Source: Mariprofundus sp. KV (GTDB taxonomy: Bacteria; Pseudomonadota; Zetaproteobacteria; Mariprofundales; Mariprofundaceae). Taken from it: a stretch of 64,000 bases of DNA. The notes beneath the pieces were generated by a model. That model was not told the origin of the DNA, made no database searches, and saw nothing but the letters and a program-made list of their open reading frames with translations. The translations under genes and the position numbers were made by a program. Below are positions 1 through 64,000 of this stretch, one piece after another. The stretch is from positions 62,001 to 126,000 of the forward strand of contig NZ_VWNB01000008.1 in the NCBI RefSeq assembly GCF_013387475.1. The letters are read 5' to 3'. Position 1 is the stretch's first letter. The number at the start of each line of letters is the position of its first letter.

Positions 1-1
1 A

Positions 2-595
2 GAGGAAGTCAAAGAGCAGTCTGATAGATACAAAAAAGTTGAAGGTAAGCATCCAACACTTGTAAACTGGTATGCCCCCGTGGTTGGAGAGCTTCCAATA
101 GCAATGGCTAGGCTGGTTTGCCAGAGGACTAATTGTTGGTGGGATGCTACTCAGAGAAAGCGCTATGCTGCATGGATACTAGGCATCATTTTATTCATTT
201 TGCTGTTAATTGTTGGAATAGGTTTATTTGGAGGTCTGACTGTTGAGGCGCTTTTCCTTGGGGCAATACTACCTCTTGCGCCAGCCATTACCGTTGGAGT
301 TAGACAGTTCCTTGAACAGATGGAGTCAGCCCAAAGACTCGATGAGTTAAGAAATCATGCCGAGGGAATTTGGGCTGCTGCATGTTGCAATCCAGATTCA
401 CCAGAATTTGCCCTTAAATCTAGGTCGTTACAAAATGAAATTTTTGATAACCGAAAACGAACCCCTTTAGTTTTTGATTGGATATTTAAGCTCTTTAGAG
501 ATAAGTACGAGGACCAGATGAATTATAGTGCTGAAGAATTGGTGCAAGAGGCAAGCAGAAGTATAAATTCATACGGCAGCGGAACCAATGTCTGA
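2..595 (+). CDS. S-4TM family putative pore-forming effector (5' end outside window)
   Basis: The frame is open from the first bases of the window, so the true start lies upstream and only the last 197 residues are seen. The segment WYAPVVGELPIAMARLVCQR followed by TNCWWD and RKRYA matches my memory of the S-4TM family, predicted membrane-pore effectors first described next to SMODS nucleotidyltransferase defence systems. Two hydrophobic helices follow (about visible residues 54-72 and 79-97), then a soluble tail. The stop overlaps the start of hsdR by eight bases, so the two are probably co-transcribed and form one defence cargo. The family call comes from motif memory, not a search. Confidence 0.72.
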   Translation, partial: EEVKEQSDRYKKVEGKHPTLVNWYAPVVGELPIAMARLVCQRTNCWWDATQRKRYAAWILGIILFILLLIVGIGLFGGLTVEALFLGAILPLAPAITVGVRQFLEQMESAQRLDELRNHAEGIWAAACCNPDSPEFALKSRSLQNEIFDNRKRTPLVFDWIFKLFRDKYEDQMNYSAEELVQEASRSINSYGSGTNV

Positions 596-3500
596 TTATT
601 CAGAAGACGGTCTAGTCGAACAGCCTGCTATCCAGCTCTTTGGGGAGCTGGGATGGGAGACTGTTAACGCCACCGATGAAATGCTTGGGGCTGAGGGTAC
701 GCTAGGACGTGATGTTAAAGGCGAAGTGATTCTTGGTGCTCGGCTGCGCTCTAAAGTTCAAAGGTTGAATTCTGGATTTCCTGAAGTAGCCATCAATGCA
801 GCGATAGATGAAGTGAGTCGTGACCGTTCGGCTACGACACCAGAATCAGCCAACCGTGAGCTATGGGGATTGATGCGCGATGGCGTGAAGGTATCCATTC
901 CCGACCATGAGAAGGGTGGGGTTAAGACCGAGCGGGTGCAGTTGATCGACTGGAACAATCCGGCAAACAATGAGTTCCTGCTGGTTAGCCAGATGACCAT
1001 TACCGGGCCGCTCTATACCTGCCGTCCCGATTTGATCGGTTTTGTGAACGGCATCCCCTGGGTGGTGATTGAGCTGAAGAGGCCGGGAGTGTCGGCCAGA
1101 AATGGCTTTGATGAGAACCTGACAAGCTATAAACACGCGCAGAACGGCATTCCTGCACTCTTCTGGAGTAATGCTTTGCTGATCGCATCCAACGGAACAG
1201 AGAGCCGTGTGGGTTCGCTTACAGCCGAATGGGAGCGCTTCTTCGAGTGGAAGCGTATCGAACGTGAGGATGAGCCTCGCCGGGTCTCACTAGAGGTGAT
1301 GTTGCGCGGTTTATGTGAACCGTCTCGCTTGCTTGATATGGTGGAGAACTACACGCTCTTTTCTGAGCACAAACAGGGGCTGACCAAGATCATCGGTCAG
1401 AACCATCAGTTCCTCGGCGTGAACAATGCCATTGATGCCACACTCAATGCCCGCGATGAAGGACATGGTCGTGGCGGTGTCTTCTGGCAGACGCAGGGCT
1501 CGGGCAAGAGCTTCTCGATGGTCTTCTTTGCACAGAAGATTCTGCGCAAACATCCGGGAAACTGGACCTTCGTAATTATCACCGACCGTGTGGAGCTGGA
1601 TGAGCAGATTGCCCGCACCTTTGCGGCCTGTGGAGCGGTCACCGATGCGAATGCCTGTCATGCATCTTCCGGCGTACATTTGAGAGAACTGCTCTCCGGA
1701 AACAACCGTTACGTATTCACGCTGATCCACAAGTTTCAGGATGATGCGGTACTGTGTGACCGCAAGGATGTGATTGTTCTGACCGATGAAGCGCATCGCA
1801 GCCAGTACGACACGCTGGCCATGAACATGCGAGCAGCTCTCCCTAATGCCACCTTTGTAGCATTTACAGGCACCCCGCTGATTGCTGGCGAGGAGCGTAC
1901 CCGTGAGGTGTTCGGTGATTACGTCTCCATCTACGACTTCCAGCAGTCAATCGAGGACGGGGCAACGGTGCCGCTCTTCTATGAGAACCGCACACCTGAA
2001 CTGCATCTTGATAATCCGGATCTAAATGATGATATCTATGCTCTGATTGAAGAGGCTGAACTGGATGCCGAGGCTGAGAAGAAGCTTGAGCGTGAGCTTG
2101 GCCGGCAGTATCACCTGATTACCCGTGATGACCGACTGGATACGGTATCACAGGATATTGTGCGTCACTTCCTCGCACGAGGTTTCCAGGGTAAAGGCAT
2201 GGTAGTTGCCATCGACAAAGCCACGGCACTGCGCATGTATGACAAGGTGCGCCGCTGCTGGGATGTGGAATTGAAACAGGTGGAAGCCGACCTGGCTGTT
2301 ATGACGCTGGATAATCCGCTGATTGATGAACTCCGAATAAAAGTCGACCTGATGAAAGAGACGGATATGGCTGTGGTGGTATCACCGGGGCAGAACGAGA
2401 TTGAGCAGATGGCGGGGGTTGGTGTCGACATCGTGCCGCATCGTAAACGCATGCTCGATGAGAAGCTCGATGAGAAGTTCAAGGATGCGAATGATCCGTT
2501 GCGGCTGGTTTTTGTTTGCGCCATGTGGCTGACAGGTTTTGATGCACCGAGTGTATCGTCGATTTATCTCGATAAGCCAATGCGCAATCACACGCTGATG
2601 CAGGCCATCGCCCGCGCCAACCGAGTCTATCCGGGTAAGCAGAGCGGCCTGATTGTCGATTACGCCAATGTCTTTGTATCACTTGAAAAGGCACTGGCGA
2701 TCTACGGTCAGGGTGGCGGTGGCTCAATGCCGGTGCGTGATAAGCAGGAACTGGCCGATGCACTGTCAGAAACGCTTACGGCTCTGGATGGTTTCTGCTC
2801 ACAGAATGGTGTGAGCCTGACTGAAGTGGAGGCTACTCCGACAGCCAACTTTGCCCGTATTGGAGCGATCAATGAGGCGGCTGACAGGCTGATGAATCCG
2901 GAAGATATCAAGCGCGCTTATCTCACTCAGGCCGCTCTGGTGAACAGCCTCTACCGAGCAGTAAAACCGCATCCTTTGGCATCACGGTTTGCACAGCGTT
3001 GTGGTTGTGTCGCTGCCATTGCTGACCAGATCAAGAACGTCACTGATCCACCTGACATTTCAATCATTATGCAGGGTATTCAGGAGCTTTTGGATGAGTC
3101 GATTGGAGCAGATAAGTTCACTATCAAGGAACCCTCTAGCCCAATGCACGGCAAGATCGATCTTTCCAAGATTGATTTCGCGGCACTGAAGAACCGCTTT
3201 AAAGAGAAGAAACCGAGTAACACAGATCTGGAACGATTGAAGGCTGCGGTGCGCGTACAGCTAGAGCAGATGGTTCGGGTAAACAGGACACGGGCCGATT
3301 ATCTGGAGAAGTTCCGTCAGTTGATCGACTCCTACAACACCGGAAGCCGCAATATCGAAGAGGTGTTTAAAGAGCTACTGTCGCTCTCTAACATCCTCAC
3401 CGAAGAGCAGTCCCGCCATGTGCGCGAGAATCTGAGTGAGGAAGAGCTAACAGTAATGGATATTCTGACTCGACCGGCTCCGAAACTGACAAGCGAAGAA

Positions 3501-3746
3501 CGTGACGAGGTGAAAAAAGTCGCGCACCTACTGCTGGAAAAACTGCGTGGACTGCTGGTGATTGGATGGCGTCAGCGGGTGACCTCACGTGCCAGAGTAC
3601 GCATGGCCATCGAAGATGCGCTGGATGAAGGTTTGCCTGTGCCTTATGACAAGGATGAGTACGAACGCAAATGCACAGCTGTTTTCGAGCATGTTTATGA
3701 AAGCTATCAGGGTGACGGGAAGAGTGTGTTCTCGGAAGCTGCATAA
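588..3746 (+). CDS. hsdR: Type I restriction enzyme subunit R
   Basis: At 1052 residues this is a full-length HsdR, the motor and nuclease subunit of a type I restriction complex that translocates and cleaves unmethylated DNA. An N-terminal PD-(D/E)xK nuclease region is visible around residues 147-162 (DLIGF then VVIELK). Superfamily 2 helicase motifs follow: Walker A TQGSGKS near residue 302, DEAH near 398, and VAFTGTPL near 424. An alpha-helical C-terminal third follows. The ATG lies inside the end of the S-4TM gene. No hsdM or hsdS is visible in the window, so they must lie to the left if the system is complete. GC content is closer to the chromosome than that of the rest of the island. 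Confidence 0.95.
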   Translation: MSDYSEDGLVEQPAIQLFGELGWETVNATDEMLGAEGTLGRDVKGEVILGARLRSKVQRLNSGFPEVAINAAIDEVSRDRSATTPESANRELWGLMRDGVKVSIPDHEKGGVKTERVQLIDWNNPANNEFLLVSQMTITGPLYTCRPDLIGFVNGIPWVVIELKRPGVSARNGFDENLTSYKHAQNGIPALFWSNALLIASNGTESRVGSLTAEWERFFEWKRIEREDEPRRVSLEVMLRGLCEPSRLLDMVENYTLFSEHKQGLTKIIGQNHQFLGVNNAIDATLNARDEGHGRGGVFWQTQGSGKSFSMVFFAQKILRKHPGNWTFVIITDRVELDEQIARTFAACGAVTDANACHASSGVHLRELLSGNNRYVFTLIHKFQDDAVLCDRKDVIVLTDEAHRSQYDTLAMNMRAALPNATFVAFTGTPLIAGEERTREVFGDYVSIYDFQQSIEDGATVPLFYENRTPELHLDNPDLNDDIYALIEEAELDAEAEKKLERELGRQYHLITRDDRLDTVSQDIVRHFLARGFQGKGMVVAIDKATALRMYDKVRRCWDVELKQVEADLAVMTLDNPLIDELRIKVDLMKETDMAVVVSPGQNEIEQMAGVGVDIVPHRKRMLDEKLDEKFKDANDPLRLVFVCAMWLTGFDAPSVSSIYLDKPMRNHTLMQAIARANRVYPGKQSGLIVDYANVFVSLEKALAIYGQGGGGSMPVRDKQELADALSETLTALDGFCSQNGVSLTEVEATPTANFARIGAINEAADRLMNPEDIKRAYLTQAALVNSLYRAVKPHPLASRFAQRCGCVAAIADQIKNVTDPPDISIIMQGIQELLDESIGADKFTIKEPSSPMHGKIDLSKIDFAALKNRFKEKKPSNTDLERLKAAVRVQLEQMVRVNRTRADYLEKFRQLIDSYNTGSRNIEEVFKELLSLSNILTEEQSRHVRENLSEEELTVMDILTRPAPKLTSEERDEVKKVAHLLLEKLRGLLVIGWRQRVTSRARVRMAIEDALDEGLPVPYDKDEYERKCTAVFEHVYESYQGDGKSVFSEAA

Positions 3747-3875
3747 TACTTCAATGGTGTGCTCTGAGTAGATCCACCACATCACTTTTTAAGTTTTGAC
3801 ATAAATAGGTTTCCGGAAATTGGTGTATTTTCCGTGGGCAATGAATACCCCAGCATTCAATAAAAGGAATCACCT

Positions 3876-4049
3876 CTGAATAACTTGGCCCTAATACTTG
3901 ATGGTCTTATTTTGCTTGTTCTGCCCGTTATCTATTTGATTATAAAGGAAAATTTGACATTGGGTGCAAGGTCTCTGTATCGTCTCTGGCCATTTCGTAG
4001 AGAGGGCCGACCCCGATGGGAAGAAGAAGTAAGCCGCCAGTTGAGATAA
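3876..4049 (+). CDS. Possible small single-helix membrane protein
   Basis: A frame open for about 57 codons encodes one strongly hydrophobic helix (LILDGLILLVLPVIYLII) and then a basic, tryptophan-containing tail (WPFRREGRPRWEEE). An AAGGA Shine-Dalgarno-like sequence at 3864-3868 is well placed for a CTG codon at 3876; a TTG at 3885 is the alternative, and no ATG is available. The 3' end overlaps the start of the 718-residue gene in another frame. The remaining intergenic DNA (3747-3875) holds a short inverted repeat, CGGAAA/TTTCCG, around 3,812-3,832 and nothing else I can name. Low confidence because of the start codon. Confidence 0.3.
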   Translation: MNNLALILDGLILLVLPVIYLIIKENLTLGARSLYRLWPFRREGRPRWEEEVSRQLR

Positions 4050-6172
4050 AGGCAGAGTTAAACACTGAGGTTACTCCGACAAGCGAAGGCTTGCCGGTGT
4101 TTCAGCACTTTTTCGATGTGCTTCATACAGACGCTCGAAAGCAATGCATTCTTACGCGAGTTTTTTTTATGTCACCAACACCGAGCGAGGTAGAAGACAC
4201 CTGCAAGTTAAAAGATTCCTTTGATGGAGAGTTCCACTGTGTTGGGGGGGTATTGCCAGGCATGTGTTCTGCTTTGGTATCCACTCCACTCTGCAAATAT
4301 ATTGTTGAACTTGGGTTTTCCGAATCATTCGCTAAAGACGTTGCTAGACTGTGTATGTTCAGCATGATTGGGAAAGAATGGGGGCGCAATAGAGTTGCCA
4401 ATCTAATAAGTTCCCTAAAAGAATTTATGTCCTGCCTTGCCTCTCTGATAGCTATTCCAACTGATTGTACGCTTTCTTCGATTACTTATAATCACTGGAG
4501 TGACTTTCGTGAATTGACTGGTTCTGACTCTAGAATTAGTGCAAAAAATACTTTCAACACTGCCCGATACATTTTTATGAGCTATCCGCCAACCTCACTA
4601 AATGATCACTTGAAAACGATAAGGTTTAAAAAAACCAAGCAAGTCAACAACCCTAATTATGAACATACCTCAGAATTGTTTGCTGATAATGCATACTCGG
4701 ATGCCGAAATGTATCAACTTCTTGCTGTGTTTATATCAGGATTTCAACGCCGCATCGGCTACTTAAAACATATGCATGAAATTGCTGAAAAAGACATGCC
4801 TGATAATTGGATACACCCCGACAGAAAGCATGTTTTTATAAAATGGGCTGGTAGAAAGCGCCCGAAGTTCTATACGGACATTACTGAGTTAATTGCAAAA
4901 TGGCTGGGCAATGAAAAATTTTATGATTTGATCGTGGGGCACTATTTACTGTGGCATAAAATAGCCGGAAAAGATTTTGTATTAGCCATAAGGGGCGTTA
5001 GCTCCCGTAATGAAGATATTCGAGTCAATCTTGTCAAATTCAGACAAGCTATGGGTGAACGGTATGGGTTCTGTCCAGAATCTAGCCTTACCTTAATGGA
5101 TTTCCATATAAAAAAACGTGGGCGAACAGACAAAAAAGGAGTCATGCACCAGCTGTCTTATTGCCTGGCAAACCTTTTAATGATGCAGTGCGGCGTTAAT
5201 AAGGAAGTTGCATTATCTATCCCATCCCGCGATGAAAATGGTAAATCTATTTTGAAAAGATTAGAAAGCCTTTTTGTCGGAAAGAACGATAATCCTGAAG
5301 TAGAGCTGTTTGGTTTTAAAAATAAAACGGGGAAAGCGCGTGCAAAAAAAATCCCTATTCCGATTCCAATAACATCACCGTTGTATTCTATGTTAATAGA
5401 TTACGAAAAATATTATAAAACTGATTTTGACGGGCCATTTTTCGAAGTGGCTCCGAGTTTCGGTCGAGGATGGAGCGTTGGAGGGAGTGCTGAAGGTTTT
5501 TTGAAAAACTATCCGGTAATGATTGAAAGTGGAGAAATGTTAAAGTCATTAGATACAACAAAGTTCCGTAAGGTATTTGCTGCGGGGAAGCTGTATGAGC
5601 ACATGGAAAATATTCAAGACGCTAATCAGCTTGCAAGTCAATTGAGAGAAGATTTAAACCACGGAAACCTCAGCACTTCTTTAAATAACTATATTTTAAA
5701 GACATCAGGAGGCCGTGGAATTATCGACGTTGCGATTGCCACCATTACTTCTGAAAAATTAAAAGAAGGTATTGAATTCAAAGGCCGCATTATAACCGAA
5801 GATAAAATGCCAAAGACTAAAAAGACTGTCTATCTGTGCGAATGCGAGGATCCAGAGTATCCGAGTCATGGCGAATCAATAAGTAATGAATGCACCCACT
5901 ACGACTTATGTTTGGGCTGCGAGCGAAGTGTGATTTGCAAAGAGCACCTACCGTATATTTGCGCTCGAATTATACAATATGAAGAAAATCGCAATATCGA
6001 CCCTGTTATCTGGCCAGCATTATGGGAAGACCGTTGGATGATCGCTCATGATGCCCTTGATAACTACGCAAAGAAAAACAGAAAAAACGGTAGCCGTCTT
6101 GTTGAAGAGGCCTGGGCAAGTGCGAAATCAGGAAAAGTAACTTTACCACCAATTATTATGAGTGAGATCTAA
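4016..6172 (+). CDS. Large recombinase-like protein with degenerate tyrosine-recombinase residues and C-terminal Cys cluster
   Basis: This 718-residue protein opens the recombination module and is separated from the next gene by two bases. The second half follows the layout of a tyrosine recombinase catalytic domain. In the region expected for box I (GVNKEVALSIP, near 391) the usual arginine is replaced by asparagine. The box II equivalent reads TKFRKVF (near 514), with T in place of the first histidine. A final HGNLSTSLNNY (547-558) supplies a histidine and tyrosine. Cysteines and histidines between about 606 and 650 (CECE, CTHYDLCLGC, CKEH) look like a zinc-binding module. It is similar in layout to the GmtZ/VPA1269-type proteins of GMT islands, but that link is from memory. 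It probably acts as a non-catalytic or altered partner. Confidence 0.7.
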   Translation: MGRRSKPPVEIKAELNTEVTPTSEGLPVFQHFFDVLHTDARKQCILTRVFFMSPTPSEVEDTCKLKDSFDGEFHCVGGVLPGMCSALVSTPLCKYIVELGFSESFAKDVARLCMFSMIGKEWGRNRVANLISSLKEFMSCLASLIAIPTDCTLSSITYNHWSDFRELTGSDSRISAKNTFNTARYIFMSYPPTSLNDHLKTIRFKKTKQVNNPNYEHTSELFADNAYSDAEMYQLLAVFISGFQRRIGYLKHMHEIAEKDMPDNWIHPDRKHVFIKWAGRKRPKFYTDITELIAKWLGNEKFYDLIVGHYLLWHKIAGKDFVLAIRGVSSRNEDIRVNLVKFRQAMGERYGFCPESSLTLMDFHIKKRGRTDKKGVMHQLSYCLANLLMMQCGVNKEVALSIPSRDENGKSILKRLESLFVGKNDNPEVELFGFKNKTGKARAKKIPIPIPITSPLYSMLIDYEKYYKTDFDGPFFEVAPSFGRGWSVGGSAEGFLKNYPVMIESGEMLKSLDTTKFRKVFAAGKLYEHMENIQDANQLASQLREDLNHGNLSTSLNNYILKTSGGRGIIDVAIATITSEKLKEGIEFKGRIITEDKMPKTKKTVYLCECEDPEYPSHGESISNECTHYDLCLGCERSVICKEHLPYICARIIQYEENRNIDPVIWPALWEDRWMIAHDALDNYAKKNRKNGSRLVEEAWASAKSGKVTLPPIIMSEI

Positions 6173-6174
6173 GT

Positions 6175-8190
6175 ATGAGTAGTGCTACAGTAACGTTGCA
6201 AGAACACAAACCAACACACATTCATGAGTCTGAAAAAGATGAAGCGCTTGCAAAAGCACAATGGACGATACTGCGTGATATCGAAGCAGAATATAAAGAC
6301 GCATTAATCCCAGGGTCATCAAGCAAATTTACAGAAGACGACTGGCGCATTGATCCAGACGATACGCAGGTTGGGTATGAAAAAATACCTTGGAACGTCT
6401 ATGTGGATAGGGAGAAACACTGGCCTTTACTTCTACTGTGTAAGCTTGTTGTTCTGAGGTGGATGAAGAACCGCGACACTCAGTTGCATACCTTAGATAA
6501 TATGCTGAGCCAGCTTCGGCCCTTTATTGAGGTAATTAAAAGAAAGAATATTTTAACTGGCAGAGACGGTGATTTTTTAACCGGTCTAAGTCAAATTACG
6601 GATGTAGATATAAGCGTAGTAATTGATGCTGCGCTTACTGAATCAAATAATCTGGAAGTTGCTACAAGATTCTGTCATCGCTTATCCGACTTTGTTGCTT
6701 TTTCGAATTTTTTTGGAGAGCAGTTATCGTTGTTCTCCCTTGAGCAGCCGTTGCCATGGACTGTTGCCAACAAAACAGTCACCAAGTGGGTGGAGATTCG
6801 CAGTTCTGACTTAAGTCTGGTTTTTAAAGAAAAAGCTGGATATGAAGCACTTCCACCTGAAACTACGCAGCCATTGATTGAAAGGTCGATGGCGTTTCTT
6901 GATCGCGCAGACAAGTTAATTGAGTTCTATAATGACGTACGTTCTTCTCGGCGAAAAGGTGAACACAGGGATTTCCTAGCTTCAGCACTTCGTAGGTTCG
7001 AAAAAAAGTATGTTCCAAAATTTAATGATCTTTTGCCACCGATCCATGCCAAAGTGAAAACTAGAGTCTTTATATCAGCTTCTTGGTGGAGCGTGTTATT
7101 TAAACTGACGAAAGCAGCGTGTGTGAACATTATTTTGCTCACTTCGGGACTACGGAATATTGATGTGAGGCATTTAAAGGTTGGTTGTTGCAAACCATCC
7201 GGCCGAGTGGACATGCTTTATTACATATCCACTTATCTAAAAAAGACTGGGAATGCGATTCACATACCTGTTCCTGAGCAAACCTTTCGAGCAATACGTT
7301 TGCTTGAGCAACTAAAAACGGATCAAAATTCGGAATTTATTCTAGATTCTTGTGAATACTGGGCACCTAGCAAACATGGAAGGATAGCAGCAGGCACATT
7401 ATTGAATAATATGCTTCGAGGTTTCGCAGATCACTTTAGTATCCCTTTCATAAGGAATAACACTGGCACAGAAACAACAGCGCACTGTTATCGATCAACC
7501 GTTGCCGGGTGGCTTGGTGCGTCTTCATCTCTATCAGTTTTATTGGTACGTCGTTTATTTGGTCATAGCAATGATGTGATGCCCACTACCTATCTTCGAA
7601 ATAATCCTTTATTTATAAAACAACGACAGAAGGAAAAAGAAGCAGTGGCTAAAGCGATGGCTTTAAATATGGCAGAGGCAGCAAGAAATGGACGATTAGG
7701 TGGAACCAAGGGGCTGCAGTTAGAGCGGGGGTATGAGCAGCATAAAAGTCTCAGTTTTGCTGCTACGGATGCAGAAATAGTCCAAGAATTTTCTGAAATG
7801 CTAGAGCAGCGAATACTGGACGAAACAGTTTGCGGATTCATGACTCCCTTCGGAGTCAGGTGCATGCGTAACCCAGCCGATTCTTCACAGCCGCCCTGTG
7901 CTAAGAAGGCGCATAGAGACAAAGTAAAGGATATCGATAAAAAGTTGCTCGATCTGATGAACGACATCAATCCCCAAATGTGTATTGGTAGCAAATGCAG
8001 TGAAGCCATGATTGGGCCCTGGTCTGAGAGCATATTAAAATCGCTTAAATATTATGAGTCGCTCATTAGGCACCAACAGGGGAATGCGTTTACACAGGAA
8101 CATTTTATTGAGTCTGCAAGACAGTTTATTCGACAGTACGGACCCGATATGAAAAAAGTTTTTGACGTTGAGGTGACAATCAATGTCTAA
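6175..8190 (+). CDS. Tyrosine-type site-specific recombinase (671 aa)
   Basis: A tyrosine recombinase cuts and rejoins DNA through a 3'-phosphotyrosine. The catalytic set is visible in order: SGLRNIDVRHL with the box I arginine near 326, HCYRST (HxxR) near 436, and LFGHSNDVMPTTYL with histidine near 462 and the nucleophilic tyrosine near 472. About 300 N-terminal residues should bind the core site. A C-terminal extension past residue 540 carries several cysteines (CGF, RCM, PPC, MCIGSKC). The length suits large TnpB-type recombinases of the Tn554 kind more than phage integrases. It starts two bases after the 718-residue gene and overlaps the next gene by eight bases, so the three are translated together. 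Confidence 0.88.
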   Translation: MSSATVTLQEHKPTHIHESEKDEALAKAQWTILRDIEAEYKDALIPGSSSKFTEDDWRIDPDDTQVGYEKIPWNVYVDREKHWPLLLLCKLVVLRWMKNRDTQLHTLDNMLSQLRPFIEVIKRKNILTGRDGDFLTGLSQITDVDISVVIDAALTESNNLEVATRFCHRLSDFVAFSNFFGEQLSLFSLEQPLPWTVANKTVTKWVEIRSSDLSLVFKEKAGYEALPPETTQPLIERSMAFLDRADKLIEFYNDVRSSRRKGEHRDFLASALRRFEKKYVPKFNDLLPPIHAKVKTRVFISASWWSVLFKLTKAACVNIILLTSGLRNIDVRHLKVGCCKPSGRVDMLYYISTYLKKTGNAIHIPVPEQTFRAIRLLEQLKTDQNSEFILDSCEYWAPSKHGRIAAGTLLNNMLRGFADHFSIPFIRNNTGTETTAHCYRSTVAGWLGASSSLSVLLVRRLFGHSNDVMPTTYLRNNPLFIKQRQKEKEAVAKAMALNMAEAARNGRLGGTKGLQLERGYEQHKSLSFAATDAEIVQEFSEMLEQRILDETVCGFMTPFGVRCMRNPADSSQPPCAKKAHRDKVKDIDKKLLDLMNDINPQMCIGSKCSEAMIGPWSESILKSLKYYESLIRHQQGNAFTQEHFIESARQFIRQYGPDMKKVFDVEVTINV

Positions 8191-9166
8191 GAAGCGCGAT
8201 GATAGAACTCACGATGAAAAGTTAACCGCTCTTCGAGAAGAATTTGGTCGTACTAAAGAATGCGCCCGTTCCTCTGGATTAATCAATGACTGCTCAATAA
8301 ATGCGATCTGTAAAGCTGCAGGGGTTGAGCGTTTATTAGTGCTGGGTCATCGCGAATTGAAAAAGACCCCTGAAATTACTGCGGCCTATCGCAAAGTCGG
8401 AGATGATATAAAGGAGTTCCGAGCAGGATTCAGTCAAAAAAAAGAAATATCTGAAGACAAGGTTCGGATTAAACAGCTTGAAGATGAGTTGGATGCGGTA
8501 AAGCTGTCTGTTGGTCCAATGATCAAGGAAAAAGCCTATCTTGAGTTATTATCTGAAGAATGTCCGAAGAAACTAGAACGTGAAAAAAACCGGGTAACAG
8601 AGTTGCAGGCGCGGTTAATCCACCTGGAAAATGAAAGCATGAGCACGCCAAAGCCAAGCAAGGTCGCCAATAATCTCAATATCGTTCGCACTATCATTAG
8701 CCCTGATAAATTTCGCAATGTCGAAGGTCATTACAAATTTGGCAACGAACGATATGAAGAGGAAGCATGGAAAAAATCATATTCGAAATTGGAGCTAGCG
8801 CTTAGCCGAAAGTTGGCTATGCGGTTATACATACTAGTTGGGTTGCCATGTGCTGGAAAAAGCACATGGGCAGAGGAATCGGTGCTTGCGGGAGATCGTC
8901 ACCCAGTAATATTTGATGCAACAAACCTTGAAAGGTTTGAACGCGCAAAGCTTGTGCACTCCTTGCAACGATTCGGTGACCTTCCGAAGGCGTGTGTTTA
9001 TTTCGATACAGATATGGAAACAATTCGAGGCCGTAATCGGGATAACCGAAGTTCTGACCGACAACTAACTGATGATGTATTATCGATGAAACTTCAACAG
9101 TTAGAAAAACCGGATCCATACGATGAAACATGGATTGATCAACTCATTATTGTGAGGCAACCATGA
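8183..9166 (+). CDS. TnpC-like HTH/coiled-coil protein fused to a polynucleotide-kinase-type P-loop domain
   Basis: The N-terminus (residues 12-85) has the pattern of small accessory proteins of multi-recombinase transposons: INAICKAAGVER at 39-50 looks like a helix-turn-helix. Residues 90-150 are predicted coiled coil from their heptad-like charge pattern. The C-terminal domain has Walker A GLPCAGKST at 220-228, then IFDATN at 243-248 and RGRNRDNR at 282-289, the layout of T4 Pnkp/AAA_33 kinases. Those enzymes phosphorylate 5'-OH ends of nucleic acids or small molecules. The fusion is unusual for an accessory factor that is normally 120-200 residues long. What the kinase acts on is unknown. 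It overlaps the upstream recombinase gene by eight bases. Confidence 0.75.
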   Translation: MSKKRDDRTHDEKLTALREEFGRTKECARSSGLINDCSINAICKAAGVERLLVLGHRELKKTPEITAAYRKVGDDIKEFRAGFSQKKEISEDKVRIKQLEDELDAVKLSVGPMIKEKAYLELLSEECPKKLEREKNRVTELQARLIHLENESMSTPKPSKVANNLNIVRTIISPDKFRNVEGHYKFGNERYEEEAWKKSYSKLELALSRKLAMRLYILVGLPCAGKSTWAEESVLAGDRHPVIFDATNLERFERAKLVHSLQRFGDLPKACVYFDTDMETIRGRNRDNRSSDRQLTDDVLSMKLQQLEKPDPYDETWIDQLIIVRQP

Positions 9167-9233
9167 ACGGTGGAACTTGGAGTGGGCTAGGCAATAAGCA
9201 GCATGAGCAATACGTGTTTTTTAGGGTTTGAAT

Positions 9234-10517
9234 ATGGAAATCAAGTTTTTTAAAACGGCTAATTTCCCAGTGCCTATTCCATGGATCAACGGAGTGACCT
9301 TGTTCAAGGAATTGGCGGAATATTTGGTTGTTCGGTATTTTTATCCGGATCGTATCCGTGAAAATATGACCTCAGTCGACGAGGGTTCGCTGAGACAAAT
9401 CGCCTATGACCTCAAGATGTTTTTAGAGGCGCTAGCCCACAATTGTATTCAATTTTGCGAGGCTGATTACCATGACCACATTCTTCCGATACTGAATGAA
9501 CAAACGAAGAAAAACTCTAATGAAACCTTTAACTCCAGGCACACTAGACTTCGTGACTTTTATGATTATTTAGCTAAGAAAGGCATCAGAACCAAGGCTC
9601 GGTTTCCCCGCCAAACCGTTCATAAGCGATACGGCGATAGCAATGATGATTTTTTGAGCCATACGAAATCAAATAATGGTATTACTTATTCCAAAGATGA
9701 AGGGCACAAGAATACGGTTGTTACGAGTGACTACAAAGATCGTGTGATATCAATCGAAATTTATGGAAAGCTGTATAGTCGGTTGCTGGAAATTGACCCT
9801 GTCTATGCAGTAATGGCTCAAACTATGATGCAAACCTTTCTCAGGGTGAGCAACACCTGCGAAATGCCATTGCATAAAAACGACCTGAATGATTATTTCC
9901 AAGTTTGGCCGGAGTTCCAAAGAGTTGGAGGCGACACGCAGAAATATAGGTGTCGAGCCAAAGGTAATAAGCTGATCAAAATTGATGTTTTCCCATTCAC
10001 CTTACAGTCGATTTATGAGGACTATATTCAACCATATTATCAAGAGCGAAAAGAACTGTTTGAGTCGAAATACTTGGTGCGAAAGAATGCGACGCTACGT
10101 TTCGGTCAAGGGCGTGTATTGCCAGAGGACATTTTATGGTTGAACGCGAATGGTACACCAATTAAGCCTTATATGATCGAAGAGGCATTTCGAGCAACGG
10201 GACTTAATGTTAGTCCTCATTGGCTGAGGCATACAGGTGCAACTCACACATTATGGAACTATTGCAGGTTAAATAACATTGAACCTGACGTGAGACTTGC
10301 TACTACATTCCAGGAAATTCTTCAGGAGCAGCTTGGTCATGCGGGTCTAGAAACAACAAGGATATATATACGAACCATAATAAAACTAAAGGCACGAATG
10401 TATATGCCGTTCGCCATTCCACAGGAGAAGAAAATGAACCCTGCGTTAGAAGCAAAAATGTCGCAGGATGTTGAAGAGACTATGGCACTGTTTTTTGAGA
10501 ACCGTGTGAAAACTTAG
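9234..10517 (+). CDS. Tyrosine-type recombinase/integrase (427 aa)
   Basis: This is the fourth gene of the module and has a complete catalytic signature: FLRVSNTCEMP with the box I arginine near residue 203, HWLRHTGATH near 328, and LGHAGLETTRIYIRT with histidine near 368 and nucleophilic tyrosine near 377. The N-terminal 170 residues would hold the core-binding SAM-like domain. I chose the ATG at 9234; a TTG two codons upstream is possible. It is separated from the kinase fusion by 67 bases, in which a 22-codon frame (from 9163) overlaps but is not called. It could be the integrase that selects the chromosomal target. Confidence 0.9.
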   Translation: MEIKFFKTANFPVPIPWINGVTLFKELAEYLVVRYFYPDRIRENMTSVDEGSLRQIAYDLKMFLEALAHNCIQFCEADYHDHILPILNEQTKKNSNETFNSRHTRLRDFYDYLAKKGIRTKARFPRQTVHKRYGDSNDDFLSHTKSNNGITYSKDEGHKNTVVTSDYKDRVISIEIYGKLYSRLLEIDPVYAVMAQTMMQTFLRVSNTCEMPLHKNDLNDYFQVWPEFQRVGGDTQKYRCRAKGNKLIKIDVFPFTLQSIYEDYIQPYYQERKELFESKYLVRKNATLRFGQGRVLPEDILWLNANGTPIKPYMIEEAFRATGLNVSPHWLRHTGATHTLWNYCRLNNIEPDVRLATTFQEILQEQLGHAGLETTRIYIRTIIKLKARMYMPFAIPQEKKMNPALEAKMSQDVEETMALFFENRVKT

Positions 10518-10651
10518 ATGCTCCTCTAGGAAAAAATTAACTGTAGAGAGATAGCAAAACAAGGTTGTTTTTAGAGGGTAACTTTTTTCCATAGATTGCT
10601 TTTACTCGGTGTGCTCATATTCTGCTATCCGAACTTGGGAGAGGTGATTGT

Positions 10652-11635
10652 ATGAATCAGTTAAATGTGTTTCGGTTTTTGAGCCCGATTGTTTTATTGT
10701 TTTATTCAAGCACTTTTGCTGAAGCTGCAACTGAAGCTTCTTATCGGATGGATCCGCTTTTCAGTAATCAGACATTACTTGTTCTTGCGTCGTCATATAT
10801 ATTGTTGTTAGTAGTTATTCTTGGGTTGATTCGGGACTCGGATACTGGGAAATCTACAGTGGTGATTACAGGTTTGTTGCTGATCGCCACGTCAGTCTTT
10901 GGTCTTTGGTTTATCGAAACCTTGTCTGCTGATCTGGACTTTTTTCTAAAAAAAGAGTTCGTATCGGAAGCGGTAGCTAATAAGTTTAAGCTTCAAACAC
11001 ATTACTTTTTGTATCTTGTTCCTTTCATATCTGCTGCGATTGGTTCAAACCTAATATCTGATACAATAACAAAAGATCTCCATTACCAGAGCAAAACAGA
11101 CTTGTCAGAAGGAGCGTGTACCTTATTTAAAGGGGCGGCGGCAATCTTTATGACTATAGCAGCTCTTCCTGTATTATTAGTAATGTTAATTATTTACCTA
11201 GTTAAAAAGTTCCTGCACGCTGCTTCAGAAACTGCAAAAGAGAAAAAACGCCCGATAATTTTGACGTTTCTTAAATTGGATATTTTGCTTAGAAACCATA
11301 TTGAGGAGAATAATACAACTTATTCAGCAGCGAAAAGTTTAGGCATTAGTTTAATTATAATGCTATTACCTGTCTGTCTTGTGTGGTTCTCTTTACAGGT
11401 TTCTTTTACTGATATCGCGCCACTATTTGTTGGGATTAATCTATTTGTTTTTGATTATTGGATGGGAGCTTCAATTTTCAGCTATCTGTTTGGGTTTGCA
11501 TCCATGTTGATCGTGTATCTCCTGCCAAGCAGTGAGAACATTGATTCAAAAACTGTTAATAAAGTTCGTCTCTTGCAATTGACGATCTCTACAATGCAAG
11601 CTCTTGTAGGCGCTATATACCTGCTTATTAATTAA
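10652..11635 (+). CDS. Polytopic membrane protein of unknown function (cargo)
   Basis: I do not recognise this 327-residue protein. It begins with a signal-peptide-like stretch ending in FAEAA (residues 20-26) and then shows about seven to eight hydrophobic helices (roughly 42-58, 68-86, 113-133, 160-183, 228-247, 252-268, 270-290, 305-325). A charged loop rich in lysine lies between helices four and five. The start is supported by the GAGAGGTGA sequence a few bases upstream. It is AT-rich, like the following genes, and follows the recombinase module in the same direction, as island cargo usually does. A defence or stress role is possible but unsupported by any motif. Confidence 0.6.
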   Translation: MNQLNVFRFLSPIVLLFYSSTFAEAATEASYRMDPLFSNQTLLVLASSYILLLVVILGLIRDSDTGKSTVVITGLLLIATSVFGLWFIETLSADLDFFLKKEFVSEAVANKFKLQTHYFLYLVPFISAAIGSNLISDTITKDLHYQSKTDLSEGACTLFKGAAAIFMTIAALPVLLVMLIIYLVKKFLHAASETAKEKKRPIILTFLKLDILLRNHIEENNTTYSAAKSLGISLIIMLLPVCLVWFSLQVSFTDIAPLFVGINLFVFDYWMGASIFSYLFGFASMLIVYLLPSSENIDSKTVNKVRLLQLTISTMQALVGAIYLLIN

Positions 11636-11706
11636 AGAGTAGATGTCGCTAGGGGCTAATTTTGACACAAAAAAAGCAACCGAGTATTAATTGCAGACTG
11701 TAATGA

Positions 11707-12405
11707 ATGTGGCAGGCCAACCATGTATTAGAAGCACTAGATCATAAAAATACCGAGTGGCAAAAAGAGCAATTTGAAAAGTACGATGCAGAACCAGCCA
11801 TTGATGGATATGGTTTTTATACACCGATCGGAAATACTCACCACCACTTTAACTACAGACTTACTCCAGTCCCGCAGCATGAGGATAGACCCGCACCTGA
11901 CGTTGCCATTGCAAGAGTAAATCTTAATTCAATTACTAGGTTGGGCCGAAAGCCTCTTATCTTCACACGAAAAGACACGCTGCCAATAACAGTTATCGCA
12001 TCCGGTTATCCAGAAGTAGAACGGTCTATCCAAAAAGGCAACAAATTAAATACCCTAAGCGTAAAAATTGCAGCATGCCTGGCAAGCATTCAGACCACTG
12101 CAGATGGCGGCCTTTTACTTGAAGATACTATTTCGGACCATAAGGGAATTAATAATTTATCGGGAATGAGTGGCGGGCCAATAATTTGGTCCAATAATAA
12201 AAAATTTAGCTTAGCAGGCATTGTACGAGAAGGTCTCGACATACAACCAAAGGAAGGTGAATTAAGAGTTGAACCAGGAATTTGCATTCATGGAGAACGA
12301 ATAACAACCAGTATTTTTGAAGAATGGCTGCAAGAAATCCCTCCGCTATCGGAGTTAGAAGACAAGTCTCACGGACTTTACGTTCCTTCTAGCATGAGGG
12401 AATAG
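11707..12405 (+). pseudogene. Trypsin-like serine peptidase, N-terminally truncated
   Basis: A chymotrypsin-fold peptidase is recognisable from LSGMSGGPIIW (catalytic Ser155), APDVAIARV (Asp65) and ANHVLEAL (His6). The histidine normally sits 40 or more residues into the domain after a first beta-strand block. Here it is the sixth residue, and two stop codons (TAA TGA at 11701-11706) immediately precede the ATG. The 71 bases between the previous gene and this start encode no missing strand in any frame. Either the 5' part was deleted during island assembly or the protein uses an unusual N-terminus. The triad is nominally intact, so activity cannot be excluded. Peptidases of this type occur as effectors in conflict systems. 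Confidence 0.6.
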
Positions 12406-12743
12406 TCCGCCACATTGTTTGCGCCATTAAGCCTTTGCATCTTATTTAATCTCTTAAGTGTTGAATGGCCGATAGCAGCCGTTTGCCAATGACCGCTCCT
12501 TTCCGCAGTCGAGCTGATTGATCTAGCTCGCTGCACGCATCCGTCAGGCAGAGTGGAGAGTCAGGCTTTCGGCCATGAATGGACAGTCGGAAATCTTTTG
12601 TAAAAGTTTATATGTCACCCAGACAGGTAAGGTTAAATTCCTTGTTTTCACCTTAATATCCAGTGCTATCTATAATTTCATTAGATGGCTTGTTTGAACA
12701 ATCGCATTTAATTAAGGCCCTCTCAAGACAACATAACAATTAC
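12406..12743. other. Non-coding intergenic DNA in the island
   Basis: These bases between the protease remnant and the 224-residue gene show no convincing reading frame; the short frame from 12663 has no ribosome site and overlaps the next gene. The base composition is mixed, with a GC-richer patch around 12,470-12,590. I see no tRNA, terminator with a T-run or repeated array here. Confidence 0.5.
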
Positions 12744-12779
12744 ATTCTGCGCATGAAGTGGTTGCTTTGTGCGCAGAAT
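12744..12779. promoter_or_regulatory. 10-bp perfect inverted repeat upstream of the 224-aa gene
   Basis: ATTCTGCGCA at 12744-12753 is repeated in inverted form as TGCGCAGAAT at 12770-12779, with a 16-base spacer. It lies 41 bases upstream of the ATG at 12821, where an operator or a leader hairpin would sit. There is no T-run after it, so a terminator is unlikely. Confidence 0.45.
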
Positions 12780-12820
12780 ATGGATACCATGTTGTTTTTG
12801 AATGATGAAAGGAGAGACTT

Positions 12821-13495
12821 ATGGCATTTAGAGCAGATGAATCCGCTAGCAGTGGAATTGAGTCGGTAAGAAATTATCTTATTCCGAGAGGTATTGAAGC
12901 CGGCGAAAGAGAGCGAAGCGAAGATAAGCTTTTCGATATTGTGAATAAATATGGCCCAGCTGTTGAGAGTTACCCCTCTTGGCATCCATTAGTTACTCAT
13001 CATAACGACCACTCCCCGGCAACTGTTCCTAGTGACAGCTGCGGTTATAAAGGTTTAGACCATACTAGATATTTTGTTAATGCTTTTATTACTTGCCCTT
13101 ATGATGATGGTCAAGAAATCATGGATTCTGTTGAAGCATTGCCTTATAACCCTTTTGCGAAGATCACGGCAGAACGGCTTGATGTTCAAATGTATCAATC
13201 TCATGCCACGCCTATACTTGTACGCTGTGATTGGATAAAACCAATCTCCAATAATGGCATGATACCCGCGTCGGTCGCAATCCCGCTTATGCTTCAAAAG
13301 GAAGTACCCTGCTGGGAATGGGCAACATGCGGAGAAACTTGGGAGACAATGCGACCTTATTTTTTAGGCTCACCCCATGGAAGTAGGTCTTCGCTTTTTG
13401 TAAACCAAGAAACAGGATTAACTATGAAAAAGGTTTGGAACCTGCTTATTAACACTGGAATGTTTGGCAACATTAAAGTTTCTAACCAATCTTAA
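12821..13495 (+). CDS. Conserved-looking protein of unknown function (224 aa, cargo)
   Basis: The ATG follows a strong AAAGGAG ribosome site by seven bases, so this is very likely a real gene. The protein is soluble with no signal peptide or membrane helix. It has several histidine, cysteine and tryptophan residues (SWHPLVTHHNDHSP at about 51-65, CDWIKP at 135, CWEWATCGETWE at about 165). Such spacing could fit metal binding, but no family comes to mind with certainty. It stands alone between two non-coding stretches, with an inverted repeat before it and an attC-like palindrome 56 bases after its stop, the layout expected of an integron-type cassette. Confidence 0.65.
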   Translation: MAFRADESASSGIESVRNYLIPRGIEAGERERSEDKLFDIVNKYGPAVESYPSWHPLVTHHNDHSPATVPSDSCGYKGLDHTRYFVNAFITCPYDDGQEIMDSVEALPYNPFAKITAERLDVQMYQSHATPILVRCDWIKPISNNGMIPASVAIPLMLQKEVPCWEWATCGETWETMRPYFLGSPHGSRSSLFVNQETGLTMKKVWNLLINTGMFGNIKVSNQS

Positions 13496-13550
13496 GTTAC
13501 ATAAAAAAATCGATGCTTCGCTCAAAGGTTTTTAAGAGCGGTGAAATCGA

Positions 13551-13657
13551 CACATAATAAAAGCGTTCAACTCGGCCATGCCGTAATAGTGTTTATTTTG
13601 TACTCAAATAGCACAAATAAACACTATTACGGCATACCGGTTAACGCTGGCGTTAGT
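13551..13657 (+). repeat. Large palindrome resembling an integron attC site
   Basis: A 21-base arm at 13578-13598 is repeated exactly in inverted form at 13615-13635, with 16 bases between. Outer arms continue imperfectly to 13563 and 13647 (GCGTTcAACtCGG against CCGGTTAACGC). On the right side the order CCGGTTAAC, short spacer, GCGTTAG matches the L'-R' side of attC sites. The expected R'' box on the left is poor (CATAAT instead of a box ending in AAC), so the site would be degenerate. It follows the 224-residue gene in cassette orientation. A transcription terminator is less likely because no T-run follows. A 12-base perfect palindrome, GTTATGCATAAC, lies just beyond at 13671-13682. Confidence 0.45.
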
Positions 13658-14001
13658 TGAAAATTGGGTTGTTATGCATAACATCTCTTAACTGACACTG
13701 TAAGTCTGAAACTTCAGCTTTAAGTGATTGAAATATTTACACAGTTGGATTTACAGTCTCATTCGCAGATTTCTTTTGAAAACTAGGGATAAACTTTCAT
13801 ATTTCGATATTTCCCGAATGACCGAAAGTCGCCCTTCGTCTATTCCGTGCCACTGGCCATTCTTCCATCATCATGGGTGACTAGGTTGGCCCGTAACGCA
13901 GTTAGATATCATTTTCGTTATAGACTGAAATGTGCAACCAAATATTAATCCTATGTCAATCTAAGTGGATGGCTAAAAATGGGTAAATATGCAACCGATA
14001 C
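13658..14001. other. Non-coding right end of the island
   Basis: No gene is visible. The stretch contains a 12-base palindrome at 13671-13682 and two TGCAACC copies, at 13933-13939 and 13990-13996, spaced 57 bases apart close to the junction. These could be recombinase arm sites, but two short copies may be chance. The sequence is AT-rich up to the point where the truncated deacetylase gene begins. Confidence 0.4.
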
Positions 14002-14502
14002 TTACTTCCTAGTAAATTCAACATAAGCGATGCGTCTGATCCCATATTCACTGCGCAGTGTTTCGATCAGGACTCCGGCATCGTTAAAGGCACAGAAACC
14101 GGCTGCCATATTGCGGCGGGCGTGATGCAGGCCTGCGATGGGGATGAAACAGCGTTGATGGCTGCCGTTGATAGCCTCTTCTGCTGCTGCCAGTACGGTA
14201 CCGACCACCGTTGCGGCAGCTTCATAGATGCCTTTGAAGGCGGGAGTGTCGCCGTAGTCGAGATAGCCGCTTCCAGATTCGGAGCAGGCGATGACACGAT
14301 CAACATATTCCGGCGTGTGGAAGCGTTCAAGGGCTTGCCGATTCGCCATCACTGGAGCGGTAATCGAAACCCTTTTGTCTAAACCCTGTCTGATTGTCTC
14401 CTGCCAGAAGGCATCCATACGATCAGGCCCGAAGGGGTGGCCTTCGCCGAATCCGTAACGGGCCAGTTGCGGGCCAATATATAGCTGAACACGCTGCTGC
14501 AT
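14002..14502 (-). pseudogene. Histone deacetylase/AcuC-family gene truncated by island insertion
   Basis: The visible 166 residues are the N-terminal half of an arginase-fold deacetylase: HPFGPDRMDAF, the HHARRNMAAGFCAFND block, and GIRRIAYV. In intact members the last is followed by the metal-binding DIDxHHGDG segment. Here the family sequence stops after YV and continues as five unrelated residues (EFTRK) to a stop in island DNA. The catalytic zinc ligands and about half of a usual 300-residue protein are missing, so the product is almost certainly inactive. The breakpoint is at about 14,020. The missing half is expected at the other island end, left of this window. Confidence 0.85.
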
Positions 14503-14536
14503 GCTTCTACTATAGACGATTTTGTGCGGTCAGGCT

Positions 14537-14722
14537 TTATGCCGCAGTAGCGAAAAGGTAACCCCATGCACCGAAGAGCAGAGCAGAGCCGAAGCAGAGG
14601 AGGGCGATCCAGGCCATTGCAAAGACGATACTTTTTCTGCCGAGTTTATAAGCCTTCCAGCCGAACCATGCGGCAAAGCAGCCGATAGGAATTGAGAAGA
14701 TAAGGAATAGGGCAAGGACCAT
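14537..14722 (-). CDS. Small two-helix membrane protein
   Basis: A 61-residue frame encodes two hydrophobic helices (about residues 2-20 and 32-55) joined by a short basic loop (WKAYKLGRK), a common pattern for small inner-membrane proteins. The coding quality is reasonable and it lies between the deacetylase remnant and terB in the remnant's orientation. The ribosome site before the ATG is weak and I know no family, so the call rests on composition and position. Confidence 0.45.
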   Translation of the reverse strand: MVLALFLIFSIPIGCFAAWFGWKAYKLGRKSIVFAMAWIALLCFGSALLFGAWGYLFATAA

Positions 14723-14810
14723 CCGCGCAGGCTAACCTTCATGGGTCGATTGCCAAGCTACATCTCATCCCTATGCTTCTTGCACGGCATCAATATGCAA
14801 AGGGGCAAAC

Positions 14811-15257
14811 ATGATCAAAAAGCTTCAGACATTGTGGAGAAGGGCTGCTGATACGCCGCAGGAGAAGCGCCGGCATGAGGTGTCGCTGGCGGTGACTGCA
14901 CTGATGGTTGAAGTGATGCGCATGGACGGGAAGCTGGATGAGGCCGAGCGCAGTGAGATCGTTCTGGCCATTGAGAAGCGTTTTGGCCTCTCTAAGGCTG
15001 AGGTGCATGAGCTGATTGAAGTGGCTGCTATCGAGACAGAGCAGGCGCTGGATCTGCATCAGTTTACCGCTACGGTGGTAAAATCTTTCTCTACCGATGA
15101 GCGCAAAGAGATTCTCTCTGAGCTCTGGTGCGTGGCGATGGCCGATGGGCACGTAGACCCATATGAGGAGCAGCTTCTCAGGCGCATGGCCGAGTTGATG
15201 GGGCTGCATCACAGCCAGTTTATTCAGGCGAAACTTGCTGCCGAGATGATGTTCTAG
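14811..15257 (+). CDS. TerB-family tellurite-resistance-like protein
   Basis: The 148-residue all-helical protein matches the TerB fold. An acidic, metal-binding-type motif RMDGKLDEAERSEI (about residues 42-55) is repeated as MADGHVDPYEEQLL (about 109-122), the two-fold arrangement of the family. TerB domains bind divalent metal and occur with or without the ter stress operon; no other ter gene is present. It stands alone and converges with the large envelope gene. Its exact role here is unknown. Confidence 0.85.
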   Translation: MIKKLQTLWRRAADTPQEKRRHEVSLAVTALMVEVMRMDGKLDEAERSEIVLAIEKRFGLSKAEVHELIEVAAIETEQALDLHQFTATVVKSFSTDERKEILSELWCVAMADGHVDPYEEQLLRRMAELMGLHHSQFIQAKLAAEMMF

Positions 15258-15301
15258 GGCTGCCCGGATTTGGAACAGCAGCACGGCTTGGCGGTTAAGG
15301 T

Positions 15302-18046
15302 CTAATCGATTCTGTTGAGTGTAACCCAGATCGAGGCGATTTCGCGGGCACGATCCCTGTCTGTGGGGGCTGCAGGAAAGATGCGCTGTTTGCTGATGCC
15401 GCGATGGTTGAGAAAACGCTCGATCAGCATCTGGCTATACTCGATGCGCTGCATTGAATCCCAGTTGAGACTCTCACCACTCCATTTCGGGATTAGATCA
15501 ACAATCAGCGCGGGATCCTCATGCATCTTCTTCAGCACTTTGCGCAGGCGGGTACGCTCATTCAGGGAGAGGTTGCCGGACTCATGCAGTCGAATGCGTG
15601 TTGCCACTTTCGCACCGCGCTGTTCAGGCGCTGCTGAGGCTGCAGCAGGGCGCTGAGCCAACGCCTGCAGCTGCTTCTGCAGTTGCAGGCCAAGGCCCTC
15701 CATGTCGGGTGCTTCACGCTGCCACTCTCCGCCAAGAGGCAACGAGATCGTTATCTCCCGCTCTTCATTCTCCAGTCTGTGAAGCAGATCGATGCTGTTG
15801 TAGCCGACCCGATTGATCATAGGGTCGTTAGCTGTGACAGCATGCTCCAGCTTCACGCGATAGAGCGAAAGCTGCACGTTGCCCAGATACTGCTCTGCAG
15901 ATTCACCCTGCCTGATATTCAGTGAGGCTGAAATTCGCCCCTGAATCGGTTTAGGGAAGCCTGATGCGACCATCCATTCAGAGAGGAAGAAGGGGGTGGC
16001 ATGTTCAAGGGTAATAGTGCCGAGAAACTGTTCGTAACTGGAGAGCGGACTCCACTGGCCATCAAGCTTGAGCAGGCCGCCTCCCATCGCTCCCTGTAGT
16101 GAGAGGACGGAGGGGTTCTGCGGTGAGAGGGTGGTGAGCTGAAGCTCCGCATCTTTGAGCCAGTAGGCGTCTGCTTGTCCGACGCTTACACTTCCACTCT
16201 TCCAGAGAATCTCATCCACCAGCCATTTGCCAGCAGCCAGATTTTCAGCCCACCATGCTTGCTGTCCGGTTGCAGCTTCAGTATCACGCCTGTTTTTCAG
16301 ATAGGGCGGCAGCGGCTGCAGGGGAGCAATATAGTGCCAGTTTTCGGCGACCAGTGATTGTATATGCTGGCTGTCGCTACCTGTGCCGACAGGGCCGAAG
16401 GTGGTTGATATTTTTTCAGCCATCCAGCGGCTGCCGGCATGGGCGAGAATCAGGTTTTCACTGCTGGCGCTGCCATGAAACAGCCAGACGCCACTGTTGA
16501 AAGCAGCCTCGGTAGCGAGGGATGCTGTACCATCAAGCATCAACGGGGCGCTCTCCGAGCCTTTGAGCGGAATCAGTGGGCGCAGTTGGGTTAGCGGAAT
16601 ATGAGCCCCTTTTATCTTCAATTGCGCACGATTGAAGTTGCCATGCTGCCCTTCAATCTCTCCCCTGATCTGCCACTCCGGATCCTCATCCCGGTTCTTC
16701 ATACTCTTGAGTATAATGCTGTTTATACCTGTATTGGAGATTGAACAGCTGCCATTGAGCTCCGAGAGCTGGATGTTTCCTGAATCAAGTGCAAGCAGCA
16801 TACTCAGAGATTCAATCTCAATCGTGTCGATATCGTACTGCCAGGGCTGAGCCAGCACCTGCCTGTCGGCACGACGCTGTAACTGTGGTTGGTAGGAGAT
16901 GAGTGGCTTTGAGAGTTTGATGTCGCGGGCTGCAAATATCTGCCGGGCGGAGTCCAGCCTCATATCGTGATAATCCAGCTTTTCGATGGACCAGTTGCCA
17001 AGGTTCTCATCCGCCAGAGGTGCAAAGGTGAGGTGATCAAGGCTGCCCTGTTGGCTGCTAAAACGGGAGCCTCTCTCATCACGCTGCCAGATCAGTTCAC
17101 CATCGAGTCTTGCGCCGATGAGTTGTCGGTTTGCAATGATCGGGAGGTGGTGGCTCCATGTTTCCAGTTGCCAGCCACCGGTATGTATGGCGATTTTTAA
17201 GCCGCTGTCTGAATGGGTACCCTGCCACTGCAGCTTTGAAGCGTGCAGAGCCTTCTCGTCATGTTGCTGATTCACCCTTAGCTCGCCAAGCAGAGAGATT
17301 GCCGCCGCTTCGCCCGCATCTCTGCGCCACTCCATCTCGCCTGAGAGAAAGCCGGAGCTCGGGCCGGGGTGCGCCGCCCTGGTCAGTTGGGAGAGGTCGA
17401 TATGTCGCCAGCTTACGCTGCCACTCTCTTCTCCGTCGCCCCCTGCCGATCTGAGCCAGCTAGCCTGAACCGGTGCACCGTTGACTCTGGATGTGAGCGT
17501 GATTCTGCGCATCTCACCAAGCGCCTGTTGTGAGAGCTGAAGGTCGGAGAGAATCAGCGGAGGATTGGAATTATCAAGATAAATGGCGAGTTCTCCACCA
17601 TCAATGATCATGGCATGGGTTGCCTGCCAGAGGCGTAGAAGCTGTCTCTCCTGCTGCCAGAGCGAGAGTGTTTCATCGCGATGCAGCTGCGCATGCAGGC
17701 CGGTGATCTGCATGCTGCCGATTTTCGGGTTATCTCCGGTTAGCTGTTGTGGCTCGGCCCGAACAAGCATGTGCTCGATATTAAGCGCATCGCTTCCTCG
17801 TTTGATATTGATCTGACGAAGGATCAGACCGTTGCGCAGCAGGTGGTAGCGCACATCACCAATCTCGACATCAGCACGTTTCGCCCACTTGTAAACAGCC
17901 TCTTCGGCCTGTTCCTGTGCCTGTATCTGCAGAGAGAGGTGCACGGCTACACAGAGCAGTGAGAGAATGGCGATCCATGCAAGATACCAGCGGGCTCCCG
18001 GCGGGAAGATACCTACCGGGTGACGAAACAGGTGTGCTTTTTTCAG
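15302..18046 (-). CDS. AsmA/DUF748-like envelope protein, probable CTG start
   Basis: The protein has one N-terminal membrane helix (LAWIAILSLLCVAVHL, about residues 21-36), then some 750 residues of beta-rich periplasmic sequence, and a C-terminal block RFLNHRGISKQRIFPAAP like the end of DUF748 proteins. Members of the AsmA/TamB superfamily bridge the inner and outer membranes and affect lipid or protein traffic. The first ordinary start in frame is a GTG at 17944, which would remove the membrane anchor. A CTG at 18046 follows GGAGG by four bases and restores it (914 residues). The gene begins 23 bases after acs ends, so they are probably co-transcribed. Confidence 0.75.
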   Translation of the reverse strand: MKKAHLFRHPVGIFPPGARWYLAWIAILSLLCVAVHLSLQIQAQEQAEEAVYKWAKRADVEIGDVRYHLLRNGLILRQINIKRGSDALNIEHMLVRAEPQQLTGDNPKIGSMQITGLHAQLHRDETLSLWQQERQLLRLWQATHAMIIDGGELAIYLDNSNPPLILSDLQLSQQALGEMRRITLTSRVNGAPVQASWLRSAGGDGEESGSVSWRHIDLSQLTRAAHPGPSSGFLSGEMEWRRDAGEAAAISLLGELRVNQQHDEKALHASKLQWQGTHSDSGLKIAIHTGGWQLETWSHHLPIIANRQLIGARLDGELIWQRDERGSRFSSQQGSLDHLTFAPLADENLGNWSIEKLDYHDMRLDSARQIFAARDIKLSKPLISYQPQLQRRADRQVLAQPWQYDIDTIEIESLSMLLALDSGNIQLSELNGSCSISNTGINSIILKSMKNRDEDPEWQIRGEIEGQHGNFNRAQLKIKGAHIPLTQLRPLIPLKGSESAPLMLDGTASLATEAAFNSGVWLFHGSASSENLILAHAGSRWMAEKISTTFGPVGTGSDSQHIQSLVAENWHYIAPLQPLPPYLKNRRDTEAATGQQAWWAENLAAGKWLVDEILWKSGSVSVGQADAYWLKDAELQLTTLSPQNPSVLSLQGAMGGGLLKLDGQWSPLSSYEQFLGTITLEHATPFFLSEWMVASGFPKPIQGRISASLNIRQGESAEQYLGNVQLSLYRVKLEHAVTANDPMINRVGYNSIDLLHRLENEEREITISLPLGGEWQREAPDMEGLGLQLQKQLQALAQRPAAASAAPEQRGAKVATRIRLHESGNLSLNERTRLRKVLKKMHEDPALIVDLIPKWSGESLNWDSMQRIEYSQMLIERFLNHRGISKQRIFPAAPTDRDRAREIASIWVTLNRID

Positions 18047-18069
18047 GTCGCCTCCACGGTCAGTAGCTG

Positions 18070-20016
18070 CTAGAGCCGACTGTTTTGCAACTGCTCTACA
18101 ACTGACTGATCTTCCAGCGTTGAGACATCTGAGGTGATCGGCCGATCAGCAGCGATATCCCTGAGCAGGCGCCGCATGATTTTACCCGAACGTGTTTTCG
18201 GCAGGCTATCGGCAAAACGGATATCATCGGGTTTGGCGATGGCGCCGATCTCTTTGGCGACATGGGCACGCAACTCTGCAGCCAGTGTTTCACTGACTTC
18301 ACATTTGAGTACGACAAAGGCGCAGATCGCCTCGCCTTTGATGGCGTCAGGGCGGCCGACAACGGCTGCTTCAGCAACGGCCTCGTGCGAAACCAGTGCT
18401 GATTCGAGCTCCATCGTGCCAAGTCGGTGACCGGATACATTAAGCACATCATCCACACGACCCATGATCCAGAAATAGCCATCTTCATCACGGCGAGCAC
18501 CATCACCGGCAAAATAGTAGCGACCACCAAAGTTCTTCCAGTAGGTGGCGATATAACGTTTATCATCACCCCAGACGCCGCGCAGCATCGATGGCCATGG
18601 CTTGCGGATCACCAGCAGGCCACCGCCCTCACTAACCGGTTTGCCCTCCTCATCGACCACTGCTGCATCGATACCCGGCAGGGGTTTGGTTGCTGAGCCG
18701 GGTTTGGTCGGAGTGGCAAAGGGCAGCGGAGCGAGCATGTGGCCGCCGGTTTCAGTCTGCCACCAGGTATCGACTATCGGACAGCGCTCTTTACCGATCA
18801 CCTTGTGGTACCACATCCACGCTTCAGGATTGATCGGTTCACCCACTGTGCCGAGCACGCGCAGTTTCGAGAGGTCATGGCTGTTTGGCCATTTGTCACC
18901 GGCCTTGTTCAGGGCGCGAATGGCTGTAGGCGCAGTGTAGAAGATGGTGACGCCATGATCAGCACAGATCTTCCACAGACGACCGGGATCGGGGTAGGTG
19001 GGCACACCCTCATACATCACGGTGGTACCGCCGTTGGCCAGCGGGCCGTAGACAGAGTAGGTGTGGCCGGTAATCCAGCCGACATCGGCGGTACACCAGA
19101 AGAGATCACGCTCAGGCCGGAAGTCGAAGCTCCAGCGCATGGTCAGACGCGCCCAGAGCAGGTAACCGGCCGTAGAGTGCAGGATACCCTTGGGTTTGCC
19201 GGTGGAACCGGAGGTGTAGAGGATAAACAGCGGATGTTCAGAATCCAGCGAGGCCGGTTCGCAATGGCCCGGTTGAACATTGAGGGCGTCATGCCAGTTG
19301 ATGTCACGGCCGGCAGACCAGTTGATCTCGTTGCCGGCGTGGCGAACCACCAGCACATGCGAGATGGTGCGGCAGCCCTCGGAGAGCGCCTCATCAACAT
19401 TGGGTTTGAGGGCGTGGATGCCACCGCGGCGGCCGCCGCCATCAGCGGTAACCACCAGTTTTGCTCCGGCATCTTCGATACGATCACGTAGCGCCTGTGG
19501 AGAGAAGGCACCAAAGACCACCGAGTGCACAGCCCCGATGCGGGTACAGGCGAGCATGGCGATAGCGGCTTCGGCGATCATCGGCATATAGATGATCACC
19601 CGATCACCAGCCCTGATGCCGATCTCTTTCATGGCATTGGCTGCACGGCACACCTCATGCAGCAGCTGCCTGTAACTGTAGTTGCGCACCTCGCCGGCTT
19701 CGGACTCCCAGATGATGGCGGTGCGTTCGCCAAGGCCTGCCTGAACATGGCGATCAAGGCAGTTTTCCGAGAGATTGAGCTTGCCATCCTCAAACCAGCG
19801 GAAGAAGGGGGCATGTTCACTGTTCAGGACGCGGGTGAATGGCTGTTGCCAGCTCAGGTGCTCACGAGCCAGATCACGCCATGTGCTATCCGAATCACTC
19901 TCGAACTGTGCCCGTATGGCCTCATACTCCTGCATCGAAGCAATGTGACCCCGGTGCCCTTGTGGCGGGTTAAATATGCGGGTCTCATCCAGAATAGTAG
20001 TGATCGCTTCAGACAT
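18070..20016 (-). CDS. acs: Acetyl-CoA synthetase
   Basis: Acs makes acetyl-CoA from acetate, ATP and CoA through acetyl-AMP. The AMP-binding signature [11 protein letters not shown] and the C-terminal [12 protein letters not shown], whose lysine is the regulatory acetylation site of the family, are both present. The length (648 residues) is normal. I place the start at the third methionine of the frame (MSEAITT) because GGAGGAG lies a few bases upstream; the longer start at 20034 would put this ribosome site inside the gene. It is divergent from cutA. The intact AsmA-like gene downstream follows by 23 bases. The disrupted neighbour at 14.0 kb is an acetoin/deacetylase relative, which may be coincidence. 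Confidence 0.97.
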
Positions 20017-20104
20017 GGGCTCCTCCATTGGCACTCATTTCTAACAGGCTGAGTATAGCTGGACAACAGGCTTTCGCTGATGTGTGAATAGGTTATTATA
20101 GCGC

Positions 20105-20446
20105 ATGCAAAAAGTTTGTCTTATTAAAACCAGTGTTGGCACGATGGACGCAGCAGAGAAGCTGGCAACAGCGCTGGTAGAGATGCAGCGGGCCGCTTGT
20201 GTTCATATCAGCGGTCCGGGCAGATCGATCTACCGTTGGCAGGGCAAGCTTGAGGTGGAAGATGAGTATTGTCTGACCATCAAAACCAGCCCTTCGCTTC
20301 GTGATAGTACGGTTTTATATCTGACTGCTGCGCACCCATATGAATTGCCTGAGGTGATCTGGAGAGAGTTCGATGCAACAGATGCGTATGGTGACTGGGT
20401 CTATGGGGAGGTCGATGCTAGTATCGGCACGAATGCACAGGAGTGA
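20105..20446 (+). CDS. cutA: Divalent-cation tolerance protein CutA
   Basis: The 113-residue protein has the ferredoxin-like CutA fold with the typical AACVHISGPGRSIYRWQGKL segment and the HPYELPEV motif. CutA forms trimers; links to copper tolerance and to thiol-redox proteins are known but its role is not settled. A TATTAT -10-like element at about 20,094-20,099 lies so near the ATG that the transcript could have almost no leader, and no Shine-Dalgarno is evident. It precedes ccdA by three bases, an arrangement known from other proteobacteria where cutA sits beside dsbD. Confidence 0.95.
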   Translation: MQKVCLIKTSVGTMDAAEKLATALVEMQRAACVHISGPGRSIYRWQGKLEVEDEYCLTIKTSPSLRDSTVLYLTAAHPYELPEVIWREFDATDAYGDWVYGEVDASIGTNAQE

Positions 20447-20449
20447 TGA

Positions 20450-21205
20450 ATGATTGAAGTTACATATGCCGGGGCTCTGGTGGCGGGGCTGCTCTCTTTC
20501 CTCTCCCCCTGCGTGTTGCCGCTGGTTCCAGCCTATCTCTCCTATATCTCCGGTGTGTCTGTCAATGAGCTGCGTCATCATGACGGGGCTGATGCTTCAG
20601 TGCGCAGGCATGCATTGAGCCAGTCGCTCTGGTTTGTTGCCGGTTTCAGCCTGGTGTTTATTGCCCTTGGTGCTTCGGCATCACTGATCGGCCAGTGGAT
20701 GCTGAGTAATATGGCGATTCTCGGAAAGGTTGCCGGTGTAATCATCGTCATCTTTGGTCTTCATTATGCAGCGATCATTCGCATTCCGTTTTTGATGATG
20801 GAGGCGCGATTCGACGCCGGTGGCGTGAATGCCAAGCATGGGATGGGCGCACTTATCCTCGGTGCGGCATTTGCCTTTGGCTGGACACCCTGTATCGGTC
20901 CGATTCTCGGAGCCATTCTTGCTGTGGCCGGAGCTCAGGCTGAGATGTTGCGCGGCGTGATGCTTCTGGCCACCTACTCGCTGGGTCTTGCCATTCCATT
21001 CCTGCTGGCGGCACTGGCAACCGATAGCTTCCTGCGCTGGTCACAGCGATTTAAACACCATTTTGACCTGATCGAGAAGATATCCGGACTGTTGCTGATA
21101 GTGGTTGGCGTGCTTATTTTTCTCGGCAGCTTCAGTGTGGTTTCAGGCTGGTTGATTGAGTGGTTTCCATTCCTGGCCGATATCGAAGGCGCATTTTCCC
21201 AGTGA
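20450..21205 (+). CDS. ccdA: CcdA/DsbD-type thiol-disulfide transmembrane transporter
   Basis: The protein has six hydrophobic helices and the two conserved cysteine segments of the family, LSPCVLPLVPAYLSYISG near residue 20 and GWTPCIGPILGAI near 145. CcdA moves reducing equivalents from cytoplasmic thioredoxin to periplasmic partners such as the cytochrome c maturation apparatus. It lacks the thioredoxin domains of full DsbD, so it is the short form (251 residues). AGGAGTG precedes the ATG. It forms a pair with cutA. Confidence 0.92.
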   Translation: MIEVTYAGALVAGLLSFLSPCVLPLVPAYLSYISGVSVNELRHHDGADASVRRHALSQSLWFVAGFSLVFIALGASASLIGQWMLSNMAILGKVAGVIIVIFGLHYAAIIRIPFLMMEARFDAGGVNAKHGMGALILGAAFAFGWTPCIGPILGAILAVAGAQAEMLRGVMLLATYSLGLAIPFLLAALATDSFLRWSQRFKHHFDLIEKISGLLLIVVGVLIFLGSFSVVSGWLIEWFPFLADIEGAFSQ

Positions 21206-21270
21206 TAAATATGTGGCGGCCATTTCTAATGGTTGACCCTGATTCACTCTGGTGATTCAATATCAGCGTT

Positions 21271-21555
21271 ATGCATGAATCTCCCCAACAAGCACTTGAA
21301 AGTCGCATCGAAGCACTGGCCGATCATCTGTCGGAAATTCGGCGCAATATGGAAAAAATTATTGCTGATAATCATCGCATGCGTGAAGTGGTGCGTATTG
21401 CTGAGAGCGAATTGCGCAAGCGTCGTGATCAGGTGCAGAAGCTTGAGAGTGAGCTGGAGGGGTTGCAGAACAGCCGTCTTGAGGCCAAGGCTCGTGTTGA
21501 GCACGCCATGGAAAAGCTCGATGATCTGATCTCCAATCAGGGTGAGGCTTTATGA
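21271..21555 (+). CDS. ZapB-like coiled-coil protein upstream of zapA
   Basis: This 94-residue protein is nearly all charged coiled coil (about residues 8-88) with no membrane segment. It lies directly before zapA and overlaps it by four bases. In many proteobacteria a small coiled-coil protein with a ZapB/TIGR02449-like sequence occupies this place and is thought to act at the division ring. The family assignment rests mainly on position and composition, since coiled coils resemble each other. Confidence 0.75.
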   Translation: MHESPQQALESRIEALADHLSEIRRNMEKIIADNHRMREVVRIAESELRKRRDQVQKLESELEGLQNSRLEAKARVEHAMEKLDDLISNQGEAL

Positions 21556-21845
21556 GTCAGCATGTTGAAATTAACCTGATGGGTCGTTCATTTACGATCA
21601 TGACCGATGAAGATCCTGGTCAGGTAACTGCTGCTGCAAACCTTGTGCAGGAGCATATTGATGAGATCAGGCAGATGGGTACTACCGTCGGTTCCGATCG
21701 CCTTCTTACCCTTGTAGCACTGAATCTGGCAGGTGAACTGCTGAAAGATAAAGAGGGTAAAGTGGAGGGACTGGATTCCTTGATCTCTGCATTTGACGGA
21801 GTAGTATCACAAGCAGAAGGTTTAGCGAAAGCGCCCCTGCGTTGA
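21552..21845 (+). CDS. zapA: Cell division protein ZapA
   Basis: ZapA bundles FtsZ filaments and stabilises the Z-ring. The N-terminal domain starts VEINLMGRSFTIM, followed by the characteristic D-RLL-LVALNLAGELL segment (GSDRLLTLVALNLAGELL) and a short C-terminal coiled coil. The 97-residue length is normal. It overlaps the upstream coiled-coil gene and is followed within eight bases by the 6S RNA, the arrangement known in gamma-proteobacteria. Confidence 0.95.
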   Translation: MSQHVEINLMGRSFTIMTDEDPGQVTAAANLVQEHIDEIRQMGTTVGSDRLLTLVALNLAGELLKDKEGKVEGLDSLISAFDGVVSQAEGLAKAPLR

Positions 21846-21852
21846 TCGAATG

Positions 21853-22030
21853 GCAGAAATGTTGCCTGAGCCGATACTTGTCGAAAGGGAGCCTACCTAC
21901 TTTGGCCGTGAGCGTCCCGTAACCGGGATACCTGAAGCTGGAGTGCGGCGCCCACCTCTTGTTAGAGGGTTCGACGACTGTTTGCCACGACGCCAGCGTG
22001 GGGGCGCCCCAAACCTCCCTTTGTATCTGC
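21853..22030 (+). ncRNA. ssrS: 6S RNA
   Basis: 6S RNA imitates an open promoter and sequesters the sigma-70 RNA polymerase holoenzyme in stationary phase. The segment between zapA and fau contains the family's conserved TGAGCCGATA near 21,868 and a matching 3' half with GGGTTCGACGAC near 21,967. The two ends pair at least through GCAGA (21853-21857) and TCTGC (22026-22030). The length of about 178 bases is near that of the E. coli RNA. A reading frame crosses it but has no coding character. End positions are approximate. Confidence 0.9.
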
Positions 22031-22049
22031 ACCTCCATTTTGATATCCA

Positions 22050-22634
22050 ATGACTATTGATCCTGTTGATAAGGGTGCTCTAAGAGCAGCGGCTCTGGCT
22101 TCGCGTCAGCAGCTCTCTGTTGATGATCGGCAGCGTTACTCAGCAGGGATTCAGCAACACCTTGTGACTCACCTGAATGCTCAGCCCGAGTTCTCCGATA
22201 TGATCCTTACCTATCGCGCCATGCCCTCGGAGGTGAATACCGATAGCCTGTTTGCGATGGCGGAGCGGCGTTTTTTTGCGCCGGTGACGCACCATCATGA
22301 GCATATGGAGTGGCATGAGGTGACGGCTCGGAGCAGCTGGCGTCGCGGTGTGTTCGGTATTCTTGAGCCCGATGGCAATAACATCTGGCAGGGCGACAGT
22401 GGCATTACGACACTGCTCTGCCCCCTGACTGCATTTGATCGCCATGGCAATCGGCTCGGTATGGGTAAGGGCTGTTTCGATTTCTGGCTCTCACAGCATA
22501 GAGAAGAGATCTATCAGGTGATCGGCCTGGCTTTCTCCTGTCAGGAGGTCGCGAAAGTGCCTGCTGAAGGGCATGATATGCCGATGGATTTTGTTATTAC
22601 AGAAGAGGGAGTTATCAGGTGTCCGAAACGCTGA
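22050..22634 (+). CDS. fau: 5-formyltetrahydrofolate cyclo-ligase
   Basis: The enzyme converts 5-formyltetrahydrofolate to 5,10-methenyltetrahydrofolate with ATP. The family's late motif is present as RLGMGKGCFDFWL (about residues 133-145), where intact members usually read GxGxGYYDR; the Y-D-R part is changed to F-D-F. The N-terminal ALAS-RQQLS pattern is normal. The gene (ygfA in E. coli) follows 6S RNA, as it does in many proteobacteria, and is probably expressed by read-through from ssrS. The next gene overlaps its end by 16 bases. Confidence 0.9.
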   Translation: MTIDPVDKGALRAAALASRQQLSVDDRQRYSAGIQQHLVTHLNAQPEFSDMILTYRAMPSEVNTDSLFAMAERRFFAPVTHHHEHMEWHEVTARSSWRRGVFGILEPDGNNIWQGDSGITTLLCPLTAFDRHGNRLGMGKGCFDFWLSQHREEIYQVIGLAFSCQEVAKVPAEGHDMPMDFVITEEGVIRCPKR

Positions 22635-23413
22635 ATCTGCTGGTTATCGGTGATATTATTGGTAAAGCAGGTCGCAGAGCACTTGCTGATCATCTGCCGA
22701 CTCTCATTGATCAATATGATATCGCTTTTACTGTCGCCAATGGTGAGAACCTTGCCCACGGCTTTGGCCTTACCGGCAAAGTGGCTGATGAGATGTTCAG
22801 GCTTGGCGTGGATGTTCTCACCAATGGTAACCACTGCTGGGATCAGCGTGAATTTCTCAATCTGATCGATGAGGATGATCGATTCGTGCGACCGATGAAT
22901 TTTAGTGTGCATGCACCCGGCCGCGGCTGGACGGTGAAAGAGAGCCGGTGCGGTCATAAGATCGCTGTGGTGAATCTGATCGGTCAGGTCTTTATGGGGC
23001 CGTGGGACTGCCCCTTTGCTGCTGCCGATAGAGCCCTGCAGGAGATTCCTGATGATGTATCGATTGTGCTGGTCGATATGCATGCTGAAGCGACCAGTGA
23101 AAAGATGGGTATGGGCTGGCATCTGGATGGGCGCGCCTCATTTGTCTATGGCACCCATACGCATGTACCGACCTGTGATGAGACTGTGCATGCCAGTGGC
23201 ACCGCCTATCAGTCTGATATCGGTATGACCGCATCCTACCAGTCGATCATCGGTATGCAGGTGGAGGGGGCACTCTATCGTATGGTGCAGCGTCTGCCGC
23301 AGCGCTTTGAGGCAGTGGAAAAGGGGGCAAGTATCTTTGCCACGATGGTTACCATTGATGCGGTAACAGGCAAAGCAGTAGCCATTGAAAGGATCCATGT
23401 TCCAGCGATCTGA
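22619..23413 (+). CDS. ymdB: YmdB-like metallophosphoesterase (TIGR00282 family)
   Basis: The protein has the dinuclear metal phosphoesterase motifs of the TIGR00282/YmdB group: GDIIGKAGR near residue 11, ANGENLAHG near 40, TNGNHCWDQ near 69, and VDMHAEATSEK plus GTHTHVPT in the second half. YmdB of Bacillus hydrolyses cyclic nucleotides; the bacterial role here is unknown. The start is a GTG at 22619 inside the end of fau. A strong hairpin terminator lies after its stop. Confidence 0.92.
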   Translation: MSETLNLLVIGDIIGKAGRRALADHLPTLIDQYDIAFTVANGENLAHGFGLTGKVADEMFRLGVDVLTNGNHCWDQREFLNLIDEDDRFVRPMNFSVHAPGRGWTVKESRCGHKIAVVNLIGQVFMGPWDCPFAAADRALQEIPDDVSIVLVDMHAEATSEKMGMGWHLDGRASFVYGTHTHVPTCDETVHASGTAYQSDIGMTASYQSIIGMQVEGALYRMVQRLPQRFEAVEKGASIFATMVTIDAVTGKAVAIERIHVPAI

Positions 23414-23430
23414 TTGTCTTTTGGAACCAT

Positions 23431-23463
23431 AAAAAAGGGGGCCTTTTATGGCCCCCTCTTTTG
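23431..23463. terminator. Bidirectional Rho-independent terminator between ymdB and rpoD
   Basis: AGGGGGCC at 23436-23443 pairs with GGCCCCCT at 23450-23457 around a six-base loop. An A-run lies before the stem and T-rich sequence after it, so it can serve both convergent genes. Confidence 0.9.
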
Positions 23464-23478
23464 TTTGCGCTGTCGCTG

Positions 23479-25458
23479 TTAGCGAAGTGATTCTGCCTGC
23501 ATGGCCGATTCAGGCGTATCAGCAAAGGTTCTCAGCTTCTGTGCGCGTGATGGATGACGAAGCTTGCGTAGTGCCTTGGCTTCAATCTGACGAATACGCT
23601 CACGTGTCACGCCGAACTGTTTACCCACCTCTTCCAGTGTATGGTCGGTGTTCATGCCGATACCGAAACGCATGCGCAGTACCTTCTGCTCACGATCGGT
23701 AAGATTCTCCAGAACCTCCAGCGTAGCCTCAGCCAGTGCGGCACTGACTGCTGCATCCAGTGGATTCTCGGCATTCTCATCTTCTACGAAATCACCCAGC
23801 TGGGAGTCTTCATCATCACCGATCGGTGTTTCAAGCGATACCGGTTCTTTGGCCACCTCAAGGATCTGCAACACCTTCTCAACCGGCAGCTCAAGATGTT
23901 CAGCCAGCTCTTCCGGAGTCGGTTCACGACCGATCTCCTGGGCAATCTGACGGGAAACACGCATCATCTTATTGATCGTTTCGATCATGTGTACAGGAAT
24001 GCGGATGGTGCGTGCCTGATCGGCAATCGAGCGGGTGATGGCCTGACGAATCCACCATGTTGCATAGGTGGAGAATTTATAACCACGACGCCACTCAAAC
24101 TTCTCAACCGCTTTCATCAGGCCGATGTTGCCCTCCTGAATCAGGTCGAGGAAGCCAAGTCCACGGTTGGTGTACTTCTTGGCAATAGAGATCACCAGAC
24201 GCAGGTTCGCTTCGATCATCTCACGCTTGGCCTGACGCATCTTGGCTTCGCCCATGGTCAGTTTACGAGCCACATCTTTCAGCTCGTCAACCTCCATCTC
24301 GGTCTCCTGTTCAACGCGTTTCAGGCGGCGCTGATTCTCTTTGATTTTGCCCGAGATCGCTTCAAGGCCTTCAGCCCAGGCAGCCTCCTTGTTGTTTTTG
24401 ATGATGTTATCAACCCAGCGCTCATCGGTTTCGCTCGGAGGGAAGGTTTCAAGGAACATCTTACGTGGCATTTTGGCAGCCAGTGCAAAATCACGGATGG
24501 TGCGCTCAAAGCGACGCACGCGTTCAACAGCATTTTTAAAGCGCTGTACCAGTTGATCAAGCTGACGAGGTGAGAAAGGAATGCTTACCAGCTCCATCAA
24601 CATGCCATCAAGGACTTCACGGCTCTTGGCAAGCAGTGCCGGATCATCAGGTTTCTTGGCCAGCTGTTTTTTCACGGCGATAAACTTGTCGTGGAACTCT
24701 TTGGCATTGGCAAAGTGGCCAAGTGCCTCCTCCAGCTGCTCCTCCTTGGTGATGATGGTCTCCATCATCGGCGTACCGTCAGGTGTGGCAGTGCGCGCCT
24801 TGATTGCTTCAGAGAGCTGCTCACCATCAAGCTTGGGCTCGATATCCAGAGGCTCATCATCCTCATCTTCACTGCGGCTCATGCGATTTTCATACTCTTT
24901 AATTGCTGCGGCATTCACTACTTTTTCATCAACATCAATGATGTCTCGGAAGTTTGGCTCTTCGCCGGTCTCAATCGCTTCATCGCGGATTTCGATAATG
25001 CGCTCACCCAGCAGCATGATTTCACGGAAGGTGGATGGGCAGAGGCAGATCGCCTCATGCACCTGCATGCGGCCCTCTTCGATACGGCGGGCAATCTCGA
25101 TTTCGCCTTCACGGGTCAATAGCTCTACGGTGCCCATTTCGCGCAGGTACATACGTACCGGATCATCAATGCGGACTACTGTTCCCAGCTGTGAGGTGTC
25201 GGCACGCAGTGCTGAGTCCTCTTTGCGCAGGCGATCCTTGCGCATGGCATAAGCACCGGTAGGTGCACGCTCGGGGTCAACCACCTCAACACCCATTTCG
25301 GTGAAGACGTTAATCAGCTGCTCAATACGATCGGCAGAGACCAGATCTTCGGGCAGATGTTTGTTGAGCTCATCATAGGTGATGTATCCGGCCTGCTTGC
25401 CTTTAGCCATCAGGCTTCCAAGTTCGCGGATGTTAACTTGCTCTGGTTTCTTCGACAT
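23479..25458 (-). CDS. rpoD: RNA polymerase primary sigma factor RpoD
   Basis: The 659-residue protein is a full housekeeping sigma-70. It has region 1.1 at the N-terminus, region 1.2 near VRMYLREMG, and a large non-conserved insertion (about residues 150-380). Region 2 ([20 protein letters not shown] and WWIRQAITR) is followed by region 4 with [20 protein letters not shown] for -35 recognition. It is the last gene of the macromolecular-synthesis cluster and starts four bases after dnaG ends, so translation may be coupled. Its 3' end faces ymdB across a shared terminator. Confidence 0.98.
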
Positions 25459-25462
25459 GCGG

Positions 25463-27196
25463 TTATGCTCCCGTTTCGTTCAACAGTTCAGTAAGTTTAC
25501 GTTGTTGGCTCTGCAGCTCTCTTAAACGTTTCTGCAGCAGTACCGACTCATTGAGATCCGGTCCGCGCTTCAAACGCCAACGAATATCATTGGATTCCAT
25601 GTCCAATAACAGACTTTCGTATTCAATATCCTGGACGGTTGCCTGATTCACCCAGCGAGAAATCAATGTTTGGTCTTCAGGGGATTCCTGTGCCAGTTGT
25701 CTCGCGATGTCGGTATTGTTGTCTTCGGCGTCCGCTATTATCGAAAAAGCCCGCATGTATAACGATTTCACTCTTCCTTTGTCAAGGAAAAAGTTGTTTG
25801 CAATGTCGGGGAGATCTCGAAAACGTTCAGGTTTCTGTATAAGACCGGCCAGAAAGCGGTCTTCAATCTCATTCAGTTTTACAGGCTCATCTGCTGCCCG
25901 GGTTGAAGGGGTGGCTGATGATTGCCTGCGCTGCTGTTTCAAGGAGATGCCGGTGGTCTGTTCAATCTCCTGTCGCCACGCCTGTGCGAGGTAGCTGTCG
26001 GTCATCGTGGCAAGCATGGCATCGGCCTTCTTGGCCATGCGCGCGCGCCCCTCTGCACCCTGACCGGCAAGCAGCTTCAACCCCATCAGCCAGGTTTCAA
26101 GCACTGGCTTTGACTCCTCTTTCATTCTTTCACGGAAGGCATCAGCCCCCTCTTTGGCAAGCAGTGAATCGGGATCTTCACCATCAGGAAGATAGAGAAA
26201 TTTTGGTGAGAGCTCTGCTTTGAGCAGTGGCATCATTCTCTCCAGCGCCCGCCAGGCCGCCTGACGACCGGCACGATCGCCATCAAAGCAGTAGACCGGT
26301 GTGTCGCAGAGTCGGAAAATCTCGCGAATTTGACCTTCGCCGATGGCCGTGCCCAGTGGTGCCAGGCCGATTTTCAGGCCGTAGGCAGCCAGTGCCAGCA
26401 CATCCATGTACCCTTCAACGATCAGCAGCTGTTTCTCTTTTCTGATGGTGTCGCGATGCTCTGAGAACCCATAAAGCAGATCGGATTTATGAAACCAGCT
26501 GGTTTCAGGCGAATTAAGGTATTTCGGCTCACCCTCACCAAGCACGCGCCCACCAAACCCGACAACGCGGCCACGCCGGTCACGAATGGTAAACATCAGC
26601 CGGTCGCGGAAGCGGTCACCATAGCCGTGGTCGCCCTTAAACAGCAGGCCAATCGCCTCAAGTTGGGCGTTGGTGCGGTTATCACTGCCGATCGCTTTCT
26701 GTATAAAACCGTAACCAGCCGGTGCGTAACCCAAACCGTAGCTGCGCACGATGGCTTCGGGCAGTCCGCGCTGCTGGATGTATTCAACGGCTTTGCCACC
26801 GCTGGGGCCATACAGCGCGCTGGCAAAAACATCCGAAACACGGGCGAGCAGATCGTAGGCCTTTTTCTGTCGCTCCTCATCACCGGGTTGGCGTTGTGTC
26901 TCTTTGGGGACTTCCATGCCCGCTTTTTCAGCCAGATATTCAACAGCCTCCGGGAAGGGGTAACCGTCATGCTCCATGAGAAACTGGAATGCGCCACCGC
27001 CTTTGCCACAACCAAAGCAGTAGTAGAGCTGCTTATCCGCTGAAACGGAGAAGGAGGGGGATTTCTCATGGTGGAAAGGACATAAGCCCATCAGATTGGA
27101 ACCGGACTTCTTTAGCTCCACATGGCGCGCAATGATCTCAACGATATCAGTGCGCGAAAGCACCTCATCAAGGAATGAAGGTGGAAAGTTGGCCAT
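25463..27196 (-). CDS. dnaG: DNA primase
   Basis: DnaG makes RNA primers for replication. The N-terminal CHC2 zinc module is complete ([11 protein letters not shown], then [10 protein letters not shown], residues 40-64). A Toprim domain follows ([12 protein letters not shown] near 259 and [12 protein letters not shown] near 306), and the C-terminal helicase-binding domain ends the protein. The length of 577 residues is typical. It lies between yqeY and rpoD on the minus strand. Confidence 0.98.
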
Positions 27197-27247
27197 AGGT
27201 TATTATGTAGTGGCTAATATCTTAAATTGCAAGGTTTGCAGGGTTTT

Positions 27248-27685
27248 TTAGCCCAGCCGGGATTTAACAATGCCGGAGAGTTTGCCCATATCGGCGCGTC
27301 CCTCTGCTTTGGCTTTTACAATGCCCATTACCTTGCCCATATCACGCATGCTTGTTGCACCGGTGTCGGCAATGGCCTGATCGATCAGCGCAGTCAGCGC
27401 TTCATCGGAGAGCGGCTCAGGCAGGTAGGCCTGAAAGATAGCGGCCTCAGCCAGCTCTTTATCGCGCAGTTCAGCACGACCAGCCGCATCATACTGATTT
27501 GCAGCATCCAGCCGCTGTTTCACAATTTTTCCTGCAACATCCAGTGCCTCTGTCTCACTGAGTTCATGACCGACCTCGATCTCCTTGTTCTTGATCGCGG
27601 CGCGCAGCATGCGAATTGAGGAGAGTTTGAGCTTGTCTCCTGATTTCATGGCGGCTTTCATATCATCGGTTAACTGTTGCAGCAT
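27248..27685 (-). CDS. yqeY: GatB/YqeY domain protein
   Basis: This 145-residue helical protein has the YqeY pattern: DDMKAAMKSGDKLKLSSIRMLRAAIKNKEIE at the start (here read in parts as DMKAAMKSGDK and RMLRAAIKNKE) and MGKVMGIVKAKAEGRADM near the C-terminus. The domain resembles the tRNA-binding tail of GatB, and its function alone is uncertain. It lies between rpsU and dnaG, a common insertion into the macromolecular-synthesis cluster. A palindromic repeat lies upstream, between it and rpsU. Confidence 0.95.
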   Translation of the reverse strand: MLQQLTDDMKAAMKSGDKLKLSSIRMLRAAIKNKEIEVGHELSETEALDVAGKIVKQRLDAANQYDAAGRAELRDKELAEAAIFQAYLPEPLSDEALTALIDQAIADTGATSMRDMGKVMGIVKAKAEGRADMGKLSGIVKSRLG

Positions 27686-27726
27686 GGAATACTCCGAAAT
27701 GGGATGGTCTATCCAGAATTATGATC

Positions 27727-27840
27727 ACCACAGAGACACAGAGGGCACAAAGAGAGTCAAAATAAATTCCAGAGAAGATCATTATTATGCTCACATGAAC
27801 TCAGTATGCATCTTCTTTTTTCGTCTGTGTTCAATGTGGT
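27727..27840. repeat. CACAGAG-type palindromic intergenic repeat (MITE-like)
   Basis: The element starts with ACCACAGAGACACAGAGG and ends with the imperfect inverted form (CGTCTGTGTTCAATGTGGT). Together the ends delimit about 114 bases without a gene. Repeats with CCACAGAGACACAGAGG ends are scattered through many bacterial genomes and are probably non-autonomous mobile sequences. This copy lies between rpsU and yqeY, splitting the rpsU-yqeY-dnaG-rpoD cluster. Confidence 0.65.
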
Positions 27841-27861
27841 AAAAAGTTTAAGTTATAAATG

Positions 27862-27892
27862 AAAAATGCCGGACCATAAGGCCCGGCATTTT
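27862..27892 (-). terminator. Rho-independent terminator after rpsU
   Basis: AAATGCCGG near 27864 pairs with CCGGCATTT near 27883, and the minus strand continues into a T-run. It lies 28 bases beyond the rpsU stop, so most rpsU transcripts should end before yqeY. Confidence 0.85.
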
Positions 27893-27919
27893 ATCTGTTT
27901 TACATACACAAGCCTCTGT

Positions 27920-28135
27920 TTAGTAGTCGCGGTTCTCGCGCATACGTACACGGCGAAGGCGCTTCATTAAACGTTTGCGTGCAGCAGCTTCCTTACGCTT
28001 TTTAGCGATAGAAGGCTTCTCATAGCACTCACGACGACGGCATTCGGAAATGACGCCACCTTTTTCAACCTGTTTACGGAAACGCTTAAGCGCGATTTCG
28101 AACGGCTCATCAGAATTAACTCTAATTCCTGGCAT
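27920..28135 (-). CDS. rpsU: 30S ribosomal protein S21
   Basis: S21 is a small basic protein of the 30S subunit needed for mRNA selection. The sequence [20 protein letters not shown] and the arginine/lysine-rich tail ([16 protein letters not shown]) are diagnostic; the 71-residue length is normal. It heads the macromolecular-synthesis cluster but is followed by its own terminator. Confidence 0.98.
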
Positions 28136-28276
28136 GTAAAAACATCACCCCCTTGGGTTCATTCCCAAAAAACTGTGGCCTTTAGCGACGGGCTACCGTC
28201 AGGCTCGCCCTTCTCCCGTTGCGACGCTAGGCTCGCAGCGCACCGGTTAGGGTGCATTAGAAAAGGGCGACGGATT

Positions 28277-29863
28277 ATGGCGATAGAAAATGACAAGTCA
28301 AATCAGCTTGAAAACAGGCGCTCTTCAGGCCTGATTCGGGCCGCATCCAAGGTGGGGAGCTGGACGATGCTCTCCCGTATCCTCGGTTTTGTCCGGGATA
28401 TCTTTCTGGCCCGTATTCTCGGAGCAGGACCGATTGCCGACGCCTTTTTTGTCGCCTTCAAGCTGCCCAACTTTTTCCGTCGTATGTTTGCCGAGGGCAC
28501 GCTGACTGTGGCACTGGTGCCGGTGCTTTCTGATCAGCGCCAGCAGGGTGAGGCACATGCCCACCGCTTCCTTAATGCGCTGGCGACACTGCTACTATTT
28601 GCCGTAACCGGCTTTACGCTGCTTGGCATGCTGTTGATGCCGTGGTTGCTCTATCTCTTTGCGCCCGGCTTTGCCGATGAGGCGGATCGCTGGGCTATGG
28701 CTTTGCAGTTGGCCCGCTGGATGTTCCCTTATCTGGCGATGATCTCGCTGGCGGCAATGGCCTGGGCTGTTCTTAATACTTATAAACAGTTCTCTGTACC
28801 GGCAGCAAGTCCGGCACTGCTGAATGTGGCCATTATCTTTGCCGCTATTGTGCTTGCCCCCTATTTTGAAAGTCCTGCTATGGCTCTGGCTATCGGAGTG
28901 TTGCTGGGTGGTTTCCTGCAACTGCTGATCCAGTTTCCAGCCCTGAAACGGATCGGCTGGGTACCGCGCATCAGCTTTGATTTCAAACAGGATGCGATTG
29001 CTGAAACAATGCGTCTTTTCGGCCCTGCTGTGCTGGCCATTGCTGCGGTACAGATCAATATCCTTGTCGGCACGATTCTGGCCACGCTGCTGGAGAGCGG
29101 AGCGGTCTCCTATCTCTACTACGCTGATCGCATTGTGCAGTTGCCGCTGGCACTGTTTGGTATCGCCATGAGTACCGCACTGCTGCCAGCGCTCTCCGGA
29201 CATATCTCCAAAGGGGATCAGGATGCAGCTGCAGATGACCTGCGTTCAGGGCTTGCCTGGCTGACATGGATTACACTGCCGTGTGTGGTGGGTGCGATCT
29301 ATCTTGCCGAACCCATTATTGTGACGCTGTTTGAACGTGGTGCATTCACCCATGCCGATAGTATTGCCACTGCAGCCACACTGCAGGCCTATGCAGTCGG
29401 ACTGATCGCGTTCTGCTGGGTGCGCCTGCTGGCCACCGCCTGTTATGCTGAGAAGGATGCCAAGGCACCGATGCGATATGCAGCAATCAGTGTGGCAGTG
29501 AATATTGTGCTGGCGGTGATCTTGATGCAGTTCTGGGGTTATGTGGGACTGGCGCTGGCCACCTCGCTGGCAGCGTTTGTGAATGTGGTGCTGCTCTATA
29601 TCAGGCTCAGTAAAAGCTACGGCTCACTGTTCAGTGACAAAACAGCGCGCCGCCTGATCACCGCAACCATTGCCAGCCTGTTGATGTTTGCCGGACTTTA
29701 TCTTTTTAACAACCTTGTCTGGGTCTTCCCTGTTGATGGCGGTGCCATTCAGTTTGGCTGGGTCGCTATGGCAGTGGTCGGTGGCATCGCAGTTTTCCTG
29801 ATTTCTGCTTTACTACTGGGTGAGCGGGAGCTGCTGATGCGCTTCTTAAGAAGAGGGAAATAA
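28277..29863 (+). CDS. murJ: Lipid II flippase MurJ
   Basis: MurJ moves the peptidoglycan precursor lipid II across the inner membrane. The 528-residue protein has 14 hydrophobic helices and the family's early motif SRILGFVRDIFLARILGAG followed by DAFFVAFKLPNFFRRMFAEG. The frame is open 34 codons further upstream, but that extension is compositionally odd, so I start at the ATG at 28277 (MAIENDKSN). The following exonuclease gene begins three bases after the stop. Confidence 0.96.
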   Translation: MAIENDKSNQLENRRSSGLIRAASKVGSWTMLSRILGFVRDIFLARILGAGPIADAFFVAFKLPNFFRRMFAEGTLTVALVPVLSDQRQQGEAHAHRFLNALATLLLFAVTGFTLLGMLLMPWLLYLFAPGFADEADRWAMALQLARWMFPYLAMISLAAMAWAVLNTYKQFSVPAASPALLNVAIIFAAIVLAPYFESPAMALAIGVLLGGFLQLLIQFPALKRIGWVPRISFDFKQDAIAETMRLFGPAVLAIAAVQINILVGTILATLLESGAVSYLYYADRIVQLPLALFGIAMSTALLPALSGHISKGDQDAAADDLRSGLAWLTWITLPCVVGAIYLAEPIIVTLFERGAFTHADSIATAATLQAYAVGLIAFCWVRLLATACYAEKDAKAPMRYAAISVAVNIVLAVILMQFWGYVGLALATSLAAFVNVVLLYIRLSKSYGSLFSDKTARRLITATIASLLMFAGLYLFNNLVWVFPVDGGAIQFGWVAMAVVGGIAVFLISALLLGERELLMRFLRRGK

Positions 29864-29865
29864 GC

Positions 29866-30678
29866 ATGCGTCGTGATGTGATCGTATTCGATATTGAAAC
29901 GGTGGTGGATGCCGATAGTGCGCGGCGGATACTGCGCCTGCCTGATCTCAATGATTTCGAAGCGCGTGATACCCTCTCCGACTACTTCCTTGAGAAGACT
30001 GATGGTCGTAACGACTTCCCGCGTCAGCCATTTCATCAGGTGGTGGCCATCTCCTATGGCCATCTGATCCATGAGCCGGGTGAAGAGGGGGGGGAGCTGG
30101 TGATGCGCAGGCTGGCTACCGGCGGCGAAGCAAAAAGCAGTGAGCGAGAGATGCTGGAGGGCTTTTTCCATCTGATTGAGACGCGTGCACCGCAACTGGT
30201 CAGTTTTAACGGTCGCGGTTTTGATGTGCCGGTACTGAAATACCGGGCTATGGCACATGGTCTCTCATGCCCGCGCTGGTTTACGCAGGGTGATAAATGG
30301 AACGGTTATGACTCCCGCTACTCCAGAGAGTATCACTGCGATCTGATCGAAGTGCTCTCCGATTTCGGAGCCTCGGCCCGCTGCTCAATGGATGAGGTGG
30401 CGGCAGTGTTTAATGTGCCCGGCAAACTGGATACCGCCGGGGAGAATGTGCGTGAAATGTTTGAGACGGGGCAGATTCAAGCAATCCGTAACTACTGCGA
30501 AACCGATGTCTTATCGACGATGCTGATCTTTTTGCGCCAGCAGCTCTTTTGCGGTGCACTGACTGAAGGTGCATATGCCCGCACCCTGATCGGTATCCGC
30601 AACTATCTCGAAACAGAATCCGATTCCCGTCCTCATCTTGGTGAATATCTGCAGGCCTGGGATCTGCTGGCTCGCTGA
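29866..30678 (+). CDS. Predicted 3'-5' exonuclease (DEDDy, PolB-exo-like)
   Basis: The three exonuclease motifs are visible: VFDIETV (residues 6-12), VSFNGRGFDVPVLKY (about 111-125) and NYCETDVLST near 212, whose Y-x-x-x-D spacing marks the DEDDy class. The protein matches the stand-alone PolB-like exonuclease family (PF10108). Its physiological substrate is not known. It follows murJ by three bases, so it is translated from the murJ transcript. Confidence 0.88.
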   Translation: MRRDVIVFDIETVVDADSARRILRLPDLNDFEARDTLSDYFLEKTDGRNDFPRQPFHQVVAISYGHLIHEPGEEGGELVMRRLATGGEAKSSEREMLEGFFHLIETRAPQLVSFNGRGFDVPVLKYRAMAHGLSCPRWFTQGDKWNGYDSRYSREYHCDLIEVLSDFGASARCSMDEVAAVFNVPGKLDTAGENVREMFETGQIQAIRNYCETDVLSTMLIFLRQQLFCGALTEGAYARTLIGIRNYLETESDSRPHLGEYLQAWDLLAR

Positions 30679-30927
30679 TTGAAGCATCAACCCCATATCT
30701 ATCTGGCCCGGGCACTGCGTATCTTTGAGCTGACAAGGCGCAAACGATTTGCCAAGGCTGCCTTAAGTGAGCTGGTCGATGGTGATTCCGACCCTGTTGT
30801 GCTGGACATGATCATTGAGCAGTTCGGTATCAAGCCACCCAAAACCCAGTACAGTAAAAAGATGATTGCACTGGCACATAAGAGGGCACTGCAGTGCCTC
30901 AAAGTGTCCGCTATCAACGATTCATAG
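30679..30927 (+). CDS. Small basic protein of unknown function
   Basis: An 82-codon frame begins with TTG immediately after the exonuclease stop. The product is helical and basic with a clear amphipathic pattern (ALRIFELTRRKRFAKAALSEL near residue 12) and no membrane segment. I recognise no family. A minus-strand frame covers the same bases. The tight junction with the exonuclease and the balanced composition favour the plus strand, but the start is uncertain. Confidence 0.4.
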   Translation: MKHQPHIYLARALRIFELTRRKRFAKAALSELVDGDSDPVVLDMIIEQFGIKPPKTQYSKKMIALAHKRALQCLKVSAINDS

Positions 30928-31028
30928 GAGAAGCGACCTTCTTCCAATCGCTTCAGAGAGGCTTCGACAGAGGCCGGATCAACATGTGAGGGTTGGATGT
31001 TTATCAAGACAAGTGATTTTGATGATAA

Positions 31029-31056
31029 TAAAAAAAGGCCCCATGCGGGGCCTTCT
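31029..31056 (-). terminator. Rho-independent terminator after the TolB-like gene
   Basis: AAGGCCCC at 31035-31042 pairs with GGGGCCTT at 31047-31054 around ATGC. On the minus strand the stem is followed by a run of T, and it lies about 20 bases past the TolB-like stop at 31075. Confidence 0.88.
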
Positions 31057-31074
31057 GATAATCGGGGTTGGATT

Positions 31075-32142
31075 TTACTGTTGAGCAGCTGTTGGCCAGC
31101 CGATAGTCCAGATGTGGAAGCTGTGGGCTGCTGCTGATTTGACCTGATGCTGGTTAAGCATCTCCTTGCTGATAGCGCGATCGGAGTGGAAATAGATACG
31201 ACCATCCTTGCCCATGCGGGCAGCACCATCACGGGCTGTATCACGAGTGATCTGGGTGAGGTTGCGGCCATCACTGCCGATAGCCCAGATATCCCACTGT
31301 GATTTCTCTTTTTTACGCATGTCCGCATCAGCACGATTGGAGGTGAAGATGATCCATTGGCCATCATTACTCCAGGAGGGTTGCACATCGACACTCCTGG
31401 CATCGGTGACCTGAATCAGATCGGTGCCATCGGTGTTGATCCGGAACAGATGCATGCTGCGCCCTGCCTGCATGGCAAACACAATGCTTTTACCATCCGG
31501 TGAGAGGGCCGGATTGATACCCTCCGCCAGTACGTGCTCAGAACCATCCCGGTTAAAACGAACGATTTCAGAAGTGAATCCTGCTACCTGCCAGTTATTA
31601 AAATCATCATGTTTACTTTTGTTCGTAATCTTCTTTTTATAGTCAATGGGCCTCATGCGCACAGCAATAATTGACTCATCGGCCAGTACCAGTGGTTGGG
31701 TGAGGGCGCCGTGCAGCGATTGGATGCGGCGCTGCATGCCTTCGCCATCGGATATCTTCTCCCACAGGCCGAGGCCGCCAGCGCGATCTGAGAGGTAGTA
31801 GATATGCCCCTCATCTTTCCAGCCTGAGGAGTCCAGTGCCCGCACATCATTGGCGATAACCGTGTTGGCCGGATCACCATTTTCACTGTAGCGGCGGCTG
31901 ATCGAGGCGTGCTTGCCCTGATGCGAGAGGGTCAGAAGATACCTGCCGTCCGGAGAGGGCTGCGGATACATCTCACTCTCTTTGTTCTCCAGTGTCAGCA
32001 GTTCGGCACTATCTGCAGGCGCGTGGGCTGTTTTGTTGCTGATCGCGTTGGCCGATGACTCCAGCCACTCAAGTACATTTTCCGCATGGGCTGCAGGAGC
32101 AGCAACCAGTAGAGCCAGAGTGAGCATTGTAATCTGTCGCAT
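31075..32142 (-). CDS. TolB-like PD40 beta-propeller protein, exported
   Basis: A signal peptide (MLTLALLVAAPAAHA) leads a propeller built of PD40 repeats, seen as PSPDGRYLLTLS, LSPDGKSIVFAM, WSNDGQWIIFTSNRAD and a last GKDGRIYFHSD. Such periplasmic propellers occur in TolB and in unassigned paralogues; no tol or pal genes are adjacent, so I do not call it tolB. The start is placed at 32142 because AGGAGGGG lies eight bases upstream of that ATG. The product is 355 residues long. Confidence 0.82.
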   Translation of the reverse strand: MRQITMLTLALLVAAPAAHAENVLEWLESSANAISNKTAHAPADSAELLTLENKESEMYPQPSPDGRYLLTLSHQGKHASISRRYSENGDPANTVIANDVRALDSSGWKDEGHIYYLSDRAGGLGLWEKISDGEGMQRRIQSLHGALTQPLVLADESIIAVRMRPIDYKKKITNKSKHDDFNNWQVAGFTSEIVRFNRDGSEHVLAEGINPALSPDGKSIVFAMQAGRSMHLFRINTDGTDLIQVTDARSVDVQPSWSNDGQWIIFTSNRADADMRKKEKSQWDIWAIGSDGRNLTQITRDTARDGAARMGKDGRIYFHSDRAISKEMLNQHQVKSAAAHSFHIWTIGWPTAAQQ

Positions 32143-32263
32143 GAGATAATCCCCTCCTGAGGTCAAAAGATGGCGCAATATGCGCCTGTAGGTATAAATG
32201 AAAAATGGATCAAAGATGAATATTTATTCATTGAGACAGCGCATTGCTAATCTGCCTGTAACA

Positions 32264-32294
32264 AACAAGGCCCCGAATTCATCGGGGCCTTGTT
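32264..32294 (-). terminator. Rho-independent terminator after the SRPBCC gene
   Basis: AACAAGGCCCCGA at 32264-32276 pairs with TCGGGGCCTTGTT at 32282-32294, a 13-base stem with a short loop. The minus strand continues with T-rich sequence. It follows the SRPBCC stop at 32318. Confidence 0.88.
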
Positions 32295-32317
32295 CAGTTG
32301 GGTTGTGAACATCTGGT

Positions 32318-32764
32318 TTAAATCGCGGCTTCCAGAAGCTCTTTGAGATTGGCAAAATCCATCTCAAGTTCCCGTTTGGCGATGTGTCCGACCACAGGAG
32401 ACGCCACCTTGAAGAAGCGACCCACATCCACGCTCAACGTGCGGGTGACAATGGTGGCGTCACCGTTGGCTGTAAACTCCATTGTAGCCTGCATCGGAAA
32501 CGGGCCGGTAGTGCTTTTGGCTGCCCAGTAGCTGCCATCGGGGTTGCGTTCAGTGACAACCCAGTCCTGCTCAATGACGCGACCGAGAAACTTCTCTTTG
32601 ACGTGGTAGATGGTACCAACACAAGGCTCACCATCGCCCTTCTTGCGCGACTCCAGTATGGATGTCTGCCACATCGGGTCATTGTTGCAGTCATCAACAA
32701 AGGCAATCACCTCACTGATCGGACGATTGATCTCAATGCTGGTTTCCATCTTGCTCAACGACAT
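32318..32764 (-). CDS. SRPBCC/polyketide-cyclase-like family protein
   Basis: The 148-residue protein has the START-like helix-grip pattern: SIEINRPISEVIAFVDD at the start, a conserved W (MWQTS), a GTIYHV strand, and a long C-terminal helix (AKRELEMDFANLKELLEA). Proteins of this fold bind hydrophobic ligands and no specific function can be read from the sequence. It is the last gene before the terminator and sits 22 bases past dapD. Confidence 0.8.
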   Translation of the reverse strand: MSLSKMETSIEINRPISEVIAFVDDCNNDPMWQTSILESRKKGDGEPCVGTIYHVKEKFLGRVIEQDWVVTERNPDGSYWAAKSTTGPFPMQATMEFTANGDATIVTRTLSVDVGRFFKVASPVVGHIAKRELEMDFANLKELLEAAI

Positions 32765-32785
32765 CTCTAATCCCCCAGTTGCGGA

Positions 32786-33610
32786 TCAGGCCTCGCGGAG
32801 AAGCTCCGTAATGCCTGTTTTTGAACGCGTCTGCTCATCCACCTTTTTCACAATCACCGCGCAGTAGAGGTTAGGACCACCGGATTTGCCCGGCATCGAA
32901 CCTGATACCACCACGGAGTAAGGTGGAACTTCACCGTAGTATACATCACCGGTCTCACGGTCGTAAATACGGGTCGATTTACCGATATAGACACCCATGG
33001 AGAGCACTGAACCTTCGCGGATAATGCAGCCTTCAACCACTTCAGAGCGGGCGCCGATAAAGCAGTTATCTTCGATGATGGTAGGGGTGGCCTGTAGTGG
33101 TTCGAGAACGCCACCGATGCCTACACCACCTGAGAGGTGAACATTTTTACCGATCTGTGCGCAGGAGCCGACAGTCGCCCAGGTATCCACCATGGTGCCC
33201 TCATCAACATAGGCACCGATATTGACATAGGAGGGCATGAGCACGGTTTTCGGTGCGATGTATGCACCTTTGCGAACCGATGCGGGAGGAACAACACGCA
33301 TGCCGCCTTTGCGGAACATGTCTTCGCCCCAGCTGGCAAATTTCTGTGGAACCTTATCGTAGTAGTTGGTGCCGCCACCGTGGATGACCTGATTGTCGTG
33401 CAGTTTGAAGTAGAGCAGCACGCCCTTTTTCAGCCACTCCTGAGTAATCCAGTTGCCCGCATCATCTTTTTCGGCGACACGTACGCCACCATCATCCAGC
33501 AACTGAATGGTGTGCTCAACAGCGTCGCGAACTTCGGCTGTGGCCGATCGCATATCCCACTCATTTTTTGTATCCCAAGCGCCTTCAATGACTTTCTGTA
33601 AATGATTCAC
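32786..33610 (-). CDS. dapD: Tetrahydrodipicolinate N-succinyltransferase
   Basis: DapD succinylates tetrahydrodipicolinate on the way to diaminopimelate and lysine. The left-handed beta-helix of hexapeptide repeats is clear in the middle ([39 protein letters not shown]) and the family tail is [25 protein letters not shown] place the start at a GTG (33610), seven bases after AGGAG, instead of the TTG two codons upstream; this gives 274 residues. It belongs with dapC and the decarboxylase gene upstream. Confidence 0.96.
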
Positions 33611-33704
33611 GGACAAACTCCTGTATTAACCTTGTTAAAGTAATTTTGTGAGTAACAACTATATAGAGTTGCCTGCTGCAATCCAGTCTCGGCAACCTTC
33701 TGCT

Positions 33705-34907
33705 TTAGCTTAAAACAATCTCATCGGGTCTTTCATGGCTGAGGAACTCCATGTTCGACATGGTCAGCCCGTAGGCTCCGGCCAGACCGAATACACCGAT
33801 GTCACCGATATCGGCGCTTTCGACATAGACATTGTTGGCCAGCTTATCGGCGCCGGTGCAGAGCGGACCGCCAAAGTAGACCGCCTCTTTTCTGATCGAC
33901 TCCTGTCCATCAAACAGGGCTGGTCTGTTTAGTTTTACAATGGCCAGTGGATGATTGATCGCCAGTGCAGCCGGGCGTCGGAAATGGTTGATGCCACCGG
34001 CACAGATCACCTGCTTTTTACCCCGCGAGTCCTTGATATCAAGGATCTCGGTACAGAACCAGCCGGAGTCGGCAGCCAGATAACGCCCCAGCTCAAGGAA
34101 GAAGGTGCGTCCCTGATAGCCGTAGCGTTCAATCAGTGCTTGCAGGCCATCGGCATAGGCTTGCGGATTAAAATCGTGATCGCTTTCAAGGTAATCGACA
34201 CCAAAGCCGCCACCAAAATCGATGATGTCACAGAGCACAGCGGGGAAATCGGTCTCAATCTGTCTGGCCATGCCGAATACCAGTTCACAGTTTTTCAGCA
34301 GATCGTCCACGTTAAGAACACCGGAGGCGGCATAGACATGCAGACCGCGGAAGTTAAGGGATGTAAGGGCCAGAATCTGAGGCAGGATATCGGCCAGCTT
34401 CTCCTCATCCACACCAAATTTTTTGGAGCCACCGGAGAAGGTGGTCTGGGCTTCGTGAATATCAAAGTCGGCGTTGATGCGCAGCAGTACATCCTGAGTT
34501 TTGCCCGCTCGCTCTGCGATGGCATTAAGCCGGTGTGCTTCAGTGAGAGACTCAATATGAACGGTGCGAATGCCATTCTCTACTGCCCAGCTCAACTCTT
34601 CAGGTGATTTGCCGGGGCCGGTATAGATCAGCCGCGATGGATCAAAACCTGCAGCCACCGCTTTTTCCGCTTCGCCAAGGCTGGCGATCTCAATGCCTTT
34701 GGCATCGGCCTTCAGTGCGGCGGCAAGAAAAGCGGCATGCGGATTGGCCTTCATGGCATAAAAGACTTCAACACCGGCAGGCATGATTTCGGTCAGGTGA
34801 GCGATTTTGGTTCGCATTTCGGTTGTATCGTAGATGTAGCAGTTCACGGTGTTGCCGCTTGCCGCCAGCTCGCGCAAGGTGGTTTCAACATTCAGAGGTG
34901 TTTTCAT
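33705..34907 (-). CDS. PLP-dependent decarboxylase of the diaminopimelate decarboxylase fold
   Basis: The alanine-racemase-fold enzyme has its PLP lysine in FYAMKANPH (near residue 53), the glycine-rich phosphate loop IIDFGGGFGVDY (near 229), and the partner cysteine/aspartate in PLCTGADKLA (near 350). In classical diaminopimelate decarboxylases the cysteine is followed by glutamate (CES/D); here it is CTGAD, as in related but non-lysine enzymes. The position between dapC and dapD favours lysine synthesis, but specificity is uncertain. A separate lysA may exist elsewhere. The length of 400 residues is slightly short for LysA. Confidence 0.75.
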   Translation of the reverse strand: MKTPLNVETTLRELAASGNTVNCYIYDTTEMRTKIAHLTEIMPAGVEVFYAMKANPHAAFLAAALKADAKGIEIASLGEAEKAVAAGFDPSRLIYTGPGKSPEELSWAVENGIRTVHIESLTEAHRLNAIAERAGKTQDVLLRINADFDIHEAQTTFSGGSKKFGVDEEKLADILPQILALTSLNFRGLHVYAASGVLNVDDLLKNCELVFGMARQIETDFPAVLCDIIDFGGGFGVDYLESDHDFNPQAYADGLQALIERYGYQGRTFFLELGRYLAADSGWFCTEILDIKDSRGKKQVICAGGINHFRRPAALAINHPLAIVKLNRPALFDGQESIRKEAVYFGGPLCTGADKLANNVYVESADIGDIGVFGLAGAYGLTMSNMEFLSHERPDEIVLS

Positions 34908-34909
34908 GA

Positions 34910-36103
34910 TTAAATCCTTACTGCCTTGAGGCGGCGGGCAAGCTCTGCAGCGGCTTCGGGGCCATCGACAAGGGCTGCACGAATGTAACCTGAGCCGGGG
35001 TTGATGCCCAGCGCATCCGCAGCAGCCAGATAGCTGCCCGGTAGTATTGTTACCGCCTGCTGCTCATAGGCAGCCCTGGCAAAGGCCTCATCATCAGCAA
35101 CCGGCAGCCAGACAAAAAACGAGCCGGCTGGTATCTGACCGCCGAAAATATCGAAAAAGGCCTTCAGACTCTGACGGTAAACATCCAGATGCTCCTCTAC
35201 GTGCTTCTCATCTGACCATGCAGCAGCAGCCACGTGCTGAAGCGGCAGAGGTGTAGCAGGCCCTGTATAACTGCGTAGCTTGGTGAAGCGTTTAATCAGC
35301 TCTGCATCGCCTGCAATCAGCCCTGATCGCATGCCGGGCAGCGCAGAGCGCTTGGAGAGTGAATTCATCACCAGACAGCGAGAGAAACCTTTACGGCCAA
35401 GCTTCTCAGCCACCTGTAGCAGGCCAACAGGTTTATCCTGCCAGTAGATCTCGGAATAACACTCATCCGAAACAACATAAAAATCATACTTATCGGCAAG
35501 CGCCAGCAGCTCAGCGTAATAGGCCTCATCAGCTATCCAGCCGGTCGGGTTGGATGGTGAGCAGACATAGACCAGCGCGGTTCTTCGCCAGATATCCTCT
35601 TCAACACCACTCAAATCAGGCGCAAAACCGGTTTCACTGTTGCATGCCAGCAGCCAGGGATCAGCTCCTGCGGTATAGGCAGCACCCAGATAGATCTGGT
35701 ACATCGGGTTGGGCATCATCACAACGGGCCTGTCATCGGCGGCGCAGTCAGGGTTTACCAGAGCATGCGCGATGGCAAACAGCGCTTCGCGGGTGCCGTT
35801 GGCAGTTAATACCTGTGTGGCCGGATCAACGTTTGTCAGTCCATAGCGGCGCATCAACCAGTTGGCAATCGCCCCCCGCAGCTCCAAACCACCGATGGTC
35901 GAGGGGTATTTGGAAAAGCCGCCGATATGGCTGTTGAGGGTATCTGCGACAAAGGCTGGCAGCGGCAGGCGCGGTTCACCTGCGCCGGCATCAATATGAG
36001 GCAGATCGGGATTGGCCGTGATATCCCCAAAGAGCTGCTTCAGACGCTCAAACGGGTAAGCGCCCAGCTGTTCAAGGCGAGCCTGATGTGATTTCTCCTG
36101 CAT
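34910..36103 (-). CDS. dapC: Succinyldiaminopimelate transaminase
   Basis: This class I aminotransferase shows the fold's markers: TANGTREALFAIAHAL (near 100), the PLP-lysine block NSLSKRSALPGMRSGLIAG (near 236), and an arginine near the C-terminus. The pathway step is conversion of succinyl-amino-ketopimelate to succinyl-diaminopimelate. Neighbouring dap genes support the assignment. I place the start at 36103, after the lipoprotein stop (TGATCATG), instead of the longer in-frame start inside that gene, giving 397 residues. Confidence 0.85.
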   Translation of the reverse strand: MQEKSHQARLEQLGAYPFERLKQLFGDITANPDLPHIDAGAGEPRLPLPAFVADTLNSHIGGFSKYPSTIGGLELRGAIANWLMRRYGLTNVDPATQVLTANGTREALFAIAHALVNPDCAADDRPVVMMPNPMYQIYLGAAYTAGADPWLLACNSETGFAPDLSGVEEDIWRRTALVYVCSPSNPTGWIADEAYYAELLALADKYDFYVVSDECYSEIYWQDKPVGLLQVAEKLGRKGFSRCLVMNSLSKRSALPGMRSGLIAGDAELIKRFTKLRSYTGPATPLPLQHVAAAAWSDEKHVEEHLDVYRQSLKAFFDIFGGQIPAGSFFVWLPVADDEAFARAAYEQQAVTILPGSYLAAADALGINPGSGYIRAALVDGPEAAAELARRLKAVRI

Positions 36104-36105
36104 GA

Positions 36106-36540
36106 TCAGTCGCCTAGCGGGTCGTGATATTTGGCGCGCATGGTCTTGCTCCATGGTCCGATATTGCCATCAATGTCATAAGCGCGGATGCGGAAGAGAT
36201 ACTCCTGATCTTTGGTCGTCAACGTGATCATCTTATTGATCGGTTTCTCGAGCAGCTTTGGGCTGGGGGTCTGATCCTGATAGCGGCGCCAGAATCCCGG
36301 ACACTTGCAGTAGGGATCCTCTACGGTGCGGTCAATCTGATAACCGACACCGGCCGGATTGCCTTGAAGTGAGAAGTTCATGTGCACCAGCGCAATTTCA
36401 GCCTTATAGACCATATTAACGATTTCCGGCTTGATGTCGGCTGAGCTTATTTGTGGTGCCTCTTTGCGGCCACAGCCGCCAAGCAGCAGTACTGCAAGCA
36501 TCAGCATGGTCAGGGTGTGAAACAGACGATTGGATTTCAT
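36106..36540 (-). CDS. Lipoprotein with fibronectin-like fold, next to argH
   Basis: A short signal peptide ends in the lipobox LLGGC (residues 19-23), so the mature protein is lipid-anchored at the cysteine. The rest resembles a beta-sandwich (YLFRIRAYDIDGNIGPWSK is typical of fibronectin type III ends). It carries a cysteine pair CKC near residue 80. Small lipoproteins commonly sit next to lysA/argH in proteobacteria, but this is longer than those. It starts one base after argH stops (overlap at 36540), so it is part of that operon. Confidence 0.8.
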   Translation of the reverse strand: MKSNRLFHTLTMLMLAVLLLGGCGRKEAPQISSADIKPEIVNMVYKAEIALVHMNFSLQGNPAGVGYQIDRTVEDPYCKCPGFWRRYQDQTPSPKLLEKPINKMITLTTKDQEYLFRIRAYDIDGNIGPWSKTMRAKYHDPLGD

Positions 36541-37919
36541 TAGCTTTTCAGCTCCTTTTTCCAGGTTGCAACCTGAATACGCACCTGGGCAGGTGCTGTG
36601 CCGCCAACATGATCACGTGCTGCCACGCAACTCTCGACTGAAAGTGCGCGCACCATATCCACGCTCAGACGTGCGTCAATGGCACTGCAGGCCGCATCAT
36701 CCATCTCATGCAGTTCAATGTCAGCTTTGATACAGTGGCCGACCGATTTGCCGACGATCTCATGCGCATCCCGGAACGGCACACCTGCACGCACCAGTGC
36801 ATCGGCAAGATCAGTCGCCGTTGCAAAACCGGAGGATGCAGCGCGATGCAGTACCGCTTTGTTAACGGTGATGCCGGGCAGCATGTCACCAAAAACGCGC
36901 AGGCTTCCCTCAAGGTTGTCGAAGGCGTCAAAAATAGCGGTTTTGTCCTCCTGCATATCCTTGTTGTAGGCCAGCGGCAGAGATTTCACCGTGGTGAGGA
37001 TGGCAACCAGACCACCGATAATGCGCCCGGTTTTACCACGCACCAGCTCAGGCATATCGGGATTCTTCTTCTGCGGCATGATTGATGAGCCTGTGCAGAA
37101 AGCATCAGGAAGATCGATAAAGCGGAACTGGGCACTCATCCAGAGGATCAGCTCTTCGGAGAAGCGGGAGAGGTGCACCGCACTGATCGATGCAGCAGCC
37201 AGCAGTTCCATAATAAAGTCACGGTCAGAAACAGCATCGAGAGAGTTGCTGGTCGGGCCATCAAAACCGAGTTCTTTGGCAGTCATAACACGATCAATGG
37301 CGAAGGTGGTGCCAGCCAGTGCAGCTGATCCTAAAGGGCAGCGATTCATGCGTTTTGAGGCGTCAGCAAAGCGACCGGCATCGCGATCAAACATCTCGAC
37401 ATAAGCCAGCAGGTGATGGCCAAGTGTGACTGGCTGTGCTGTCTGCAGGTGGGTGAAGCCGGGCATAATGGTGTCGGCATGTTCATCGGCCAGTGCTACC
37501 AGCACCCTCTGCAGATGACGGATGCGAGCTACGATATCGGCTGTGCGACGACGCAGATAGAGGCGGGTATCGGTAGCAACCTGATCGTTTCTGGAGCGCG
37601 CCGTGTGCAGTCGTTTGCCGGCATCACCGATTTTCTCGGTCAGACGCGCCTCAATATTCATATGCACATCTTCAAGGGCGATGGTGAATTCAAATTCGCC
37701 GCTGTTGATCTCGCCGGTAATCTCATCGAGACCGCGCAGGATCGCGTTACAATCCTCCTGAGAGAGGATGCCCTGTGCCGTCAGCATCTTGGCGTGAGCA
37801 CGTGATCCGGCGATATCTTCGGCATACATGCGGGCATCCACATCAATCGATGCGTTGAATGCTTCTACAAATTCATTGGTAGGGGACTCAAAACGGCCAC
37901 CCCAGGGTTTTTCAGACAT
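36540..37919 (-). CDS. argH: Argininosuccinate lyase
   Basis: ArgH splits argininosuccinate into arginine and fumarate. The superfamily signature [12 protein letters not shown] is present near residue 277, with [17 protein letters not shown] near 152 and [15 protein letters not shown] near 106. I start at the ATG encoding [10 protein letters not shown] (37919); ten additional codons upstream are not family-like. The length is 459 residues. It heads an operon with the lipoprotein and dap genes, joining arginine and lysine synthesis. Confidence 0.97.
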
Positions 37920-38032
37920 ATTAATTATCCAGTAGCAGTGATCTGGCAACTATAGCTCTGCTTTGTGCGAACGGAAACAGGCACAACTGTTGCAGGAGGC
38001 TGCTCCCCACAGATGAGAGGTTAAACGTGCGC

Positions 38033-38245
38033 TTAATAGTGCGGAGGAGGGGCCTCTTCATCAGGCCGCGCCAGTCCTGAATCACTGCCGCTTTTCATCT
38101 GCTCATGCAGCCGCGACATCGCTTTTTCCAGCCGGTCAATCTGGTTCTGCTGGCGGGTCACCACATCGTTAAGTTCACCAATGAGGTGATCCTGATAGGA
38201 GATTTTGGTTTCCAGTTCAATCAGTCGCTCTTCCATGTCGCGCAC
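38033..38245 (-). CDS. slyX: SlyX family protein
   Basis: The 70-residue protein is the typical SlyX: a coiled coil starting EERLIELETKISYQDHLI and containing LNDVVTRQQNQIDRLE, ending in a proline-rich tail with EAPPPHY. Its function is unknown. It stands alone between srkA and argH. Confidence 0.92.
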   Translation of the reverse strand: MRDMEERLIELETKISYQDHLIGELNDVVTRQQNQIDRLEKAMSRLHEQMKSGSDSGLARPDEEAPPPHY

Positions 38246-38283
38246 TCTACTTTAGCGACTGCACGAATGCAGTACTGATTTGT

Positions 38284-39285
38284 CTATAACCACTGTAGTG
38301 GTGGCTCCTGCATGGCGGCAACCTGCTCTTTGAGCATCAGAATATGCTGTTCCCAGTAGCTCTGCGTATTGAACCAGGGGAATGCATATTTAAAGGCCGG
38401 ATCATCCCAGCGTCGAGCCAGCCAGGCGGCATGATGCATGATGCGCAGGGTTCGTAGCGGTTCAATCAGCGAGAGCTCACGACAGTCGAAATCGCAGAAC
38501 TGACTGTAGGCGGAGAGAAGAATATCGAGGGAACTGCTCATCTGATCAGCTTCACCTGATAAAAACATCCAGAGATCCTGAACGGCAGGGCCCATGCGGG
38601 CATCATCAAAGTCGATGATATAGGGGTTGCCAGCCCCGTGACCGGAGACATCCCAGAGGATATTACCCTGATGACCATCGCCATGCAGGCGGATCAGTTG
38701 CGGGTCAATCGACTCAAAACGGGACTCAACGGTGTCCAGCAGCTCTTCAGCCACCGCCTCATAAGCAGCCTCCAGTTCGAGAGGGATAAAACCGTTTTCG
38801 ATGACAAATTCATATGAAGCATCGCCGAAGGTGTGTACATCCAGTGTCGGCCGGTGCTCAAAATCACGTGTTGCGCCGAGTGCATGGATGCGGCCGATAT
38901 AACGACCGAGTTGCTGCAGCTGCTCCTCACTCTCCAGATCCGGAGCGCGCCCGGCCTTCAGTGGGTAGAGAGAGAAGCGGTGCTCCTCAAAATGAAACAG
39001 TGTCTCTCCTGCAATGGTCAGTGGCGGCACGGCCGGAATATCAAATTCAGTTAGCTCCAGCGTAAACTGGTGCTCTTCATGAATCGCCGCATCACTCCAG
39101 CGGTTGGGGCGATAGAACTTCACCACCAGCGATGGTCCATCCTCAATACCAACCATATAGACACGATTTTCATAGGAGTTGAGCGCCATCTGCTGGCCGT
39201 TGCAGTGGTAGCCTGCACTCTCAACCGCCTGCAGCACCTGCTCAGGGCCAAGATTATAAAACGAGGATGTGGATTCACTTTTCAT
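38284..39285 (-). CDS. srkA: Stress-response serine/threonine kinase SrkA (YihE)
   Basis: SrkA is an aminoglycoside-phosphotransferase-fold kinase that protects cells against stress-induced death. The catalytic loop LIRLHGDGHQGNILWD (near 197) and the metal loop YIIDFDDARMGP (near 219) are intact, and the family-specific N-terminus (YENRVYMVGIEDGPSLVVKFYRP) is present. The 333-residue length fits. The stop is about 40 bases from slyX. Confidence 0.93.
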   Translation of the reverse strand: MKSESTSSFYNLGPEQVLQAVESAGYHCNGQQMALNSYENRVYMVGIEDGPSLVVKFYRPNRWSDAAIHEEHQFTLELTEFDIPAVPPLTIAGETLFHFEEHRFSLYPLKAGRAPDLESEEQLQQLGRYIGRIHALGATRDFEHRPTLDVHTFGDASYEFVIENGFIPLELEAAYEAVAEELLDTVESRFESIDPQLIRLHGDGHQGNILWDVSGHGAGNPYIIDFDDARMGPAVQDLWMFLSGEADQMSSSLDILLSAYSQFCDFDCRELSLIEPLRTLRIMHHAAWLARRWDDPAFKYAFPWFNTQSYWEQHILMLKEQVAAMQEPPLQWL

Positions 39286-39396
39286 GGGCTGAACCTAGCA
39301 GATCGATTGCATGCGGTAGAGATGGCTGTAAAATGCTCGCTTATGTTGTGTTACCCATCACGGTCTGACTCCCTACTCCCCGGCAAGGTTGCAGCT

Positions 39397-40275
39397 ATGA
39401 ACTCTGATCATCTGACCCCCAAACACTCCACACGATTCAATCGTATTCTGTTCACCATGCTGGCCACAGTGCTATTGGCATCATGTGCCAAAGTAGAGCC
39501 GAAGGCGGTCGCGGAAAAGCCTGCAGGGGCGGTTGTGCAAGAGGTGGCCGCGGAAAAACCTGCAGAACCGGTTGTGCAAGAGGCGGTCGCGGAAAAACCT
39601 GCAGAGCCGGCTGTGCAAGAGGTGGTGCAGAAAAAAGCGCCCAAGGTGATGAGTACAGCTGAGAAGAAACGCCGCTTTTTCGCCTACATGAAGCCATTTG
39701 TTGTTGAAGAGAACAATCGCTTGCGGGAACTGCGTGGTCGCCTGCTTGAGATGCGTACCTCGGATGCCTTGGAGTCGTCGGATCTGGAGTGGCTGACGAC
39801 TGTTGCAGCCAGATATAATTTGGAGCTGCAGGGGCAGCCTGATCAGCAGTTCTGGGATAAGCTGTTGAGGCGGGTTGGTGTTGTGCCGGTAGAGATGGCG
39901 CTGGTGCAGGCAGCCAATGAGTCAGCATGGGGTCAGTCCCGTTTCGCCAAAGAGGGAAAAAATTATTTCGGTCAGTGGTGTTACTCGAAGGGGTGCGGCA
40001 TTGTACCCAGCCAGCGTAACGCCGGTTCAACGCATGAGGTGCGTCGTTTTAGTTCGCCGGCAGAATCTGTGCAGGCCTATATCCGGAACATCAATCGCAG
40101 TCGTGCCTATCGCGAATTCCGTCAAATCAGATCGGCATTGCGTCAACAGAAGCAGGCACTGGATGCCGAGAAGCTGGCCATGGGTCTTAAATCATACTCC
40201 GAACGCGGCATGGCTTATGTGAAGACAATTCAGGCGATGATCCGCACCAATCGCAAGCTGATTGCCGGAATCTGA
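39397..40275 (+). CDS. Bax-like glucosaminidase lipoprotein with tandem repeats
   Basis: The C-terminal domain matches the Bax/FlgJ-type glucosaminidase that cuts peptidoglycan: ALVQAANESAWGQSRFAKEG carries the catalytic glutamate, followed by NYFGQWCYSKGCG. The N-terminus has a lipoprotein signal peptide (LFTMLATVLLASCAK, lipobox LASC). Between them lies a linker of three 13-residue repeats based on EKPAEPVVQE, encoded by 39-base units at 39505-39621. I chose the ATG at 39397, which gives 292 residues; the frame is open far upstream but without membrane or lipobox logic. It would act in the periplasm. Confidence 0.85.
   Translation: MNSDHLTPKHSTRFNRILFTMLATVLLASCAKVEPKAVAEKPAGAVVQEVAAEKPAEPVVQEAVAEKPAEPAVQEVVQKKAPKVMSTAEKKRRFFAYMKPFVVEENNRLRELRGRLLEMRTSDALESSDLEWLTTVAARYNLELQGQPDQQFWDKLLRRVGVVPVEMALVQAANESAWGQSRFAKEGKNYFGQWCYSKGCGIVPSQRNAGSTHEVRRFSSPAESVQAYIRNINRSRAYREFRQIRSALRQQKQALDAEKLAMGLKSYSERGMAYVKTIQAMIRTNRKLIAGI
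39505..39621 (+). repeat. Three tandem 39-bp repeats inside the Bax-like gene
   Basis: Units start at 39505, 39544 and 39583. Each encodes A/V-V/A-A-E-K-P-A-G/E-A/P-V/A-V-Q-E and they differ by a few bases. They form the alanine/proline/glutamate-rich linker between the lipid anchor and the enzyme domain. Confidence 0.9.
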
Positions 40276-40300
40276 TTGTTAGAGCCTGTTGTTGCCTTGA

Positions 40301-40801
40301 TCAGACTGTGATGCGCTCCATGGTGATAAAGGCGTAGGCATACAGATTCTTCTCATCTGGAAGATACTCTTCGCGGCTGGTCTCTCGCCATAAGCTGAGA
40401 TCAAACTCGGGGAACCATGCATCACCCTCAAAGCTGCCGTCGATCTCGGTAATATAGAGCCGATCTGCCTGATCCAGCAGCAGTGCGTAGATCTCTGCGC
40501 CACCCATCACCATAATTTCATCGGCATCCGCTACTTCCGCCAGTGCCTCATCAATGGAGTGAATGACCGTACAGCCCTCAATGTTCAGGTCGGATTGACG
40601 GGTAAGGATCAGATTGGTACGGCCGGGCAGAGGGCGACCGATTGACTCGTAGGTTTTGCGCCCCATCAGAATCGGTTTGCCCATCGTGCTTTTTTTGAAC
40701 CAGGCCATGTCGGCAGGCAGACGCCACGGCAGCCCGTTCTCTTTGCCGATCAGTCGGTTGCGATCCATGCCCCAGATCAGGGAGATCATTGGTTTGCTCA
40801 T
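40301..40801 (-). CDS. folA: Dihydrofolate reductase
   Basis: FolA reduces dihydrofolate with NADPH. The N-terminal ISLIWGMDRNRLIGKENGLPW carries the active-site loop with tryptophan, PILMGRKTYESIG binds NADPH, and IMVMGGAEIYALLL is the second cofactor loop. The length of 166 residues is typical. It lies near thyA, which generates its substrate, though the Dyp peroxidase gene separates them. Confidence 0.96.
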   Translation of the reverse strand: MSKPMISLIWGMDRNRLIGKENGLPWRLPADMAWFKKSTMGKPILMGRKTYESIGRPLPGRTNLILTRQSDLNIEGCTVIHSIDEALAEVADADEIMVMGGAEIYALLLDQADRLYITEIDGSFEGDAWFPEFDLSLWRETSREEYLPDEKNLYAYAFITMERITV

Positions 40802-40853
40802 TGGCCAAGGCTCAGGAAATCAGCCGCCGATTGCAACGGCTTTAGCGTTGGCA

Positions 40854-41735
40854 CTATAACCCCAGCCTGCGCAGATCGAGCTTCCCATTGAGCATAGGGG
40901 GGCACCAGAAATAACTGCCGGTTACCGGTGTGGTAAAGCTGAACAGGGCATCAATTTCTCCATCATCGGCTCCGACCATGCGCTCCAGTAGTGCTTCAAA
41001 GGCATCAAAGCTGTGGCCGAAGGCAACAAAAACCAGCCCTTCATGGGCGGCGTCAGCCCAGGGCATGGAGCGGCGAACGACAAAGGCTTCAGGGCTGAAA
41101 TCCTCCTGTGCCGTGCGTTTGACATGGGCAGTACGGGGAGCATCTTCGAGCTCTTCATTGTCGGATTTGCGCCGGCCAATGGTCTCATCCTGTTCTAATT
41201 GAGGGCGGGAGAGGAAATCATCGAGATTGTGCACCCACTGCTGCACTGCCACAAAGCTTGAGCCATCCATGCCTGCTCCTGCTCCTGCTACAATCGCGCA
41301 TTTCAGCGCCTCTTCATCGACCGGATTCTCCGTGCCATCCTCATAACCGGTGAGATCTCGACCGATATCATAGCGGAAGCCGTCTATAATCTGATCGCAG
41401 ATAAAGCCGTCCGCCAGCAGGTTGACCAGTTGATGTGTCCGATGCACCAGCGCACCGCGATCATCCCCGCGCAGCCAGCACCAGAGATCACTGTGTGTGG
41501 CAGGAACCTCAACCAGCGCATCCTCAAAGATCGGGAAGCTGGTTAATCCGGCCACCTCTGTTGCAACGGCTTCGGTTACCGATGCGCCGATGCCGACAAC
41601 AGTAGCATCACCATCAGCAAATCCAGCCAGCTGCCGCAGCGCCTCTTTCAGGTCACCATCGGCATCGATAGAGAAGCTAAGATAACGTGCCTGTGCAGGC
41701 ACATCGGCGAGAATGCCGGTTTGATAACTGCTCAT
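40854..41735 (-). CDS. Dyp-type peroxidase (YfeX-like)
   Basis: Dye-decolorising peroxidases are heme enzymes. The diagnostic GXXDG motif appears as GYEDGTENP (near residue 142). The heme-proximal histidine is probably in TAHVKRTAQEDF (near 212), followed by VVRRSMPWAD. I start at the ATG at 41735, six bases after GGAGGTG; the upstream extension in frame is not family-like. The length is 293 residues, fitting the YfeX/EfeB-like short group without a Tat signal, so it is probably cytoplasmic. Confidence 0.9.
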   Translation of the reverse strand: MSSYQTGILADVPAQARYLSFSIDADGDLKEALRQLAGFADGDATVVGIGASVTEAVATEVAGLTSFPIFEDALVEVPATHSDLWCWLRGDDRGALVHRTHQLVNLLADGFICDQIIDGFRYDIGRDLTGYEDGTENPVDEEALKCAIVAGAGAGMDGSSFVAVQQWVHNLDDFLSRPQLEQDETIGRRKSDNEELEDAPRTAHVKRTAQEDFSPEAFVVRRSMPWADAAHEGLVFVAFGHSFDAFEALLERMVGADDGEIDALFSFTTPVTGSYFWCPPMLNGKLDLRRLGL

Positions 41736-41770
41736 CGGGTCACCTCCTGACCTTCTCCAAAGAGTGCTTT

Positions 41771-42604
41771 CTATATCGCAATCGGGGCACGAATGCCGGG
41801 ATGGCACTCATAATTGATCAGTTCAAAATCGTCATAGGTGAAGTCGAAGATGTTTTTAACATCGGGATTGATCTTCATGGTTGGCAGGGTGAAGGGTTCG
41901 CGGGCCAGCTGTGTCTCTACCTGCTCCATGTGGTTGGAGTAGAGGTGGGCATCACCGAAGGTGTGTACAAAATCACCGGGCTCCAGGTCACACACCTGTG
42001 CAACCATCATAGTAAACAGAGCGTAGGATGCGATATTAAAAGGCACGCCGAGGAAGATATCGGCACTGCGCTGGTAGAGCTGGCAGGAGAGTTTGCCGTC
42101 GGCGACATAAAACTGGAAAAAGGTGTGGCAGGGAGGCAGTGCCATTTTGCCATTGGCGACATTGGCCTGTGGCGAGATCGACTCATCCGGCAGGTCAGCG
42201 ACATTCCATGCCGATACAATCAGGCGGCGTGAATTGGGCTTGGTTTTGATCTGTTCGATCAGTTCCGAGATCTGGTCGACAAGACGGCCATCAGGTGTAG
42301 CCCAGTTGCGCCACTGGAAACCATAAACCGGGCCGAGTGATCCATCTTCAGTCGCCCACTCATTCCAGATTGAAACACCGTTGTCGGTCAGATAGCGGGT
42401 GTTGGTATCTCCGCTGAGAAACCAGAGAAGTTCATGAATGATCGATTTCAGGTGCACCTTTTTGGTGGTGACCAGCGGGAACCCTTCAGAAAGATCAAAG
42501 CGCATCTGGTAGCCGAATACCGATTTGGTGCCGGTGCCGGTGCGGTCACCCTTCTGGTTGCCGTGATCGCGCACATGGCGCATTAAATCTAGATAGGCCT
42601 TCAT
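41771..42604 (-). CDS. thyA: Thymidylate synthase
   Basis: ThyA methylates dUMP to dTMP using methylenetetrahydrofolate and yields dihydrofolate. The catalytic cysteine segment [12 protein letters not shown] is present (near residue 158), with the dUMP-binding [22 protein letters not shown] right after it. The length of 277 residues is typical. GAGGGGAAAC precedes the ATG. It pairs functionally with folA nearby. Confidence 0.97.
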
Positions 42605-42730
42605 GTTTCCCCTCGCCTGCTGAAATCAATTTGGATATGATGCCGTCACCTGCCGTTCACGGCAATTATGGATACTCTCAAAGTATCCATGCAGGCCACG
42701 GAAGGCCTGTCAAACTGATGTGAGGTGACC

Positions 42731-43012
42731 ATGCTGATCCGTTCGATTTTCCTGATGACACTGCTGCTAAGTGCAAACAGCGCATGGGCTGAGCCAAAAA
42801 GCGCCACCGACAAGATTGTCGATCGCTTTCTTGAGTTGGATCAGGATGCAAGTGAAGGTGTTTCACTCGATGAGTATCTGCTGATGGTCAATGAGCGCGC
42901 CAAGGATCGCTTTAAAGAGATAGATGCCAATCGTGATGGCGAAGTGACAGACCCGGAATACCGCGACTTCTGGCAGCAGAAAAAAGCCCAGTGGTATCGT
43001 CTGGAACGCTAG
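42731..43012 (+). CDS. Exported EF-hand calcium-binding protein
   Basis: A signal peptide (about residues 1-20, ending in WAEP) is followed by two EF-hand loops, DQDASEGVSLDE and DANRDGEVTDPE, each with the expected acidic ligand spacing. The mature protein is about 70 residues and should bind calcium in the periplasm. I start at the ATG at 42731 behind GAGGTG. It is convergent with the HPP gene and has no obvious operon partner. Confidence 0.85.
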   Translation: MLIRSIFLMTLLLSANSAWAEPKSATDKIVDRFLELDQDASEGVSLDEYLLMVNERAKDRFKEIDANRDGEVTDPEYRDFWQQKKAQWYRLER

Positions 43013-43015
43013 CTT

Positions 43016-43738
43016 TTATTGACCGGGCTTATTCACACCTTTTTTTACTTCAGTTGAATTGTCATATTCACTGGCCAGCAGATAAATTCGGTTTAAATCC
43101 TCTTCACTGATATCAATGAAAGAATCAATCTCTCTTAAAGCATGCTCGATGCTTTGATGCGAGAGCATGGGTGACTCGTTGGCGGTCGTACTGTTTTTTG
43201 CCTCGACTTTAGCCAGTCTGGCCGGGTATCGCCGCCATTTGAACAGCAAGTTAAACAGGACTGCAACCGAAAAAATAACCAGCACATTGAGCAGTACCGG
43301 TGTAATAACATATTGAAAACCGAGTGAATCGACTGCTGATCCACTAACCACAGCTGAGAGTGCTGTAGCGCCACCTGGTGGATGAATGCATTTCAGGTAA
43401 TACATGAGGGTTACGGATAACCCGACAGCCGCTGCGGCGGCGATAAATGTATCCGGAACAGACTGGGCACAGCTGACGCCAGCAAAGGCGGAGATCATAT
43501 TGCCGCCAAACAGTGGCCAGGGTTGTGACAATGGACCATGCGGCACAGAAAACAGCAGTACAGCTGCAGCACCCATTGAGGTAACAAGCAGAAGTGCATC
43601 TTCACCTAGGATCAGAAAGCTGATGTTATAGATGGCGAAAATGGCGATGAAAGCACCGATGCCGGATATAAGTTTTTCGCTATGACTGGAAGGGTTGAGC
43701 TCGATGCCAATGAGATCAGTTAGCGGTGATTTTCTCAT
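43016..43738 (-). CDS. HPP family membrane protein
   Basis: The protein has about four membrane helices with the HPP motif visible as KCIHPPGGATALSAVVSGS (near residue 116) and an early GAAAVLLFSVPHGPLSQPW segment. Members have been linked to nitrite transport in plants and cyanobacteria; the substrate here is unknown. The cytoplasmic C-terminal tail (about residues 165-240) is hydrophilic, with no CBS domain. AAGGAG lies ten bases before the ATG. Confidence 0.88.
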   Translation of the reverse strand: MRKSPLTDLIGIELNPSSHSEKLISGIGAFIAIFAIYNISFLILGEDALLLVTSMGAAAVLLFSVPHGPLSQPWPLFGGNMISAFAGVSCAQSVPDTFIAAAAAVGLSVTLMYYLKCIHPPGGATALSAVVSGSAVDSLGFQYVITPVLLNVLVIFSVAVLFNLLFKWRRYPARLAKVEAKNSTTANESPMLSHQSIEHALREIDSFIDISEEDLNRIYLLASEYDNSTEVKKGVNKPGQ

Positions 43739-43768
43739 GCGTTCTGCTCTCCTTAAGCTGCAGTGGTA

Positions 43769-44677
43769 TTAACGGGTTACACGCAGATGGATGACAAAAT
43801 CTCTTTTGCCGATAGTAGAGCGTCCGGCGAGCAGGGCGGTGCCGAGTCTGCCTGCTTCGTTGCTCGATGCTGCAATGGTGACGGTCTTATCCAGTGGAAT
43901 GGTCACCTCGGTAGAGGCTCCGGCAATCTCAATGACCGGATTATTTTGCAGTTGCGGCGAGGCATTCAGGCGCATGTTGGCATTGGGTGAGGGCGGGGTG
44001 GCAGGATTTCTGGCCGTACCAAGATCAATCAGCATCTCATGGTTGCCGGTTACCTGTGGTTCCAGTCGCTGCATCCACGGGGTGATGCGTACGCGCACCT
44101 GATCTGTGCCGACCGGCCATGCAATGACATTGAATCCCGAGGTGATCGGAACCATCTCGACACTGTTGGCTTGCACAATGCCATATCCGCTGAGCCAGAG
44201 TCGGGTCTCGCGGCTGAATGAGCGGATTGTGCCGCTCTCCAGTCTGGCCGGTTCAGTTGCACTGATGCGCAGCTGATGCAGATGGGTGCTGTTGTGGCGT
44301 TGACTGTTTTTCCCGAGAGCCAGCTGCACCCAGCCGCCTGGCAGATCGCCAAGTCTGACGGCACCTGAGGCGCGGGCGTTGGAGATGATCTTGCTGCTCA
44401 TATCCTCGATCTCAACCACGGCGGTAAACTGTGGGGTAGGTTGATCCAGTTTTTTAAGCAGTGCTTTTGCTTTGTTGATGTGTTCCCTGTCGTCATCAAT
44501 AACCAGCAGACGACGGGATGGTATCGGGGCGATTTTACCATTAGCGGAGAGCTGGCTGCGTACCGCTGCAGCAGCATCGGAGAGTGGCAGGAAATAGATT
44601 TCGAGTGCTTCGGTGGCTGCCCATGTCGACGTACTCATGCCGCAGAGCAGCAGCAGACTCAGCAGCAGCGGTTTCAC
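43769..44677 (-). CDS. Exported protein with secretin N-domain-like module
   Basis: A signal peptide (LLLSLLLLCGMSTSTWA) leads a domain resembling the N-domains of type II/IV secretins: EIYFLPLSDAAAAVRSQL then KALLKKLDQPTPQF, the small beta-alpha module of GspD/PilQ. The central and C-terminal parts contain repeated beta-strands (about residues 85-300) but no complete secretin barrel. A role as a secretin-related periplasmic factor is inference; no secretion genes are near. It overlaps the CDF transporter gene by four bases and is transcribed after it. Confidence 0.6.
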   Translation of the reverse strand: MKPLLLSLLLLCGMSTSTWAATEALEIYFLPLSDAAAAVRSQLSANGKIAPIPSRRLLVIDDDREHINKAKALLKKLDQPTPQFTAVVEIEDMSSKIISNARASGAVRLGDLPGGWVQLALGKNSQRHNSTHLHQLRISATEPARLESGTIRSFSRETRLWLSGYGIVQANSVEMVPITSGFNVIAWPVGTDQVRVRITPWMQRLEPQVTGNHEMLIDLGTARNPATPPSPNANMRLNASPQLQNNPVIEIAGASTEVTIPLDKTVTIAASSNEAGRLGTALLAGRSTIGKRDFVIHLRVTR

Positions 44678-45582
44678 CCGACAAACTCCGGCTGTGGTTC
44701 GTTCAGGCTGTGCGGATCCTGATGAATGATGATCTCGGCTCCCGGATATGCATCCAGTAGCAGCGCTTCGACCTCATCGGCAATCTCGTGTGCTCTCATC
44801 AGGGTTAATGTATCGTCGAGTTCAAGGTGGAGTTGAATGAATACCGTCATGCCGGACTTGCGGGTGCGCAGATCATGCATGCCGAGCGCTTTAGGGTGAC
44901 TGCGTACAATGGCCTTGATCTTCTGACGATCCTCATCGGGCATTTCACGATCCATCAGCAGATTCAGTGACTCCTGCACAATCTCCCAGGCACTGTAGAG
45001 GATATAACCGGCAATCATCAGGGCGAAGAGCGGATCAAAACCAACCCAGCCGTAGTAGGCCAGCAGCAGGGCGATGATCACGCTGCCGTTGACCAGCAGA
45101 TCGGTTTTGTAGTGCAGACGATCAGCCTTGATAGCGGTGGAGTCTGTCTTGTTAATGACATGCTGCTGGAACATCATCAGGCCATAGGTGGCAATAATGG
45201 AGATAACCATAATGCCGACACCGATCGGCATCTCTGAGATCGGGTGTGGATTCCAGAAGTGGGAGATTGCCTCAAGCAGCAGGAACATGGCTGAACCGGT
45301 AATAAAGGTGGCCTGGCCAAGGCCGGCCAGCGCTTCGGCCTTACCGTGACCAAAGCGGTGCTGCTTATCGGCGGGTGCCAGAGCGTGACGTACAGCGATG
45401 AGATTAATGATCGAAGCAAGTGCATCCAGGCAGGAGTCGATGAGGGTGGCCATCAGACTGACCGAATCGGTCATCAACCAGGCAACGGCTTTACAGATAA
45501 TCAGGGTAAGGGCGACCGATGTGGAGGCGTAGGTCGCCAGCTTCATCAATCGTGCTTTTTCCTCAGAGGAGATGGAGTTCAT
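44674..45582 (-). CDS. Cation diffusion facilitator family transporter
   Basis: This CDF/FieF-type protein has six membrane helices and both metal-site motifs: LIDSCLDALASI (DxxxD) and the HYKTD (HxxxD) in the fifth helix region. A C-terminal cytoplasmic domain follows. CDF proteins export zinc, iron or related divalent cations by proton exchange. I start at the ATG for MNSISSEEKARL (45582); the frame extends further but without family similarity. The metal specificity is not visible from sequence. It leads a two-gene unit with the secretin-N-like gene. Confidence 0.92.
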   Translation of the reverse strand: MNSISSEEKARLMKLATYASTSVALTLIICKAVAWLMTDSVSLMATLIDSCLDALASIINLIAVRHALAPADKQHRFGHGKAEALAGLGQATFITGSAMFLLLEAISHFWNPHPISEMPIGVGIMVISIIATYGLMMFQQHVINKTDSTAIKADRLHYKTDLLVNGSVIIALLLAYYGWVGFDPLFALMIAGYILYSAWEIVQESLNLLMDREMPDEDRQKIKAIVRSHPKALGMHDLRTRKSGMTVFIQLHLELDDTLTLMRAHEIADEVEALLLDAYPGAEIIIHQDPHSLNEPQPEFVG

Positions 45583-45681
45583 GCGGAGATGATGCCCGAT
45601 TCCTCCATTGAATAAAATAGTATTCATCCGGTTGCCAAGCAAAGGCATGACATCACCTTTTATACAGACCATGATAGTGGC

Positions 45682-46224
45682 ATGCGATGGATCAACTCTC
45701 CTCATCAGAATGAACGGCCACCTGATATGGCGGTTGATATGATTGTGTTGCATGCGATCAGTTTGCCTGCGGGACAGTTTGATATGGATTATATCGAGGA
45801 TCTTTTTATGGGCAGACTTGATTGCAGTGCTCACTCTTCATTTGCCGATCTGCAGGGATTAAAGGTTTCCGCCCACTTTGTGATCGATCGCAAGGGTGGC
45901 ATTACCCAGTTTGTGCCCTGTCAGCGTCGTGCCTGGCATGCCGGTGTTTCAGCATGGCAGGGGCGTGAAGGGTGTAACGACTTTGCGATAGGCATTGAGA
46001 TGATCGGTGATGAAACGCACCCCTTCACACAGGCCCAGTACCGCGAAACGGCACGCCTTTGCAGGCAGCTGATGCAGCGCTTTCCAGCGATCAACCGGCA
46101 ACGTATTGTCGGTCATCAGGATATCGCGCCGGGGCGCAAGTGGGATCCGGGCAGACAGTGGAGTTGGGCGAAATTTGATCGCTCGCTAAGCGGCATCAGA
46201 CGTTTGCATCTGGAGGTACAATGA
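45682..46224 (+). CDS. ampD: 1,6-anhydro-N-acetylmuramyl-L-alanine amidase
   Basis: AmpD cleaves recycled anhydro-muropeptides in the cytoplasm; its loss induces AmpC beta-lactamase in some species. The zinc ligands are visible in VLHAISLPAG and VGHQDIAPGRKWDPG, the family end motif. The start MRWINSPHQNERP and the length of 180 residues match AmpD. It overlaps the following Crp/Fnr gene by four bases, an unusual pairing. Confidence 0.94.
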   Translation: MRWINSPHQNERPPDMAVDMIVLHAISLPAGQFDMDYIEDLFMGRLDCSAHSSFADLQGLKVSAHFVIDRKGGITQFVPCQRRAWHAGVSAWQGREGCNDFAIGIEMIGDETHPFTQAQYRETARLCRQLMQRFPAINRQRIVGHQDIAPGRKWDPGRQWSWAKFDRSLSGIRRLHLEVQ

Positions 46225-46883
46225 ACAGAGCTGACTGGCTTTCACTTTTTCCGGCGCTAACGGGACTCTCCGGGGCAGTGAGCGACGAGCTTGCCGCACT
46301 GAAAACCATGAGGGTGCCCAAGGGTACGGTGCTGTTTCGTGATGGTGACGCCTGTCAGGGTTATGTGTTTGTGCTCGATGGTTCAGTGCGTGTGCAGAAG
46401 ATGGATAGTGAGGGGCGTGAAATAGTGCTCTATCGGGTGGAGGATGGGCAGACCTGTATGCTGACCACCTCCTGTCTGCTGGGAGGCAAACGCTACCCTG
46501 CCGAGGGTATTGCCGAGGTGGAGACCGAGCTGGCTCTGATTCCGGCCAGACGTTTTGATGAGCTGCTCTCAGACAGCGCCTTTCGAAAATTTACGCTGGG
46601 CATGATCTCGGATCGTGTGGCCGATCTGATGGCATTGATAGAGGATGTTGCTTTCGGGCGTATGGATGTGCGCCTGGCCCGTCGCCTGCTCGAACTTGAT
46701 GACGGCAGCCATACACTGCGCCTGACACACCAGCAGCTGGCCACCGAACTGGGCACGGCGCGTGAGGTCGTCAGTCGTATTCTTAAGGATTTTGAACGTC
46801 GTTCACTGGTGATGCTCAAACGTGGTGAGGTGCGCCTGTCCGATCTGGCTGCCATGAAACGACTGGCCACTGAGGATCTGTGA
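46221..46883 (+). CDS. Crp/Fnr family transcriptional regulator
   Basis: The 220-residue protein has a cyclic-nucleotide-binding-type beta roll at the N-terminus (GTVLFRDGDACQGYVFVLDGSV) and a C-terminal winged helix (TRQ-like helix in LATELGTAREVVSRILKDFE). The cysteines CQG and QTCMLTTSCLL are not the four-cysteine cluster of FNR at the N-terminus, so oxygen sensing by an FNR-type cluster is unlikely. It is probably transcribed with ampD and possibly regulates the DUF2892 gene 77 bases downstream, which is an inference from position. Confidence 0.9.
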   Translation: MNRADWLSLFPALTGLSGAVSDELAALKTMRVPKGTVLFRDGDACQGYVFVLDGSVRVQKMDSEGREIVLYRVEDGQTCMLTTSCLLGGKRYPAEGIAEVETELALIPARRFDELLSDSAFRKFTLGMISDRVADLMALIEDVAFGRMDVRLARRLLELDDGSHTLRLTHQQLATELGTAREVVSRILKDFERRSLVMLKRGEVRLSDLAAMKRLATEDL

Positions 46884-46959
46884 CAATATCACGGAACGAT
46901 AATGTTTAGAGGTCTATAGTCCCTCCATCAGCTAAGAGATTCTCAGTGGAGGCTTAATA

Positions 46960-47175
46960 ATGAAAGCAAATGTAGGAACAATTGATCGGGTTTTACGCTT
47001 AGTGGTTGGTGCAGCTGCGATTGCATTTGGTTATATGGGCGGTTTGGCAGCACCATGGAATATGGTGGCGATTGCAGCAGGCAGTGTATTTGTGCTGACA
47101 GCAGTGATTAAGTTTTGCCCGCTTTACCTCATCGTTGGAGCAAATACATGCGGTGTAAAATCAGCAGACGGTTAA
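46960..47175 (+). CDS. DUF2892/YgaP-type membrane protein
   Basis: The 71-residue protein matches the DUF2892 family: GTIDRVLRLVVGAAAIAFGY at the start, then a hairpin of two membrane helices and the conserved CPLYLIVGANTCG end. In some organisms this domain is fused to a rhodanese and helps sulfur handling; here it stands alone. GGAGG lies before the ATG. Its promoter region follows a Crp/Fnr regulator gene. Confidence 0.9.
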   Translation: MKANVGTIDRVLRLVVGAAAIAFGYMGGLAAPWNMVAIAAGSVFVLTAVIKFCPLYLIVGANTCGVKSADG

Positions 47176-47194
47176 GGTGAAAGTTCAGTTTAAC

Positions 47195-47220
47195 CAGGCG
47201 GCCCTTAGGGGCCGTTTTGT
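47195..47220. terminator. Rho-independent terminator between the DUF2892 gene and rlmN
   Basis: CGGCCC at 47199-47204 pairs with GGGCCG at 47209-47214 and is followed by TTTT on the plus strand. It can stop the plus-strand transcript and may also lie close to the end of rlmN on the other strand. Confidence 0.85.
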
Positions 47221-48276
47221 TTATGCGGCCGACTTGCGCCGCTGTGCCACTTCCGTTTTCAACTGGCCGCAGGCAGCAGAGATCTCATTGCCGCGGGAAG
47301 AGCGCACCACGGCGATGATATTCGCCGCAACCAGTATCTCGCGAAAGGCGGAGAGTGCCGCATCATCTGGGCTCTGAAATGGTGAACCCTCAAAGGCGTT
47401 GAATGGCAGCAGGTTTACTGTGCAGCCCATACCGTTGACCAGTTCACAGAGGCGATAGGCATCTTCCACGGTGTCATTGACTCCGGCCAGCATCACATAC
47501 TCAATCAGCACCCGTTTGTTACCACGCGCTTTGATATAGGCGCGCACCGCTTCCAGCAGCGTATGGATCGGATATTTGCGGTTGATCGGGATCACCCGAT
47601 CCCGTACCTCATCGGTTGTAGCGTTGAGCGAAACGGCCAGATTACATGGCAGTTTGTCTTCGATCATCCTGTAGATGGCCGGCACCATGCCTGAAGTGGA
47701 GAGGGTAATACGGTTGGGAGAGAAGGCCATGCCTTTCGGATCAGAGGCGATGCGCACAAATTTCGCGACCTCATCGTAGTTATGCAGCGGTTCACCCATG
47801 CCCATCAATACCAGATTGCGCACCTTGAAATCGCCGATCTTCTGGCCTGCGATCACCTGTGCAGCCATCTCGGCGGCTGAGAGATTGCGAGTCAGACCTG
47901 CGGTTGCGGTCAGGCAGAAGGTGCAGCCAACCGCACAGCCAACCTGGGTGGAGATGCACTGGGTGAGGCGGCCCGGCCCCTGAATCAATACAGTCTCCAC
48001 CTCTCTGCCATCGGGCATTTTCAGCAGCAGTTTGCGGGTGCCATCTTCAGCCTGTTGCAGCGCCGTACATTCGGGCTCAAACATGCTGGTGTGTTCGGCC
48101 AGATAGCTGCGCAGGATATTCGGCAGTTCGGGAATAGCACTGATATCACTGTTGTAGTAGCGAAACAGGGAGGCAACGATGCGCTCGGCATGCACCGGTT
48201 TGGCACCTGCATCATGGCAGAGCTGAACCATCTGCTCAAAGCTCATGCCGATCAGTGGCGGAAGGTCACTTTTCAT
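47221..48276 (-). CDS. rlmN: 23S rRNA (A2503-C2)-methyltransferase RlmN
   Basis: RlmN is a radical SAM enzyme that methylates A2503 of 23S rRNA and A37 of several tRNAs. The iron-sulfur cluster motif is visible as GCTFCLTA preceded by QVGCAVGC. The GVNDTVEDAYRL and NLLPFNAF segments are also family features. I start at MKSDLPPLIG (48276), which lies directly after a hairpin with a T-run (48281-48319); no Shine-Dalgarno precedes it. The product is about 351 residues. Confidence 0.95.
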   Translation of the reverse strand: MKSDLPPLIGMSFEQMVQLCHDAGAKPVHAERIVASLFRYYNSDISAIPELPNILRSYLAEHTSMFEPECTALQQAEDGTRKLLLKMPDGREVETVLIQGPGRLTQCISTQVGCAVGCTFCLTATAGLTRNLSAAEMAAQVIAGQKIGDFKVRNLVLMGMGEPLHNYDEVAKFVRIASDPKGMAFSPNRITLSTSGMVPAIYRMIEDKLPCNLAVSLNATTDEVRDRVIPINRKYPIHTLLEAVRAYIKARGNKRVLIEYVMLAGVNDTVEDAYRLCELVNGMGCTVNLLPFNAFEGSPFQSPDDAALSAFREILVAANIIAVVRSSRGNEISAACGQLKTEVAQRRKSAA

Positions 48277-48280
48277 AGGG

Positions 48281-48319
48281 GAAATAAAAAACGCATGTGC
48301 AGTTGCCCGCACATGCGTT
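48281..48319 (-). terminator. Rho-independent terminator between the ferredoxin gene and rlmN
   Basis: AACGCATGTGC at 48290-48300 pairs perfectly with GCACATGCGTT at 48309-48319, an 11-base stem. On the minus strand it is followed by TTTTTATTT right before the rlmN start, so it stops ferredoxin transcripts or attenuates rlmN. Confidence 0.88.
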
Positions 48320-48342
48320 CTGAATTATTGATCCTGTTGAGA

Positions 48343-48687
48343 TCAGAGGCCGTATTTGGCCTTGTTCTGAGCCACTTCTTCAGCTGATGGCGGGGTATGA
48401 TCTTTCACTTCTGCCAGATCAAACAGGTCACGTTCATCATCGCAGAGCTCATTGAGTGCGATATCAGATTCGAACACCTCAGGTACATCCTCTTCAGGGT
48501 AGATCGCTTCCCATGGGCACTCAGGCTCACAGACCGCACAGTCGATGCACTCTTCCGGAGAGATGAAGAGCATATTCGGTGTCTCATCAGAGATCTCTTT
48601 CGGCTGATAAAAACAGTCTACCGGGCATACCGCAACACAAGCGGTATCGACACAATCCTTACACAGTTGGGTGACTACAAATGCCAT
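48343..48687 (-). CDS. fdxA: Ferredoxin (FdxA-like, 3Fe-4S/4Fe-4S)
   Basis: Seven cysteines in [18 protein letters not shown] and [12 protein letters not shown] fit the seven-iron ferredoxin pattern, with one cluster incomplete (CxxxxxC) in the first set. The C-terminal extension (about residues 65-114) is typical of FdxA. It transfers electrons at low potential; the partner is unknown. It ends in a strong terminator before rlmN. Confidence 0.93.
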
Positions 48688-48756
48688 GGGTTATTACCTC
48701 ACTCACAAATTCGGCGCGCAGACTAACAAGGGCTGGCGAATATGGCTATATGTGGA

Positions 48757-50691
48757 TCAATGTGCCTGGATCAGGCTCACTTTTTCCAGTTCGCCACCGA
48801 TCCTGGCGATCATGCTGCCCGGTGTTTTTTCCTGCCGCCACTCATAGACGGTGACAAAAGCCATCACCTGCTGCACATAACGGCGTGTCTCATTAAACGG
48901 GATCGCCTCCACCCACGCTTCCGGAGCAGTAAACGCTGTGCGCTCCAGCCAGCTTGATACCCTGTGTGGCCCGGCATTGTAGGCCGCTGCCGCCAGCGCC
49001 AGAGAGCCAAAACGCTGTTTCATTTCGGCCAGATAGGTTGAACCAAGACGAATATTAATCTCCGGAGAGAGCAGGTCGGGATGACGAGAGCGCAGTTTAA
49101 GTTGTTTGGCCACGGCTCTGGCCGTACGCGGCATCAGCTGCATCAAACCTTTGGCTCCCACATAGGATACAGCCTGAGCATTAAAGGCTGACTCCTGCCG
49201 GATAATGCTCCAGATCTCGGATGAGGAGAGGCCACTCTCCATCGATGCGGATCTGACCTCTTCCTCAAAAGCCAGTGGAAAACGCGCTTCAAGGGCATCA
49301 AGGTTGTCGGCTTTATAGGCGGAACGAATCGTCTGATCAAACCAGCCCCAATGGCTGGCAAGATTGGTGGCAGCAGCCCAACGTTCTTTGGAGGCATCTT
49401 GCAGGGCGAAATGCCACTCCCGACTGGCTTTGTTGCTGCTTCCCAGCTGCAGCCACTCATAAGCCCTGTGTACGGCCTGCATGCTGGCCACCTCTGCAAT
49501 GGCCGCCGCGGAGGCATCAACAATGCTGCTTTCGAGCTTGAGCGGGATGCCGAGCCTTTCAGAGGCGAGGAAGCTGTAGTAACCGCGATCATTGGCCAAG
49601 AGAAGATAGAGCGGTTCAGCCAGATCGCTATGGCCTGTTATTTCAAGTGCGCGAGCTTTCCAGTAGAGCCAGTTGCTCTGCTGGCGTTCGTTATCGGGCA
49701 TGGCGTCAATGGCGGCAACAGTTTGCGGCCACTGCTGATTGACAATATACAGGCGTACCAGCCAGCTGCGGGTATCTTCGTTCTGTGCCGATGCAGGCAG
49801 GCTGTTCAGCCAGGTGATCGCTTCAGGCATATGGCGGCGGGCAGCGCGCAGGGCAATCTGGCGTTGCTGATCAGTCAGGAAAGCTGCGCTGAGACCGGCT
49901 TTAAGAGCAAGTGTCTGCACCTGTAACCACGCCTTGGCGGGATCGGAGCGAGCCAGTCGTTGCACTCCATCATTAAGCATTAATTCGCTAATCAGTGGCG
50001 AGTGGATTGCAGGGAACCGGTTTAACATCGTTTCAGGATCGGTCTGCATCTTCTGCCAGTAGCTGATCAGTGATTGCTGATCTTTTGGCAGATGGCGTTT
50101 CTCGCCCTTTATCTTTTTCCATTTGCCGCTATTGGCATAGTGGTCAATGCGCAGCCAGCGTTCATAGAGTGTGGGGTGCCCAGACTTCTGCCACTGTTGA
50201 TAGAGCGGATGTGTGTATCCGCTGACTTTTTTCGCTTTGATCCAGCGTTTGGAGAAGAGCGCCAGCGCCTGTTTGGTGTCGCCAGCTTTCCATGCTGAGA
50301 GCATGGCAATCTCAGGTGTCCGCTTGCGATCAGCAGGAAACTTTTCAAGCTGTTGACCAATCTTTTTCCAGTCACCTTTTTTGGCAAGATGATGAAGCCA
50401 TGCCACACGCAGGTTGATCGATTCAGGAATATCGGAAAAGTGTTCAACGACATCCTGAACTGTGCTGTCACTACCCTTGGCAAGCGCTTTTCGGGCTTCC
50501 CAGATATCGAGATAGGGTGTAAGCGGATAGTCTGGAATCTTGGCTTTCAGGGTTTGATAGGTGTGAAGGTCGTTGCTGTTCAGGGCTGCGCGAGCCGCTT
50601 CGAAGGTGGTTCGGTTATGCGTCGGCGTGGCCGCCTGCGCAAAAGATGCACAGAGCAGTGAGACGATGATGATCAAGCCGTTTAAGCGCAT
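48757..50691 (-). CDS. slt: Soluble lytic murein transglycosylase
   Basis: Slt cleaves glycan strands from within peptidoglycan, making anhydro ends. A signal peptide (LIIIVSLLCASFAQA) is followed by about 450 residues of alpha-superhelical repeats, and then the catalytic lysozyme-like domain with IIRQESAFNAQAVSYVGAKG and GLMQLMPRTA (near residues 500-525). The length of 644 residues fits Slt70. Products of this enzyme feed AmpD recycling, whose gene is about 3 kb away. Confidence 0.93.
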   Translation of the reverse strand: MRLNGLIIIVSLLCASFAQAATPTHNRTTFEAARAALNSNDLHTYQTLKAKIPDYPLTPYLDIWEARKALAKGSDSTVQDVVEHFSDIPESINLRVAWLHHLAKKGDWKKIGQQLEKFPADRKRTPEIAMLSAWKAGDTKQALALFSKRWIKAKKVSGYTHPLYQQWQKSGHPTLYERWLRIDHYANSGKWKKIKGEKRHLPKDQQSLISYWQKMQTDPETMLNRFPAIHSPLISELMLNDGVQRLARSDPAKAWLQVQTLALKAGLSAAFLTDQQRQIALRAARRHMPEAITWLNSLPASAQNEDTRSWLVRLYIVNQQWPQTVAAIDAMPDNERQQSNWLYWKARALEITGHSDLAEPLYLLLANDRGYYSFLASERLGIPLKLESSIVDASAAAIAEVASMQAVHRAYEWLQLGSSNKASREWHFALQDASKERWAAATNLASHWGWFDQTIRSAYKADNLDALEARFPLAFEEEVRSASMESGLSSSEIWSIIRQESAFNAQAVSYVGAKGLMQLMPRTARAVAKQLKLRSRHPDLLSPEINIRLGSTYLAEMKQRFGSLALAAAAYNAGPHRVSSWLERTAFTAPEAWVEAIPFNETRRYVQQVMAFVTVYEWRQEKTPGSMIARIGGELEKVSLIQAH

Positions 50692-50809
50692 TTCAGCCCC
50701 CTTTGCTGGCTGCTTCCCGCCGCCTAGCGTAGAGGGTTTCTTTTGTTATTGCCAGTGGTTAGATGATTCGTGTGCGAGATTGCATCCACAGGGTGAACGT
50801 AAGAAGCTG

Positions 50810-51124
50810 TTACATCTTGTAAAATGCGAACTCTTCAACAACCCTGCCACCACGAAAATGCTCTTCGATGATGCGGTCAATGGCACTCTGATTCAGATTG
50901 CAGTACCAGACCCCTTCAGGATAAACCACCATCACCGGTCCCTCCATGCAGACACCAAGGCAGCCAGCCCGGTTCACACGTACAGCATCGGGATCACCGA
51001 CAACCAGACCAGCAGCAACCACCTGATCTTTCAGATAGTTGAGCAGTGGCAGGTTCTCTCCGCAGCTTTTACCACAGCACATAATGGCGTGGCGTTTGTA
51101 GGGCATCATCATCGGTTTTGGCAT
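50810..51124 (-). CDS. Thioredoxin-like 2Fe-2S ferredoxin
   Basis: The 104-residue protein has the four cysteines of the thioredoxin-like ferredoxin family: CCGKSC near residue 15 and AGCLGVC near 52. It is the last gene of the cobalamin operon, four bases past cobA. In the same location in other genomes a ferredoxin of this kind accompanies CbiX/CbiG-type cobalamin or siroheme genes; a role in electron supply to corrin ring enzymes is an inference. Confidence 0.85.
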   Translation of the reverse strand: MPKPMMMPYKRHAIMCCGKSCGENLPLLNYLKDQVVAAGLVVGDPDAVRVNRAGCLGVCMEGPVMVVYPEGVWYCNLNQSAIDRIIEEHFRGGRVVEEFAFYKM

Positions 51125-51127
51125 GGC

Positions 51128-51874
51128 TTAATCCTTCCAGCTTATTCTTTCGTTCACCACATCACCGATAATAATAATCGATGGTGATTGAGCCGTGACC
51201 TCTCCACTGGCTACCGCTTGCAGCGTGGTCACTGTCGTCTGCTCATTATCCAGCGTAGCAGCGTGAATAATGGCAACTGGCGTCTGTTGTGCAAGACCGG
51301 CCTCAAGCAGGCGCCCGGCAATTTGTGGCAGATTCCGCGCTCCCATGTAGAAGACCAGTACCGGAAACGCCTCTACCAGCGCCTGCCAGTCCATACGACT
51401 CTTCTCGCTGGCTTCATGACCGGTAAGAAAAGCCAGCGTGGCATTAACCGAGCGATCAGTAACCGGAATGCCGGCCATAGCAGGAGCTGCCACCCCGGAT
51501 GTAATACCCGGAATCACCCGGAAAGGTACCCGGGCTGCGGCCAGCGCACGCATCTCCTCGCCACCGCGGCCAAAGACAAACGGATCACCACCTTTAAGGC
51601 GTACCACCCGTTTCCCGGCGCTGGCCAGTTCAATCAGTGTCTCACAGATATCATGCTGACTGGCTGAAGGTCTGCCACCGCGTTTGCCTGCTTCAATCAG
51701 TTCAGCACCGATGGCCGCCATATTCAGCACTTCATCGGAGACCAGTGCGTCATATACAATAGCATCGCACTCAGCGATCAGTGTTGCTGCGGCCAGTGTG
51801 AGCAGTGATGCCGCACCGGGACCGGCACCGACCAGTGCGACCTCACCGGATTGCAAAGGGGCATCAAGTTTCAT
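51128..51874 (-). CDS. cobA: Uroporphyrinogen-III C-methyltransferase
   Basis: CobA methylates uroporphyrinogen III twice to precorrin-2, the branch point to cobalamin, siroheme and heme d1. The SAM-dependent fold is visible in VALVGAGPGAASLLTLAAA, VRLKGGDPFVFGRGGEE and VTFLTGH-like AFLTGHEA. The length of 248 residues is the stand-alone form. It overlaps cbiX by four bases. Confidence 0.93.
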   Translation of the reverse strand: MKLDAPLQSGEVALVGAGPGAASLLTLAAATLIAECDAIVYDALVSDEVLNMAAIGAELIEAGKRGGRPSASQHDICETLIELASAGKRVVRLKGGDPFVFGRGGEEMRALAAARVPFRVIPGITSGVAAPAMAGIPVTDRSVNATLAFLTGHEASEKSRMDWQALVEAFPVLVFYMGARNLPQIAGRLLEAGLAQQTPVAIIHAATLDNEQTTVTTLQAVASGEVTAQSPSIIIIGDVVNERISWKD

Positions 51875-52464
51875 TCAGCACTCCTGAAGCACTCTGCGAC
51901 CAATTCGGCAAAACCATCGAGTTCACTCAGTACGGGCGCAACGGTTACATCGGGGATGGCAGATTCACTGATCATGCTGCGAACTCTAGCAAGTGAGTGT
52001 CCCGGAAACAGCAGTACCGGTTGCACGGTTATGCCGCTAGCCCCTGCTTGATGTTGCTGTTGCAGAACTGTTGTCAGTGATGGCTCACCATGCAGACAGG
52101 CAACCGGGCCATGCTCCTGCAGTCTGTTTTGCAGCGCCTCAAAACCTGTGGTTTGATAGAGCAGAAAGATGCTGTTCTGCGAACTGTTTTTAAGAATAAG
52201 GGAGCTGATGGCATCGGTTTGAGTGCTGAATGCCGGTAGCAGACGGCAATTTGAAACAGCTGCAAGCGCAGGTGCATCCTTCGTGACATGAACGCCAGCA
52301 CCAAGAAACAGAGGAAGGATCTCAGCTCCTGCAGGCAGTCGGGCGTCAGAGAGAAAGGCAGTTGTGACCGAGTCGCCAAGCAGTGTGGAAACGTTGCCTG
52401 CCAGGGCATCGACCTGTTCTGCATGTGCCGAGTCAGAAGAGCCGTGGGCAAGCAGTACTCTCAA
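51871..52464 (-). CDS. cbiX: Sirohydrochlorin cobaltochelatase CbiX-like
   Basis: The N-terminal active-site block LLAHGSSDSAHAEQ carries the metal-binding histidine, and PLFLGAGVHVTKDAP the second histidine pair. The protein is 197 residues, between the short (about 120) and long forms, with a second half (VQPVLLFPGHSLARV) that resembles a weakened repeat. It inserts cobalt into sirohydrochlorin. The start is a TTG overlapping the cobO stop by four bases. Confidence 0.85.
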   Translation of the reverse strand: MRVLLAHGSSDSAHAEQVDALAGNVSTLLGDSVTTAFLSDARLPAGAEILPLFLGAGVHVTKDAPALAAVSNCRLLPAFSTQTDAISSLILKNSSQNSIFLLYQTTGFEALQNRLQEHGPVACLHGEPSLTTVLQQQHQAGASGITVQPVLLFPGHSLARVRSMISESAIPDVTVAPVLSELDGFAELVAECFRSAE

Positions 52465-52997
52465 AATTCAATGCCCTGAGTTGCTTTAATATCATTTTGA
52501 TAGGCGTGTTTGATCATCTTCATCTCGGTGACGGTATCGGCAACCTCGATCACTTCGGGGGCTGCATTACGCCCGGTGAGGATCATATGCATCCACTGCG
52601 GTTTTTCATCACGGATAAAGGTAGCGATCTCCTCGCCGCTGATCCAGCCGTAACCAGAGCAGTAGTTGATCTCATCGAAGAGCACCAGATCGAACTCCTC
52701 AGAGCGAACCTTGGCTTTGCAGAGTTCCCATATCTCACGACTGGTTTTGATATCCTGCTCAGGGTTTTTGGTATCCCAGGTGAAACCATCACCGAGTGCA
52801 TGCCACTCGATGTTATCGAATTGTTTGGCTGCCCGCTCTTCTCCGGTTTTCCATTTGCCTTTGATGAACTGGATCACACACACTTTCATGCCCCAGCCCG
52901 CAGCGCGGAAAGCGACACCAAAAGCCGATGAGCTTTTGCCTTTACCTTCGCCGGTATGTACCAGCACAACGCCCTGTCGTTTATCGCGTGATTTCAT
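52461..52997 (-). CDS. cobO: Cob(I)yrinic acid a,c-diamide adenosyltransferase
   Basis: The CobA/CobO/BtuR family transfers adenosine from ATP to cobalt of a corrinoid. The P-loop is in VHTGEGKGKSSSAFG (near residue 11), with VIQFIKGKWKTGEE and DLVLFDEINYC. The length of 178 residues is normal. It can act on imported corrinoids, linking the uptake genes to the assembly genes of the same operon. Confidence 0.95.
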   Translation of the reverse strand: MKSRDKRQGVVLVHTGEGKGKSSSAFGVAFRAAGWGMKVCVIQFIKGKWKTGEERAAKQFDNIEWHALGDGFTWDTKNPEQDIKTSREIWELCKAKVRSEEFDLVLFDEINYCSGYGWISGEEIATFIRDEKPQWMHMILTGRNAAPEVIEVADTVTEMKMIKHAYQNDIKATQGIEF

Positions 52998-53728
52998 TTC
53001 ATTACTCCGTAATCAGGAACCAGAACAGTTCCCTGTGTGATGACTGGTGCATCAAACAGCTTCGTTAATCGCTCACTTGCAAAAAGCTGTTTCGCCTCAC
53101 CATATTCGGCACCGCCTTTACCATCAATGAGTATGAGGTGGTCGGCAACAGCCATCGCCTGCTGAATATCGTGCAGTACCGTGACAATGGCACGCCCCTG
53201 TTTGCACTCCTCTTTCATCATATTGATACAGTGAATCTGATGTTTGAGATCGAGATGTGCAGTCGGCTCATCGAGCAGCCATATGGGTGTCTGGCGTAGC
53301 ATAAGCGCAGCCAGTTCTGTGCGTTGACGTTCGCCACTGGATAGCTCCCCCAGCGGCCTTTGCAGCAATGAACCAATATCCATGCGTGTCGCGGTAGATG
53401 CAACAGCGTCGATCTCTTCACCGGCTGCCAGTTCAAGGCGCTGTTTTACAGTCAGGCCGAATTCGGTAGGAGGAAGCTCCCCCTGCCAGGCGATCAGGCG
53501 GGTCAGTGCATGACGGCTGTAGCCGGTAAGCGTCTTGCCATGCAACTCCAGATCGCCTGATGCAGGAATCAGCCCGGCCAGTGCCAGCAGCAGGCTCGAT
53601 TTTCCGGCACCGTTTGGCCCGAGAACCACCACGATTTCACCCTCATTGAATGCACAACTCAATCCTGAAAGCAGGGTGGAGGCTCCGCGTTTGATCATGA
53701 GATTTGAAAGCTTCATCAGGCAACTCAT
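52994..53728 (-). CDS. btuD: Vitamin B12 ABC transporter ATP-binding protein
   Basis: The Walker A GPNGAGKSSLLLAL (near residue 37), LSSGERQRTELA (signature loop) and WLLDEPTAHLD (Walker B) are complete. The gene lies right after btuC and overlaps its stop by four bases; the BtuF-like binding protein and BtuB are encoded in the same operon, so it powers cobalamin import across the inner membrane. A start four codons downstream (MKLSNL) is also possible. Confidence 0.92.
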   Translation of the reverse strand: MSCLMKLSNLMIKRGASTLLSGLSCAFNEGEIVVVLGPNGAGKSSLLLALAGLIPASGDLELHGKTLTGYSRHALTRLIAWQGELPPTEFGLTVKQRLELAAGEEIDAVASTATRMDIGSLLQRPLGELSSGERQRTELAALMLRQTPIWLLDEPTAHLDLKHQIHCINMMKEECKQGRAIVTVLHDIQQAMAVADHLILIDGKGGAEYGEAKQLFASERLTKLFDAPVITQGTVLVPDYGVMK

Positions 53729-54654
53729 TGCGAACGCCTCAGCAGCAGGTAGAGGAATACCGGTACGCCGATAATAGCGGTGAGAATGCCGACCGGCAGT
53801 TCAGCCGGAGCAATGATGGTGCGGGCAGCTGAATCAGCCAGCACCAACAGCAGGCCACCCCCGATAGCTGAGGCAGGCAGTACAGCGCTGTGCAGTGAGC
53901 CGAACAGCAGACGCATCAGATGCGGAATCACAAGTCCCACGAAGCCAATGGTTCCGGCAGCAGTCACTGCCAGTGCGGTGACTGCGGAGGCGAGCAGCAG
54001 CAGGCGCTGGCGCAGCGTTTTGACATCCACACCCAAGGCTTCGGCATGGCGCTCACCGAGCAGTAGTTTATCCAGTGCGCGGGAGAGCATCACGCCGCAA
54101 GCCAGTGCGATAGCCCATGCAATCAGTAGTAGCGGGACAGGCAGATCGGAGTGGGAGAGATCACCCATCATCCAGGAGAAGGCGCGAAACAGCCCCTGCT
54201 CAGGTAGCAGCGCCAGCAGTAGTGCCAGCACGGCCGACCAGAAGGCGGCCAGTACCACACCGGCCAGCAGCATGCGGTTGGCACCCAGATGGGAGAAGAA
54301 CATCACCGCCACAATGCCGATCCACGCGCCGATAAAGGCACCTGCACTCATCACCCATGCCGATTCGGGCATAAACATCAGGCCGGTTACCGCACCGGCA
54401 GAGGCAGAGCCAGCTACACCCAGCACATAGGGTTCGGCCAGCGGGTTGCCGAGCAACACCTGAAACCATGCGCCGGCCAGAGCCAGCAGGCCACCGACAG
54501 CAAAAGCGGTGAGCAGACGCGGGAAACGCAGATCCCAGAGGATGGTCTGCTCCAGAGCATCGCTGGCAGCAAACGGATTGATCCACTGCTCACCAGTTGC
54601 CAGCCCCAGCAGCAGGCAGAGTGCAACAGCAACAAGCAGGGCGAACCAGCGCAT
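53725..54654 (-). CDS. btuC: Vitamin B12 ABC transporter permease
   Basis: The FecCD-type permease has about ten membrane helices and the family's landmarks: FRLPRLLTAFAVGG-like DLRFPRLLTAFAVGGLLALA, LLGNPLAEPYVLGVAG and GTIGFVGLVIPHLMRLLFG. I start at the ATG at 54654, coupled to the cobS stop as TGATG; a GTG at 54687 would add eleven residues and overlap cobS. With BtuD and BtuF it forms the importer. Confidence 0.9.
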   Translation of the reverse strand: MRWFALLVAVALCLLLGLATGEQWINPFAASDALEQTILWDLRFPRLLTAFAVGGLLALAGAWFQVLLGNPLAEPYVLGVAGSASAGAVTGLMFMPESAWVMSAGAFIGAWIGIVAVMFFSHLGANRMLLAGVVLAAFWSAVLALLLALLPEQGLFRAFSWMMGDLSHSDLPVPLLLIAWAIALACGVMLSRALDKLLLGERHAEALGVDVKTLRQRLLLLASAVTALAVTAAGTIGFVGLVIPHLMRLLFGSLHSAVLPASAIGGGLLLVLADSAARTIIAPAELPVGILTAIIGVPVFLYLLLRRSQ

Positions 54655-55382
54655 CAGAGTAGTCCGACTGCGAGTAGCATCAGACACTCGCTATATTCAA
54701 TACCGGCACCAAGGCAGTCACCGCTCATGCCACCAAGACGCCACTTCAGATAAGCGCGCCAGAGCAGCAGGGCGCCGATAGCAGCAAGAGCAAACATGAA
54801 GGAGACGAAAATAAGTGAGAGCAGGAGGAGCGCGCCGCCCCAGATCCAGTAGATCTTTGCATCAACCTGCCATACGAAGGCTTCGCCACTACCAGGTGCA
54901 AGTGGTTCAAGCGTCTGTGACCAGAAGATGGCGCCAACTCTTGCCCAGGCGGGAACAAGCAGCAGAACCCAGAGGTCGATATCGGGTGACTCCACAATCC
55001 ATGCCACTGCAACCAGTTTGGTGAGCAGGATTGCAACAATAGCCATCACACCGAATGCGCCGGTATGCGGATCTTTCATCACAGCCAGCAGGCGCTCAGG
55101 ATCACGGTGAGATGCACCGAGGCCATCAGCGAGATCGGCAGCACCATCAAGATGCAGGCCGCCACTAATGCCCAGCCAGAATAGTACAACCAGCAGGCCG
55201 GCCATCCATGGGCTGGCAGTGATACCCAGTTGGGCTGCGAGCAGCAGCAGCAGACCGATGGCGAGGCCGACCAGTGGAAACCAGATGGCAGCGCTTGAGA
55301 GCTCCTCTTGCTTATAGTCAGCCAGCGCAGGCATCGGAATGCGCGTGAGAAAGCCGAAAGCGAGAATCAGACCGCGTGGCAT
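54654..55382 (-). CDS. cobS: Adenosylcobinamide-GDP ribazoletransferase
   Basis: CobS joins adenosylcobinamide-GDP with alpha-ribazole in the inner membrane. The sequence FGFLTRIPMP, GGLHLDGAADLADGLGA (metal-binding aspartates) and DPHTGAFGVMAIV is diagnostic. The family has several membrane helices, and they are visible. I start at 55382 (MPRGLILAFGFLTRIP); the upstream frame is not part of the gene. It ends inside the TGATG that starts btuC. Confidence 0.94.
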   Translation of the reverse strand: MPRGLILAFGFLTRIPMPALADYKQEELSSAAIWFPLVGLAIGLLLLLAAQLGITASPWMAGLLVVLFWLGISGGLHLDGAADLADGLGASHRDPERLLAVMKDPHTGAFGVMAIVAILLTKLVAVAWIVESPDIDLWVLLLVPAWARVGAIFWSQTLEPLAPGSGEAFVWQVDAKIYWIWGGALLLLSLIFVSFMFALAAIGALLLWRAYLKWRLGGMSGDCLGAGIEYSECLMLLAVGLL

Positions 55383-55987
55383 CAGGATTGGACCTCGCGA
55401 TTGATAAACAGCAGGCGAGGTTGATGCCCTGCAAACAGGGATATCTGACTGCAGGAGGCGTAGGGGAGATGCAGTCGCCAGAGCGCACTCATCGGCATGT
55501 TCAGAGTGTGTGCCAGCAGCACCCGGATGACGCCGCCGTGGGCAACAAGCAGACGATTTTGACCGACATCGCGCTTGATCCACTCTTGCCAGCAACTGAT
55601 AACGCGCTGACTGAAATCATCAAAGGCTTCGCCGTTGGGGGGCTGGATGCCCACAGGCGACTCCCAGAACTGCTGTAGCACCTCGTTATCAGAGCCACTG
55701 ATCTCGTCAAAGCTGCGGTTCTCCCAATCACCGAAATCCATCTCGGCCATCGCATCGAGGGTGATCAGCTCACGCTTCGACTGCTCACTGAACTCACGGG
55801 CAAACAGCTTGCAGCGTTGCAGTGGTGAGGTGGCGATATGATCAAAACCATCAAACCCGCTAGCAGCTGCACGCATCTGGCTCCAACCGCGCTCGGAGAG
55901 TGGAATATCTGTGCTGCCGCGAAAGGCCCAGCCCTCAGCTTCCACTTCACCGTGACGCAACAGCGTGATGATGGTCGGTTCACTCAT
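55382..55987 (-). CDS. cobC: Alpha-ribazole phosphatase-like histidine phosphatase
   Basis: The phosphoglycerate-mutase-fold signature LLRHGEVEAEGWAFRG carries the catalytic histidine, and AMAEMDFGDWENRSF and LLVAHGGVIRVLLAH complete the site. In the cobalamin pathway it dephosphorylates alpha-ribazole-5'-phosphate or adenosylcobalamin-phosphate. I start at MSEPTIITLL (55987), which overlaps the end of cobT by eight bases. The length of 201 residues fits CobC. Confidence 0.88.
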   Translation of the reverse strand: MSEPTIITLLRHGEVEAEGWAFRGSTDIPLSERGWSQMRAAASGFDGFDHIATSPLQRCKLFAREFSEQSKRELITLDAMAEMDFGDWENRSFDEISGSDNEVLQQFWESPVGIQPPNGEAFDDFSQRVISCWQEWIKRDVGQNRLLVAHGGVIRVLLAHTLNMPMSALWRLHLPYASCSQISLFAGHQPRLLFINREVQS

Positions 55988-57008
55988 CTTTGTCGGTGAC
56001 CCCGGCGCTCTCAAAGGTGGCCATCTCATTATGCAGGGCAATGGCCGACTGTAAGAGCGGCACAATCAGTGCCGCACCGGAACCTTCACCAAGGCGCATC
56101 TCAAAATTGATCAGTGCCTCAAGGCGAAGTGCTTTAAGTGCCAGAGCATGGCCATTCTCATGTGATATGTGGCTGGCCAGCATCCAGTTGATCACTTCCG
56201 GTTCAATGATCCGGGCTGCAAGTGCTGCAGCCGATGCGATAAAACCATCAATGATAACAGGTACGCCTGACTCGGCCGCTTGCAGGTAGAAACCTGCCAT
56301 GGCTGCAATCTCCAGACCGCCAACCTCTTGCAGCAGCTGGTTGTCTGTATAGCCGGAGATGCGTGTTAGTGCCCCTTTAACGACATCCACCTTCAGGTTG
56401 CGCCCCTTCTCATCAACACCGGTACCGAAACCGACCACGCTTTCAGCCATTGCCCCGGTGGCTCTGCAGATGATGCAGGCCGACGCTGTGGTGTTACCGA
56501 TCCCCATATCACCGGCAATCAGCAGGTTGGCACCAGCTGCAATCGCCGCTTTTGCCTCGGCTTTGCCGACGGCAATGGCAGCCGCGCACTCGGCTTCACT
56601 CATCGCCGCTTCACGTAGCAGGTTGGCTGTGCCGGGCTTCACCTTTTGATGACTGATGCCATCAAAGCCCGTGAGGTCGGACACAACGCCGACATCTACA
56701 ATCGAGAGATTTGCACCGCACTGTTTTGCCAGCACATTGATGGCAGCACCACCGCGTGCGAAATTCTTCACCATCTCGCCGGTCACCACAGAGGGATAGG
56801 CGGAGACACCCTCTTCGCAAACGCCATGATCGGCAGCAAACACAGCAATATGTGGCTGCAAAGTATCGGGCAAAACCTTGCCCTGACGGGCGGCGAACCA
56901 GCAGGAGATATCTTCCAGACGTCCGAGTGCACCACGCGGCTTGGTCAGGTTATTCTGGTGGTCTCGTGCCTGCTGTTCGGTCTCGATATTGATGGCAGCT
57001 ACATGCAC
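55980..57008 (-). CDS. cobT: Nicotinate-nucleotide-dimethylbenzimidazole phosphoribosyltransferase
   Basis: CobT makes alpha-ribazole-phosphate from 5,6-dimethylbenzimidazole and nicotinate mononucleotide. The family pattern AADHGVCEEGVSAYPSVVT (near residue 56) and LLIAGDMGIGNTTASACI (near 161) are present, as is the catalytic glutamate region near the C-terminus. The length of 342 residues is normal. It accepts the DMB made by BluB, encoded upstream in the same operon. Confidence 0.95.
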   Translation of the reverse strand: MHVAAINIETEQQARDHQNNLTKPRGALGRLEDISCWFAARQGKVLPDTLQPHIAVFAADHGVCEEGVSAYPSVVTGEMVKNFARGGAAINVLAKQCGANLSIVDVGVVSDLTGFDGISHQKVKPGTANLLREAAMSEAECAAAIAVGKAEAKAAIAAGANLLIAGDMGIGNTTASACIICRATGAMAESVVGFGTGVDEKGRNLKVDVVKGALTRISGYTDNQLLQEVGGLEIAAMAGFYLQAAESGVPVIIDGFIASAAALAARIIEPEVINWMLASHISHENGHALALKALRLEALINFEMRLGEGSGAALIVPLLQSAIALHNEMATFESAGVTDKDE

Positions 57009-57547
57009 TATTTATCATCCCCTTTCAGGCTGTTTTGTTTCAAACAGATTGGCAGACCTGCGGCAATAAACTCTACACGATCAGCCAGCGCTGCAATGCG
57101 CTGATTCAGTCGCCCCTGCGCATCGCGGAAAAGACGACCTTCCGGGCTCTCCGGAACAACACCCATGCCGACCTCATTGGCCACCAGAATCACGTTGCCT
57201 GCCAGTCCGGGCAGCAGCTCACAGAGACGATCCGCCTCCTGTTCAATATCTCTGCCACCAAAGATCAGATTGGATATCCAGAGGGTGAGGCAGTCAATCA
57301 ACACAACACTCTCAGGACCATCCGCTGCTTGCAAAACAGCAGTAAGATTCAGCTCCTCCTCAATCAGCTGCCAGTGATCGCCGCGCTCATGGCGGTGGTG
57401 CTCAATGCGATCTAACCATTCGTGATCGTTATCAATCAGTGGCGCTGTGGCGACATAGATTGGGGTTTCACTGAGTTCAGTGGCGATGGCTTCAGCACGG
57501 CGGCTTTTGCCACTGCGGGCACCACCGAGAATCAGAGTTATCGGCAT
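57008..57547 (-). CDS. cobU: Adenosylcobinamide kinase/guanylyltransferase
   Basis: CobU phosphorylates adenosylcobinamide and transfers GMP. The P-loop LILGGARSGKSRRAEA is at the N-terminus, followed by the histidine-containing RIEHHRHERGDHW (GMP acceptor histidine) and VILVANEVGMGVVPESPEGR. The length of 179 residues is typical. It overlaps cobT by one base and cobQ by ten. Confidence 0.95.
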   Translation of the reverse strand: MPITLILGGARSGKSRRAEAIATELSETPIYVATAPLIDNDHEWLDRIEHHRHERGDHWQLIEEELNLTAVLQAADGPESVVLIDCLTLWISNLIFGGRDIEQEADRLCELLPGLAGNVILVANEVGMGVVPESPEGRLFRDAQGRLNQRIAALADRVEFIAAGLPICLKQNSLKGDDK

Positions 57548-58971
57548 GATGGCCTCCTTAATAGTGGCTCAAGTAGTTCAGGTTTGATCGCCTTCTCCAT
57601 AGCATCGGCCAGCAGATCAAGCGAGGCAAGCGTGCGCTCGTGCTGATCTCTGCCATTGCTGGCAGCAAAACCGATTCCGGCCAACCAGGCCTTGCGAAAG
57701 CCTCCCTGCTCGAAGAGCCCGTGCAGATAAGTTCCCCACACCAGCCCGTCCTCAGATTTTGCTGCAAACGGGAAGAGTGTTGCATCACTGTCGGATTCAC
57801 CGTGATGGATCTCGTAGCCGGTGACGCGCGCATCGTTGAAGCAGGGAGAGGATTGATCTACTTGTCGCAGAGTCTTCTCGGTGCGCATGGTGGTTGAAAG
57901 CGGCAACCACCCCAACCCCTCTGCACTGCCACCCTCTACACCATCATCCTCAATGGCTCTGCCGAGCATCTGCATGCCGCCGCAGATACCGAGCAGTTTG
58001 CCGCCATAGCGCAGATGGCGTTGCAGGGCAGGAACAAAGCCCTGATCTCGCAACCAGCTCAGGTCGGAAGCAACATGTTTGGAGCCGGGCAGGATAATCA
58101 GGTCGGCAGGCGTTAACTCATCAGGGGAACGGATGAAGCGCAGGCGAATCTTCTCCTCCGAAGCCAGTGGATCGATGTCATCACTATTGGACATTCTGGG
58201 ATAAGCGATGACGGCAATGTTCAGGCGGTCGCTTCCGGCACTATCAATACCGATATGTCGGAAAGGGGCATCCTCTTCCGGCAGCTCAAGTGCAAGCCAG
58301 GGGATCACACCAGCAACCGGGCGCGCTGTTTTCTGCTCAAGCCAGATCAGTGCATCATCAAGCAGGGCAAGATTGCCGCGAAAGCGGTTGATCAGCAGCG
58401 CTTTGACGCGAGCATTTTCGGTTGCCGATAGGATACCGAGTGAGCCGGTAAGGGCGGCAAATACGCCACCGCAATCGATATCGCCGACCAGCCATACCGG
58501 CACATCAGCCGCCTCGGCAAAACCCATGTTGGCGATATCACCCTCGCGCAGGTTGGGCTCGGCAGGCGAGCCTGCCCCTTCAATAATCACCACATCGTAA
58601 TCTGCCTGCAGTTTGGAAAATGACTCCAGTACCATCTGCATCCAGCCGATACGATCCTCACGGAAACGTTTGGCATGCAGCTCTCCAACCACCTTGCCGC
58701 GCACCACCAGCTGCGCCTTCTCATCAGCCTCGGGTTTGATCAATACAGGATTCATGTGAACGCTTGGTTCAATGCCGCAAGCGATGGCCTGTAGTGCCTG
58801 AGCCCGACCGATCTCGCCACCATCAATGGTGACAGCCGCATTGTTGCTCATGTTCTGTGGTTTGAACGGGGCGACAGAGACGCCGTTGCGGGCCAGTAGT
58901 CTGCACAGGCCAGCCACCAGTACCGATTTGCCGACTCCTGAGGCGGTGCCCTGAATCATCAGGCTATTCAT
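57538..58971 (-). CDS. cobQ: Cobyric acid synthase
   Basis: CobQ (CbiP) amidates four carboxyl groups of the corrin ring with glutamine and ATP. The N-terminal P-loop QGTASGVGKSVLVAGLCRLL and FKPQNMSNNAAVT are family markers, and the C-terminal class I glutaminase triad shows the cysteine in LLGICGGMQMLG (near residue 320) and a histidine in GTYLHGLFE. The length is 477 residues. Both ends overlap neighbouring genes. Confidence 0.95.
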   Translation of the reverse strand: MNSLMIQGTASGVGKSVLVAGLCRLLARNGVSVAPFKPQNMSNNAAVTIDGGEIGRAQALQAIACGIEPSVHMNPVLIKPEADEKAQLVVRGKVVGELHAKRFREDRIGWMQMVLESFSKLQADYDVVIIEGAGSPAEPNLREGDIANMGFAEAADVPVWLVGDIDCGGVFAALTGSLGILSATENARVKALLINRFRGNLALLDDALIWLEQKTARPVAGVIPWLALELPEEDAPFRHIGIDSAGSDRLNIAVIAYPRMSNSDDIDPLASEEKIRLRFIRSPDELTPADLIILPGSKHVASDLSWLRDQGFVPALQRHLRYGGKLLGICGGMQMLGRAIEDDGVEGGSAEGLGWLPLSTTMRTEKTLRQVDQSSPCFNDARVTGYEIHHGESDSDATLFPFAAKSEDGLVWGTYLHGLFEQGGFRKAWLAGIGFAASNGRDQHERTLASLDLLADAMEKAIKPELLEPLLRRPSCR

Positions 58972-59624
58972 AGCGGGTAGGAGTCCTCTGCTAAAACTAC
59001 ATCCATCGCTTCACGGTTGCGCCAGCCTTCGCTTTCAAGCAGGGGTTTGTCATAAAAAGTTTTTACCGGGCCGAGGCAGAGCAGGGCAATCGGTTTACTA
59101 CCTTCAGGACAGTTCAGCAATGTAGCCACATCGCCAGGTTCAAAGAAAGAGACCCAACCCATGCCAAGATTTTCAGCACGGGCTGCCAGCCACATATTCT
59201 CAATTGCACAGGAGGTGGAGCAGAGCGCCATCTCTTCAGGCATGGTGCGACGGCCAAACAGCGTTCCATCATCGGGAGCCAGTACGACGGCAATCAGTTC
59301 GGCGCAATCTCGAATGCCCTCCACCTTAAGACGCATAAACTCGGCTTTGCGCGCATCCATCTGCTCCGATGTGCGCAGCTTCTCCTGCTCAACCAGTGTG
59401 ACCAGCTGCTCTCTCAGTGGGTTGCTTGTGATGCGCACAAACCGCCACGGCTGCATGAATCCGACAGACGGGGCGGCATGACCGGCGGCAAGGATGCGTG
59501 CCAGCGCCTCTGCCTCCACGCTGCCGCCACTAAAGTGGCGCATGTCGCGGCGTGCGTGGATCACCCGGTAGATGATATCCCGTTCAGATTCTGAGAATGC
59601 TTGTTGTTTAACGTGCTCACTCAT
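58968..59624 (-). CDS. bluB: 5,6-dimethylbenzimidazole synthase
   Basis: BluB is a nitroreductase-fold flavoenzyme that consumes FMN and oxygen to make 5,6-dimethylbenzimidazole. The segments RDMRHFSGGSVEAEALARIL, AAGHAAPSVGFMQPWRFV and ENMWLAARAENLGMGWVSFF fit the family. Its presence implies aerobic lower-ligand synthesis of true B12. The length is 218 residues. It lies between btuF and cobQ. Confidence 0.93.
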   Translation of the reverse strand: MSEHVKQQAFSESERDIIYRVIHARRDMRHFSGGSVEAEALARILAAGHAAPSVGFMQPWRFVRITSNPLREQLVTLVEQEKLRTSEQMDARKAEFMRLKVEGIRDCAELIAVVLAPDDGTLFGRRTMPEEMALCSTSCAIENMWLAARAENLGMGWVSFFEPGDVATLLNCPEGSKPIALLCLGPVKTFYDKPLLESEGWRNREAMDVVLAEDSYPL

Positions 59625-60420
59625 CAGCGCTCTCCTGTAGTGCCTTTTGTAATAGCTCTAACCCATCCAGAAGACGCGGGCCGGGGCGGTGCAGTATATC
59701 CGGATCAATGGCTACAAAACGGACCTTGCCGCCTCCTAACCACTTCTCCCAAAAAATTCTGCGCTCTGCAATGGATCGCTTCTCAATCGGAATAACGATC
59801 AACTCAGGTTTGGCTCTGATCACTGACTCGATATTTACATGCGCTGTTTCGATATCGATACCGGCAAAGATATTTCTGCCTCCGGCCTCGTGGATTAGAT
59901 CACTGATAAAACTGGGGCCACCGGCAGTCAGTAGCGGATCATGCCACACCTCATAAAAGACAGCTGTCTCAGAGCGCGGTCGGCTGCGTACCTGCTGCAG
60001 GCGTTGACGCAGCTGAGCAACCAGTTTGCCTGCCTCGGCAGTGTGACGGGTCAACTCACCCAGCTTGAGCATGTCGTCAAACATGCTTTCAAAGCTGTCG
60101 GGATTGGAGACCACTGTCCGGACTCCCATCTTCTCCAGTACCTCGATCCCCACAACATTGCGACTCATCACGATGGCCAGATCAGGTTTCAGGCGCAGTG
60201 CAGCCTCAACATTGATGCGCTCATAACTGCCGATACGCGGTAGCTGTTTTGCCTCTGCAGGATAGTCGCAGTAGGAGACAGCTCCGACCAGTTGCGCTTG
60301 AGCACCAATGGCATAGATCATCTCACAGGCATGCGGAGTGAGTGCCAGAATGCGTTGCGCCATAGCCGTAGCGGGAAGCAGCAGGGCAGCCAATAGCAGG
60401 GGGAAAAGAAGACGTTTCAT
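59617..60420 (-). CDS. btuF: Cobalamin-binding periplasmic protein BtuF
   Basis: A signal peptide (LLFPLLLAALLLPATAMA) leads a class III binding protein with the BtuF pattern RILALTPHACEMIYAIGAQAQLVGAVSYCDYP and later RIGSYERINVEAALRLKPDL. It captures B12 in the periplasm for BtuCD. The length of 267 residues is normal. The start overlaps the stop of the tonB-like gene by four bases and its 3' end overlaps bluB. Confidence 0.92.
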   Translation of the reverse strand: MKRLLFPLLLAALLLPATAMAQRILALTPHACEMIYAIGAQAQLVGAVSYCDYPAEAKQLPRIGSYERINVEAALRLKPDLAIVMSRNVVGIEVLEKMGVRTVVSNPDSFESMFDDMLKLGELTRHTAEAGKLVAQLRQRLQQVRSRPRSETAVFYEVWHDPLLTAGGPSFISDLIHEAGGRNIFAGIDIETAHVNIESVIRAKPELIVIPIEKRSIAERRIFWEKWLGGGKVRFVAIDPDILHRPGPRLLDGLELLQKALQESADE

Positions 60421-61061
60421 TGCAGTTTAAACTCAACGGGAAGGCGATAGGTGCCATTGGCCAGCGGTAGGTGATCGATGGCCCGGATGCCACGCATGGC
60501 AGCACGATCAAGCAGGCTGTGGCCGGATGAGAGTGAGAGATCCAGCCGTGCCAGTTTCTGCTCATGTACGGCAAGGTTAAACATGGCGTTGCCCTGCCAC
60601 CCTTTGCGGCGTGCCTTACGGGGATAACTGATGTGGGAGAGGATCATCTGCTGCACGTCAGACGGCATGCTGGCACCAGTAGCGGCATGACTTTCAGGCT
60701 CAACTACAACTGTAGTTTTTACAACTTCCGGAGACTGTTTCAACGCCTGTGGGGTTGTTTTTTGCGGACGCTCGGGCAGCGGTGATTCGGCCAACTCCTT
60801 TATCTCTTTATGCACGATTGGTGCAACTGCAGGGGTGATCTGTTTTGTCTGCTTTTGAGGTGCAGCTGCTTTTGCCTGCGGTGTTGCGGTCTGCTCGGGA
60901 CTCTCTGCTTTTTTGACCAGTTCGACCTGCAGGGTGGCACCCTCGTCAGTTTGAATGTGTAGCGTGTCGTTTTGAGCCAACAGCTGAAAAGCGAGCATAT
61001 GCAGGCCAGCGGCAGCTACAAAAGCAGCTGCCAGCCGACCGGATCGATGCAGGTTGATCAG
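60417..61061 (-). CDS. TonB-like energy transducer, probable CTG start
   Basis: The protein has an N-terminal hydrophobic helix (LAAAFVAAAGLHMLAFQLL, about residues 10-28), a proline/lysine-rich linker, and a TonB C-terminal fold (SHISYPRKARRKGWQG, then AMFNLAV). The only ATG in frame (60998) would cut off half of the membrane helix. A CTG at 61061, seven bases after GGGAG and overlapping the btuB stop, restores it and gives 214 residues. It would couple the proton motive force to BtuB. Confidence 0.75.
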   Translation of the reverse strand: MINLHRSGRLAAAFVAAAGLHMLAFQLLAQNDTLHIQTDEGATLQVELVKKAESPEQTATPQAKAAAPQKQTKQITPAVAPIVHKEIKELAESPLPERPQKTTPQALKQSPEVVKTTVVVEPESHAATGASMPSDVQQMILSHISYPRKARRKGWQGNAMFNLAVHEQKLARLDLSLSSGHSLLDRAAMRGIRAIDHLPLANGTYRLPVEFKLQ

Positions 61062-62923
61062 AAGGTTGCTCCCAGACCTGCGTACCAGACGCGTCCGGCC
61101 ACACCGTAACCGGCCGCCTCCTCATACTTCTTATCTTCGACGTTGTTTACCCGTGCTGTCAGCTCCCATGTCTCATTAACATGCAAGCGGGCACGCAGGT
61201 CCGTTTTACGGTAACTGGCCAGGTAGGCGGCATTGTTCGGGCTGGAGAAGCGTGGCCCGACAATGGCCAGATTGCCCTCCAGATTAAGCGGGCCGATATC
61301 GATGCCGAGCAGAATATTGCCACTCTCTTTGGGGCGACGGGCTAACCAGGTCTCGTTAGAGGAGTCCCTCGCCATCAGATAACTCCAGTTAGCCTGCAGA
61401 TAGGCCCCGGAATAACTCACTCTGCCGCTGATCTCCAGACCGCGGCTGCGCGCTTTGTTCACATTCGATGGAATCCATGTGAATGATCCGGGGGTGATCG
61501 GGGCCCAGGCGATCAGATCGCGAAATGATTGATCAAACCATGTGGCGCTTAAACCGCCCTGCAGCTGATCACTGCTGTAATCATAAGCGATGCCTGCATC
61601 CCAGCCCTTGCTGGTTTCGGGTTTCAGGTTGGCATTGCCCACGGCCGGCCAGTAGAGATCATTGATGGAGGGGGCCTTGAAACCGGTACCGTAGTTCCCC
61701 GAAATTTTCAGGCCGGTAAGCGGATGCAACACTGCACCTGTATGCCAGGTGGATTTGTTGGCCGAGTTGATCAGGCCGCTATTGCGGTCGTGGCGCAGTG
61801 AGCCGTTGAGATCAAGCAGCTCACTATGCCATGAGAGGGCGGCGAATCCCGCACTCTGCTTTAACACCTTGTTGAGTGGCGCAAGCGGATTGACGGCGCG
61901 ATCAGCATGATAATCCAGCCCGAAGAGCAGAGAGAAGTCGGCCAACTCAATATGGTTCTGCCAGTTCAGCTGTTTGATGGTGGTGTGGATGTCGGAGTTG
62001 TTGGCTGCATTGGCGGGATCATAACCGGTCATATCATCAGCTGAGCGGGAGAGTTGCAGGCTACTCTCCCAGCTATCCATGATCGGATAGCTCACTTTAA
62101 GGCTGTAGATCGACTGCCGGGATGTAGAGCTCCAGTTCAGTGTGTCTGCCAGTACCCAGCCGCCATCCAGACTGTTTTTACCCTCTGACTGGCGGGCGGT
62201 AAAAGAGATCGTGCCGTCACCAAGCTCCATCTCGATACGACCGGAGATCTGGCTCTGTCGATAGGGGTCGGTTTCTGTACCTGCGGCCGCAACTGAGACA
62301 CCGTCGGTACGCTGTCCTGCAGCAGTCAGGGCATAGCTGATGCCATTCTCGGTTGATCCTGATACCTGCATGCTGCCACTGGATGAGGCCAGTCCACCGG
62401 CTTCACCATGAATGCGGACTTTGGTTTTACCTTCACCTGTTTTGGTGAAAATCTGAATGACGCCACTCATGGCATCAGCACCGTAGAGTGATGATTGTGG
62501 GCCTCGCACGATCTCAATGCGCTCAATATCTTCCGGTGACATCAGCCCCCAGTCGAAGGCACCGGTTGAGGCTGCACCTACGCGTACGCCATCAATCAGC
62601 ACCAGCACATGGCCGCTATTACCGCCGCGCATATAGAGTGAGGTTGATTTACCGGGGCCACCTGTTGTCGAACTGTTGATACCCGCCTGCCTGCGCAGCA
62701 GTTCAACGACGGTGGTTGCCTGTGCTTTTTTGATCTCCTCTTCATGAATGATAGTGATATCGGCTGAGACCCTGGCCGGATCTTCTGCGATCCTGCCTGC
62801 TGTAACGACCACGGTTGGCAGTGCCTCTTCGGCCTGTAGTGGGCTGGAGGCTGCCAGGCCTGCCGCCATAAGCAGCATCGATGTGATGATTGTTGTTCGT
62901 TTTTTTGAGGGCTGAATAGCCAT
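61058..62923 (-). CDS. btuB: TonB-dependent vitamin B12 outer-membrane receptor
   Basis: BtuB imports cobalamin through the outer membrane. The signal peptide (MLLMAAGLAASSPLQAEE) is followed by the TonB box-like LPTVVVTA, a plug domain (IEIVRGPQSSLYGADAMSGV) and a 22-stranded barrel ending in the expected aromatic residue (GLGATF). I start at 62923 (MAIQPSKK), behind AGGAAG; ten more codons upstream are arginine/glycine-rich and unlikely. The length is 621 residues. Expression should depend on the upstream riboswitch. Confidence 0.94.
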   Translation of the reverse strand: MAIQPSKKRTTIITSMLLMAAGLAASSPLQAEEALPTVVVTAGRIAEDPARVSADITIIHEEEIKKAQATTVVELLRRQAGINSSTTGGPGKSTSLYMRGGNSGHVLVLIDGVRVGAASTGAFDWGLMSPEDIERIEIVRGPQSSLYGADAMSGVIQIFTKTGEGKTKVRIHGEAGGLASSSGSMQVSGSTENGISYALTAAGQRTDGVSVAAAGTETDPYRQSQISGRIEMELGDGTISFTARQSEGKNSLDGGWVLADTLNWSSTSRQSIYSLKVSYPIMDSWESSLQLSRSADDMTGYDPANAANNSDIHTTIKQLNWQNHIELADFSLLFGLDYHADRAVNPLAPLNKVLKQSAGFAALSWHSELLDLNGSLRHDRNSGLINSANKSTWHTGAVLHPLTGLKISGNYGTGFKAPSINDLYWPAVGNANLKPETSKGWDAGIAYDYSSDQLQGGLSATWFDQSFRDLIAWAPITPGSFTWIPSNVNKARSRGLEISGRVSYSGAYLQANWSYLMARDSSNETWLARRPKESGNILLGIDIGPLNLEGNLAIVGPRFSSPNNAAYLASYRKTDLRARLHVNETWELTARVNNVEDKKYEEAAGYGVAGRVWYAGLGATF

Positions 62924-62989
62924 ATTCTTCTTCCTTTCGCGCCCGCCGCGCATTGTTAAGTTTTGGCGGTAGAAGCTCTGGAAGAATGG

Positions 62990-63050
62990 TTGCGGGAAGA
63001 GGGGGCAATGGTGCTGCCATCAACGCCGGCAACACCCCCCTCCGAGGCCT
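62990..63050 (-). promoter_or_regulatory. Stable hairpin in the btuB leader
   Basis: On the minus strand GGTGTTGCC pairs with GGCAGCACC (nine base pairs, one of them G-U) around a nine-base loop, extended by GAGGGG/CCCCTC with an asymmetric bulge. It lies about 75-125 bases before the btuB start, downstream of the riboswitch. No T-run follows, so if it is the expression platform it does not look like a simple Rho-independent terminator. Confidence 0.5.
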
Positions 63051-63212
63051 CAAACCGATGGCATATCTCTGGCACCTGCTTTTTTCTCTCCCGCTACGTT
63101 GCTCTGCTGCTCAAATGCTCACATACAGTAAGTATGCTCCGCTTTTGCGCTGCTCGCGCCTTGCTGGAAAGCAAAAATCAGATGCCTGCAAGTATTGCAG
63201 ACATACCGTGCT

Positions 63213-63325
63213 TGAGGCCGGTCTCCTGGCTTGCCGTCATCCGCGGCTGCTCTCCTTCCCGGTCTCCCAGTGGATTCGAACAGCGTTGTCAGGCCTACAG
63301 TAGCGGGGGCTGCGCCGGAATTGGT
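63213..63325 (-). promoter_or_regulatory. Cobalamin riboswitch
   Basis: On the minus strand the aptamer has GCGCAGCCCCCGCTACTGT near its start, a central GAATCCACTGGGA, GGGAAGG, and the B12 box AGCCAGGAGACCGGCC at 63216-63231. It binds adenosylcobalamin and should switch off the btuB-cob operon when the vitamin is plentiful. About 290 bases separate it from btuB. Confidence 0.92.
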
Positions 63326-63330
63326 GAATG

Positions 63331-63339
63331 ATTATAGCA
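63331..63339 (-). promoter_or_regulatory. Extended -10 promoter of the cobalamin operon
   Basis: On the minus strand TGCTATAAT (positions 63339 to 63331) is a perfect extended -10 element. The -35 region is poor. Transcription would start near 63324, at the first bases of the riboswitch aptamer. Confidence 0.65.
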
Positions 63340-63510
63340 ATCAAATACCGCACCGGACTTCCCGTTTCACCCGTGGTCGAATGACCATTTGGGCACCTAA
63401 AGCGGTGTGAACACTAGCTCCACAGAGAAGCTGCGTCTATTCAGATGTAGGCAGTACCTCTCTGTTTGACAGAGATTGAGGAAGTGCTCTTCGAGCCGGC
63501 TGAAAACGGG

Positions 63511-64000
63511 TTAGGGTTGCTTGTAGCTATCGAGGTGTTTGGCGAGGTTCAGAGGTTTCTCAAACAGCAGGTCAGCACGCACATCCATATCAACAACATG
63601 ACTGACCAGCGTGAAACCGCTCTGCTTCTGTTCCAGCAGCAGCAGATTCTGCTCTGCGATATTCAGTCCCTGCACGGCAGCTGCAGTGAACCACTTCTGC
63701 GCCAGCTTGCGATCAGCCTTCACGCCACGGCCGAGAGCATACATATAAGCCAGTGAGTTCTGTGCCTGTGGGTAGCCTGCTTCAGCCGCTTTTTGGTACC
63801 AGTAGAACGCCTTTTTATCAATCTGCTCCAGCCCTTCCCCTTTACGGTAGAGATTGCCGAGATTGAATTGTGCCTGCGGATAATCTTGCGTGGCGGCCTT
63901 TCGGTACCATTCAACAGCCTGATCAATGTTGTACTCTGCGCCCTGTCCATGCTGATACATCGAAGCGATGATGTTGCAGGCCTGGGCATCACCAGCGCTG
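63511..64000 (-). CDS. Sel1-like repeat protein (5' end outside window)
   Basis: The frame is open to the right edge, so the true start lies beyond it. The visible part consists of Sel1-type repeats of about 36 residues: AVEWYRKAATQDYPQAQFNLG, then AFYWYQKAAEAGYPQAQNSLAYMYALGRGV, and KWFTAAAVQGLNIAEQNL. The last 50 residues are a non-repeat tail (LVSHVVDMDVRADLLFEKPLNLAKHL). Such proteins form protein-binding solenoids. Whether it is exported cannot be seen. Confidence 0.85.
   Translation of the reverse strand, partial: SAGDAQACNIIASMYQHGQGAEYNIDQAVEWYRKAATQDYPQAQFNLGNLYRKGEGLEQIDKKAFYWYQKAAEAGYPQAQNSLAYMYALGRGVKADRKLAQKWFTAAAVQGLNIAEQNLLLLEQKQSGFTLVSHVVDMDVRADLLFEKPLNLAKHLDSYKQP

Follow-up and report, generated by a model that had tools for sequence, protein, structure and literature searches.

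A CTG codon conserved across Mariprofundus as the probable start of a DUF748-like envelope gene

An envelope gene behind acs

Downstream of acs, on the minus strand of the window (the whole stretch of 64,000 nucleotides that was analysed, from a 2.53-Mb genome of Mariprofundus, a marine iron oxidiser), lies a long gene for a putative envelope protein (Table 1). Twenty-three bases separate the acs stop from a CTG on the same strand and, judging from sequence, we regard it as almost certain that the envelope gene is translated from this codon (18046-18044). Its frame is closed upstream by a TGA (18148-18146), which is followed by 33 codons without ATG, GTG or TTG and then by CTG AAA AAA GCA CAC CTG TTT from 18046. 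An earlier sequence-only reading of this DNA had named the CTG as the probable start, with GGAGG four bases before it and no canonical codon in frame upstream of the GTG at 17944. Codon and box can be read directly, and a search of the window for ATG, GTG or TTG in frame between the TGA and that GTG found none. Translation from the CTG yields (M)KKAHLFRHPVGIFPPGARWYLAWIAILSLLC..., a protein of 914 residues in which a basic N-terminus is followed by a hydrophobic helix.

Table 1. Coordinates of the features discussed (window positions unless a genome and contig are given).
Feature	Position	Strand	Remarks
DUF748/AsmA-like envelope gene	15302..18046	minus	Read from CTG, 914 aa plus stop
Probable CTG start codon	18044..18046	minus	CTG in 23/23 congeners; no canonical start from upstream in-frame stop to codon 35
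GGAGG Shine-Dalgarno-like box	18051..18055	minus	Direct reading; spacer to CTG of four bases (CGAC)
In-frame TGA closing the frame upstream	18146..18148	minus	34 codons before CTG
GTG, first canonical start codon (codon 35), rejected as start	17942..17944	minus	Inside predicted helix; ATC in G010 and ATT in G005 at this place
N-terminal membrane helix (predicted)	17876..18001	minus	AlphaFold model residues 15-56; partly lost with GTG start
acs, acetyl-CoA synthetase	18070..20034	minus	Directly upstream; AMP-binding, AMP-binding_C and ACAS_N Pfam matches
C-terminal OmpA-like domain of envelope protein	15305..15634	minus	VIA-align to 3td3_A
rnpA	G000:C1:104425-104664	minus	Apparent CTG start; L180, set L162-L183
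Sensor kinase gene	near G000:C1 118837	minus	CTG at aligned start; L272, set L271-L291
mnmE	G000:C1:101165-102451	minus	ATT overlaps upstream stop (ATTAA); L200, set L184-L206
DUF748-like gene in genus g9	L064, L067, L071, L074-L077, L081, L084, L086, L087		Loci with apparent ATC start
Initiator tRNA gene, 3' halves	L264 (G000:C24:111948) with L250 (83781); L243 (G012:C1:674581); L262 (G020:C1:247757); L252 (G013:C20:112030)

The product had been called AsmA/DUF748-like in the sequence-only reading. A match to the DUF748 profile (PF05359) is indeed found, but at 37.1 bits it does not reach the gathering score of 50, and we use the label DUF748-like only. Nineteen of the 23 members of the alignment, including that of the window, match PF05359 with an E-value of at most 0.01, the best being 2.5e-20. 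The AlphaFold model (mean pLDDT 83.8, pTM 0.66) places residues 15-56 in a helix, which is followed mostly by strands and finally by an OmpA-like domain that VIA-align superposes on 3td3_A with Z 11.3 over 109 residues at an rmsd of 4.8. The best whole-chain match among the matches listed is the LPD-3 complex, with a Foldseek E-value of 7.4e-13 but a TM of 0.21; we take LPD-3 to be a lipid-transfer protein. A Vps13 fragment also matches the model (Z 8.9). The best 50 matches listed in each of the two structure comparisons include no solved chain of AsmA, YhdP or TamB, which does not argue against a relation to these proteins.

From this model the product is likely to be an inner-membrane-anchored, periplasm-spanning protein of AsmA kind, and both this location and a part in lipid transfer are what the predicted fold would suggest. 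With the AsmA-like proteins YhdP, TamB and YdbH it would share, if the model is right, a membrane anchor and a long beta-strand region, besides a match to the DUF748 profile, whereas it differs from them in that its PF05359 match lies below the cut-off and in its C-terminal OmpA-like domain. The OmpA-like fold could tie the protein to peptidoglycan.

Conservation of the start site in Mariprofundus

Homologues of the envelope gene are present in 63 of the 74 genomes of the family and in all 23 genomes of our Mariprofundus sample, and an alignment-based search of named records gave 29 loci that encode relatives, including those of M. ferrooxydans PV-1, M. micogutta ET2 and M. erugo P3. Read from the CTG, the PV-1 protein would begin (M)NRPHLF. 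The aligned start is CTG in every one of the 23 congeners, which is the outcome in favour of a CTG start of a comparison among close relatives that the sequence-only reading had proposed. Because the same codon stands at the aligned position throughout the genus sample, it is neither a chance occurrence nor an assembly error. In 22 congeners the stretch from the upstream in-frame stop to the CTG contains no ATG, GTG or TTG, and only G003 differs, with a TTG 23 codons upstream; in G009 and G013 a stop codon immediately precedes the CTG. The next canonical codon lies at least 10 codons downstream in 20 of the 23. In the other three it lies no more than five codons downstream (TTG at +1 in G002, ATG at +4 in G005 and TTG at +5 in G012), and a shifted start is thus possible in those genomes. 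As a positive control we used infC, found in 20 of the 23 congeners, where ATT stands at the aligned start in all 20 loci; this control is clean in 16 of them, while G002, G003, G010 and G012 also carry an in-frame TTG shortly upstream.

A leucine codon might be conserved merely as leucine, and for this the other columns of the alignment provide a comparison in the 18 congeners that have a full-length gene (G007 and G017, where the gene runs off the contig, were omitted, as were G009, G013 and G014, where it was matched as two fragments). None of the 64 fully conserved non-tryptophan columns keeps a single codon, and at the 14 conserved leucine columns the share of CTG never rises above 0.83 of the rows. 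Since the start CTG is invariant where no conserved column retains one codon, it is conserved as nucleotides and not as a leucine codon. The gene tree needs a single origin of the CTG (support 89/87), and the presence of this codon in all 23 sampled species of the genus suggests that the weak start is deliberate.

Downstream of the CTG the pattern is that of a coding region. Compared with the nearest relative, G001, codons 2-34 comprise 24 identical, 9 synonymous and no non-synonymous codons, and synonymous changes outnumber non-synonymous ones in 14 of 17 comparisons (the exceptions, as synonymous/non-synonymous, are G005 with 12/13, G022 with 10/11 and G021 with 5/18). Coding constraint is present from codon 2 onward, and these comparisons show the protein reading to begin at the CTG, so far as codon substitution reports it. 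We therefore reject the alternative of an internal ATG or GTG start near codon 35 behind an untranslated region, which is very improbable even though that position provides the first canonical codon in six genomes, namely that of the window together with G001, G003, G004, G017 and G022: codons 2-34 are constrained at the protein level, and the internal codon is not positionally conserved, being ATC in G010 and ATT in G005. Such a start would also split the predicted membrane helix, in keeping with the earlier claim that the anchor is encoded upstream of the first GTG.

When the 23 sites are stacked on the CTG without gaps, G is found at -9 in 22, at -8 in 17 and at -6 in 20 of them, and A at +4 in 22. 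A GGxG box at -9 to -6 is phased to the CTG, and elsewhere upstream the stack carries little information. Against a textbook anti-Shine-Dalgarno tail, the GGAGG of the window has a predicted pairing of -9.7 kcal/mol, and 21 of the 23 congeners reach -5 kcal/mol or better. Compared with shuffles of the same 20 bases, the pairing is only modestly better in single genomes and at many sites no better, the fraction of shuffles that do as well ranging from 0.02 to 0.83. A Shine-Dalgarno box stands in register with the CTG, as would be expected of a gene with a conserved non-canonical start.

The same sites bear on a start by termination and reinitiation, in which the TGA of a mini-cistron overlapping the CTG (as CTGA) would deliver ribosomes to it. 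CTGA is present in 22 of the 23 genomes, and in 12 an in-frame start for such a mini-cistron occurs within 21 bases; in the other 11 there is none, and those present are not mutually aligned. This coupling is not conserved across the 23 congeners, and we reject it as an improbable source of initiation at the CTG.

Start codons elsewhere in the genus and family

Outside Mariprofundus, where start codons were assigned by eye, the genus g9 has a homologue of the envelope gene in 12 of 16 genomes. In 11 of these 12 orthologues the aligned start reads ATC GTA ACN or similar; all 11 are devoid of canonical starts from the upstream in-frame stop to the ATC, and the next such codon lies 6-31 codons downstream. 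Ten of the 11 have a seven-base overlap between the ATC start and the acs stop, and in G080 acs ends 12 bases earlier and the ATC is kept. The twelfth orthologue (G074) has an ATG start, and no acs end was found upstream of it. The g9 gene apparently starts with ATC, a different non-canonical codon for the same gene, as judged from its open frame, and the gene tree is compatible with a single origin of this ATC (support 61/79). For the other 28 homologues outside Mariprofundus, inspection by eye gave ATG, GTG or TTG in 23 and no clear assignment in five.

The 3' end of acs lies upstream of the envelope gene in all 23 congeners, at a spacing of 20-69 nt. Linkage to acs was considered as the determinant of the weak start and rejected: with five rows of ambiguous start set aside, acs is upstream in 34 of 34 cases with non-canonical starts but also in 21 of 24 with canonical ones, and the acs setting alone thus does not demand a weak start. 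The tight spacing, together with the seven-base overlap in 10 of the 11 g9 genomes with ATC, could also be taken to favour read-through or frameshifting from acs into a fusion protein. This is the most improbable of the readings considered, as all 23 congeners have a stop that ends the frame upstream of the CTG, immediately before it in two, and inspection by eye revealed no slippery site common to them.

A more substantial alternative concerns the meaning of the CTG and comes from other genes of the genus. We surveyed stretches of four congeners (155-320 kb each), with 300 ortholog groups in one pass and 463 pairs in another. In thirty-three pairs at least seven codons were conserved ahead of any canonical start without overlapping a neighbouring gene. 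Four groups were convincing by eye, namely the envelope gene, mnmE, rnpA and a sensor kinase gene, and three of the 300 ortholog groups look CTG-started; the survey undercounts such genes, because it detects only those whose next canonical codon is at least seven codons away. The apparent start of rnpA is CTG in 18 of 22 Mariprofundus genomes (GTG in one, TTG in one and ATG in two), and the aligned start of the sensor kinase is CTG in 16 of 21 (TTG in four, ATG in one). Of these 16 kinase genes, four have a canonical codon upstream and only four (G012, G014, G016 and G019) are without one in the first 20 codons downstream; given that most have canonical codons nearby, CTG is forced in few, as in G012, whose open frame has no canonical start among its first 58 codons. 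For mnmE the apparent start is ATT in 15 of 23 genomes and ATG or GTG in eight, and the conservation of this ATT is ambiguous since it overlaps the stop of the upstream gene.

CTG is thus probably not unique to the envelope gene, and on this comparative evidence it may be a minor regular start codon in Mariprofundus. The earlier remark that CTG initiation is rare agrees with the literature on bacteria in general; within this genus the codon is no one-off, being found at the envelope gene of every member sampled and probably at the start of further genes.

These other CTG starts are the strongest argument for the possibility that the CTG is indeed the start but is neutral, a minor regular codon of the genus that the envelope gene has simply inherited. 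The rnpA and kinase genes that lack CTG have TTG, GTG or ATG in its place, and CTG may be merely tolerated there. Moreover, three in 300 ortholog groups is well above the 0.024% of annotated ORFs given for 69 genomes in an extract of PMC9845219, although annotation undercounts such starts. Against neutrality, the start of the envelope gene is the same in all 23 genomes despite their wide divergence at synonymous positions, g9 has an apparent ATC start, and the initiator tRNA is ordinary where it was seen. The absence of changes is, however, only mildly unexpected in view of the turnover in rnpA and the kinase, for each of which we counted about 2-3 changes by eye. On balance we consider neutral inheritance unlikely, yet a serious competitor to selection.

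A relaxed initiator tRNA was examined as a cause of CTG use and rejected on the copies from 16 of the 23 genomes. A search pattern for this tRNA matched 18 of the 23 genomes; the match in G018 is a 3' half only and that in G007 contains no recognisable tRNA. Full-length copies are found in 16 of the 23 genomes, the window's included, and all read GGG-CTCATAA-CCC, an ordinary GGG/CCC anticodon stem. Some 3' halves of the initiator tRNA gene also stand alone, at a distance of about 11-28 kb from intact copies, resembling the attachment sites of integrated elements.

Weak initiation as a possible brake on yield

The explanation that we favour, with moderate confidence, is that the CTG is the start and that its inefficiency has been selected to limit yield. 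Initiator fMet-tRNA, positioned by the Shine-Dalgarno box, would pair with the second and third bases of CUG, and initiation would be inefficient because pairing is confined to these two positions. The envelope gene, 20-69 bases behind the metabolic gene acs, would probably be carried on one message with it, and some brake would then be needed if little of the product is wanted. Selection could have kept the weak start so that a large inner-membrane-anchored protein is made at a low level. That co-transcription, low yield and selection for low yield all apply here is what we infer from the arrangement and conservation of the site, and we consider it fairly probable, from the comparison of these genomes, that the weakness of the start is what selection has kept. 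If so, there is about an even chance that the start responds to IF3, which might repress it as it does the starts of infC and sigR.

A wider form of this explanation is doubtful. CUG would serve as a regular low-yield fourth start codon (in rnpA, the sensor kinase and the envelope gene), and a weak start would have become fixed on at least two occasions within the family, as CUG in Mariprofundus and as AUC in g9, holding the ratio of envelope protein to acetyl-CoA synthetase low and set by the level of IF3. The rnpA gene, which presumably lies behind a ribosomal protein gene, may have the same layout as the envelope gene behind acs.

That the CTG would limit the yield of the envelope protein is an argument by analogy with other initiation systems. 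For example, in CUG initiation complexes with a variant initiator tRNA the first-position bases were too far apart for strong pairing, according to excerpts of PMC11497404, where complexes with wild-type tRNA are also cited as less stable. In part of PMC9845219, no activity could be detected from GUS reporters with CUG, whether in E. coli or in chloroplasts, a result that we count against the favoured explanation.

CUG is regarded as all but absent from the start codons of bacteria. A count over 36 triples of related genomes gave just four switches to CUG among about 69,000 ancestral AUG, GUG and UUG starts, as stated in a portion of PMC5622118, and among the titles and abstracts that a search of open-licence papers listed, none dealt with conservation of a CUG start in AsmA genes or in Mariprofundus. 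The envelope gene is a new case of a known phenomenon, the conserved non-canonical start. What adds interest is that the codon is CUG, that no sampled member of the genus lacks it, and that AUC apparently takes its place in the same gene of g9. The genus-wide CUG and the apparent AUC together offer a natural case for testing selection on weak initiation. Gene callers restricted to ATG, GTG and TTG would misplace the start of this conserved gene and miss its membrane anchor.

Three known systems provide the nearest precedents. In infC, as in the envelope gene, a non-canonical start (ATT, ATC or ATA) is conserved, but infC encodes IF3 and its loop is therefore autoregulatory, whereas no such loop is evident for the envelope gene. 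The sigR gene of Streptomyces, as presented in extracts of PMC5472188, has a GTC start in 32 of 34 species; IF3 represses it, and the balance of SigR and RsrA is disturbed when ATG, GTG or TTG takes its place. Like the envelope gene, sigR combines a non-canonical start that is kept throughout a genus with a strong Shine-Dalgarno box, and sigR had been misannotated to a canonical codon. It differs in that its codon is GTC and not CTG, in that it encodes a sigma factor, and in that repression by IF3 is demonstrated for sigR and would apply here only by analogy. For cvfC1 (AUU) and ccpN (AUA) of Staphylococcus aureus the codons and functions are again different, and their starts were established by ribosome profiling and reporters. 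Nevertheless, they too are conserved non-canonical starts outside infC and they cut yield, S. aureus AUU and AUA starts giving about 10% of the AUG level in poor medium, according to the available sections of PMC13009471.
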